Below, piece after piece: positions 1-30,509 of a stretch of 30,509 bases of DNA. The notes under the pieces were generated by a model. That model had not been told where the DNA came from. It ran no database searches and was given only the letters and a program-made list of their open reading frames with translations. The first letter of the stretch is position 1. The number at the start of each line of letters is the position of its first letter. The stretch spans positions 1 to 30,509 of IMG/VR virus record IMGVR_UViG_3300042332_000451; one strand, written 5' to 3'. Source of the DNA: a virus. The position numbers and the translations under genes are program-made.

Positions 1-139
1 CTTTGATTTCTTTGGTTTCTTCTGCAATCAATTTGTATTGAAACTCAATATCTTTGAGAGATGTTAGTTTATGCTTATTTGCAATTTCATTGAATGCATA
101 GCAGTCTAATTGAAAATCTGAAATGTTGTAGTTTTGCAT
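1..139 (-). CDS. Partial hypothetical protein, possibly MazG/NTP-pyrophosphohydrolase-like
   Basis: The first 46 codons of a minus-strand gene; the rest lies beyond the left edge of the window. The start is ATG at 137-139, preceded by AGGAATAAT, whose SD lies in the last codons of the upstream gene. The N-terminus is MQNYNISDFQLDCYAFNEIA and it continues with FQYKLIAEETKEIK. An amphipathic helix with an LxxEExxEI pattern at this depth recalls the all-alpha NTP pyrophosphohydrolase (MazG/PRA-PH) family, in which acidic EExxE helices bind Mg2+. That assignment is inference from one helix only; without the second EXXD helix it could be something else. Confidence 0.55.
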   Translation of the reverse strand, partial: MQNYNISDFQLDCYAFNEIANKHKLTSLKDIEFQYKLIAEETKEIK

Positions 140-140
140 A

Positions 141-305
141 TTATTCCTTTTCTAGTTTACGGATATCTTTTAGTTCACGAATAGCGTCTTCTGCTGCATT
201 CTCAAGGTATGCCAAAAGAAACAATGGCAGTACCAAAAGCCAGATTAAATATAAGACAGTTTTCAGATTGTGGTTAACAAGCCATTTTACCCAAGGACGA
301 AACAT
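141..305 (-). CDS. Small membrane protein, 54 aa
   Basis: ATG at 303-305 is preceded by AAAGGAG at a good distance, and the stop at 141 lies 1 nt from the start of the next gene. A hydrophobic segment at about residues 15-34 (TVLYLIWLLVLPLFLLAYL) follows a basic N-terminus (FRPWVKWLVNH) and precedes a charged C-terminal tail, giving a probable single-pass inner-membrane protein. A minus-strand terminator hairpin and a promoter sit just upstream. I do not recognise the family. Presence in an operon with good SD supports that it is real. Confidence 0.7.
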   Translation of the reverse strand: MFRPWVKWLVNHNLKTVLYLIWLLVLPLFLLAYLENAAEDAIRELKDIRKLEKE

Positions 306-325
306 AGAAACTCCTTTCAAGAGAC

Positions 326-351
326 AAAAAATCCCCGGTTATTAGCCGGGG
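326..351 (-). terminator. Rho-independent terminator, minus strand
   Basis: CCCCGG at 333-338 pairs with CCGGGG at 346-351 around a 7-nt loop. On the minus strand the stem is followed by ATTTTTT (326-332). It lies between the 316-aa exonuclease gene and the 54-aa membrane gene, and also about 35 nt downstream of a candidate promoter (392-420). Confidence 0.85.
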
Positions 352-391
352 TTGTGAATTAAATTGTAATCAACGAAGTGTTGTAACTGCA

Positions 392-420
392 ATTATAGCA
401 GAAATCTCTTACGCAAGCAA
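392..420 (-). promoter_or_regulatory. Candidate sigma70 promoter (extended -10), minus strand
   Basis: On the minus strand TTGCTT (415-420), a 17-nt spacer, then TGC-TATAAT with the -10 at 392-397. The -35 overlaps the end of the upstream exonuclease gene. The predicted start would be near 385, so the transcript immediately meets the hairpin terminator at 333-351. Confidence 0.65.
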
Positions 421-1359
421 GCTATTTCGCTTTTCTTTTGTAGTCTTAGACTTTCGATGACGATGCACAGCACCACAATCATTGCATCGAACTTCATCAA
501 AAACATTCAAAGATGTTTCAGTTGTTCGACCAGTGTATTCTACATCAGCACTACCGCATACTCTGCAACGAACTAAGTCATCATCAAAATATAAAGCAGC
601 ATTGAAGTCAGAACCAGCACGACCAAGTTGGCGAGTCCGTAGGTACACATCATACAGCAAATCAACGTCTTGTTCGCAATAAGTCACCATATCTTCCATA
701 GCTTGTACATCACCTTCTTGGACTCTACGCCATAAAGAGATACCGCCAGTACTGATCTTACGACCTAAGCCAAAGAATTCACCGATAGCATCCAAGCGGT
801 TACTTGGCAGCTTTAGATACTTCTTAACTAACTGTAGTGTATCTAATACTTTTACTTGAGGCAACGGAGGAAAACCACTTGCAATTGCACGAGTCTGTAC
901 AACTTTATGATCAAAACCTTGTGAGTTATGAGCAAGAACAGCATCAGCCTCTTCGTATAGATCGAATAACTTAGCCACGATACGGCTATCATCCTTGCGT
1001 TCTACTTCTGCAGGAGTTAGATAAATACGATGTGTTTCATATTCACCCAACCAGCGCCAGCAAGCACACAGAATCCAACCACCATTATCTAAGATATTAT
1101 CTTGAGATAAATTGACTTTGAAACGACCGAATGTAAGTGCAGTTGCAGCTGCAGTTTCGGTATCGAAGACTAAGATTTTAGGACCAGTAGGTTTAAAAGC
1201 TACATCCTGTGGATCATATTGCAATTTAGGTTCTTGTCGTTGGAGTGCATAATTAACACCAGACTTACTGATATTTAAAGATGCTGCAATAAATCGAGAA
1301 GAATAACCCTCACTATTCATTTGTTTAATAAAATTAATTGTGTCTTCTGAATATTTCAC
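409..1359 (-). CDS. DEDDy 3'-5' exonuclease with N-terminal HTH and C-terminal zinc ribbon
   Basis: Probable DnaQ/RNase H-fold 3'-5' exonuclease of 316 aa. ExoI is FDTET (D66, E68), ExoII is NSQGFD (N145 to D150) and ExoIII is YCEQD (Y227, D231), giving the four acidic DEDD metal ligands with the tyrosine of the DEDDy class. Residues 1-45 look like a helix-turn-helix (SRFIAASLNISKSGVNYAL), as in recombinase and transposase N-termini. The C-terminus has a CRVC (C265, C268) and CNDC (C292, C295) zinc ribbon. The family A polymerase in this window has its own exonuclease domain, so this is an additional enzyme. It starts by a 4-nt ATGA overlap with the 61-aa gene upstream. The role in replication, recombination or host DNA breakdown is inferred from neighbours (endonuclease VII-like, 5'-3' exonuclease). 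Confidence 0.85.
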   Translation of the reverse strand: MKYSEDTINFIKQMNSEGYSSRFIAASLNISKSGVNYALQRQEPKLQYDPQDVAFKPTGPKILVFDTETAAATALTFGRFKVNLSQDNILDNGGWILCACWRWLGEYETHRIYLTPAEVERKDDSRIVAKLFDLYEEADAVLAHNSQGFDHKVVQTRAIASGFPPLPQVKVLDTLQLVKKYLKLPSNRLDAIGEFFGLGRKISTGGISLWRRVQEGDVQAMEDMVTYCEQDVDLLYDVYLRTRQLGRAGSDFNAALYFDDDLVRCRVCGSADVEYTGRTTETSLNVFDEVRCNDCGAVHRHRKSKTTKEKRNSLLA

Positions 1360-1541
1360 TGTAAATTACCTTCCGTAATAGTTGCATCTTCTTTAGCAAT
1401 CCAATTTAATGCATTGAATCGCCCATCTCGTTCTCTACTCCAGTAAGCATTGTCATCAATGAACTGTACTTCAAACTCTTCGCCAATATGTTTTGAGTAC
1501 CACAATAGTGGATTTTTACAAGAGATTACTTTAATTTTCAT
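1356..1541 (-). CDS. Hypothetical protein, 61 aa
   Basis: A short acidic/aromatic protein with ATGA overlap to the exonuclease gene downstream and an 11-nt overlap with the 132-aa gene upstream. Features: LLWYSKHIGEEFEV and DDNAYWSRERDGRFNALNW, which has the feel of a small beta-barrel or OB/SH3-like domain found in many phage early proteins. I recognise no catalytic motif. The coupling to both neighbours supports expression. Confidence 0.7.
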   Translation of the reverse strand: MKIKVISCKNPLLWYSKHIGEEFEVQFIDDNAYWSRERDGRFNALNWIAKEDATITEGNLQ

Positions 1542-1929
1542 ACTTATCGTAAGCTAGACTTACGCCCTCTGAATAGTAACCATTTGATGAACCATACCAG
1601 CGAATATCAACCCAACCCTTGGCTGTAGCTAATTTATAGAATGTCCATGTACCTGATTCACTTGCTTCAGGATCATCATTGCAAGATTCTTCTGCAAACA
1701 GAATAGGTGAACCAACTAGGTCAGTTAGATCACCAGTAATATCTTCAATCGACACATTTTCACAACAATCTTGTTCATGATAGAACTTGAAAAATTCCTT
1801 ATCATTTTTAAGAATAAGTTCATCACCGTTGTCGATCACTTCTGTGAATACTCGTCCAATCAAATCGCTCATAGTTGGTCGATAACCATTACCCCAACCA
1901 CCTTTTTGTACTTCTCTAATTTGCATCAT
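1531..1929 (-). CDS. DUF7448-like phage protein
   Basis: 132 aa. It contains FYHEQDCCENVSIEDITGDL (residues about 49-68) followed by DLVGSPILFAEE, then SGTWTFYKLATAKGWVDIRW and SSNGYYSEGVSL. This succession (HEQDCCE, IEDI-GDL-DLVGSPI, WTFYKLAT-KG-V-IRWYG-SNGYYSE) is that of a widespread phage family of unknown function that I recall as DUF7448. No enzymatic role is known. The start ATG overlaps the stop of the endonuclease VII-like gene (ATGA); a second ATG follows directly, so the start could be one codon later. Confidence 0.8.
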   Translation of the reverse strand: MMQIREVQKGGWGNGYRPTMSDLIGRVFTEVIDNGDELILKNDKEFFKFYHEQDCCENVSIEDITGDLTDLVGSPILFAEESCNDDPEASESGTWTFYKLATAKGWVDIRWYGSSNGYYSEGVSLAYDKYEN

Positions 1930-2426
1930 GTATCCTTTACTGAGTTTATAAAGAAGCAGATTGTATCATAGCTGAACTCTTTAGTCAAGATGGCTTTCTG
2001 AAATAATTTCTTTCGTTCTACGCCGTTCTTACCTACTGGTTGTTTCATTGCTAGTAGTACAGCATCTTTTTGTGCTTCTTTTAGCTTATTAAACAGAGTA
2101 TTTACTTTCTTGATCCAACCCGGATGCCGCCATCTTCGGTCAGGCTGGCGCTCAATATACTCTGCACACTTTCGTAAGAACTCGGGTAAACCATCTGGAT
2201 ACCAATACAGGTATCTTACCGCTAAGTTCTCTAATTTTCCAAGAGCAGCATTTGCTTGCTTATGTGCAGCACCACGAACTAATTGTTCATGATCATGCTT
2301 GTGATCTAGTGCAAAATTATTACTAGCAGTTGGTATTCCTGTAATTGCACATAAGCCTTCTTGCTCTTCTATTAGCTGTTCTCGGACCTTCTTTACGTCA
2401 GCTGTATTATACAAATCAATTGTCAT
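1926..2426 (-). CDS. Endonuclease VII-like HNH nuclease lacking the zinc cysteines
   Basis: 166 aa. The core LDHKHDHEQLVRGAAHKQAN (D41, H42, H46, N59) followed by ALGKLENLAVR corresponds to the T4 endonuclease VII signature LDHdH-tg-vRGlLcn-CN--LG. Endonuclease VII of T4 resolves Holliday junctions and branched DNA before packaging. Unlike the classical family, and unlike the second homologue in this window (9600-10058), the CxxC pairs are missing: only C26 of GLCAITG remains, and alanine or glutamine replaces the second pair. The His-Me finger ligands are kept, so it may still be active. The position next to the 5'-3' exonuclease gene (4-nt overlap) suggests a recombination/branch-resolution function like T7 gp3, which is inference. 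Confidence 0.75.
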   Translation of the reverse strand: MTIDLYNTADVKKVREQLIEEQEGLCAITGIPTASNNFALDHKHDHEQLVRGAAHKQANAALGKLENLAVRYLYWYPDGLPEFLRKCAEYIERQPDRRWRHPGWIKKVNTLFNKLKEAQKDAVLLAMKQPVGKNGVERKKLFQKAILTKEFSYDTICFFINSVKDT

Positions 2427-3397
2427 AGATACACACCTCGTTCTGCAGCGAACTGGATAAAGCTACTATCATCATCCATGCTGCGTTTCATGTAAGCTAA
2501 GGTCCAATACATCTCAAGCATATCAAACCAGTCGGCTTCTTTATGCTCTACATTATGACAATCTGTATAATCAAAAGGTTCTGGATATAAGCGTTTAAAT
2601 TCACTGATTACTACCTCTAAGATTTCTTTCTCAGTACTAGCTTGCTCTAAAGCTTTCATTGCTTTTGCAGGTCCGTACTTTACATTAGATAGCTCATAAC
2701 CTTTGTAAGTATCTGCACTGTCTCCAGCTAAAACTTGAAAAGCTAGAAATTTTAAACCATCACCTTTATAACTAGTTTTCTCTTTCCATAACGAGCCTAT
2801 AACTGGTATTACTTTACCTTGCCATACATCCTTAGTGAAATCCAAAACTTCAATGCCTTGTGATTGTTGTGCATCTTTATCTGCAGAACAAATGATCGGA
2901 TAATTACCCTTGGCTAATTCTTCATAAGCTCTGATCGTAATCATATCATCGGTTTCGATACCTTTGATCATTTGAGCTTTATGCTTGACTTGCATGTACT
3001 TTCGAATGTCTGCTAATTGTAATGGCTTTAGTAGATCATCACGGTTGTCTTTATATGGTGTAGGAAGGGCTAGAGCGTTTCTAAACGTCTTTCCAGTACC
3101 AAGGTATAGCTCGACTCGATCAGCCCACGTATGCTCTGTTAAAGACGCTATGATGGACTTTACATTGCGTAAGGCGAATCGAACAGAGGCTGCAGTTTGC
3201 ACATCTTCAATCTCGTAAGCTTCTTCCTTGTATTCAATGTCTTTCTCTTTCAGAAACGCTTTCAATTCCGTTCTAGTTTTAAATATTTTTTCTCGTCCTG
3301 ATTTAATGTGCTTTGCAATAATACTGCGCTTTTCATTTGCTGCAGCATATCGGTATGCAATCAAGTCAGCATCCACGATAAGGACTCTTTCTGACAT
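2423..3397 (-). CDS. T7 gp6-like 5'-3' exonuclease / flap endonuclease
   Basis: 324 aa PIN/FEN-fold nuclease. Metal-binding and conserved blocks: IVDADLIAYR (D9, D11), TPYKDNRDD (Y115-D121, the arch basic region), GIETDDM (E148, D150, D151), CSADKDAQQ (D173, D175) and LAGDSADTYKG (D226, D229). These are in the order and spacing of the T4 RNase H / T7 gp6 family, which removes RNA primers and degrades host DNA 5' to 3'. Length is close to T7 gp6 (about 300 aa). The start ATG is preceded by TAAAAGGAGAATT, and a terminator hairpin with U-rich tail separates it from the GapR-like gene upstream. Confidence 0.93.
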   Translation of the reverse strand: MSERVLIVDADLIAYRYAAANEKRSIIAKHIKSGREKIFKTRTELKAFLKEKDIEYKEEAYEIEDVQTAASVRFALRNVKSIIASLTEHTWADRVELYLGTGKTFRNALALPTPYKDNRDDLLKPLQLADIRKYMQVKHKAQMIKGIETDDMITIRAYEELAKGNYPIICSADKDAQQSQGIEVLDFTKDVWQGKVIPVIGSLWKEKTSYKGDGLKFLAFQVLAGDSADTYKGYELSNVKYGPAKAMKALEQASTEKEILEVVISEFKRLYPEPFDYTDCHNVEHKEADWFDMLEMYWTLAYMKRSMDDDSSFIQFAAERGVYL

Positions 3398-3410
3398 AAT
3401 TCTCCTTAAA

Positions 3411-3440
3411 AGAAAACCCGTAAGCTTTCACCTACGGGTT
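3411..3440 (-). terminator. Hairpin terminator, minus strand
   Basis: AACCCGTA (3415-3422) pairs perfectly with TACGGGTT (3433-3440), loop 10 nt. On the minus strand the stem is followed by TTCTTTTAAGGAG, so the U-rich tail runs straight into the ribosome-binding site of the 5'-3' exonuclease gene. It may be leaky because no new promoter is seen after it. Confidence 0.75.
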
Positions 3441-3447
3441 CTATTGA

Positions 3448-3666
3448 TTAGCTACGAGCGATTTGTACTGCAGCTAGTGTTGATTCAGATTTTTCAACTA
3501 GTTCGTCTACTTTACCTTTTGCAACAGCTTTTGCTACTGCAGATAAAATAGCAGGATCAAGACCTGAGGCTTTAGCTTCATCCTTTACTTCCTTGATTTC
3601 TTCTGCCAATGATTGTTCTTGTGTATACAGTCGTACCAGTTTAGCGATTGCTTCTTTACTTTGCAT
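3448..3666 (-). CDS. GapR-like (DUF2312-type) small DNA-binding protein
   Basis: 72 aa, mostly helical and charged: LVRLYTQEQSLAEEIKEVKD (residues about 10-29) then EAKASGLDPAILSAVAKA. This matches the pattern of the GapR/DUF2312 family (LEeEkaeiaedIKdVYaEAKgnGfD-kalrkv), in which a dimeric coiled coil clamps overtwisted DNA; in Caulobacter GapR associates with AT-rich overtwisted DNA ahead of forks. The C-terminus differs from cellular GapR (KGKVDELVEKSESTL). The function in the phage is inferred. It sits between the membrane protein gene and the exonuclease gene and has its own terminator. Confidence 0.65.
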   Translation of the reverse strand: MQSKEAIAKLVRLYTQEQSLAEEIKEVKDEAKASGLDPAILSAVAKAVAKGKVDELVEKSESTLAAVQIARS

Positions 3667-3669
3667 TTA

Positions 3670-3876
3670 TTAACCCTTTGAAATAGTTGGTTTGTACATC
3701 CATGTGAGATTCATAACAATTACAGCTAACCAGCTATAAAAAGAATACGGAATACTCAGGATAGGGAACAGTGTGTTAAGCGACCAGATAATGGCAAGTG
3801 GTCCGAATGCAATAAGCACAACTGCAATAGTTAGCAACAGTACAATTGCTGCAATATCTTTATTTTGTTTAGTCAT
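3670..3876 (-). CDS. Small two-TM membrane protein
   Basis: 68 aa with two strongly hydrophobic stretches: IAAIVLLLTIAVVLIAFGPL (about 8-27) and YSFYSWLAVIVMNLTWMY (about 44-61), joined by WSLNTLFPILSIP. Proteins of this form (NKDI-ALL, FGPL-IW-LNTLFP-L-IPY) occur in several phage genomes beside ssDNA-binding protein genes; their function is unknown. The start is preceded by TAGGAGAAATTA. It is probably an inner-membrane protein, two helices with both ends on the same side. Confidence 0.75.
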   Translation of the reverse strand: MTKQNKDIAAIVLLLTIAVVLIAFGPLAIIWSLNTLFPILSIPYSFYSWLAVIVMNLTWMYKPTISKG

Positions 3877-3892
3877 TAATTTCTCCTATTTA

Positions 3893-3915
3893 GTTAAAGG
3901 AGGGGCCGAAGCCCC
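3893..3915 (-). terminator. Hairpin with TTCG tetraloop, probable terminator after ssb
   Basis: On the minus strand GGGGC-TTCG-GCCCC (3902-3915), followed by TCCTTTAAC. The stem is short but very stable (UUCG tetraloop). The tail is only moderately U-rich, so termination may be partial or the hairpin may protect the 3' end of the abundant ssDNA-binding protein mRNA. Confidence 0.6.
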
Positions 3916-3920
3916 TGCGA

Positions 3921-4574
3921 TTAGAACGGGATATCGTCATCCAGATCATCTGCAACTGGCGCAGGTTTAGCTTTAGTGGCTTTTGCTTTCGTTGCAGCTG
4001 GAGCTTTTGCGCTTTCTGCACCGACAACATCATCGTCAAATTCTGAACCGGCTTTGTAGTTACTTTCTGATTGAGTGTACTCAACAAGATTAGTTACCAA
4101 AATATTCTTCAAGAACAGTGATGCACCACCAGTTGTGCGCTCAAACTTATCTACGCTAATAGTGCCATAAGAACCATTACCGATAAGTTTAGAATGAGTA
4201 ATATCAACTAAGGTATTACCAACTTTCTCATAAGCTTTAGGTTGATATAGCTCAGGAACAGGCTTGCCTGTTTTACCAAGTTCAATACTCTTGCGAAGAG
4301 TGAAAATCCATACGTTTTTACCATCGCCTTCGGGAGGTGCAACTTTATAGATATTTTCAAACTCAGCACGTTTGACTTTCTTCAATGAAATCATTGTGTC
4401 TAGTTCTTTGGCATAAGCCTCTAGATCATCTGCATAATCTTCATCAGTGATTACTACGCTTGCTTTCCATTCATCAGGCTTCTTAGGTGCTCCGGGCTTA
4501 ACCAAAGCTTTCTTAGGCTCATGTACAGAAACATAGACTAACATACCACTGATTTTTTCACGATTAAAACTCAT
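3921..4574 (-). CDS. ssb: Single-stranded DNA-binding protein, T7 gp2.5 type
   Basis: 217 aa. It has an OB-fold-sized core (residues about 1-165) and a low-complexity linker of Ala/Lys/Pro repeats (SAKAPAATKAKATKAKPAP), then an acidic tail ending DDLDDDIPF. An acidic C-terminus with terminal aromatic residue is the hallmark of T7 gp2.5 and of SSBs generally; it docks polymerase and helicase. The T7 protein is 232 aa. The gene stands alone as an operon: strong promoter at 4670-4698, SD AAAGGAG before ATG at 4574, and terminator-like hairpin immediately after the stop. High expression is expected. Confidence 0.9.
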   Translation of the reverse strand: MSFNREKISGMLVYVSVHEPKKALVKPGAPKKPDEWKASVVITDEDYADDLEAYAKELDTMISLKKVKRAEFENIYKVAPPEGDGKNVWIFTLRKSIELGKTGKPVPELYQPKAYEKVGNTLVDITHSKLIGNGSYGTISVDKFERTTGGASLFLKNILVTNLVEYTQSESNYKAGSEFDDDVVGAESAKAPAATKAKATKAKPAPVADDLDDDIPF

Positions 4575-4636
4575 TTAATACTCCTTTTATTTACTATAGG
4601 ATTGACTTCGGATTGTCCAATTAGGACGACTATGTG

Positions 4637-4657
4637 TGCTAGTTTTAAGGTCTAGCA
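4637..4657 (-). other. 5'-UTR hairpin of the ssb transcript
   Basis: TGCTAG (4637-4642) and CTAGCA (4652-4657) form a 6-bp perfect stem with 9-nt loop. It begins about 6 nt after the expected transcription start of the ssb promoter and so would sit at the very 5' end of the mRNA, a position typical for stabilising hairpins. Confidence 0.5.
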
Positions 4658-4669
4658 ACCTAATGCCTA

Positions 4670-4698
4670 ATTATACCAGCTATGGTACAAGAAGTCAA
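4670..4698 (-). promoter_or_regulatory. Strong sigma70 promoter for ssb, minus strand
   Basis: TTGACT (4693-4698), 17-nt spacer, TATAAT (4670-4675) on the minus strand. It is the best consensus match in the minus arm. It begins 3 nt downstream of the CCA end of tRNA-Met, so tRNA processing and ssb initiation are directly adjacent. Confidence 0.85.
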
Positions 4699-4701
4699 TA
4701 G

Positions 4702-4777
4702 TGGTGCGACAGGAGGGAGTCGAACCCCCGACCAAGGCATTATGAGTACCCTGCTCTAACCGTTGAGCTACTGTCGC
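4702..4777 (-). tRNA. tRNA-Met (anticodon CAU)
   Basis: 76 nt including encoded CCA (4702-4704). The acceptor stem GCGACAG/CTGTCGC is 7 bp and perfect. D stem GCTC/GAGC; anticodon arm with 7-nt loop CTCATAA (4740-4746), anticodon CAT at 4742-4744; T arm GGGGG-TTCGACT-CCCTC; discriminator A. The loop CTCATAA is that of elongator Met tRNA. The CAU anticodon could instead be modified to lysidine (Ile, AUA codons), which cannot be decided here. Confidence 0.95.
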
Positions 4778-4782
4778 TTATT

Positions 4783-5100
4783 TTATTCGTATACAGTAAC
4801 AGTTCTTTGTACTGGTTTTACGATTTGAAAGTTTTGGTAGTCTGAACCGTAATGTGATGCGTAGTAGCCATAGAATTTAACTAGGACTTCATCAGTTCCT
4901 TTTGTAAATTTCCATACGTTCCAATAATCAGAACCTTGGTCTTCACCACCATATTCAGCTACACTTACAGCAGTGATATCTTTAGCATCCAGTACAGATG
5001 TAAAATGGTTTGGAATATAGTCACGCATAAAGCATTCTTGAACAGAAGTGCCAGCTTCACGCAACATATCTGTAACTTCAGTATTAAATTCAATGGTCAT
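4783..5100 (-). CDS. Hypothetical protein, paralogue of the next upstream gene
   Basis: 105 aa of unknown function. It shares with the 115-aa product of 5110-5457 the block YGGEDQGSDYWNVWKF, followed by EVLVKFYGYYASHYGSDYQNF and a C-terminal TVTVYE versus TITVFEKK. The shared part is probably a compact alpha/beta fold rich in Tyr/Trp; the N-terminal 40 residues differ. The two genes lie head to tail, 9 nt apart, so this is a tandem duplication with divergence. SD AAGGAG precedes the start; the stop is 5 nt from the tRNA-Met gene. Confidence 0.75.
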   Translation of the reverse strand: MTIEFNTEVTDMLREAGTSVQECFMRDYIPNHFTSVLDAKDITAVSVAEYGGEDQGSDYWNVWKFTKGTDEVLVKFYGYYASHYGSDYQNFQIVKPVQRTVTVYE

Positions 5101-5109
5101 ATTATCTCC

Positions 5110-5457
5110 TTATTTCTTTTCAAACACAGTGATTGTTTTTTCTACAACTTTTACTTCATAGAATTCTTCATAAGTAGAACCTTCATAAGATGCATACCAT
5201 CCATCAAATTTAATGAATACTACTTCATTTGCATTTGAGAAAGAATAGACACTCCAATAATCAGAACCTTGGTCTTCACCACCATAACGGTCTTCTAGTT
5301 TAAAAGTAATACTATTATCTGAAAGTTTCTTTTTAAACTCACGCACTTCTTCAGAATCCCACGTATCACGCTTAGGATCAATCCCAGTATGAAAGAATTC
5401 ACGTTTAACTTCATTATCTTCTTCATTTAAGAGAGATTTGATTAACTTATTTAACAT
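5110..5457 (-). CDS. Hypothetical protein, paralogue of the next downstream gene
   Basis: 115 aa. Core shared with 4783-5100: DRYGGEDQGSDYWSVYSF, then EVVFIKFDGWYASYEGSTYE and ending in VEKTITVFEKK. The N-terminus is charged and helical (LNKLIKSLLNEEDNEVKREF). I recognise no catalytic motif; the conserved GGEDQGSDYW stretch suggests a ligand- or protein-binding loop. The SD (AAAGGAG) lies in the last codons of the nucleotidyltransferase-like gene, showing translational coupling. Confidence 0.75.
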   Translation of the reverse strand: MLNKLIKSLLNEEDNEVKREFFHTGIDPKRDTWDSEEVREFKKKLSDNSITFKLEDRYGGEDQGSDYWSVYSFSNANEVVFIKFDGWYASYEGSTYEEFYEVKVVEKTITVFEKK

Positions 5458-5458
5458 A

Positions 5459-6271
5459 TTACTCCTTTAGTAAAATTTGTTTAACATTCTCAAACTTAGC
5501 AGAATCAAACATCTCCAAAACTTCTGAGTAGTTGTCAATTGCATAGTCTCTAAACCAACCAGAACATAGTGTAGTACAAATCTTATTAACTGACTTGTAA
5601 AACGCTAGTTTAGCTGGCGCTTCCCAATCGGTAGGTACTAAAAACCTTTCGGTTGAGATAACATAAGCTTCTTCTGCAATGCATCTAAGTTTGTCTGCAT
5701 GGCTTAGATTGTACCACAGATTTTTATCACACCATGCTAACTTTGAATCTTTTTGCAATTTTTTATACAAAGGCTCTTCACGATAAGCAAACAATTCGTG
5801 CAAGTAGTCATGATTATAAACCTTGGTCACTGCATCATCAAAGAAATCTTCCACTGTTTGCATCAAATTAGGATTACCTTGTGGATAAGCCGACATTGTA
5901 AGCTTAATGCGCTTATTTAGTACAGCTTCATCTTTATCTGTAAAGAATTCACGATAGGACTTTAAATGCTTATTGTATTGCGTCATGTGCTTTTCAAATT
6001 TACGATCACGCCACAAGTGACTGCGCTTTACAATTGCAAGACCAATAGGGTTAACAACGTAAACTCTTTGACCTCCGATTGTAATGTAGTGCGTACTGGC
6101 ATAATTCAATAGATCGTAGTTACCAATTGTATCGAACGTATGATTTTCAATACGCAAGGCACGATCTTGAATTTTATGTTCGCTAATAATATCCCAATCT
6201 GAATCAGGTCTTACTTTAAAAGTAGCACTCCAGTATTGCAATGCTTGGGAACCAATCAGTAGATTTTTCAT
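5459..6271 (-). CDS. Nucleotidyltransferase-fold protein (DUF7275-like)
   Basis: 270 aa. The N-terminus LLIGSQALQYW (G7, S8) followed by RPDSDWDII (D23-D27) has the hG[GS]...DxD layout of the DNA polymerase beta-type nucleotidyltransferase core; I recall phage proteins of this form as DUF7275. Members could transfer nucleotides to proteins, RNA or small molecules, but the substrate is unknown. The remainder is helical (KRSHLWRDRKFEKHM; LAWCDKNLWYNLSHADKLRC), with no other motif I recognise. The gene has its own promoter (6397-6426) and a leader of about 115 nt that holds a perfect 16-bp inverted repeat abutting the SD (TAAGGAGTAAAC). Position next to tRNA-like genes hints at an RNA substrate, which is only inference. 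Confidence 0.65.
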   Translation of the reverse strand: MKNLLIGSQALQYWSATFKVRPDSDWDIISEHKIQDRALRIENHTFDTIGNYDLLNYASTHYITIGGQRVYVVNPIGLAIVKRSHLWRDRKFEKHMTQYNKHLKSYREFFTDKDEAVLNKRIKLTMSAYPQGNPNLMQTVEDFFDDAVTKVYNHDYLHELFAYREEPLYKKLQKDSKLAWCDKNLWYNLSHADKLRCIAEEAYVISTERFLVPTDWEAPAKLAFYKSVNKICTTLCSGWFRDYAIDNYSEVLEMFDSAKFENVKQILLKE

Positions 6272-6283
6272 GTTTACTCCTTA

Positions 6284-6377
6284 GTTATAGTAAGAGATAT
6301 TAACACAACTCCTGCATGTGGGAAGCACTCGTTTGTTAATCTGACACACCACCATCACTTTTATCTCTTACTATAAC
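6284..6377 (-). repeat. 16-bp perfect inverted repeat in leader of nucleotidyltransferase-like gene
   Basis: GTTATAGTAAGAGATA (6284-6299) is the exact reverse complement of TATCTCTTACTATAAC (6362-6377), spacer 62 bp. Inside, TTAACA (6300-6305) pairs with TGTTAA (6334-6339) and TGC/GCA closes a smaller loop. In the minus-strand transcript the 3' arm ends directly before TAAGGAG, the ribosome-binding site of the 270-aa gene. It could be a folded regulatory leader or the operator of a dimeric protein. Confidence 0.85.
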
Positions 6378-6578
6378 CTCTGGTCCCTAAACCAGTATTA
6401 TAGTGTCTTTTCCTATTGGACGACAATCCGCAGGTACAGAAATCCAAATGCGAAGTCTACCATTACTCGCATCTTTTTCCAATTGCATTGCTGCAGGTTG
6501 ATAGGGCTTGCACCTACCTCGGGTTGTGCTCACTTCTAGGGAATGTGAAGCTTGCAGGGAACCGGGACTAAATTTTAT
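6378..6578. other. Gene-free stretch with imperfect hairpins
   Basis: No open frame with a ribosome-binding site is seen. Besides the promoter, it contains ATGCGA (6448-6453) paired with TCGCAT (6467-6472), and a bulged hairpin GCTCACTTC against GAATGTGAAGC (6528-6551). A T-arm-like motif on the minus strand, GTAGG-TGCAAGC-CCTAT, falls at about 6501-6517. No matching acceptor stem was found, so no tRNA is called here; decayed tRNA sequence is possible. Confidence 0.5.
6397..6426 (-). promoter_or_regulatory. Candidate sigma70 promoter for the nucleotidyltransferase-like gene
   Basis: TTGTCG (6421-6426), 18-nt spacer, TATAAT (6397-6402) on the minus strand. A short hairpin CTGGT/ACCAG (6380-6395) follows at about +1, comparable with the hairpin after the ssb promoter. 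Confidence 0.65.
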
Positions 6579-6668
6579 TGGTGGACAAAAGGAGAATCAA
6601 ACTCCTGTCTTCCTCCTATGCTATTAGGAAGTTTCGCATCAGCATCAGATGATCATTTCAATTTGTCC
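6579..6668 (-). tRNA. Aberrant class II-length tRNA-like gene, isotype undetermined
   Basis: 90 nt with encoded CCA (6579-6581), discriminator A, and a perfect 7-bp acceptor stem GGACAAA/TTTGTCC. The T arm AGGAG-TTTGATT-CTCCT is intact as a stem but C56 of the loop is replaced by T. A long variable arm is present (CTTCC...GGAAG with inner CCTA/TAGG). The D region has no G18G19 and no clear 4-bp D stem, and no standard anticodon loop with U33 can be placed: the best hairpin is CATC-TGATGCT-GATG. Loss of both C56 and G19, which normally pair, is consistent. It may be a decayed Ser/Leu-type tRNA or a non-decoding tRNA mimic. Confidence 0.55.
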
Positions 6669-6674
6669 GTTTAC

Positions 6675-6787
6675 GGTGAAGCTGGAAGGACTTGAACCTT
6701 CGACCCGCCTAGTGCATATTTATCTAGAAAACGTAAACACTATCGACAGTAACCTGCCTATGACTCTACCAACTGAGTTACAGCTTC
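6675..6787 (-). tRNA. tRNA-like gene with about 38-nt excess in the central region, isotype undetermined
   Basis: The ends are canonical: acceptor GAAGCTG/CAGCTTC (7 bp), D arm ACTC-AGTTGGTA-GAGT with the GG pair, T arm GAAGG-TTCAAGT-CCTTC, discriminator A, then CCG instead of CCA. Between D stem and T stem are 61 nt instead of about 23. This part can form TAGTG/CACTA enclosing TTTA/TAAA. No ordinary 5-bp anticodon stem with U33 fits at the normal place; a weak arm with loop CTGTCGA (anticodon GTC) is one possibility. An insertion or intron-like element in a tRNA, or a pseudogene, are the options. Confidence 0.6.
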
Positions 6788-6792
6788 ATGAC

Positions 6793-6869
6793 TGGTGCGA
6801 GTGGAGGGATTCGAACCCCCGACCAATGGTGTAGAAGACCAGTGCTCTATCCAACTGAGCTACACTCGC
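6793..6869 (-). tRNA. tRNA-Arg (anticodon UCU)
   Basis: 77 nt with encoded CCA (6793-6795). Acceptor GCGAGTG/CACTCGC 7 bp; D arm GCTC-AGTTGGATA-GAGC; anticodon arm CTGGT-CTTCTAC-ACCAT with anticodon TCT at 6833-6835; T arm GGGGG-TTCGAAT-CCCTC. It reads AGA/AGG codons, which are rare in many proteobacterial hosts but used freely in AT-rich phage genes. It starts 10 nt after the stop of the NAMPT-like gene and is probably processed from the same transcript. Confidence 0.96.
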
Positions 6870-6879
6870 TTAACCTTAA

Positions 6880-8604
6880 TTATACCACAGTTTCAAGCTG
6901 CTGGTCAACTAATTTTCGAATTTCTTCAAGAGTTGTTTCTTTCACAAGAACGCCATCCTTGAATACTGTTTGCAAGCAACCTTGAGCTTCTTGCTCTTTT
7001 GTTTGCTGATCATAAAGGACGAAATTATCACCTTCACGTTCAACTCGCAATAGACCTTTGGCTGACTTTTTAGTTCCACCGTCTGTTACAGGGTCTTTAA
7101 ACAATTCAGTAGCTTGACCATTGATTTCAGCATAAGTAGCTTTCATAGCGAAACCATAGCTGTCACGGGTCACATACTGATATGTGTAAGAACCTACACC
7201 AAACACAACGTTACTGGATGCGAAACCTTTCTCTTTCAATCGGCGCAAAATATCTTGAGCACGTTCTAGAGTAATGGAATCACCATAAATCAAGCCTACA
7301 CGCTCATTGAGCATCTTGTAACCTTGAGCGTTGATTGTACCACCAAAAATATCCCACAAGCACTCTACGGCTCCTTTTTGTGCAGGTGTTAATTCAACTT
7401 CTTCAATCATTGGTGTATTCCAACCATCAATATAGTAATAAGTTTTATCGTGACGATTCCACTCTGGAAACACAGTAAAGTTATAGTACTTGTCTTTTAC
7501 TTTAACCACTTGAGTATAAGAAGAAGCTCCGCATTCATAAGCAGTCAAATCTTCATTTTCAGCCATAACACAATCTTGTACAAATAATTCGGCATCTTCC
7601 AGAGATTTGGCAACAATTACTTCAGTACCGCAAAGAATATCTGCAGGATCACCGCTGTCAGGACGGAATACAACTTTAGCTAGACCAATCTCGTTAGGTG
7701 TACGATCTAAAATTTCTTGCTTTAGATTCGCAGAAGTAACAGTCAGAGTGTGCCAGAAATCCCAAGTATCGCTAACAATACTCACTACACCAGAAGGATG
7801 TACTTCAGTGATCAAACGACGGAATGTTTCTTCTTCTGTCTCTTTACCACCAGCACACATTACAGAGTGCTCTGTAGCAGGGACTGAACCACCAACAAAC
7901 GTGTTTAGACCACCGTAGTAAGCTTCCAGATAGTCAATAGCTGGAATAGTGTCAGTACCAAGGAATGAAGCCAAGTGACCACTGGCACTAGATGCATCAG
8001 CAATACCACTTAGACCACGATAACTGAAGTCGTGACCTTGCCATAGAACAAAATCCAAAGGAGCACCAGTATCTTTAGCAAAACGAGTAAGAATTTTGCG
8101 GTATTCAAACGCAGTTGTTGCTGTAGTGATTTGCTTCCACAGTTCATTACTGAAGACTGTTTCCAGATAGTTAGTCAACCAGAAGAAATCAGGTAGTGTA
8201 TTTTTCACAGTAAGAACTGGAACTTTAATATCTACAAGAGAACCCTCTGGTAGAGCTTTGATTTCAATAGGCAAGTAACCTAGATCATGCAAAGCTGCAA
8301 TATGCAAAGCGTCTACTGAGCCTTGGCCTAGTGATGTATTCATGCGGCGATTGTATTTAGCAATGACTTCTTCTTTTGTGCGATTGAAAAAGTTCTCGTT
8401 AAATTGCTCAATCAAGAATGACTTGATGAAACCTTGCAAACCATAGAACAAAACTTTAGTTGGTTTATTGTCACCAGCACTTGGAGCTAGTTTGTTAGAG
8501 CGAGGTGTGAAGTTACTGTAGATAACTTCTGTACCTTTTGGGTACATAGCTTTGTGACCAACTTTATAGAAGTCACAAGCGGTGATTGGATCGATATAAG
8601 TCAT
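6880..8604 (-). CDS. NAMPT-like nicotinamide transferase (phosphoribosyl- or ADP-ribosyl-type)
   Basis: 574 aa, nicotinamide phosphoribosyltransferase fold. Conserved residues aligned to human NAMPT: D11 and Y13 (TACDFYKVGH), R196 (FSYRGLSG), D218 (GTDTIPA), H246 (VPATEHSV), R314 and D316 (FRPDSGDP), R480 (YVTRD), then FKDPVTDGG and SAKGLLRV. NAMPT makes NMN from nicotinamide and PRPP. In phages carrying NAD+ reconstitution pathway 1 a protein of this family (Namat) instead joins nicotinamide to ADP-ribose pyrophosphate, giving NAD+ in one step. Here it directly follows a PRPP-synthetase-like gene, as in that pathway. Compared with human NAMPT (491 aa) it has an extra segment at about residues 328-420. 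The human SGGG phosphate loop is VGSYTYQ here. Substrate is undecided from sequence alone. Confidence 0.9.
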   Translation of the reverse strand: MTYIDPITACDFYKVGHKAMYPKGTEVIYSNFTPRSNKLAPSAGDNKPTKVLFYGLQGFIKSFLIEQFNENFFNRTKEEVIAKYNRRMNTSLGQGSVDALHIAALHDLGYLPIEIKALPEGSLVDIKVPVLTVKNTLPDFFWLTNYLETVFSNELWKQITTATTAFEYRKILTRFAKDTGAPLDFVLWQGHDFSYRGLSGIADASSASGHLASFLGTDTIPAIDYLEAYYGGLNTFVGGSVPATEHSVMCAGGKETEEETFRRLITEVHPSGVVSIVSDTWDFWHTLTVTSANLKQEILDRTPNEIGLAKVVFRPDSGDPADILCGTEVIVAKSLEDAELFVQDCVMAENEDLTAYECGASSYTQVVKVKDKYYNFTVFPEWNRHDKTYYYIDGWNTPMIEEVELTPAQKGAVECLWDIFGGTINAQGYKMLNERVGLIYGDSITLERAQDILRRLKEKGFASSNVVFGVGSYTYQYVTRDSYGFAMKATYAEINGQATELFKDPVTDGGTKKSAKGLLRVEREGDNFVLYDQQTKEQEAQGCLQTVFKDGVLVKETTLEEIRKLVDQQLETVV

Positions 8605-8612
8605 AGTTCTCC

Positions 8613-9416
8613 TTAAATAACAGTTACAGATTCAGCTTCTTCAACCATCTTGTTCATCAGGTTGTGAACATAGATTGTATCATAGTATTTGTACAAATCG
8701 ACAACACCTTTAGAAAAAATTCCATGTGTTACGTACAGATTCAACTTACCAATGTTTGGTTGAGTACGGTCAAGCATTTCGGCCAAAGCAAGGAAAGTTG
8801 CTCCACCATCACAAAGATCGTCAACTACGCACACATCACCTTTGATTTTATCATAAGGAAAGTCCACATAGGTTACTTTTCCATCTTTGCGCTCTTTTAG
8901 GATTGTAAACACTGGAGTTTGAAACGCAGAAACTTGGTAGTGCGTAATTACTTTATCTTTGGCTCCTTTGTCTGGTGCAATCAATGCATCAAAGCGAGGA
9001 AGATATTTAGCGCACTCAGCTTGGGTTTTATTTTCAAAATAAGTTCCAAAGTAATCAAAGACTTTCAGAGATACATCACTGTGAGCATCAAAAGTGACAA
9101 GCTTACCAAACCGAGCAGTAGAAAGAATATTTGCGAATACACGCAATGCAAAACTTTCACCAGTAGAGCATACACGATCTTGCCGACCATAAGGAAGATA
9201 TGGCATGTACACATCAATATTAGTCCAAGAAATCTCTCGGGAGATAGCATCAATTAGATTTAAACACACGAATATGTCATCCGAAGTAGGCATAAGCGCC
9301 CAAATTTGCACTTTACTTTGTGCTTTAATTTCAGGGATTTGTACTCCAACTTCTCCAGCTGGAAATTTCCATTGCTTGAATGCAGTTTCAATTCCGTCAA
9401 CTTTTAGCTTAATCAT
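8613..9416 (-). CDS. PRPP-synthetase-like enzyme (possible ADP-ribose pyrophosphokinase, Adps)
   Basis: 267 aa, shorter than bacterial Prs (about 315). Family signatures: FPAGEVGVQIP (residues 18-28), YLPYGRQDR (R78, Q79, D80; ATP binding), FDAHSD (D110, H112; metal/ATP), and VVDDLCDGGATFLAL (D199, D200, D203), which stands for the ribose-5-phosphate loop. In ordinary Prs this loop reads DDxxDTGGT; here it is DDLCDGGAT. Canonical Prs makes PRPP from ribose-5-phosphate and ATP. The phage branch paired with a NAMPT-like protein includes Adps, which pyrophosphorylates ADP-ribose. The stop is 8 nt from the start of the NAMPT-like gene, with SD AAGGAG between, so the two are co-translated. The start overlaps the 64-aa gene by 8 nt. 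Confidence 0.88.
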   Translation of the reverse strand: MIKLKVDGIETAFKQWKFPAGEVGVQIPEIKAQSKVQIWALMPTSDDIFVCLNLIDAISREISWTNIDVYMPYLPYGRQDRVCSTGESFALRVFANILSTARFGKLVTFDAHSDVSLKVFDYFGTYFENKTQAECAKYLPRFDALIAPDKGAKDKVITHYQVSAFQTPVFTILKERKDGKVTYVDFPYDKIKGDVCVVDDLCDGGATFLALAEMLDRTQPNIGKLNLYVTHGIFSKGVVDLYKYYDTIYVHNLMNKMVEEAESVTVI

Positions 9417-9603
9417 TAGTTGTCCTTTCGTTTTGATTGTCAGATTGTAGCATAGAAAAACCTCTCAAGATGTTTTCTTTGATATTTAACCTAGCTAACT
9501 TGTTCAGATCATTTTGAGGCATAGACATGCTGGAGCGCAACATGCCTTTCTCATCGTACTGTTGAAGAGTTTGGTACTCTTTATTGTATTCGTATCGATT
9601 CAT
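9409..9603 (-). CDS. Hypothetical protein, 64 aa
   Basis: A small polar protein: NRYEYNKEYQTLQQYDEKGM then NDLNKLARLNIKENILRGF and a hydrophilic end QNERTTND. It probably forms a couple of helices. Its 3' end carries the SD (AAAGGAC) of the PRPP-synthetase-like gene, and its own start overlaps the stop of the HNH gene upstream, so it is embedded in the operon. I do not recognise a family. Confidence 0.65.
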   Translation of the reverse strand: MNRYEYNKEYQTLQQYDEKGMLRSSMSMPQNDLNKLARLNIKENILRGFSMLQSDNQNERTTND

Positions 9604-10058
9604 ACTACTCCTTTATGCTGCATAAGATATTGTAAAGCTTTTTTCAAGACCTCAACATCATCTTGTAAGAATCCTAAACCTCTGTTGCATAAGTTACAAA
9701 GAAGTCCTCGATTTTTTCCTGTTACATGATCATGGTCAACTGCAAAAGAAAGTAATCTACCATTATCAACTCCCTCTCCTGCAGGATTGTCTGTACCACA
9801 AATGGCACAACAATAATTTTGATCTTCAAGAATTTTTTCGTACTCTCCTAGTTCAAGGCCATATTTTAGCATGATCCAGCGCCTTTTATAACCTAACCAA
9901 GTGGGATTCTCCTTCTTAGGGATATTTCTATTTCTAGATATTCTTCTCGCTTTGTTATCACAAGTTTTACATCTATAACCAAAACCATCTTTCTCTCTTG
10001 AAGATTTGTAGAAATGTTCGTATTCCTTCTCTTCTTTGCATACTGTACATACTTTCAT
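9600..10058 (-). CDS. HNH endonuclease, recombination endonuclease VII type
   Basis: 152 aa from ATG at 10056-10058 (MKVCTVCKEEKEY), which overlaps the polymerase stop (TAATG). An in-frame ATG at 10067 and a TTG at 10076 are also possible starts. Two zinc motifs at the N-terminus (CTVC, CKTC) look like a DNA-binding ribbon. The catalytic module has CAIC, then VDHDHVTGKNRGLLCNLCN and GLGFLQDD, matching the endonuclease VII signature with its second zinc pair. Stand-alone proteins of this type are common intergenic insertions in phages and behave like homing endonucleases. Its position directly behind the DNA polymerase gene, a favourite homing target, fits that. It is unlike the zinc-less homologue at 1926-2426. 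Confidence 0.85.
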   Translation of the reverse strand: MKVCTVCKEEKEYEHFYKSSREKDGFGYRCKTCDNKARRISRNRNIPKKENPTWLGYKRRWIMLKYGLELGEYEKILEDQNYCCAICGTDNPAGEGVDNGRLLSFAVDHDHVTGKNRGLLCNLCNRGLGFLQDDVEVLKKALQYLMQHKGVV

Positions 10059-12355
10059 TAGTGACATTGCCCCCAACTTAAACCGGGTATATATTCAAAA
10101 CCTAGATTAACTCTGAGTTTTAGTTCCTCACAGGCTTTTTGAATACCTATTTCAATACATTCCACAGGTTGTGTTCTTAATCCAACATATGGCCCTTTTG
10201 AACCATGTCCAATAGCACTACAACCAACATTTGCTTTCACAAAATCCTTAGCTTCTTCCTCTGTGGCAAAGTTCTTAACTTGCATTAAGCTAGGATGGCA
10301 AGCCATTTGCTGTTCATCATGCATGTGAATCAACCACCAGACTTTCACATCCTTTTTAGTGTCTTTAAATGGATCACCAAGTATTCCACGCTCTTCCATT
10401 GCTTGAGCAAGTCTAACTGCAGACCACTTGGCTGAAATAGCACCACCAGACTGGAATAGAACGTTAATAAGGCTGTGTTTACTGCGAGTTGATAGCAACC
10501 TACCATCAAGTCCCGGAATGCTCTTCTTGCCACTTGCTTCCCATGTTGCCTCGACTTTTTCTTTCAGTTCTTTCAGTGCAGGTACAGCGTCCCAATAGTC
10601 ATTGAATAGACGTTGACCTTCATCTTCACTGATCCCAAGCATCTTGGACAGTTTCTTTGGTTGTGCTCCGTAAATAGCTGCATAGCTGAATGACTTTGCA
10701 GAGTTACGATCAATCCCAAGTTTACGTGCATTGATACTGTGAATATCATTAGGCTTTTCAGCAACCAAAGCTTCTGCCAATGCAGCACCATCCGTATATG
10801 GCAAAACATAGTGTCCCATTACTCGTGCCTCTAAAGAAGCGAAGTCGTAACCTAATTGCCACAAGCCTTTACCACAGCCAAAAAGATTACGCATTTGTTC
10901 ACCATATAGCGAAGTAACACGAGGAACGTTACACACAACCTTATGACGATAGCGACCAGTATTAGCACCTAGTGTATCTGCAGGAGTAGGAATACGTCCA
11001 TCTTCTCGCAATGCACTGATAAAGCCTGTCATTGGCTCACCATCTTCATCCAGTACACCACCAGCAATAGAGTTCTTACGGTGACGATACGTATAGTAAT
11101 GCACAACGTCTTTTACGAATTCTGCTTTCTGGCCAAGAGCGATCAGATTGGGACAGATTTCTTTTTCAACACCTACTGTCAATTTTGGTGTAGTTGGCAG
11201 ATAGATCGGCTTTGTACCATTGATTTTCTTCATCAAGAATGCACGTAGATTTTCCATCTTAACGTCCAGTAAATCCAAGCGCAATTCACGGAATACAGAC
11301 GTTTCTGTCTGCTTTACATAACGATCAATAGCTACAATAATTTCTTCATAGTTACGAGCAGTTTTATCTTGCTTCTTGACAATATCACGTTCCTTAACTT
11401 CCGAAGGAACCCAACCCAATGAAATCAGATAGCCTTTAACCACATCAATATCTTCAATATCAGCGTCAGTTTCAAACTTCAAAGGTTCATCAGTAGTAAT
11501 TGGGAATGCCTTACCTTCAAAGGTAATCGTGCTGTGATCTTCTGAAATTATAGCATTGTGCTTTTCACAGAATTTTAGCAAGTGAGCAGACAATTCACCA
11601 TTCTTTTTAAAACGCACCTTAGGCATCTGGTACTTACCAGCTTCGACTTGGGACATGCGTTTTTTAGGTAGCAATGGGTCTACTGTCTTAGCAATATTTT
11701 GCATAAGCTCAGTAAGTTCTGCTAAGTTCTTTTCAGCCAAAGCTAGATTGAAATCGAAACCAAACAATTCTTGACGCAAAGTAAGATCGGTAAGTTTAAT
11801 CTCTACAGAATAAGGTTTGGACCAATTGTGCTTACCTTGCTCTTTGAGTAGTTGCTCAAGAATAGAAGCGTTTACGCTAGTGTCTTGGATACAGTAATCC
11901 AGCATCTCTTGAGAGTAGCGATCCCACTCTTCAAAATGCGTTTTGTTATTGCCAAGACGTTTACCCCATGCATCAAGACTGTGACCACCAAGGCGATCAG
12001 CATTGAGTAGTTTAGACCATAGCAAAGTGTCTGTGATAGTTACAGGATTACCGAACAAAGTACTAGGTTGACCGGGATAGCCAATACGATAGTCTAAAAC
12101 ACCGTACAGCATAAGCACAGGTAAGTCGAAAGCAACAATATTGTGACCGATAAGCTCAGTGCAATCAGCCAAGATGCGGCTGAGATTCTTGGACGTAATC
12201 TCTTCTTTAACCAAAGAAACGACAGCTTTAGTATCGAGATTGCGAATTACTACACACCAGACTTTGTAGTCAGGCTTGAGTTTATAAGGCATAGAAGAGT
12301 AGTCCAGACCGTTCTGCAACAAGTTGGTACTCTCAATGTCGATGATGTAACGCAT
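10058..12355 (-). CDS. DNA polymerase, family A with 3'-5' exonuclease (T7 gp5 type)
   Basis: 765 aa. Proofreading domain: ExoI DIEST (D6, E8), ExoII HNIVAFD (N72, D77), ExoIII YCIQD (Y154, D158). Polymerase domain: motif A GYDFASLEAR (D504), motif B RNSAKSFSYAAIYG (R550, K554, Y558, Y562) and motif C HMHDEQQ (H679, D680, E681). Tyr at position 558 corresponds to Tyr526 of T7 polymerase, the residue linked to poor discrimination against dideoxynucleotides. Length exceeds T7 gp5 (704 aa), with extra sequence between exonuclease and polymerase domains (about 190-430). Start ATG has GGAAGGAAGAT in front. A terminator hairpin lies between it and the primase-helicase gene, so expression relies on read-through or the weak overlapping promoter at 12383-12411. 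Confidence 0.97.
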   Translation of the reverse strand: MRYIIDIESTNLLQNGLDYSSMPYKLKPDYKVWCVVIRNLDTKAVVSLVKEEITSKNLSRILADCTELIGHNIVAFDLPVLMLYGVLDYRIGYPGQPSTLFGNPVTITDTLLWSKLLNADRLGGHSLDAWGKRLGNNKTHFEEWDRYSQEMLDYCIQDTSVNASILEQLLKEQGKHNWSKPYSVEIKLTDLTLRQELFGFDFNLALAEKNLAELTELMQNIAKTVDPLLPKKRMSQVEAGKYQMPKVRFKKNGELSAHLLKFCEKHNAIISEDHSTITFEGKAFPITTDEPLKFETDADIEDIDVVKGYLISLGWVPSEVKERDIVKKQDKTARNYEEIIVAIDRYVKQTETSVFRELRLDLLDVKMENLRAFLMKKINGTKPIYLPTTPKLTVGVEKEICPNLIALGQKAEFVKDVVHYYTYRHRKNSIAGGVLDEDGEPMTGFISALREDGRIPTPADTLGANTGRYRHKVVCNVPRVTSLYGEQMRNLFGCGKGLWQLGYDFASLEARVMGHYVLPYTDGAALAEALVAEKPNDIHSINARKLGIDRNSAKSFSYAAIYGAQPKKLSKMLGISEDEGQRLFNDYWDAVPALKELKEKVEATWEASGKKSIPGLDGRLLSTRSKHSLINVLFQSGGAISAKWSAVRLAQAMEERGILGDPFKDTKKDVKVWWLIHMHDEQQMACHPSLMQVKNFATEEEAKDFVKANVGCSAIGHGSKGPYVGLRTQPVECIEIGIQKACEELKLRVNLGFEYIPGLSWGQCH

Positions 12356-12370
12356 ATCTTCCTTCCAATA

Positions 12371-12404
12371 AAATAAGCCTCAAGTCTATCACAACTTGAG
12401 GCTT
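12371..12404 (-). terminator. Hairpin terminator between primase-helicase and polymerase genes
   Basis: AAGCCTCAAGT (12375-12385) pairs perfectly with ACTTGAGGCTT (12394-12404), an 11-bp stem with 8-nt loop. On the minus strand the tail is ATTTTATTGG. The stem is strong and the tail moderately U-rich. Confidence 0.8.
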
Positions 12405-12411
12405 CCGTCAA
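12383..12411 (-). promoter_or_regulatory. Weak promoter candidate overlapping the terminator
   Basis: TTGACG (12406-12411), 17-nt spacer, TAGACT (12383-12388) on the minus strand. The -10 matches consensus at only 4 of 6 positions. Initiation here would start inside the 5' half of the hairpin and so bypass the terminator and express the polymerase gene. Confidence 0.4.
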
Positions 12412-12414
12412 CTA

Positions 12415-14139
12415 TTAGTTATTGTTCAACCAATTCTCTAGGTTGTGCAATGTATGTGTAGCATTATCGTAGTAAATAAAGCCAGCAGGACCAGTCAAAC
12501 CACATACACGATTCTTAGTTACAGTAATTTCTGTACTATTTCGTGTTAGTTCACTTTCAGCCATCTTGTCTCGCTTTAGCAAAATATTTGCAGAAGCTGA
12601 TTTGATGATTGTACTTGAACCCATGATGTTTTGCTCACTATCAGCACCGCTTTGACCCGCTGGAGTCTTCCGCATGTGGTTGATGAAAATGAACGTCACA
12701 CCGTGGCTCTTAATGAACCCTTTAGCCCACTTCATAAAGTCCGCTTGCTCTTCATTACTTAGACCGTCTAGAATGTCTTGCAAGGGGTCTAAAACGATCA
12801 CCTTAGCACCACATGCTGCAACTAGCTCTTCTACTGTGTCCTGAATCTCTTCGATGGTTCCATCACGGTTATCCAAGAGATAAAACCGAGAGTCACCGTC
12901 TGGTGTCATCATCAGTTGTTTAGCTTGCTCTTTAACCCGATCAGAGTTTAAGTAAGTAAGCTTTTCCTCTAAGCTTTCAATCAATGCAAGCTTCTTAGAA
13001 AGGTGTCTAGATAATAAGACTTCACCGTACTGACCAGCATCAAGCTCCATCGATACGATACCTACAGTATGTGGAGAGTTGAAAATCCAGTAATAGATTA
13101 GCTCGTTTACTAGAGTTGTCTTACCGATACCAGTATCAGCTGCAATGTTCACAATATGACCAAGAGGCATACCACCGACAAATAACTCATTTAGCTTTTG
13201 CATGAAAGGTGGGAAAGGAATCTTAGATACTGCAGATTGATCTAGAATTCGTTCGTACAGATTACCAGAAGGTAATACACCAACAGGAATCTGTTTTCTG
13301 GAATTATAGAAGTCTTGAATAAAAGCTTTCTCTTCGCCTTTTTCTAGATATTCATTTGCGTCCTTATAACGCATCTGCATAACTTTGACTTTACCTTTTG
13401 GTAGTACTTTGATTAGTTGATCAACAGCAGCTTGACCCGCTTTGTCATTATCGTATGAAATAATAATCTGATCAAAAGCATCAAAGAATTTATACTGTGC
13501 AGCAATCTGTTTGTGAGAGTTTGCACCTGTAGTTGGACTAACTACAGCAGTTTCAAAATCACCACGATCTGCATTGTATGCTTGAATCATTTGATAGGCT
13601 GAGAGTGCATCCACTTCACCTTCTGTGATTACAACATATTTACCACCACGGTTAAACTTGAACTGCATGAACAATTCGCAATCAGCACCTGTGCGACCTT
13701 TGGAATAAAAGTCCTTAGGTACTTCACGAATCTTATAGCCTACAAGCTGACCTTCCTGAGTGCATGGATAGTACTGCTCAATGACAGACCCATCCTCAAT
13801 AGAGAATGCATGTCGAACACCGAACTTTGCATAAGTCTCTCTGGTAATACCACGGAAACCTTTTCCATCTACAGCAGTCTCTGCTTTAATTGCAGTATTC
13901 TCTTCTTGTGTCAGTGCAGGTTTACTACTTGGTTTAATTTCCATATCTTCCTTTTCTTTAAAACTCTTGACTTTACTTTTATGTTTAGTCTTTTGTTGCT
14001 GCTCTAGCAGTTCTTTATATTCGTCACTAACTTTAGTGAAACCACACCCAAAACAATGACCTGAACCGTCATCGTAGAGGGCGTAGTTATCGACAGAACC
14101 GCACTTTTCACAATTAGTATGTCGAATGAAATTAGCCAT
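12415..14139 (-). CDS. Primase-helicase, T7 gp4 type
   Basis: 574 aa (T7 gp4: 566). N-terminal zinc-binding domain with C10, C13, C29, C32 for template recognition. TOPRIM primase core: VVITEGEVDALS (E173) and IIISYDNDKAG (D230, D232). RecA-fold helicase: Walker A ADTGIGKTT (K340), Walker B VIVLDPLQDI (D451), and FINHMRK (H488) for the sensor region. The enzyme unwinds DNA at the fork and makes primers for the T7-like polymerase encoded next. The start ATG overlaps the stop of the RNA ligase gene by 1 nt (TAATG) and has SD AGGAGATTA. Confidence 0.97.
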   Translation of the reverse strand: MANFIRHTNCEKCGSVDNYALYDDGSGHCFGCGFTKVSDEYKELLEQQQKTKHKSKVKSFKEKEDMEIKPSSKPALTQEENTAIKAETAVDGKGFRGITRETYAKFGVRHAFSIEDGSVIEQYYPCTQEGQLVGYKIREVPKDFYSKGRTGADCELFMQFKFNRGGKYVVITEGEVDALSAYQMIQAYNADRGDFETAVVSPTTGANSHKQIAAQYKFFDAFDQIIISYDNDKAGQAAVDQLIKVLPKGKVKVMQMRYKDANEYLEKGEEKAFIQDFYNSRKQIPVGVLPSGNLYERILDQSAVSKIPFPPFMQKLNELFVGGMPLGHIVNIAADTGIGKTTLVNELIYYWIFNSPHTVGIVSMELDAGQYGEVLLSRHLSKKLALIESLEEKLTYLNSDRVKEQAKQLMMTPDGDSRFYLLDNRDGTIEEIQDTVEELVAACGAKVIVLDPLQDILDGLSNEEQADFMKWAKGFIKSHGVTFIFINHMRKTPAGQSGADSEQNIMGSSTIIKSASANILLKRDKMAESELTRNSTEITVTKNRVCGLTGPAGFIYYDNATHTLHNLENWLNNN

Positions 14140-15182
14140 TAATCTCCTGTTTTAAGTAACCATTTGTTAGAAATAGCTTTAAAACTGCGGTTATGAATGC
14201 TGTTGCTCTTAAACACAAGACCTTCACGTTCAGAACCGTTAAGTTCTGATTTACCTTCAGCTTGTGCCAGTATACCGGAAACACTTTCACCTACAAGGGA
14301 AATATCTTCAGCAAGAATTGGTACATGTTTAAGACCTAAACGCTCACACGCAGCTTTAAGCTGGACTGGCAAGATATACTGTGCCGTATGAGTATTGTAC
14401 ATGTCATAGACATAGAAGTCAAGCTGAGTCTTGTACTGATTGCCTTGGATGCCTTCACCAATCATCTCACCTTGAATAGCCATACCCTTCATGAAATTAC
14501 GGCGCATAATATCCTCAATTTGGAACTTACGTGCTACTTTCCAGAATGAATTTGCTTCATCTTCTTTCAAGTCAAGATTACGTGAACACACATGAAATAC
14601 ATCTTCATCGTCTAGATAGAACGTGCAAGAAGAACCATCAAGTTTTTCAGTAATAGACCAAGTATCTTCTTGGAATACACCATTGAATTCTTTTACAAGA
14701 TTTTGTACACGCTCTTGATCAGTCTTTGGTACTAGTGTAGGGAAATTGCCTCGTGCCATACCAGCAAGTTGAGCATTCATTGGGCGTTCCCATTTGATGA
14801 TACCAAGCTGTTCAGTTACATCCGAACCTTCATAATCTGCGAATCTTGCACCGGGACCAGCACCAAGTAAAATCGCAAGATTTGCGTTAAATGGTAGCAA
14901 CAAACCTTGTGAGATTTGACCACGTAGTTTTACTGTACGTAGGCGTTCACCTTTTACACCTTCAAATTCACGAGGCTCTTTACCTTTGGATAGGAATGGT
15001 GCAAGCTCTGTTGGAACCCAACTGTCAATTTCTAAGTATAAAGCGAGGGAATCAACTGCAAATTCACCCTTCTTTACTACAACTTTCCAGCCATCGACTA
15101 CAGCGACTTCAATAGCGTCTGCACCTTCAATGGGTTCAATTGCTGCGATTTTACGGATAGTTGCCAATTTACGTTCTGTCAT
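14139..15182 (-). CDS. RNA ligase, DRB0094/Rnl5 family
   Basis: 347 aa. The N-terminal about 160 residues (TIRKIAAIEPIEGADAIEVA, then GWKVVVKKGEF and LYLEIDSWVP) are the OB-like extra domain of TIGR02306 (DRB0094 family) RNA ligases. The catalytic nucleotidyltransferase domain has motif I EKLDGSS (K180), motif Ia/III region CSRNLD and GEMIGEGIQG, motif IV EGLVFKS (E320) and motif V FKAISNKWLLK (K335, K340). The Deinococcus homologue seals nicks with an RNA 3'-OH strand. A role in repairing cleaved tRNA or other RNA during infection is inferred. It lies between DNA ligase and primase-helicase genes; SD AAAGGAGAAAC. Confidence 0.92.
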   Translation of the reverse strand: MTERKLATIRKIAAIEPIEGADAIEVAVVDGWKVVVKKGEFAVDSLALYLEIDSWVPTELAPFLSKGKEPREFEGVKGERLRTVKLRGQISQGLLLPFNANLAILLGAGPGARFADYEGSDVTEQLGIIKWERPMNAQLAGMARGNFPTLVPKTDQERVQNLVKEFNGVFQEDTWSITEKLDGSSCTFYLDDEDVFHVCSRNLDLKEDEANSFWKVARKFQIEDIMRRNFMKGMAIQGEMIGEGIQGNQYKTQLDFYVYDMYNTHTAQYILPVQLKAACERLGLKHVPILAEDISLVGESVSGILAQAEGKSELNGSEREGLVFKSNSIHNRSFKAISNKWLLKTGD

Positions 15183-15193
15183 TTGTTTCTCCT

Positions 15194-15301
15194 TTATCTA
15201 AAAAATACAAAAATCTGAATAATTAAACTAATTACACATATAAACATTGCAGATTTTAGTACAAAGTTTACCCGTTTAATTTCTTTTTGGTAACGTTTCA
15301 T
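15194..15301 (-). CDS. Small membrane peptide, 35 aa
   Basis: The short open frame fills the gap between DNA ligase and RNA ligase genes. ATG at 15299-15301 overlaps the ligase stop (ATGA) with AGGA upstream; the stop lies 11 nt before the RNA ligase start, where the next SD follows. Sequence: a basic head (MKRYQKEIKRVNFVLKSAMF) then a single hydrophobic helix ICVISLIIQIFVFFR. The layout (Lys-rich cytoplasmic head, one TM) and tight coupling argue that it is translated. Confidence 0.6.
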   Translation of the reverse strand: MKRYQKEIKRVNFVLKSAMFICVISLIIQIFVFFR

Positions 15302-16203
15302 AAATCATCCTTGTGTCTGATTGCAATGTAAATCGGAAAGCGAGGTACATTATAACCTGTTCCAACATCAAAATACTTAACTTTTGCAAGTTGACCCATC
15401 AATGTTTCTCTGCGTTCCCACAAGTCAACTCGAATAGCATCAGTCATACCACTGCCACAACTGAATGTATCGCCTTTAGAGGTGCGTAGAATCAACGATC
15501 CCATTGTGTCTAGGGCTACCATACCTTCTTTAGCTGTAGAGCGTTCTGTGCGGCCTAATTCATTGGTCTTTGCAGCGTTAGTATTCGTGTACTTAGGTTC
15601 CCAACCAATGATTTCAAACTCATTGTCAACAAAGCGTTTTACTTTTTGTAGTTCTGGATTCTTAGTACCAGATCGACCGCATTTGTAACGTGCATTTTCA
15701 TCACGAAGCATAACACCTTCTGCACCTTGAGCCAGCATTTCAGCTTCAAACTCGTCAATACAAGCATCATCTGTAACAGGATAATGTTGCAGTAGAACTA
15801 CTCGCACTGGCAGACGATCATCACGATATAACTGCGATAAACGAGTGTAACGCTCAAGCCAAGATTGCGTAGGGTGAAAGCGATCAAAGACCCAAAAAAT
15901 AAAATCAGGTTCACCACTCTGACGCATAACTCCAGAAGTACTTTGATTAAATACATCAGGTGCATTCTTATCACCTACAATCAATTCACCATCCATACCG
16001 TCTAGCATTTCCCAATGGTGCTTAACATAAGCTTGAATGCTTTTGTTTGGAATTGGTTTAAGACTACGTGAGTAAGCTATACCACCAAATACAATGCAGC
16101 GAATACCATCAAGTTTTTCTGACATGTACATACTAGATGGTTGCGTCTTAACTTTAGTTTGCTCAATTGCAAGCTGCGGCTTAAAGCCTTCTGGAATTGT
16201 CAT
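15298..16203 (-). CDS. ATP-dependent DNA ligase (T7 gp1.3 type)
   Basis: 301 aa from ATG at 16201-16203, which has GGAGA at good distance; a TTG one codon earlier is less likely. Motif I EKLDGIR (K30), motif III FIFWVFDRF, motif IV EGVMLRD and motif V region LQKVKRF. The C-terminal OB domain carries GMTDAIR and ends GYNVPRFPIYIAIRHKDD. Shorter than T7 ligase (359 aa) but with all nucleotidyltransferase motifs. It seals Okazaki fragments with ATP. It is translationally coupled to the 36-aa gene upstream (TGATG) and to the 35-aa membrane peptide downstream. Confidence 0.95.
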   Translation of the reverse strand: MTIPEGFKPQLAIEQTKVKTQPSSMYMSEKLDGIRCIVFGGIAYSRSLKPIPNKSIQAYVKHHWEMLDGMDGELIVGDKNAPDVFNQSTSGVMRQSGEPDFIFWVFDRFHPTQSWLERYTRLSQLYRDDRLPVRVVLLQHYPVTDDACIDEFEAEMLAQGAEGVMLRDENARYKCGRSGTKNPELQKVKRFVDNEFEIIGWEPKYTNTNAAKTNELGRTERSTAKEGMVALDTMGSLILRTSKGDTFSCGSGMTDAIRVDLWERRETLMGQLAKVKYFDVGTGYNVPRFPIYIAIRHKDDL

Positions 16204-16313
16204 CAATGTTCTCCAATCTTAAAAATGCGATAACGTTTGTTACCAAGCTTCAAGTATACACCAGCATAGTAGAAAAGCTTAGGACTTTGATAAATAATTT
16301 TTGGAAAATTCAT
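16203..16313 (-). CDS. Small hypothetical protein, 36 aa
   Basis: The open frame between the 117-aa membrane protein gene and the DNA ligase gene has SD AAGGAGAAAACTAA, an ATGA start overlap with the upstream stop, and a TGATG junction with the ligase. Product: MNFPKIIYQSPKLFYYAGVY then LKLGNKRYRIFKIGEH. It is aromatic and basic, probably a small beta-hairpin. It also carries the SD of the ligase. No family is recognised. Confidence 0.6.
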   Translation of the reverse strand: MNFPKIIYQSPKLFYYAGVYLKLGNKRYRIFKIGEH

Positions 16314-16663
16314 TTAGTTTTCTCCTTAACTTTACTTTTGATAGTCTCAAGCTCTTCTGCAAGCTTCAGTTCAATCAGTTCAACTGTTTGTTTACCAATA
16401 TTACTCTCTACAATTTGTTGACCAGTGTAAGCACCAGCCATCATCCACATTGTACGCTCTGAAGGTAGTAATGAATTTGTTAGTCCTGCAAGTAAGATAA
16501 GAACAATAGGCCAAACACGAATACCCTTCATTGTAGGATACGTATTACCATGCCAAATAATATAACCAATATAAACAACTAATGTAATACCGAATATAAA
16601 TACAAGTAGCTTTGAAATACTAGCAATTACACCAGCCAGATAAATAATTAATACCAAACTCAT
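16310..16663 (-). CDS. Membrane protein, 117 aa
   Basis: Hydrophobic segments at about 2-16 and 18-36 (LLVFIFGITLVVYIGYII) and at about 49-64 (VWPIVLILLAGLTNSLL), then a short loop and a soluble helical tail rich in Glu/Lys (VELIELKLAEELETIKSKVK). That gives two or three TM helices with a cytoplasmic coiled-coil-like tail. The motif LLPSERTMWMMAGAYTGQQI is familiar from phage small membrane proteins of unknown role. ATGA overlaps exist on both sides. Confidence 0.75.
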   Translation of the reverse strand: MSLVLIIYLAGVIASISKLLVFIFGITLVVYIGYIIWHGNTYPTMKGIRVWPIVLILLAGLTNSLLPSERTMWMMAGAYTGQQIVESNIGKQTVELIELKLAEELETIKSKVKEKTK

Positions 16664-16797
16664 CGTTGCACCACCTGTAAGATCATGTTAATACCTTGAA
16701 TAACCATTTGTTGCTCCATTGGATTCAACTCGTGCCATTTGCGTTTATCACCGAACTTCTCAGCGATTTTAGCCCAAAATTTTTCTACATCACTCAT
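16660..16797 (-). CDS. Small hypothetical protein, 45 aa
   Basis: ATG at 16795-16797 overlaps the stop of the 68-aa gene (ATGA) and has AAAGGAG upstream; its own stop overlaps the start of the membrane protein gene (ATGA). Product: SDVEKFWAKIAEKFGDKRKW then HELNPMEQQMVIQGINMILQ. It is helical and the second half is amphipathic. The double coupling is good evidence for translation; the function is unknown. Confidence 0.65.
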   Translation of the reverse strand: MSDVEKFWAKIAEKFGDKRKWHELNPMEQQMVIQGINMILQVVQR

Positions 16798-17000
16798 TTG
16801 TACATCTCCTTTAAGTTACCATCTGCATCGTAATATGGACGACCCTCGTGAATAGCTAACAACAGTGTTTGAATTCTGTTGGCTAAATGCAAGTCTCTGT
16901 CTGAGACTACATATCCTGCATTATACAGTAAAGATTTGATTGCAGCTAGACGACTAACAGCATCTTCAAAATTATCTTTATAGTGCATGGATGCGCTCAT
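16794..17000 (-). CDS. Hypothetical protein, 68 aa
   Basis: Helical protein: DNFEDAVSRLAAIKSLLYNA, then GYVVSDRDLHLANRIQTLLL and EGRPYYDADGNLKEMYK. The first ATG (17000) overlaps the upstream gene by 23 nt; an internal ATG at 16988 (MHYKDNFED) is an alternative and neither has a strong SD. The 3' end holds the SD for the 45-aa gene. Family not recognised. Confidence 0.65.
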   Translation of the reverse strand: MSASMHYKDNFEDAVSRLAAIKSLLYNAGYVVSDRDLHLANRIQTLLLAIHEGRPYYDADGNLKEMYK

Positions 17001-17388
17001 TTCGATAAGCTAACTCTTGTTTCATCAAGTCCTCTACGTAAGTTCCATTGATGTGCTGTTGAGTATCAAGTATAGCATTGATATGATCAGTTTCCATATC
17101 TTGTAGAGCAATATATTTACCCTCTGGTAGATACTCACCATTTTTACCATAAGATTTCCACACAAAAGCTTCACGAATAGCTTTAAAAGGATCACTTAGG
17201 TATACATCCATAAATGTAGGAAGTGTTGTATTAAAGCTACGGCGCAAGTAATCATTACCACCATCTACAATGTAGATTTCACCTGATACCTTATCTCGGT
17301 GCTCTTTGTAATCATGTCGGTGGTAGCTACGCAGGTATGTACCATCCGGTGTAATGATAGCATTACAAATAATTTGTTCATTCATCAT
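16978..17388 (-). CDS. Hypothetical protein with RSYHRHDYKEH motif, about 136 aa
   Basis: The start chosen is ATG at 17386-17388 (MMNEQIICNAIITP), 8 nt after GGAG; ATGs at 17394 and 17385 are close alternatives. A longer frame reaching to 17454 would overlap the 50-aa gene and lacks an SD. Distinct stretches: AIITPDGTYLRSYHRHDYKE, EIYIVDGGNDYLRRSFN, and then DPFKAIREAFVWKSYGKNGE, GKYIALQDMETDHINAIL. This combination is a recurrent phage protein of unknown function, in which ITPDGT-LRSYHRHDY forms the conserved N-terminus. Confidence 0.75.
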   Translation of the reverse strand: MMNEQIICNAIITPDGTYLRSYHRHDYKEHRDKVSGEIYIVDGGNDYLRRSFNTTLPTFMDVYLSDPFKAIREAFVWKSYGKNGEYLPEGKYIALQDMETDHINAILDTQQHINGTYVEDLMKQELAYRNERIHAL

Positions 17389-17530
17389 CTTCATTACTCC
17401 ATATTTCTTCAATTTCAGGGGAATGTGCAGTAGGATCAAACAGTTGTTCTGCAATTATACCTGCTTGTTGTTCACTGTCAGCTTCAACTTCGATTGTTTC
17501 TTCGATTCGCACTGTTACAAAATATTTCAT
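17378..17530 (-). CDS. Small acidic protein, 50 aa
   Basis: ATG at 17528-17530. Product: MKYFVTVRIEETIEVEADSE, then QQAGIIAEQLFDPTAHSPEI and EEIWSNEDDE. The beta-strand start followed by a helix (VEADSEQQAGIIAEQ) is a common small phage ferredoxin-like or DUF-type fold. Its last codons overlap the next gene by 11 nt. The upstream SD is weak; a terminator hairpin lies 11 nt upstream, so transcription comes through it. Confidence 0.6.
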   Translation of the reverse strand: MKYFVTVRIEETIEVEADSEQQAGIIAEQLFDPTAHSPEIEEIWSNEDDE

Positions 17531-17540
17531 ATTTATTTCT

Positions 17541-17572
17541 AAACAATAAAGGAGAGCCGAAGCCCTCCCTTT
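17541..17572 (-). terminator. Hairpin terminator after the SPFH gene
   Basis: On the minus strand AAGGGAGGGC-TTCG-GCTCTCCTTT (17548-17571), a 10-bp stem with two G-U pairs and a UUCG loop, followed by ATTGTTTAG. It is directly after the stop of the SPFH gene. Confidence 0.75.
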
Positions 17573-17573
17573 G

Positions 17574-18374
17574 TTACTTACCTACGTTAACCATTCCTTT
17601 GAAATCCATCGGTACAACAATAGTTTGTACACGACCTGCTGCAATACCTTCTGCAATCTTCATTTGTGCCTGAGCTTGCATATAAGCGATAGATTGACCA
17701 GAGTTAGAACTTAGTGCAGCCATGCGTTCAGATTCTTTCTTAGCAATCTCAACTTCAGTTTGCTTAATCTTTAGTTCATTTTGAGCACGAACATAGTTTG
17801 TAGCAGACTGCAAGATTTCAGCATTGGGTAGAATGTTACGTACTTGCACAACAGTCAATGATACAGAACCATCTAGCTTTTCAGCTTTTAGTTGTTCATG
17901 TACAGTATCACGAATTTGCTCTTCGATCTTAGCACGATTGTCTGCAACTTCAAGTGACTTATAAGTACGAATAACTTTGTATGCTGCATTATTAACCAAT
18001 GTACTCATATAAGAGTGCATAAGATAGATATCACCTTTGTGCTCAGTGTGAAAACTACGACTCTTAGTTGAGTACAATTCAGCAACGGATGTTGAATTCA
18101 AACCATAGACAACTGTAATATCAAAATCTGCAAGAGGGCTGTTATCTGCAGTCATTGGTGTTTTATTGTCAAGATTAACAGCAATGTCTTTTGTTGGAAA
18201 AGTGAGAATAGAACCAATTAGAGTTTGATTCCATGTTCCCGGTTGTAGTTCATTACCTTCAATCTGTTTTGATGCATTGACTCGTACACCGACTTCACCA
18301 GTTTCAATACGAGTGCAACCTACAGAAGCCAAAGCGACTGCAACAGCAAGAATAACACTTTTAATAAATTTCAT
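17574..18374 (-). CDS. SPFH/band-7 (prohibitin-like) protein with lipoprotein-type signal
   Basis: 266 aa. N-terminal signal KFIKSVILAVAVALASVGC with Cys20 as likely lipidation site, although position -3 is Ser rather than Leu. Then the SPFH domain: RIETGEVGVRV at the start, about residues 24-190, including LTFPTKDIAVNLDNKTPMTA, ADFDITVVYGLN and VRNILPNAEIL. The following helix is charged and coiled coil (ELKIKQTEVEIAKKESERMA), then YMQAQAQMKIAEGIAAGRVQ, as in prohibitin/stomatin proteins that oligomerise into membrane rings. Bacterial relatives (HflK/HflC) control FtsH; phage homologues may protect the membrane or modulate host proteases, which is inference. SD AAAAGGAGTATTT; a terminator follows. 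Confidence 0.85.
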   Translation of the reverse strand: MKFIKSVILAVAVALASVGCTRIETGEVGVRVNASKQIEGNELQPGTWNQTLIGSILTFPTKDIAVNLDNKTPMTADNSPLADFDITVVYGLNSTSVAELYSTKSRSFHTEHKGDIYLMHSYMSTLVNNAAYKVIRTYKSLEVADNRAKIEEQIRDTVHEQLKAEKLDGSVSLTVVQVRNILPNAEILQSATNYVRAQNELKIKQTEVEIAKKESERMAALSSNSGQSIAYMQAQAQMKIAEGIAAGRVQTIVVPMDFKGMVNVGK

Positions 18375-18389
18375 AAATACTCCTTTTAG

Positions 18390-18566
18390 TTAAAACAAAA
18401 TTACAATGCCAGCTAGAATTAACACAGCAATGGATGCATTGAATAGCAAGTATAGCACAGATTTGATAAAGGACCACTTGGTTTTTGCATCTGACTCTTT
18501 AAAAAAGAAAAGAATTCCTGTTACAAGTAACGTTGTAACTACTAAGACAAAAATTAGTTTGATCAT
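18390..18566 (-). CDS. Small two-TM membrane protein, 58 aa
   Basis: ATG at 18564-18566 overlaps the stop of the 153-aa gene (ATGA), with GGAGA upstream. Product: MIKLIFVLVVTTLLVTGILF (TM1), FFKESDAKTKWSFIKS, then VLYLLFNASIAVLILAGIVI (TM2). A short charged loop between helices predicts a hairpin membrane protein. It stands immediately upstream of the SPFH gene and may be its membrane partner, which is inference from position only. Confidence 0.65.
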   Translation of the reverse strand: MIKLIFVLVVTTLLVTGILFFFKESDAKTKWSFIKSVLYLLFNASIAVLILAGIVILF

Positions 18567-19024
18567 GCATTCTTCTCCATTTGTTTAAACAGTGCGTTGG
18601 TTGTACGGGCCATGTTCCATGCCATCTTGAACACTTCATTGACCTTGAAGCCAACATCTTCCTCATAGTCTGCAATGGTTGACCAAGCGTAAGCAGGTTT
18701 CTGCATTGCAGGTGTAATCGGACCAGCACTTGGTACTAGCTGTACTGCGTGTGGGCTGGTATAATAGGCAGTAGCCAACTCGTTGTTTGGGCCTCCGGGT
18801 GCATTAGGTGTAAAGCACATGTGTACGCAGCACTCTTCTTCGTCCATGAAACCATAGAACGCAGGTTCTTGCACTGGCTTATTCAGAGCAAATTGCAGCT
18901 TGAGTTCTCGACCTTGCATCTGCATTAACTCAGCTTCCAATCTTTCATTACGAGCACGTAACAAACGATTCTCTTGTTCTAGTTCATCAATTTCATTTTG
19001 CATACGCTCTTCTGCTGTACTCAT
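18563..19024 (-). CDS. Hypothetical protein with N-terminal coiled coil, 153 aa
   Basis: Residues about 1-45 form a classic coiled coil (NEIDELEQENRLLRARNERL). The middle EPAFYGFMDEEECCVHMCF to NNELATAYYTSP resembles the repeat block EPVAYMF...ELATPLYT seen in many phage early proteins. The end is helical (FKVNEVFKMAWNMARTTNAL). Function unknown; the coiled coil suggests oligomerisation. ATGA overlaps on both sides. Confidence 0.75.
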   Translation of the reverse strand: MSTAEERMQNEIDELEQENRLLRARNERLEAELMQMQGRELKLQFALNKPVQEPAFYGFMDEEECCVHMCFTPNAPGGPNNELATAYYTSPHAVQLVPSAGPITPAMQKPAYAWSTIADYEEDVGFKVNEVFKMAWNMARTTNALFKQMEKNA

Positions 19025-19188
19025 AGTTTCTCCATTTTAATGTTACGCAAGTTAGGACTCTTACGCATTTGCATAAGATGCCAATCAGCTTCCTTAGCAC
19101 TGCAACTGTAAGAACGAGTACTGATTGTACCATCGTTCTTTACTTCTTGCCATGTAAGACGAGCATTCTTTACATCTTTAAATTTCAT
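19021..19188 (-). CDS. Small basic protein, 55 aa
   Basis: ATG at 19186-19188 overlaps the stop of the 98-aa gene (ATGA), and its stop overlaps the start of the coiled-coil gene (ATGA). Product: MKFKDVKNARLTWQEVKNDG, TISTRSYSCSAKEADWHLMQ, MRKSPNLRNIKMEKL. Lys/Arg-rich, probably nucleic-acid binding or structural. No family recognised; the position fills an otherwise empty 160-nt gap with good coupling. Confidence 0.65.
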   Translation of the reverse strand: MKFKDVKNARLTWQEVKNDGTISTRSYSCSAKEADWHLMQMRKSPNLRNIKMEKL

Positions 19189-19481
19189 GATCCCATTGGC
19201 TCCTGTGCAATTGGTTTGTAGATTGTGTTCATAGTCTCAATTGTACCATCAAAATACTTGTTGAGGATAACTGATGTTCGAACATTGTAGCAAGTACCAA
19301 GTCTTGGATGATTGACCACACGAGACAGACTCGCTACTGGATACTTTTCATCGTCAGCCCAATTCCAAAAGATAGCTGGTCCTTCATAGTACACAACAGG
19401 CTTTTGTGGTACTTTAGGAATGCATCCATGTTGCATGCAGTGCTTTACTGTCTCGCATTCATCGCAGATAACTCTATTCAT
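19185..19481 (-). CDS. Hypothetical protein with Cys/His cluster, 98 aa
   Basis: First gene of the minus arm. ATG at 19481 has AAAAGGAGTAAAT. The N-terminus NRVICDECETVKHCMQHGCI has CxxC plus HC and HGC, a possible small zinc site. Then YYEGPAIFWNWADDEKYPVA, VVNHPRLGTCYNVRTSVILN and a Gln/Glu tail QEPMGS. The block GTCYNVRTSVILN-YFDGTIETMNT-Y resembles phage proteins of unknown function. Being the first gene after the divergent promoters it is probably expressed early. Confidence 0.75.
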   Translation of the reverse strand: MNRVICDECETVKHCMQHGCIPKVPQKPVVYYEGPAIFWNWADDEKYPVASLSRVVNHPRLGTCYNVRTSVILNKYFDGTIETMNTIYKPIAQEPMGS

Positions 19482-19512
19482 ATTTACTCCTTTTGTTAAT
19501 AAACTTTATAAA

Positions 19513-19553
19513 ACTATAATCTTAGATATAACCTAAGATCAACCTGAGTTCAA
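19513..19553 (-). promoter_or_regulatory. Promoter region of the minus arm (two overlapping sigma70 candidates)
   Basis: On the minus strand TTGATC (19537-19542), 18 nt, TATAGT (19513-19518); and TTGAAC (19548-19553), 17 nt, TATATC (19525-19530). Both face the first minus-arm gene. The -35 boxes fall inside the tandem repeat units, so a repeat-binding protein would control this promoter. Confidence 0.5.
19519..19539. repeat. 7-bp perfect inverted repeat at the divergent junction
   Basis: ATCTTAG (19519-19525) and CTAAGAT (19533-19539) with 7-bp spacer ATATAAC, in the minus-arm promoter between -10 and -35 candidates. It could be an operator for a dimeric repressor. Confidence 0.6.
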
Positions 19554-19611
19554 CCTTGAGACTAACCTCTCGACTTAACCCTCGCTCACCCCTCTCATCC
19601 CCTCGTTGGAC
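19530..19611. repeat. Degenerate C-rich 11-12-bp tandem repeats (iteron-like)
   Basis: Successive units: AACCTAAGATC (19530), AACCTGAGTTC (19541), AACCTTGAGACT (19552), AACCTCTCGACT (19564), TAACCCTCGCTC (19576), ACCCCTCTCATC (19588), CCCTCGTTGGAC (19600). The first three are close copies; later ones drift and become purely pyrimidine on the plus strand. The block lies in the only sizeable non-coding gap between the two arms, next to AT-rich sequence. Possible replication origin or operator array. Confidence 0.55.
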
Positions 19612-19679
19612 TGGATTGTACACCTGCTCTTGATCTTGTCAAGCCCCTTTTTAAAAATAAATTTATTTGCACATAGGTA

Positions 19680-19722
19680 TTGCAAAGCTGATTTCTTGTG
19701 CTATGATCGAGGCTTCAACAAC
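19680..19722 (+). promoter_or_regulatory. Promoter of the plus arm with GGCTTCAACAAC start element
   Basis: TTGCAA (19680-19685), 16 nt, TGC-TATGAT (-10 at 19702-19707), then CGA and GGCTTCAACAAC (19711-19722). The same -10-to-element spacing of 3 nt recurs at 28715 and 29463. The first plus-arm gene starts at 19739. Confidence 0.75.
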
Positions 19723-19738
19723 TTTGAAAGGAAATCTT

Positions 19739-20182
19739 ATGATCCTCAAACCTGAATTTGCAAACATGGTAGACCGCATGGGTCTTGAAGATGGCGAATT
19801 AGCTTTAGCTGAGATTGTGTGGCAGCGTTGTGAGAAAGCAATGCAACAAAAGCCTCAACAAGAAGCTGTTCTAGTTAGTGACAAGCTGCAGAAGTTCTTG
19901 CAGACATATGCATATAACCATCGCAGTGTCGCTCTTACTACAGATGAATTGCATTGGTTGACAACGATGTTTACAACGTTCTTACGTCTAGGTGAAGATA
20001 ACCTAGCAGCTATTAAAGAAGAGATTCAAGGAGCATGGATGCTGTGTGATCCAGATGATCCTAAGACAGAAGATAATTTTGCATATCTGAATGAACTACG
20101 TACAATCCAACAGAAATGGAAAAAGTCCCATAAACGTTTGTCTTCTATTCAAGCTAAACTCAAGAAAAACCGAAAGATGTAA
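19739..20182 (+). CDS. Hypothetical early protein, 147 aa
   Basis: First gene of the plus arm. ATG at 19739 lies after GAAAGGAAATC and downstream of the promoter; a longer frame from 19667 would begin upstream of the predicted transcription start and is rejected. All-helical: GLEDGELALAEIVWQRCEKA, SDKLQKFLQTYAYN, ELHWLTTMFTTFLRLGEDNL, then a basic C-terminus KWKKSHKRLSSIQAKLKKNR. No motif recognised. The basic tail suggests nucleic-acid contact. Confidence 0.75.
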   Translation: MILKPEFANMVDRMGLEDGELALAEIVWQRCEKAMQQKPQQEAVLVSDKLQKFLQTYAYNHRSVALTTDELHWLTTMFTTFLRLGEDNLAAIKEEIQGAWMLCDPDDPKTEDNFAYLNELRTIQQKWKKSHKRLSSIQAKLKKNRKM

Positions 20183-20526
20183 TGACACGTAAACGCTATG
20201 AAATTATTGCTACTGCCTTCGATAAGAAAGGTCGTGTGCTAGGTACAGGAGTCAATGACTACAATCGCAGTCACCCTTTGATGAAACACTTTGCTGTTAA
20301 AGCTGGTGAATCAGAACAGAAGGATAAATTGCATGCTGAACTAGCAGCTGTACTTGCATCAGGTCGTAAGAATATTCATAGCGTTTTTGTTCAACGCTTT
20401 CACGGAGATGGTTCAATGGCTACTGCTAAACCATGTCCAACTTGCCAAGCTATGCTAAAAGGTTTTGGCGTAAAGCTTGTGCGTTATACATCTGAAACAG
20501 GAGTGCAAGAGTATGAAATTTTATAA
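20182..20526 (+). CDS. Cytidine-deaminase-fold zinc enzyme, 114 aa
   Basis: Contains the two zinc motifs of the deaminase superfamily: HAE (H51, E53; KLHAELAAVLAS) and PCPTC (C85, C88). It is much shorter than dCMP deaminases; the compact layout resembles the cytidine deaminase/APOBEC-like minimal fold. Substrate (free nucleotide, base or nucleic acid) cannot be told. TAATG junction with the preceding gene. A second deaminase lies one gene further on at 20751, so the two may be functionally distinct. Confidence 0.8.
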   Translation: MTRKRYEIIATAFDKKGRVLGTGVNDYNRSHPLMKHFAVKAGESEQKDKLHAELAAVLASGRKNIHSVFVQRFHGDGSMATAKPCPTCQAMLKGFGVKLVRYTSETGVQEYEIL

Positions 20527-20758
20527 TCCATTTAAACCACACATTGTTCAATTTTCGAATGGTAAATATGCTGTACGCAGGTGGAATCTATTAGCTTGGG
20601 AATATAAAGAACACATTACATTTGGTAATGAAGTTATTTATTGGTGGAATGCTATGGAGTATGTCAAAAAGTGGTGCATGATAGATACACTTGAAGAAGC
20701 AAAAGCTTTACGTGAAAAACGTAAGATTAAAGTCAAGACGAAAGTAATTCATGGCTAA
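20513..20758 (+). CDS. Hypothetical protein, 81 aa
   Basis: ATG at 20513 follows AGGAGTGCAAG, overlapping the deaminase gene by 14 nt. Product: MKFYNPFKPHIVQFSNGKYA, VRRWNLLAWEYKEHITF, YWWNAMEYVKKWCMIDTLEE, AKALREKRKIKVKTK. The pattern FKPHIVQ-NGKYAVRR, W-Y---WC, and EEA is a recurrent small phage protein of unknown function. It is flanked by two deaminase genes. Confidence 0.75.
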   Translation: MKFYNPFKPHIVQFSNGKYAVRRWNLLAWEYKEHITFGNEVIYWWNAMEYVKKWCMIDTLEEAKALREKRKIKVKTKVIHG

Positions 20759-21197
20759 TCAGACAGAACTTGATGCAACTTACATGGGAACTGCTATATT
20801 GCACAGCAAGCTATCCAAGGCCCGTAGAGCGCAAGTAGGAGCGATTTTAGTGACTAGGCAAGGTGTTACCCTTACTGGCTACAATGGGACTGCTGTAGGC
20901 CGTCCTAATGGATGCGAAGAAGAAATTTGGAACGGGCATGATCAGGGTACATGCTTAGTCACAAAACCAGAAGTCATTCATGCTGAGTTAAACTGCATCA
21001 TGAAAGCTGCTCGTGAAGGTGTAAGCTGCGTAGATGCTACAGTCTATGTTACACTAGCACCTTGTGTACAATGCGCTGCTATGATGCTACAAGCTGGTGT
21101 TAAGCGAGTTGTATATCTGCAACAGTACAGAGATGATTCTGGTGTTAAACTGCTGCAGGAATCTAATGTAATGGTACAATTGTACGATCAACTTTAA
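20751..21197 (+). CDS. dCMP deaminase-like protein
   Basis: 148 aa. Zinc site: VIHAELNCIMKAA (H77, E79) and LAPCVQCAAMM (C105, C108). The N-terminal MGTAILHSKLSKARRAQVGA and GYNGTAVGRPNGCE match the dCMP/CMP deaminase family. In phages the enzyme turns dCMP into dUMP, the substrate of thymidylate synthase, and a ThyX gene lies 3.6 kb downstream in the same arm. ATG overlaps the upstream gene by 8 nt. Confidence 0.92.
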   Translation: MANQTELDATYMGTAILHSKLSKARRAQVGAILVTRQGVTLTGYNGTAVGRPNGCEEEIWNGHDQGTCLVTKPEVIHAELNCIMKAAREGVSCVDATVYVTLAPCVQCAAMMLQAGVKRVVYLQQYRDDSGVKLLQESNVMVQLYDQL

Positions 21198-21209
21198 GGA
21201 GAAATAGAC

Positions 21210-21506
21210 ATGGCATTGAAAGATCAAAAAGACGTATTGATTGCGTGGATTAATGGTGAGACTATTCAAGTTAAAGTTGGGGATACATGGCATAACTGTA
21301 GCAAGTTTGCTGAATGTCATTCAATTGGTATTTCTGATGGTCAATACCGCATTAAACCTAAAGAAATTGTAAGTACTACTTGTATTGGACGTTTCGCTGA
21401 CGGTGGACACCAGACATATTCTGCTAAAGGAGAAGGAAATATTCACAATCTTCGCCTAACATGGTCAGATGATGGTAAAACACTATTGAAAGCAGAGGTT
21501 ATCTGA
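21210..21506 (+). CDS. Hypothetical protein with WxxG...QYRIKP domain
   Basis: 98 aa; SD AAGGAGAAATAGAC. LIAWINGETIQVKVGDTW, then GISDGQYRIKPKEI in the first half: a small domain also present in the product of 28336-28671 (FIKAWADGAEIEYYSKE...QYRIKPKP). The second half, NLRLTWSDDGKTLLKAEVI, resembles VEFTFTDGKLTSVKMM of that protein, so the two are full-length paralogues. The function is unknown. Confidence 0.75.
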   Translation: MALKDQKDVLIAWINGETIQVKVGDTWHNCSKFAECHSIGISDGQYRIKPKEIVSTTCIGRFADGGHQTYSAKGEGNIHNLRLTWSDDGKTLLKAEVI

Positions 21507-21790
21507 TGAAAACCTATAAAACAGCAGTAGTTGTAGAATCAGAAGTAGAAATTCGTATTAATCCAAATGTAGATACTGATGAATTAATTAAAGAATTTAG
21601 CGAATGCATCTTTGGTGTAGACAGCATTGAAGAACTAGCGGAGTTTGCATCTTCCCGTATAACACAAGGTGAACCATCTTTTATCGAAGGTATTGGTCGT
21701 GTAAAATACGATTATGGTCAACATTGGGAAGAAGATGTTGTAATGCATTATACTTTTTGCATGAGTACATCAACAGAGATTGTAGACTAA
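21506..21790 (+). CDS. Hypothetical acidic protein, 94 aa
   Basis: TGATG junction with the preceding gene. KTYKTAVVVESEVEIRINPN then DTDELIKEFSECIFGVDSIE and ITQGEPSFIEGIGRVKYDYG. Beta-rich start, helix, beta end, with no motif I recognise. The stop TAA overlaps the next start (TAATG). Confidence 0.7.
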   Translation: MKTYKTAVVVESEVEIRINPNVDTDELIKEFSECIFGVDSIEELAEFASSRITQGEPSFIEGIGRVKYDYGQHWEEDVVMHYTFCMSTSTEIVD

Positions 21791-21999
21791 TGCTGCGCTG
21801 GTCTGGTACAATCTTCTACATGATCGGTATGCTGCTGACTTCTCTAAATATTTTTCCTTTGAATCTAATATTTGGTGCAATCGGTGGTATACTCTGGTGT
21901 ATCGTAGGCTTTAACTACAAAGATAAAGCTTTGATTCTAGTGGAGGCTGCTTCTGCAGCTATCTATCTGTTTGGACTTTTACATTGGAGTATTAAATGA
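21790..21999 (+). CDS. Small membrane protein (DUF6552-like), 69 aa
   Basis: ATG at 21790 overlaps the previous stop by 1 nt. Three hydrophobic stretches: GTIFYMIGMLLTSLNIFPLN, LIFGAIGGILWCIVGFNY, ALILVEAASAAIYLFGLL. The arrangement LR--GTI---G-LLTSLNI-PLNL-F-A-G--LW--VG---KD-ALI--E is shared by a phage and bacterial family I recall as DUF6552; function unknown, distantly similar in layout to PnuC-type transporters. Confidence 0.7.
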   Translation: MLRWSGTIFYMIGMLLTSLNIFPLNLIFGAIGGILWCIVGFNYKDKALILVEAASAAIYLFGLLHWSIK

Positions 22000-22232
22000 A
22001 CAAACAAATCAAGGAACTTGCTGAACAAGCAGGAGCCAAAATCCACAAAGAACAAACCAGAAGTGGTTATTGGGTAGATTTCTCAAACTATGATGGGTTT
22101 GACCATGAAAAGTTTGCTGAGTTGCTTATTCAAAAATGCATGTCGCTCACTGAAAGATGCATGAACGATAACACAATATTTGCCCTTAACGGTGCTGAAA
22201 TTATTGCAGAACATTTTGGAGTTGAAGAATGA
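21996..22232 (+). CDS. Hypothetical phage protein, 78 aa
   Basis: ATGA overlap with the membrane protein gene. NKQIKELAEQAGAKIHKE at the start and FDHEKFAELLIQKCMSLTE...AEIIAEHFGVEE at the end are the characteristic ends of a very common phage protein (NERIRELAEQAG...FAELIVRE...HFGVE) whose function is unknown. Confidence 0.8.
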   Translation: MNKQIKELAEQAGAKIHKEQTRSGYWVDFSNYDGFDHEKFAELLIQKCMSLTERCMNDNTIFALNGAEIIAEHFGVEE

Positions 22233-22399
22233 AACAAATCATCTACAAAGGTCTTTGGCTCATGAAAGGTTCTACTGCTCTTGAGTTATGGGAAGCTTGG
22301 CAGAAAGAAACAAAAGATCGTCCAGCTGCTCAACGCAAGTTAGATCAGCACATGAAGGATATTTTCACTCGTCATAAAGAACTATTGGAGAGATATTAA
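22229..22399 (+). CDS. Small hypothetical protein, 56 aa
   Basis: ATG at 22229 overlaps the preceding stop (ATGA); the stop overlaps the kinase start (TAATG). Product: MKQIIYKGLWLMKGSTALEL, WEAWQKETKDRPAAQRKLDQ, HMKDIFTRHKELLERY. Helical, basic. Fills the 167-nt gap with coupling on both ends, so very likely translated. Confidence 0.7.
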   Translation: MKQIIYKGLWLMKGSTALELWEAWQKETKDRPAAQRKLDQHMKDIFTRHKELLERY

Positions 22400-22815
22400 T
22401 GCAACCTACTCTGTACCTGATCCGTGGTGTTCCCGGCTCTGGCAAATCAACTTTTGCTCAACTGATGAATCAGCAAGCAATGACTTTGATTAATCTAGAA
22501 GCTGATGATTATTTTCAAACTTACAACCCACTGACCAATTCTTTCGATTATAATTTCGATCCTACCAAGCTTCAAGCTGCTCATAAGTATTGCCAAACAG
22601 CTGCTAAAGTATTCTTGCGTGATGGCTTCAATGTCTCTGTCTCAAATACTAGTGTAACTGATTGGGAAGTTCAAACTTATTTGGATATTGCTAATGAATG
22701 CAATGCAAAATTTGTCAGCTTAATTGTTGAGAACTACCACGATGGTAAGAATATTCATGGTTGTCCTGATGAAAAAGTACAGCAAATGAAAAAGAAATTC
22801 AGTATTAAACTTTAA
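22399..22815 (+). CDS. P-loop kinase, polynucleotide kinase-like (AAA_33)
   Basis: 138 aa. Walker A RGVPGSGKST (residues 9-18) at the very N-terminus; D36/D37 in LEADDYF; SNTSVTDWEVQTYLDIANEC with the lid-like segment; ends GCPDEKVQQMKKKF. This order (GvPGSGKST, aDdyf, vSNTs-t-wE---y---A, V----Hg-p-ekv--M---f) is that of AAA_33/N4BP2L1-like kinases related to T4 polynucleotide kinase. There is no phosphatase domain. The next gene, 8 nt on, is an Rnl1-type RNA ligase, so 5'-phosphorylation of RNA ends before ligation is the likely job. Confidence 0.85.
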   Translation: MQPTLYLIRGVPGSGKSTFAQLMNQQAMTLINLEADDYFQTYNPLTNSFDYNFDPTKLQAAHKYCQTAAKVFLRDGFNVSVSNTSVTDWEVQTYLDIANECNAKFVSLIVENYHDGKNIHGCPDEKVQQMKKKFSIKL

Positions 22816-22823
22816 GGAATAAC

Positions 22824-23702
22824 ATGCTGCTTACTTACGAACAACAAATGAATCTAGTTAACCGTGGATTGGCTACGATGAAAAACGATGGTAAATACAC
22901 TACCTTCAAATATCATCGTAGGGCCATGTATGACTATCTCTGGCATAAAATTCCAGACCTACTAGAGTGCAGAGGTCATGTCTATGATAATGCTACGCAT
23001 GTTCTTGTTCAGGCTGCTCCACGTAAGTCTTTCAATTACCTTGAGCGCAATTACTGGAATGAAGTACCACTAGATACTCCAGTTGAGATGTACAAAAAGA
23101 TAAATGGTTTTATGGCTTGCGCTACAATTCATAATAGTGAACTGGTAGTATCTACTACTGGTACTACTACCAGTGAGTATGCTAAATGGGCTAAAGAGCA
23201 AATATTAAGCACTTATAGAAATTATGATATGCTATTAGACAATAAGACTACTACGCTTTTTGAAGTTGTAGTACCTCAAGACCCTCATATTGTAAATGAA
23301 CGCCAAGGTTTGCATCTGCTAGGTGTGCGTGAGAAGGATACAGGTGATTTTTATCCTTTAAGTGTCCCTATTAAATGCAGTCTTGAACAAGCACTAGAAA
23401 TTACAAAGCATGACCGTGGTGAAGGTTTTATGGTATATCCTATGTTGCCAAATGGTTTGTACGATTACAATCACTGCTGTAAACTAAAGACTCCATACTA
23501 TGTCGGTAAGAAAAAATTGATGCGTATGACGGCAAAGAACGTTGAATTGATGTACAATAACCTTCCGCATGCAATTTCTACCTTACCGGAGATGTGGCAT
23601 GAGATTCCTGAGCAGATTGTACAAAGCGTCCATAAAGACACATGGTTAGCTATGAACGATCAACAACGCAGGGTAATTCTTGAAGATTTAAATGGAGTTT
23701 AA
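22824..23702 (+). CDS. RNA ligase, T4 Rnl1-like
   Basis: 292 aa. Nucleotidyltransferase motif I is KKINGFMA (K92), with upstream ECRGHVYD (R50) and APRKSFNY as in T4 RnlA; FEVVVPQDPHIV (E147) is motif IIIa; EGFMVYP (E200) motif IV; KLKTPYYVGKKK (K220, K222) motif V. T4 Rnl1 (374 aa) reseals tRNA cut by host anticodon nucleases; this one lacks part of the C-terminal tRNA-specific domain. It follows a P-loop kinase gene as an apparent RNA repair pair. SD AAGGAATAAC. Confidence 0.88.
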   Translation: MLLTYEQQMNLVNRGLATMKNDGKYTTFKYHRRAMYDYLWHKIPDLLECRGHVYDNATHVLVQAAPRKSFNYLERNYWNEVPLDTPVEMYKKINGFMACATIHNSELVVSTTGTTTSEYAKWAKEQILSTYRNYDMLLDNKTTTLFEVVVPQDPHIVNERQGLHLLGVREKDTGDFYPLSVPIKCSLEQALEITKHDRGEGFMVYPMLPNGLYDYNHCCKLKTPYYVGKKKLMRMTAKNVELMYNNLPHAISTLPEMWHEIPEQIVQSVHKDTWLAMNDQQRRVILEDLNGV

Positions 23703-23704
23703 TT

Positions 23705-23878
23705 ATGCGAAAGTTCAGTGAAGTGCTGGAACATTATCTTGATCAACGTGAATCTCTAAATGGTGATGACTATTATGATCTACCAATTCATAGTCGTAAT
23801 GCTATGAGAGAGCATCTGCAAGATTTAGCTGACGAGTTAGATCAGATTGTAGCGAAAGTACAAAATGCAGGGGCATAA
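23705..23878 (+). CDS. Small hypothetical protein, 57 aa
   Basis: ATG at 23705 after GGAGTTTAATT, directly behind the RNA ligase gene. Product: MRKFSEVLEHYLDQRESLNG, DDYYDLPIHSRNAMREHLQD, LADELDQIVAKVQNAGA. Helical; the MRKFSEVLEHYL-QRE start is common among phage early proteins. No known activity. Confidence 0.75.
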   Translation: MRKFSEVLEHYLDQRESLNGDDYYDLPIHSRNAMREHLQDLADELDQIVAKVQNAGA

Positions 23879-24053
23879 TTTTAACCGTACATTGCATGCC
23901 AAAGGTATGTTTGTGTATTGCAACAACTGTGGTCTTATTCGTCTAAATAATCGAGCAACTGAAAAGCAAATTAATAAGCCTTGCGTTGGATTGCGAGAGC
24001 TAGAAGACGAAGAGTATTTGAAACTCAAAGGTCAATTAAGGGGAAAGAAATGA
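23865..24053 (+). CDS. Small protein with CxxC, 62 aa
   Basis: Starts 14 nt before the end of the previous gene; the SD is weak. Product: MQGHNFNRTLHAKGMFVYCN, NCGLIRLNNRATEKQINKPC, VGLRELEDEEYLKLKGQLRG. CNNCG plus a later C (residue 40) may form a zinc knuckle with a nearby His. The 3' end provides the SD for the next gene (AAGGGGAAAG). Confidence 0.6.
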   Translation: MQGHNFNRTLHAKGMFVYCNNCGLIRLNNRATEKQINKPCVGLRELEDEEYLKLKGQLRGKK

Positions 24054-24217
24054 AAAAGAAATTTTGGATTGTGTATTGGTCTGATTCAAGTGGTTACACT
24101 GAGTTTGTAGAACTGTGGACTACCGAGCATCAAGCACAAATTGCAGCTGAAAAATATCAAGACTCTCATGGTGATACAATTCTTTACACTTATGAAGAAA
24201 TTGAGGTAATGAAATGA
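24050..24217 (+). CDS. Small hypothetical protein, 55 aa
   Basis: ATG at 24050 with AAGGGGAAAGAA; a longer frame from 23981 would overlap the preceding gene heavily and is not favoured. Product: MKKKFWIVYWSDSSGYTEFV, ELWTTEHQAQIAAEKYQDSH, GDTILYTYEEIEVMK. Beta-alpha-beta appearance. Stop overlaps the next start (ATGA). Confidence 0.65.
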   Translation: MKKKFWIVYWSDSSGYTEFVELWTTEHQAQIAAEKYQDSHGDTILYTYEEIEVMK

Positions 24218-24783
24218 AAGTATTTACTAGTGATTTGCACCACGAACATCGTAGAATTGTTGAATTCACTAATCGTGGCAAGGATACTACACAACAACGT
24301 CACACTGATTGGCTAGTCAACCTCTGGAATAGAAATGTAGATAAAGGTGATGTATGCTATCATCTTGGAGATTTTTCTTTTGCTAAAGACTATGAATCAA
24401 TTCGATCTTTTGTAAAAGCATTGAATGGTACGAAGATTCTTATCAAAGGTAATCATGATAAACGGGAATACCTAGATCAACTTGTAAGAGATCAATTAAT
24501 CACTGCATGGTATGATTACAAAGAAATCAAGATTGCTGATAAATCAGTAGTGCTATTTCACTACCCTATTTCAAGCTGGCATAAGCAAGGCTATGGTTCA
24601 TTGCATTTGCATGGACATTGCCACGGAAATCATGCAGATAGTATGGGTAAAATGCTTGACGTAGGGCTGGATTCAGCATATAATCTGTATAAGGAACACC
24701 GCTTCTTTACGGAGGATGATGTTCTAGACCTAATGCAATATAAATCAGTGCATGTTGCTGATCACCACAAGGAGTATAAATGA
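24214..24783 (+). CDS. Calcineurin-like metallophosphoesterase
   Basis: 189 aa with all metallophosphatase motifs: SDLHHEH (D7, H9), YHLGDFSF (G52, D53), IKGNHDKR (N80, H81, D82), LFHYP (H116) and LHGHCHGN (H133, H135). The small single-domain form occurs widely in phages; substrates range from phosphoproteins to cyclic 2',3'-phosphate ends. Four genes downstream of the kinase-ligase pair, it may supply the end-healing phosphatase missing from the kinase; this is inference. ATGA overlaps on both sides. Confidence 0.92.
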   Translation: MKVFTSDLHHEHRRIVEFTNRGKDTTQQRHTDWLVNLWNRNVDKGDVCYHLGDFSFAKDYESIRSFVKALNGTKILIKGNHDKREYLDQLVRDQLITAWYDYKEIKIADKSVVLFHYPISSWHKQGYGSLHLHGHCHGNHADSMGKMLDVGLDSAYNLYKEHRFFTEDDVLDLMQYKSVHVADHHKEYK

Positions 24784-25691
24784 TTGAAGTAAAAATTATC
24801 AAAGATAGTTACAATATTGAAATGCGTTCAAGGCTAACTACATTTGAGTTAGTCTATCCTCGTTTCATTCACGGTGAGCTAATGACGCATCGTATGTTTA
24901 GTCGCAATGCTGCAAGTTCTCGGGCAATCCCTATCGATAAGGTAATTGAGCTACTGCAGACAAATCCAGCTATGCCTGTGCATTGGGGTAAGAATCAAGC
25001 AGGGATGCAAGCTAATGTTGAGATTGACAACATCGAAGGTGCAAAACTTCTATGGTTAGCTGCTCGTGATAGTGCCATTAATCACGCTATTGTCATGCGA
25101 GATATGGGACTGCACAAACAGATCGTTAATCGTGTTCTAGAGCCTTACCAGCTTATGAAGACAATTATTACAGCTACTGAGCTTAATAACTGGTTTTGGT
25201 TACGTGCTCATGCAGATGCACAACCAGAAATTAGAGAGCTTGCAGAAAAAATGCTTCTGGCTTATGATGAATCAGAACCAATTGCACTATATAAAGATGA
25301 ATGGCATGTACCATATGTAAATACTCAACGTAGTCGAAATACTTTTGAATTATTCTACATCGATGAAAATGACAAATACATCACTGCAGAAGAAGCACGT
25401 ATGATCAGTGCCAGTTGCTGTGCTCAGGTCAGCTATCGTAAGAACGATGGAAGCCTAGAGAAGGCTGAGATGGTTTTTGATCGCTTAATTAATTCAGTAC
25501 CAGTGCATGCTAGTCCAGTCGAACATATTGCTACACCGATTACAAAAGAGGATATCTATCGTGCTATGGAGCCTGAAGCAGAACCTGAAGGTATTACACA
25601 CGTTGATATTAATGGTCAACCTTGGTCAGGTAATCTACGTGGATGGGTTCAGTTTCGACAACTCATTCCAAACAATGTAAAGGAAGGTTAA
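24780..25691 (+). CDS. thyX: FAD-dependent thymidylate synthase ThyX
   Basis: 303 aa. The ThyX motif region is MTHRMFSRNAASSRAIP (residues 35-51), a variant of RHRxxSxNExSxR. It continues with VLEPYQLMKTIITATELNNW, FWLRAHADAQPEIRELAEKM (FAD/dUMP binding), and a C-terminal SPVEHIATP...GNLRGWVQFR as in large phage ThyX proteins. It makes dTMP from dUMP using methylene-THF and NADPH/FAD; dUMP would come from the dCMP deaminase at 20751-21197. The first Arg of the canonical motif is Thr-His here, common in this subfamily. Confidence 0.92.
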   Translation: MIEVKIIKDSYNIEMRSRLTTFELVYPRFIHGELMTHRMFSRNAASSRAIPIDKVIELLQTNPAMPVHWGKNQAGMQANVEIDNIEGAKLLWLAARDSAINHAIVMRDMGLHKQIVNRVLEPYQLMKTIITATELNNWFWLRAHADAQPEIRELAEKMLLAYDESEPIALYKDEWHVPYVNTQRSRNTFELFYIDENDKYITAEEARMISASCCAQVSYRKNDGSLEKAEMVFDRLINSVPVHASPVEHIATPITKEDIYRAMEPEAEPEGITHVDINGQPWSGNLRGWVQFRQLIPNNVKEG

Positions 25692-25692
25692 T

Positions 25693-25914
25693 ATGATCAG
25701 TGAAATCGATGTTAAAGACTGGCAAATGCTTTCTGATCCTTTAAAACTAAAGTCTTTAAAAGAGGGTGAATTATTTAGCGTAGCTGGCAGTGATAAATTA
25801 TTTAAACTGGTAGCAATTGCAAATGAGATTATTTTTGCTGAAACAGTAGAAGTTTTTCATACATTTGCACTACCAAGTTTTATGGATGTATTCAAATGGC
25901 AGTTAAAAAGCTGA
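25693..25914 (+). CDS. Hypothetical protein, 73 aa
   Basis: Starts 1 nt after the thyX stop with AAGGTTAAT nearby (AAGGAAGG upstream). SEIDVKDWQMLSDPLKLKSL, EGELFSVAGSDKLFKLVAIA, EIIFAETVEVFHTF. Probably a small beta-barrel. It overlaps the HU-like gene by 19 nt. Family unrecognised. Confidence 0.65.
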   Translation: MISEIDVKDWQMLSDPLKLKSLKEGELFSVAGSDKLFKLVAIANEIIFAETVEVFHTFALPSFMDVFKWQLKS

Positions 25915-26228
25915 ATTCGTCAACTAAAACTAAGAAGCTTATTAGAATGACCTCTGAGTCCTCGAAGTACTATCTGTATGAAGTAGAGGATATCGTTGGT
26001 CATTTTATTGCACACATCCAGAATGAACTGGCTACTAATGGTTTAGTAAAGATTGATGGTCTTGGTACGATCAAAGCAACTAAGATGAAATCTATGCTGA
26101 ATCCAGCTTTTCGTGGAAATCATGCTACAATAGCTCATAACGCAATCAAGCTGTCCATCAAAGTTGATGAAGCAATGCGTCAAAACCTCAAGGAGAATTA
26201 TGTTGACCAAAGTATTGAACAATCCTAA
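25896..26228 (+). CDS. HU/IHF-like DNA-binding protein
   Basis: 110 aa. YLYEVEDIVGHFIAHIQNEL then GLVKIDGLGTIKATKMKSML and NPAFRGNHATIAHNAIKLSI follow the HU/IHF fold: helix pair, the turn GLGTI (GFGtF in HU), a beta arm with the conserved Pro (P70, NPaFRG versus NPrTG), then the last strand. HU-type proteins bend and wrap DNA. The extra basic N-terminus (KKLNSSTKTKKLIRM) and the C-terminal tail differ from HU (90 aa). Supports replication, transcription or recombination by architecture. Confidence 0.8.
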   Translation: MAVKKLNSSTKTKKLIRMTSESSKYYLYEVEDIVGHFIAHIQNELATNGLVKIDGLGTIKATKMKSMLNPAFRGNHATIAHNAIKLSIKVDEAMRQNLKENYVDQSIEQS

Positions 26229-26361
26229 CGAGTTACCACCAAAATGGCCGTTTCCTACTTATAACAATCAACGTACAGCTGAGAGTCAAGCACTGTTAGA
26301 TCAAAAAGTACATACTAAGACTAAAACAGACGTATCTGATGTTGAGGATGCCCTATTTTAA
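26200..26361 (+). CDS. Small hypothetical protein, 53 aa
   Basis: ATG at 26200 directly after AAGGAGAATT, overlapping the HU-like gene by 29 nt; an earlier in-frame ATG at 26164 lacks an SD. Product: MLTKVLNNPNELPPKWPFPT, YNNQRTAESQALLDQKVHTK, TKTDVSDVEDALF. Pro-rich start, acidic amphipathic end (DVSDVEDALF) reminiscent of a peptide docking tail. Function unknown. Confidence 0.65.
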   Translation: MLTKVLNNPNELPPKWPFPTYNNQRTAESQALLDQKVHTKTKTDVSDVEDALF

Positions 26362-26549
26362 TGCAAAATAAGATTAAAAAGAAGATTAAAAGACTTGACA
26401 AACCAGCAAAAATTGATGTACAATCAATCTTCTCAGAAGATAGTTTAGAATTCAATAGCTATGAAGATGAGAGAGAGGTTATAGCAGATTTGCTATATTC
26501 TCATGATAAAAAATTTTTAACCACAATGAAAGAGAGTAAATATGACTGA
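26361..26549 (+). CDS. Hypothetical protein, 62 aa
   Basis: TAATG junction with the previous gene. A Lys-rich head (QNKIKKKIKRLDKPAKIDVQ) and an acidic middle (SIFSEDSLEFNSYEDEREVI) give strongly segregated charge. Carries a TTGACA/TACAAT promoter candidate in its first third. Overlaps the next gene by 8 nt. Confidence 0.65.
   Translation: MQNKIKKKIKRLDKPAKIDVQSIFSEDSLEFNSYEDEREVIADLLYSHDKKFLTTMKESKYD
26395..26424 (+). promoter_or_regulatory. Internal promoter candidate
   Basis: TTGACA (26395-26400), 18 nt, TACAAT (26419-26424), inside the 62-aa gene. A full-consensus -35 with a 5/6 -10. No GGCTTCAACAAC element follows, unlike other plus-arm promoters, so it may be fortuitous. Confidence 0.35.
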
Positions 26550-26751
26550 ACAAGATTTTCGCCAAGAACTGGATGCAGTAGTAACTAAAGGTTTAAATGA
26601 ACTTGATGTTGGAGTTGTATACGGCCAATTGGCAACCATTAAGCAATTTGTTGAAGTTGTTTATGAGAACAATATTGCAAACTATCTACAACGTCTACAG
26701 CAAGCTCAACTTGAAGCACAAGCTCAAGCCAGTAACCCTGCTGCAGAATGA
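26542..26751 (+). CDS. Hypothetical helical protein, 69 aa
   Basis: SD AAAGAGAGTAAAT before ATG. TEQDFRQELDAVVTKGLNEL, DVGVVYGQLATIKQFVEVVY, then an Ala/Gln-rich tail QQAQLEAQAQASNPAAE. The helical core resembles the 55-aa product that follows (E-F-Q-I--L--KA-EEEL-ID-IY--L), so the two may be diverged duplicates. ATGA overlap at the 3' end. Confidence 0.7.
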   Translation: MTEQDFRQELDAVVTKGLNELDVGVVYGQLATIKQFVEVVYENNIANYLQRLQQAQLEAQAQASNPAAE

Positions 26752-26915
26752 ATATAGAACAGTTTGAACAGGCAATTCAAAATTTATTCCATAAAGCGAA
26801 TGAAGAAGAATTGCCAATTGACTACATCTATGATGTACTACATCGCCAAGCTTTGATTGCTGAAACAATTTTAAAGGTTGGTATTGAAATGGCTTATAAA
26901 GAAAGGTTCAAATAA
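26748..26915 (+). CDS. Hypothetical helical protein, 55 aa
   Basis: ATGA overlap with the preceding gene and a TAATG-type junction with the following one. Product: MNIEQFEQAIQNLFHKANEE, ELPIDYIYDVLHRQALIAET, ILKVGIEMAYKERFK. Same helix pattern as its upstream neighbour without the Gln/Ala tail. Function unknown. Confidence 0.7.
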   Translation: MNIEQFEQAIQNLFHKANEEELPIDYIYDVLHRQALIAETILKVGIEMAYKERFK

Positions 26916-27043
26916 TGCGTTACACTGTAAAATGGAACAACGGCTACTGGAAAGTATTCGACAATGTGCAATACACTGATGTTCAAATGTGCAGTCTACA
27001 GACCGAAGCTAATGCTTTGGCTTTGCGTCTAAACAACCGATAA
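26915..27043 (+). CDS. Small hypothetical protein, 42 aa
   Basis: ATG at 26915 shares its A with the previous stop; last gene before a strong terminator. Product: MRYTVKWNNGYWKVFDNVQY, TDVQMCSLQTEANALALRLN, NR. The form 'VKW-NGYWKVFDN--Y---QMC-L---A-ALA--LN' is like small phage beta-hairpin-helix proteins. The terminator 6 nt after the stop supports that this is a real 3' end of an operon. Confidence 0.7.
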   Translation: MRYTVKWNNGYWKVFDNVQYTDVQMCSLQTEANALALRLNNR

Positions 27044-27049
27044 GCAACT

Positions 27050-27083
27050 GGCTGATATCCTTACGGGTATCAGCCTTATTTTT
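27050..27083 (+). terminator. Strong Rho-independent terminator, plus strand
   Basis: GGCTGATATCC (27050-27060), loop TTAC, GGGTATCAGCC (27065-27075); 11 pairs with one T-G; followed by TTATTTTT. It closes the first plus-arm operon 7.3 kb after its promoter. Confidence 0.93.
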
Positions 27084-27100
27084 CTATCTAAGGAGTCATC

Positions 27101-27271
27101 ATGGAATTGGAAACAGTAATTATGCGTAGTAAAGTATCAAACACATTGTACGATGTAGTTGAAATTGATATGGACGGAGAGATTGTGAATACTATTAAGC
27201 GTTCAGCTACTTTCGAGCAAGCTCAAAATATTTTAGAAAAATTGTTCCCTGAGCTTGGAACAGTGCTATAA
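27101..27271 (+). CDS. Small hypothetical protein, 56 aa
   Basis: SD TAAGGAGTCATC before ATG at 27101, just after the terminator. Product: MELETVIMRSKVSNTLYDVV, EIDMDGEIVNTIKRSATFEQ, AQNILEKLFPELGTVL. Beta strands followed by an amphipathic helix. The stop codon TAA lies inside the TATAAT of the next promoter. No promoter of its own is obvious, so it depends on read-through. Confidence 0.65.
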   Translation: MELETVIMRSKVSNTLYDVVEIDMDGEIVNTIKRSATFEQAQNILEKLFPELGTVL

Positions 27272-27289
27272 TTCAGTCATTGCAACAAC
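27267..27289 (+). promoter_or_regulatory. Promoter with extended -10, plus strand
   Basis: TGC-TATAAT (-10 at 27267-27272) overlapping the preceding stop codon; -35 poor (TTGTTC at 27242-27247, 19 nt). Downstream GTCATTGCAACAAC (27276-27289) is a relative of the GGCTTCAACAAC start element. Confidence 0.65.
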
Positions 27290-27306
27290 ACACAGAAGGA
27301 TACATC

Positions 27307-27450
27307 ATGCAAAGTTCTTACATCCAAAACACCAAAGGCAAGAAAAAACGCTTTGATGACGGTGGATATGAAGAGACTCCAGTTCGCAGCGACAAGAAGA
27401 AAAAGAAAGATTTCAGTAAGCAACGCCAGCAAAAGCGAGGTGAAGAATGA
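27307..27450 (+). CDS. Small highly basic protein, 47 aa
   Basis: SD GAAGGATACATC, ATG at 27307. Product: MQSSYIQNTKGKKKRFDDGG, YEETPVRSDKKKKKDFSKQR, QQKRGEE. About one third Lys/Arg; probably unstructured and nucleic-acid or ribosome binding. Its own promoter sits 35 nt upstream. ATGA overlap with the next gene. Confidence 0.7.
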   Translation: MQSSYIQNTKGKKKRFDDGGYEETPVRSDKKKKKDFSKQRQQKRGEE

Positions 27451-27569
27451 CATTCATCATTAATGTAGCTATTGGTTTTGTCCTTGCTTATAATGGATTA
27501 ACTATCTTTACTTGGGGCTTCTGGATCATTTTGTTTCTACTTTATATTCAGGATATCTATAATGGCTAA
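27447..27569 (+). CDS. Membrane peptide, 40 aa
   Basis: ATGA overlap at the start, 8-nt overlap with the next gene. Product: MTFIINVAIGFVLAYNGLTI, FTWGFWIILFLLYIQDIYNG. Almost fully hydrophobic: one long or two short TM helices. Translational coupling on both sides argues that it is real. Confidence 0.65.
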   Translation: MTFIINVAIGFVLAYNGLTIFTWGFWIILFLLYIQDIYNG

Positions 27570-27783
27570 GAAACAACCAGCAAAAGAGTTTATGTATGGA
27601 GTAGGTTTTTATTGGGAAGGTGATAGTGGAGCCGTAAGTCTTTATACGCAAATTAACGAAGTTTTCTATGGTACAATGAAGCAAGCCAAAAAGTTTCAAG
27701 CTTATTGCCAAAATCGTCCTGATAACAAGGGTGAAGATAAGCGCAACTATAAAATATTTCAACTCGTGGAGATTCCAGAATGA
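27562..27783 (+). CDS. Hypothetical protein, 73 aa
   Basis: AKKQPAKEFMYGVGFYWEGD, GAVSLYTQINEVFYGTMKQA, KKFQAYCQNRPDNKGEDKRN, YKIFQLVEIPE. Contains a strand-strand-helix-strand pattern (YG-GFYW...FYGTM-QAK-F--Y...YKIFQLV), which I cannot assign. ATGA overlap with the hydrolase gene. Confidence 0.7.
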   Translation: MAKKQPAKEFMYGVGFYWEGDSGAVSLYTQINEVFYGTMKQAKKFQAYCQNRPDNKGEDKRNYKIFQLVEIPE

Positions 27784-28331
27784 AAGAACATGTAAAAGAT
27801 TTGCTAAAGCATCTGGTTTATTATGTAGTTTTTCTACTGATAACTACATGTGCAGTTATTGAGTATCAAAATTACTCAATTAACAGACAATCAGAAATTA
27901 TTGAAAATGCTAAATTACAAAAGTTGAAAGCTAAAGAAAAAGATTGTATTAAAGCTGCTCTATGGCATGAGGCTCGTGGAGAGGGTGAGTTTGGAATTAA
28001 AGCTGTTGCCTCTGTGATTGAGAACAGGGTTAACCATCCAGACTATCCTGCAACTTACTGTGAAGTTATTAATCAACGTAAGCAATTTAGCTATACCCTG
28101 TCTGCCAAACCTACTGGTTATTACTTAGATGCATCTATTAAACCAGCTGATCGTGAAGTTTTTAATCAAATTTCAGAGATAGCTGAAAAAATGATAGAAA
28201 AAGAATTTAAACCAGTTATTCCGACCTCTGTTCTATGGTATACTCATGTATCAATTAGAAATTACTGGACAAAAACAAAGGCGGTAGTTGGAAGAATTGG
28301 TAATCATCGTTTTTACAAAGATAAGGAGTAA
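27780..28331 (+). CDS. SleB-type cell wall hydrolase with N-terminal membrane anchor
   Basis: 183 aa. Hydrophobic anchor at about residues 11-26 (HLVYYVVFLLITTCAV), a charged linker, then a Hydrolase_2/SleB domain: ALWHEARGEGEFGIKAVASV (catalytic Glu E64), ENRVNHPDYPATYCEVINQ and QFSYT. The fold cleaves peptidoglycan glycan strands (lytic transglycosylase-like). A membrane anchor without cleavage site could act as signal-anchor-release. It lies in an early-type operon rather than with holin/spanin genes, none of which are seen here. Overlaps the previous gene by 4 nt. Confidence 0.85.
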   Translation: MKEHVKDLLKHLVYYVVFLLITTCAVIEYQNYSINRQSEIIENAKLQKLKAKEKDCIKAALWHEARGEGEFGIKAVASVIENRVNHPDYPATYCEVINQRKQFSYTLSAKPTGYYLDASIKPADREVFNQISEIAEKMIEKEFKPVIPTSVLWYTHVSIRNYWTKTKAVVGRIGNHRFYKDKE

Positions 28332-28335
28332 TTTT

Positions 28336-28671
28336 ATGAAACCACATAAACATGCAACATTCATCAAGGCTTGGGCTGATGGTGCTGAGATTGAATATTA
28401 TAGTAAAGAACTTGGTTGTTGGCAAGAGATCGGTGATCGTTGTACTAGTTGGAATCAATACACTCAATACCGCATCAAACCCAAACCAGTAATCAAAAAG
28501 ATGTACATGCACTACGATAGTATTGAAGGACGAGTACATAATCAAGTTTGGGATGGTATGCAAGTTCCCCAACAGATGTTTTTCACAAATTCTGCTATGT
28601 CTGACCACATTGAATTTACATTCACTGACGGTAAGCTTACATCTGTTAAAATGATGGAAGGCAAAGACTAA
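28336..28671 (+). CDS. Hypothetical protein, paralogue of 21210-21506
   Basis: 111 aa from ATG at 28336 (AAGGAGTAATTTT). HATFIKAWADGAEIEYYSKE, QYTQYRIKPKP, then VHNQVWDGMQ and HIEFTFTDGKLTSVKMM. The domain A-ADG-EI---...--W------Y---QYRIKPK is shared with the 98-aa product of 21210-21506, and the C-terminal F-DGKL-SV-M matches too. Such proteins are frequent in phage early regions. Followed by a strong terminator. Confidence 0.75.
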   Translation: MKPHKHATFIKAWADGAEIEYYSKELGCWQEIGDRCTSWNQYTQYRIKPKPVIKKMYMHYDSIEGRVHNQVWDGMQVPQQMFFTNSAMSDHIEFTFTDGKLTSVKMMEGKD

Positions 28672-28679
28672 CCTTTATT

Positions 28680-28713
28680 TCCCTGTGGGTATATCCTACA
28701 GGGATTTTTTGTT
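28680..28713 (+). terminator. Strong terminator, plus strand, abutting a promoter
   Basis: TCCCTGTGGG... wait-free 10-bp stem (28680-28689 with 28695-28704), loop TATAT, then TTTTTT (28705-28710). The next promoter's -10 (28715-28720) starts 5 nt after the T run. Confidence 0.93.
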
Positions 28714-28714
28714 G

Positions 28715-28735
28715 TATAATTGAGGCTTCAACAAC
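28715..28735 (+). promoter_or_regulatory. Promoter with GGCTTCAACAAC start element
   Basis: TATAAT (28715-28720), TGA, GGCTTCAACAAC (28724-28735), identical spacing to 19702 and 29463. Any -35 falls inside the terminator hairpin and does not resemble consensus. Confidence 0.7.
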
Positions 28736-28745
28736 AGGAGTTATG

Positions 28746-29051
28746 ATGAAGACTTACAAATTCTATGCTGATCCCGGTCACGGATGGTTAGCTGTCAAGA
28801 TTACTGAATTGATGGAACTTGGGATTATTACTCAGATTAGTCCCTACAGCTATATGCTCGGTGGTACTGCTTATCTTGAAGAAGATTGTGATGCAGTTTT
28901 ATTCTGGGAGGCATATAAAGACCATTCTGGTTCATATCCACATCCTGTAATTAAACATACTGATAAACGCAGTCCAATTCGTAGTTATGATGGCTACAAT
29001 CGAAATAAAGCTGTAGATTTTGCTTTGACTAAACTTGGAGAAAAGAAATGA
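28746..29051 (+). CDS. Hypothetical phage protein (PGHGWLAVK type), 101 aa
   Basis: Start at the second of two adjacent ATGs (28746), 5 nt after GGAG; the first at 28743 is too close. KFYADPGHGWLAVKITEL, SPYSYMLGGTAYLEEDCDAV, and SPIRSYDGYN follow a widely distributed phage protein (DPGHGW--V---EL--LGI---IS-YSY--G--VYLEEDCD) of unknown function. Confidence 0.78.
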   Translation: MKTYKFYADPGHGWLAVKITELMELGIITQISPYSYMLGGTAYLEEDCDAVLFWEAYKDHSGSYPHPVIKHTDKRSPIRSYDGYNRNKAVDFALTKLGEKK

Positions 29052-29209
29052 AAGTTTGGATTGGGTATGAATGCCATTACGATTATTGCGATGTTTGGAA
29101 AGGTGCTGTGAAAGTCTTTGATGATGAGGTCAAAGCTTTAATTTGGAAAGAAGATTTTGTAGAAACTGACGTTGAATGGCGTCAATATGAAGAATTTGAG
29201 GTAGAGTAA
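29048..29209 (+). CDS. Small acidic protein, 53 aa
   Basis: ATGA overlap with the gene before and TAATG junction after. Product: MKVWIGYECHYDYCDVWKGA, VKVFDDEVKALIWKEDFVET, DVEWRQYEEFEVE. Very acidic and aromatic, short strand-helix-strand. DNA-mimic-like charge is notable but unproven. Confidence 0.65.
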   Translation: MKVWIGYECHYDYCDVWKGAVKVFDDEVKALIWKEDFVETDVEWRQYEEFEVE

Positions 29210-29472
29210 TGAATAAAAACATGACCTTGATCGATTTGGCAAACTTGCTGAACTACATTCACATGCATCATTCACCATTTGCTGCAGGTTCAGGTCGTAG
29301 AGTAGTTAAGTACGTAGACCCACATATTGATATGCGTGATGGCATGTGCTTTGCTATTACTTTCCGTACATACGGTGGTGAATTCAACTTTTATACAACA
29401 AACGAAGAGCGAGATAACCCTGAAAATTTATTCACTCGTTGTATGCTTTGGTTAAATTCTGATATAATCTAG
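29209..29472 (+). CDS. Hypothetical protein, 87 aa
   Basis: TAATG junction. MTLIDLANLLNYIHMHHSPF, YVDPHIDMRDGMCFAITFRT, YGGEFNFYTTNEERDNPENL. The ending overlaps the next promoter: the last codons GAT ATA ATC TAG contain the -10. I recognise no motif. Confidence 0.7.
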   Translation: MNKNMTLIDLANLLNYIHMHHSPFAAGSGRRVVKYVDPHIDMRDGMCFAITFRTYGGEFNFYTTNEERDNPENLFTRCMLWLNSDII

Positions 29473-29483
29473 GCTTCAACAAC
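29463..29483 (+). promoter_or_regulatory. Promoter with GGCTTCAACAAC start element
   Basis: TGA-TATAAT (29463-29468), CTA, GGCTTCAACAAC (29472-29483). -35 weak (TTGTAT at 29439-29444, 18 nt). The promoter is inside the 3' end of the upstream gene. Confidence 0.72.
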
Positions 29484-29495
29484 TGGAGACACTGT

Positions 29496-29753
29496 ATGAT
29501 GACTATGCGAGAACTTAACATTGGTGAGTTCCAAGAGTGCGACTATGGTAACTATTTCACTTATCGCAAGACCGATAACCTGTGGGCTATTGAGCATGGT
29601 TTCATGCATGAAGTTGACGTAGGAGATTGTCAGGTACGTTTTGCACGAGTGCTTAAAACTGTAGCATATATTTGCACAGATGAAGATGCTCAGTGCAGAC
29701 CAGTATATCAAATCTGGAAAATTAAGAAACATATTATTTATACAAAGGATTAA
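29496..29753 (+). CDS. Hypothetical protein, 85 aa
   Basis: ATG at 29496, 7 nt after GGAG (29485-29488). MRELNIGEFQECDYGNYFTY, RKTDNLWAIEHGFMHEVDVG, VRFARVLKTVAYICTDEDAQ. Beta-rich, with the KTVAYICTDED-----VYQIWKIK end seen in other phage proteins of unknown role. Confidence 0.75.
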   Translation: MMTMRELNIGEFQECDYGNYFTYRKTDNLWAIEHGFMHEVDVGDCQVRFARVLKTVAYICTDEDAQCRPVYQIWKIKKHIIYTKD

Positions 29754-29755
29754 AA

Positions 29756-29851
29756 ATGGTAGCTTTTTTTGCATTCGTAGCTTGTATATTACTTGATGCT
29801 CCTTGGTGGGCATTTGTAATTGGTTATTTATGTATTTTAATTGAAGATTAA
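29756..29851 (+). CDS. Membrane peptide, 31 aa
   Basis: ATG at 29756 after AAGGATTAAAA, 2 nt behind the previous stop. Product: MVAFFAFVACILLDAPWWAF, VIGYLCILIED. Hydrophobic throughout with a central D-A-P-W-W turn. The next SD (AAGGAG) directly follows its stop, consistent with a packed operon. Confidence 0.55.
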   Translation: MVAFFAFVACILLDAPWWAFVIGYLCILIED

Positions 29852-29859
29852 GGAGAAAT

Positions 29860-30192
29860 ATGAGACAACAGATAAAAGTAAGAACTTATGATTTAAGTCT
29901 TTGGGGTTTACTCGATGGAAGATCACCAGAAGAAGTCAAAGCTGAATTAGATCGTATAACTAATGATCACCTTTCTTATATCAGAGAAGGTTGCACTTTA
30001 CGTTTTGATTTGAGCACTGGATATGATAACGATCTAGAACTTTCTTTATTAGTCTTTAGACAAGAAACATATGAAGAATATGCTATACGTAATACTCAAG
30101 AAAATATTGAAAAAGAAAGACTTAAAGCTCAACGATTACAAGCATATTTAACACTAAAAGCTGAATTTGAAGGAGGTAACAATGGCGCATGA
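29860..30192 (+). CDS. Hypothetical phage protein, 110 aa
   Basis: SD TAAGGAGAAAT. RTYDLSLWGLLDGRSPEEVK, LDRITNDHLSYIREGCTLRF, GYDNDLELSLLVFRQETYEE then a helix NTQENIEKERLKAQRLQAYL. The composition L-G-SPEEV-A-L------Y---G--L-F----YD-D-EL-L---R-ET--E is found in many phages (alpha/beta domain plus coiled coil). Overlaps the next gene by 11 nt. Confidence 0.72.
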   Translation: MRQQIKVRTYDLSLWGLLDGRSPEEVKAELDRITNDHLSYIREGCTLRFDLSTGYDNDLELSLLVFRQETYEEYAIRNTQENIEKERLKAQRLQAYLTLKAEFEGGNNGA

Positions 30193-30394
30193 TGCTGGAA
30201 AAGGTGCAAAGCCTCGTCCTTATAGTATTCCACAAGAGGAATATGTAGAACGCTTAGGCACAATCTTCGAAAAGAAACAGCAAACAGAAGTACCTAAATG
30301 TCCTGTTTGTGAAGGTACTATGCACACACAAACCAATTGGCGTTTCTTCTATTGCGACAATGCAGATTGCAGTGGTTCAATTCATAAAAGTTGA
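30182..30394 (+). CDS. Small protein with zinc ribbon, 70 aa
   Basis: ATG at 30182 after GGAGGTAACA (perfect SD). AHDAGKGAKPRPYSIPQEEY, VERLGTIFEKKQQ, KCPVCEGTMH and FYCDNADC: a four-Cys zinc ribbon (C42, C45, then C60 and C65 approximately). The start (HDAGKGAKPRPYS-PQEEY--R---IF) is very common in phage genomes. Function unknown; zinc ribbons often bind nucleic acid. Confidence 0.78.
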   Translation: MAHDAGKGAKPRPYSIPQEEYVERLGTIFEKKQQTEVPKCPVCEGTMHTQTNWRFFYCDNADCSGSIHKS

Positions 30395-30434
30395 CTAGAT
30401 TGAAGGGTTATACGCATGACTCCAAAAAGTTTGC

Positions 30435-30455
30435 TATAATTCTTCCATCGACAAC
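30435..30455 (+). promoter_or_regulatory. Promoter with start element relative
   Basis: TGC-TATAAT (30435-30440), TCT, TCCATCGACAAC (30444-30455; 8 of 12 identical to GGCTTCAACAAC at the same spacing). No good -35. It precedes the last, partial gene. Confidence 0.65.
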
Positions 30456-30471
30456 ACTAATGGAGTTTAAG

Positions 30472-30509
30472 ATGCGTAAGATTCAAGCTGTTTACCGTGG
30501 TGCAACTTC
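30472..30509 (+). CDS. Partial hypothetical protein at right edge
   Basis: ATG at 30472 after GGAGTTTAAG; 12 complete codons are visible: MRKIQAVYRGAT. It continues past the window. Nothing more can be said than that it is the first gene after the 30.44-kb promoter. Confidence 0.6.
   Translation, partial: MRKIQAVYRGAT

Follow-up and report, generated by a model that had tools for sequence, protein, structure and literature searches.

To clarify whether two adjoining genes of a freshwater phage form a NARP1 operon or an ordinary PRPP/NMN pathway, we analyzed the 30,509-bp IMG/VR virus record in which they lie (the window in the following), which is probably a fragment rather than a whole genome. 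Both genes are on the minus strand, the first being Prs-like and the second NAMPT-like, and they are named here after the NARP1 components Adps and Namat.

Layout of the gene pair

As had been described before, a NAMPT-like gene follows a Prs-like gene after 8 nt, and both open reading frames were recovered at the positions given in Table 1. Shine-Dalgarno-like sequences (AAGGA/AAGGAG) can be read close 5' of the Adps start and of the Namat start, and the order Adps then Namat is common to nearly all relatives surveyed. The NAMPT-like protein gave strong matches in Pfam, PHROGs (phrog_448 nicotinamide phosphoribosyl transferase, E = 1e-196) and NCBIfam, and the Prs-like protein matched phrog_619 ribose-phosphate pyrophosphokinase (E = 6e-61). 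The catalytic residues are kept in both proteins, as had been claimed earlier. The dN/dS values against three related phages, 0.05–0.14 for Namat and 0.12–0.23 for Adps, point to clear purifying selection on both genes. Promoter and terminator scans gave matches at chance level only, and no convincing repeats flanking the cassette were found.

Table 1: Features of the cassette and its surroundings in the window.
Feature	Position	Strand	Basis
64-aa ORF, end overlaps Adps start; synteny anchor	9409..9603	-	84% over 45 aa to DC31
Adps (ADP-ribose pyrophosphate synthetase), Prs fold, 267 aa	8613..9416	-	phrog_619, trees, AF2 and Foldseek
Substrate-phosphate loop DDLCDGGATF, codons of residues 199-208	8793..8822	-	conservation in Adps
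Intergenic gap, 8 nt, GGAGAACT, after TAA stop; carries Namat ribosome-binding site	8605..8612	-	sequence
Namat (nicotinamide ADP-ribose transferase), 574 aa	6880..8604	-	PDB match, Foldseek, Namat clade
Namat insertion of about 80 aa, codons of residues 327-408	7381..7626	-	phmmer alignment breaks there
Adenine selectivity-clamp helix motif GSYTYQYVTRD, codons of residues 471-481	7162..7194	-	Namat consensus match
tRNA-Arg (tct), close 3' of Namat	6793..6869	-	ARAGORN, Rfam 70.5 bits
DUF7275 gene, second synteny anchor, 3' of the cassette	5459..6271	-	Pfam, 61% to DC31

Relationship of both proteins to true Prs and NAMPT

Against TIGR01251 (Prs) the Adps ORF reached 97 bits and thus stays below the curated cut-off of 113, which was passed by all 14 control genomes. 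Its AF2 model (pLDDT 95.5) found PRPP synthetases in Foldseek with TM values of 0.7–0.8. The preliminary description had pointed out that the loop DDLCDGGAT departs from DTGGT. The departure is indeed present, but it is no oddity, being the usual Adps loop: among 50 Adps homologues D199, D200 and T207 are invariant and C202, D203, G204, G205 and F208 are conserved to at least 90%. In genomes where the loop pattern was recovered, to which this comparison is confined, true Prs show DD(M/L)IDTG(G/R)T, whereas DDICDGG.TF is the pattern of their ten Adps paralogues. Both true Prs and Adps were present in 10 of the 12 bacterial genomes searched, the other two, both Pasteurellaceae, having only Prs. 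The DDLCDGGATF-type loop is not universal among Adps, as the characterised Adps of SPbetaL1 has DDLSSFGGTF.

In a tree of 71 rows the Adps ORF is located deep inside the NARP1 clade and apart from true Prs, and a smaller, more careful tree separates it from 13 true Prs with a support of 100/100. Forcing it to group with Prs lowered the log-likelihood by 36 units and was rejected (AU p = 0.00017). Thus none of the marks of a canonical PRPP synthetase, namely the TIGR01251 cut-off, the DTGGT loop and grouping with Prs, was found for this protein. A viral scan with Adps alone returned a single relative because Adps diverges too fast for such a search, and Adps neighbours were instead found by profile around Namat matches.

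For Namat the best PDB match was the SPbetaL1 Namat 9w5x with 523 bits, followed by NadV from H. ducreyi (9ke8, 470 bits) and human NAMPT (249 bits). A Foldseek search with the AlphaFold2 model (pLDDT 90.6) gave the same order, with 9w5x/9w5w from SPbetaL1 on top (1e-59 vs 1e-43 for human NAMPT). According to Lan et al. (2026, PMC12774641), the Namat clamp helix follows the consensus GSX(T/S)X(Q/N)X(N/V)TRD, in which the third and seventh residues are aromatic. GSYTYQYVTRD in the window Namat is an exact fit: F392, Y396, T398, R399 and D400 of SPbetaL1 correspond to Y473, Y477, T479, R480 and D481. Positions 190, 362 and 391, which are glycine in human NAMPT, are S194, S443 and S472 here. All catalytic positions (SPbetaL1 numbering) are conserved, and the non-catalytic changes from SPbetaL1 are conservative (R40 to K38, F392 to Y473, A362 to S443). 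The clamp-loop (SCL) residue K38 falls within the Arg/Lys/Tyr set, but human NAMPT has Lys as well, so that this position does not tell the two enzyme types apart; Lys is the second commonest clamp-loop residue in Adps-linked Namats. Where it is Lys, Lan et al. give the stacking role to the next residue (PMC12774641), which is the non-aromatic L39 here, leaving the K38/L39 loop without an obvious aromatic for stacking.

The Namat ORF also lies deep inside the NARP1 clade in the tree of 71 rows, where it groups with the known Namats of SPbetaL1 and ICP1 and not with the NAMPTs of human and phages, and the smaller tree separates the clade from these NAMPTs with a support of 100/100. Forcing the window Namat to group with NAMPTs cost 35 log-likelihood units and is disfavoured by a moderate test (AU p = 0.011). 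The same clade contains SPbetaL1, ICP1 NrsAB and mycobacteriophage Thibault, the last as a stand-in for a mycobacteriophage pair that makes NAD+ together with RyDEP (PMC13232231). A RyDEP-type partner (PF02026) gave no match in the window or its kin, but none in the control genomes either. Both proteins therefore cluster with Adps and Namat and not with bona fide Prs and NAMPT, and the trees, the exact clamp motif and the Adps loop together support the preliminary description, which had proposed NARP1 rather than a PRPP/NMN pathway.

Comparison with known systems and genomic context

The NARP1 pair of Bacillus phage SPbetaL1 (PDB 9w5w/9w5x) resembles the window pair in gene order, active sites, clamp (GS[FY]TYQY.TRD) and fold, but differs in the Adps loop, in the clamp-loop residue (Arg instead of Lys) and in having no 80-aa insertion. 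In NrsAB of Vibrio phage ICP1, which counters the NAD-depleting system Nezha (PMC11559045), Adps is adjacent and the clamp GSYTYQYVTRD is identical, whereas the Adps loop is DDICDGAASF and a spacer of 25 residues takes the place of the long insertion. The same pair and motifs were also found in Ackermannviridae, Felixounavirus, Pakpunavirus and actinobacteriophages (e.g. Magnus, VSe11, Adele, Thibault), whose Namats are about 50% identical to the window Namat or less, and in some of these phages extra genes lie between Adps and Namat, such as an HNH gene in VSe11 and a small ORF in Adele. Human NAMPT and the NAMPTs of phages nt-1, Slopekvirus KP1 and AS4 share fold and catalytic core with the window Namat but possess neither the clamp nor an adjacent Adps and are located outside the NARP1 clade.

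The insertion in the window Namat directly follows the active-site RPDSGDP loop and is missing from SPbetaL1 Namat and human NAMPT. In the model it forms a helix plus beta-strands, though with lower confidence. Across the family the spacer at this site varies from 18 to 104 residues, and a long insertion also occurs in some Namats of several of the phage lineages named above. As the spacer is short in SPbetaL1 and ICP1, the insertion is not needed for the pathway. It might add a function of its own, such as sensing, docking of Adps or shielding against a host inhibitor, but we consider this unlikely.

In a survey of 128 loci the aromatic clamp and an adjacent Adps were both present in 89 and both absent in 19, with 20 discordant (agreement 108/128). 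The rows are related and shared ancestry inflates p, so that the Fisher p is indicative only and the result should be read as a pattern, not as a test. The Pasteurellaceae NadV group, including H. ducreyi NadV as the second-best match to the window Namat by fold and sequence, is nested in the Namat clade but has no adjacent Adps, has lost both clamp aromatics and carries the NAMPT-type glycine at position 362; H. ducreyi NadV yields NMN in E. coli (PMC6095924). From their sequences these enzymes (L110–L125, L136–L138) appear to have arisen from Namat after loss of the Adps partner and the adenine clamp, which would be a switch from an NAD+-making back to an NMN-making enzyme. Adps and Namat-motif genes were also seen in bacterial loci from Acinetobacter (L001, L082, L085), Hydromonas (L084) and Formosimonas (L086). 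In L001, a record labelled as Acinetobacter phage but chromosomal in appearance, they adjoin an NMN adenylyltransferase-Nudix gene, and the annotation as NadV salvage may be doubtful there.

Six related contigs (L018–L023) carry the same pair in the same order, with Namats 72–95% identical, upstream of the same DUF7275 gene and usually with a tRNA-Arg. In Limnohabitans phage DC31 the replication region is collinear with that of the window, but the cassette site is occupied by a 94-aa HNH-like gene; Namat is missing there, the tRNA-Arg is not annotated either, and no Adps match was found in the whole 76 kb of this phage. As the cassette is kept at the same place in close relatives and is missing from collinear DC31, its presence varies within this phage group, as expected of a counter-defence module. 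Judging from the collinearity with DC31, the probable host is Limnohabitans or another closely related freshwater bacterium.

Several further observations concern the surroundings of the cassette. The window encodes a family A DNA polymerase (10058–12355) and endonuclease VII (9600–10076), whereas the two genes of DC31 at L017:14680–16866 and 16871–17356 are unrelated to these, the first coding for a 728-aa protein that weakly matches a PolB-type exonuclease. L022 also is without the window-type polymerase, and it looks like the replicative polymerase has been swapped at a fixed place in otherwise collinear phages. A tRNA-like element at 6677–6787 (minus strand; Rfam 43 bits) has good acceptor, D and T arms with about 53 nt replacing the anticodon arm and was not called by ARAGORN in the window, although a tRNA-Arg(acg) of 102 nt was called at a comparable position in L023. 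Between this element and the DUF7275 gene lies a perfect 16-nt inverted repeat (6284–6299/6362–6377, spacer 62 nt). At 24214–24783 (plus strand) a phrog_547 phosphoesterase without Pfam match adjoins a ThyX-type thymidylate synthase (24780–25691).

Proposed pathway and alternatives

We estimate a probability of about 0.93 that the gene pair is a complete NARP1 operon acting against NAD+ depletion, the reactions and the anti-defence role being assigned by analogy with characterised relatives. During infection a host defence NADase (TIR, SIR2, SEFIR etc.) would cleave NAD+ into ADP-ribose and nicotinamide. Adps would then use ATP to add pyrophosphate to ADP-ribose, giving ADPR-PP, which Namat would join with nicotinamide to NAD+ in a single step, so that an NMN adenylyltransferase would not be needed. 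In agreement with the earlier statement that no such gene is nearby, PF01467 gave no match in the window, and none in the complete genome of DC31 or in 13 related records from IMG/VR, while all controls matched. NARP2 or phage NadV-NadM salvage was rejected, as a phage-encoded NMN adenylyltransferase was found neither in the fragment represented by the window nor in these 14 records. Also rejected was a marginal PADLOC match to ShosT (E = 0.004) over the phosphoribosyl loop, which we judged to be a fold-level echo.

That the genes are instead an ordinary Prs and NAMPT pair, with PRPP being turned into NMN and a host NMN adenylyltransferase completing NAD+ as in NARP2 or simple salvage, would agree with the shared folds and core catalytic residues, and an Acinetobacter-type homologue does adjoin an NMNAT-Nudix gene. 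Wild-type Namat still turns PRPP and nicotinamide into NMN with about half the activity of human NAMPT (PMC12774641), and it is therefore possible that the window Namat has a dual role, making NAD+ from ADPR-PP and NMN from PRPP. Against an ordinary pair stand the Prs-like protein, which fails the cut-off reached by 14 of 14 control genomes, is without DTGGT loop and clusters with Adps, the full adenine clamp, which is missing in NMN-making NadV and NAMPTs, and the lack of an NMNAT in the window, its kin and DC31. We regard this alternative as very improbable and rejected canonical Prs/NAMPT salvage in view of trees, loop, clamp and profile cut-off.

It is also unlikely, though less so, that a genuine Adps–Namat pair is mainly of benefit because it recycles NAD+ generally during infection and not because of counter-defence. 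Bacterial NARP1 modules with unclear physiology exist (PMC12774641), and bacterial loci were found here as well, but presence or absence between collinear phages is typical of accessory counter-defence genes and the homologous pair of ICP1 costs fitness where defence is absent (PMC11559045). Only the long Namat insertion would speak for a decayed or non-functional remnant, and with intact frames, complete catalytic residues, dN/dS of 0.05–0.23 and confident models we see hardly any chance for it.

In summary, NARP1 is already known from many phages and the window pair is a clear and well-supported further example, ordinary in kind, that is useful as a reference case. With it, NARP1 is extended to uncultivated phages whose clade is related to a Limnohabitans phage from freshwater, and DC31 offers a matched relative without the cassette for comparison. 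Furthermore, the survey shows how Namats that use ADPR-PP can be told by sequence from NadV enzymes that make NMN, the latter serving as internal negative control, and this helps to mend the routine annotation of Adps and Namat genes as Prs and Nampt.
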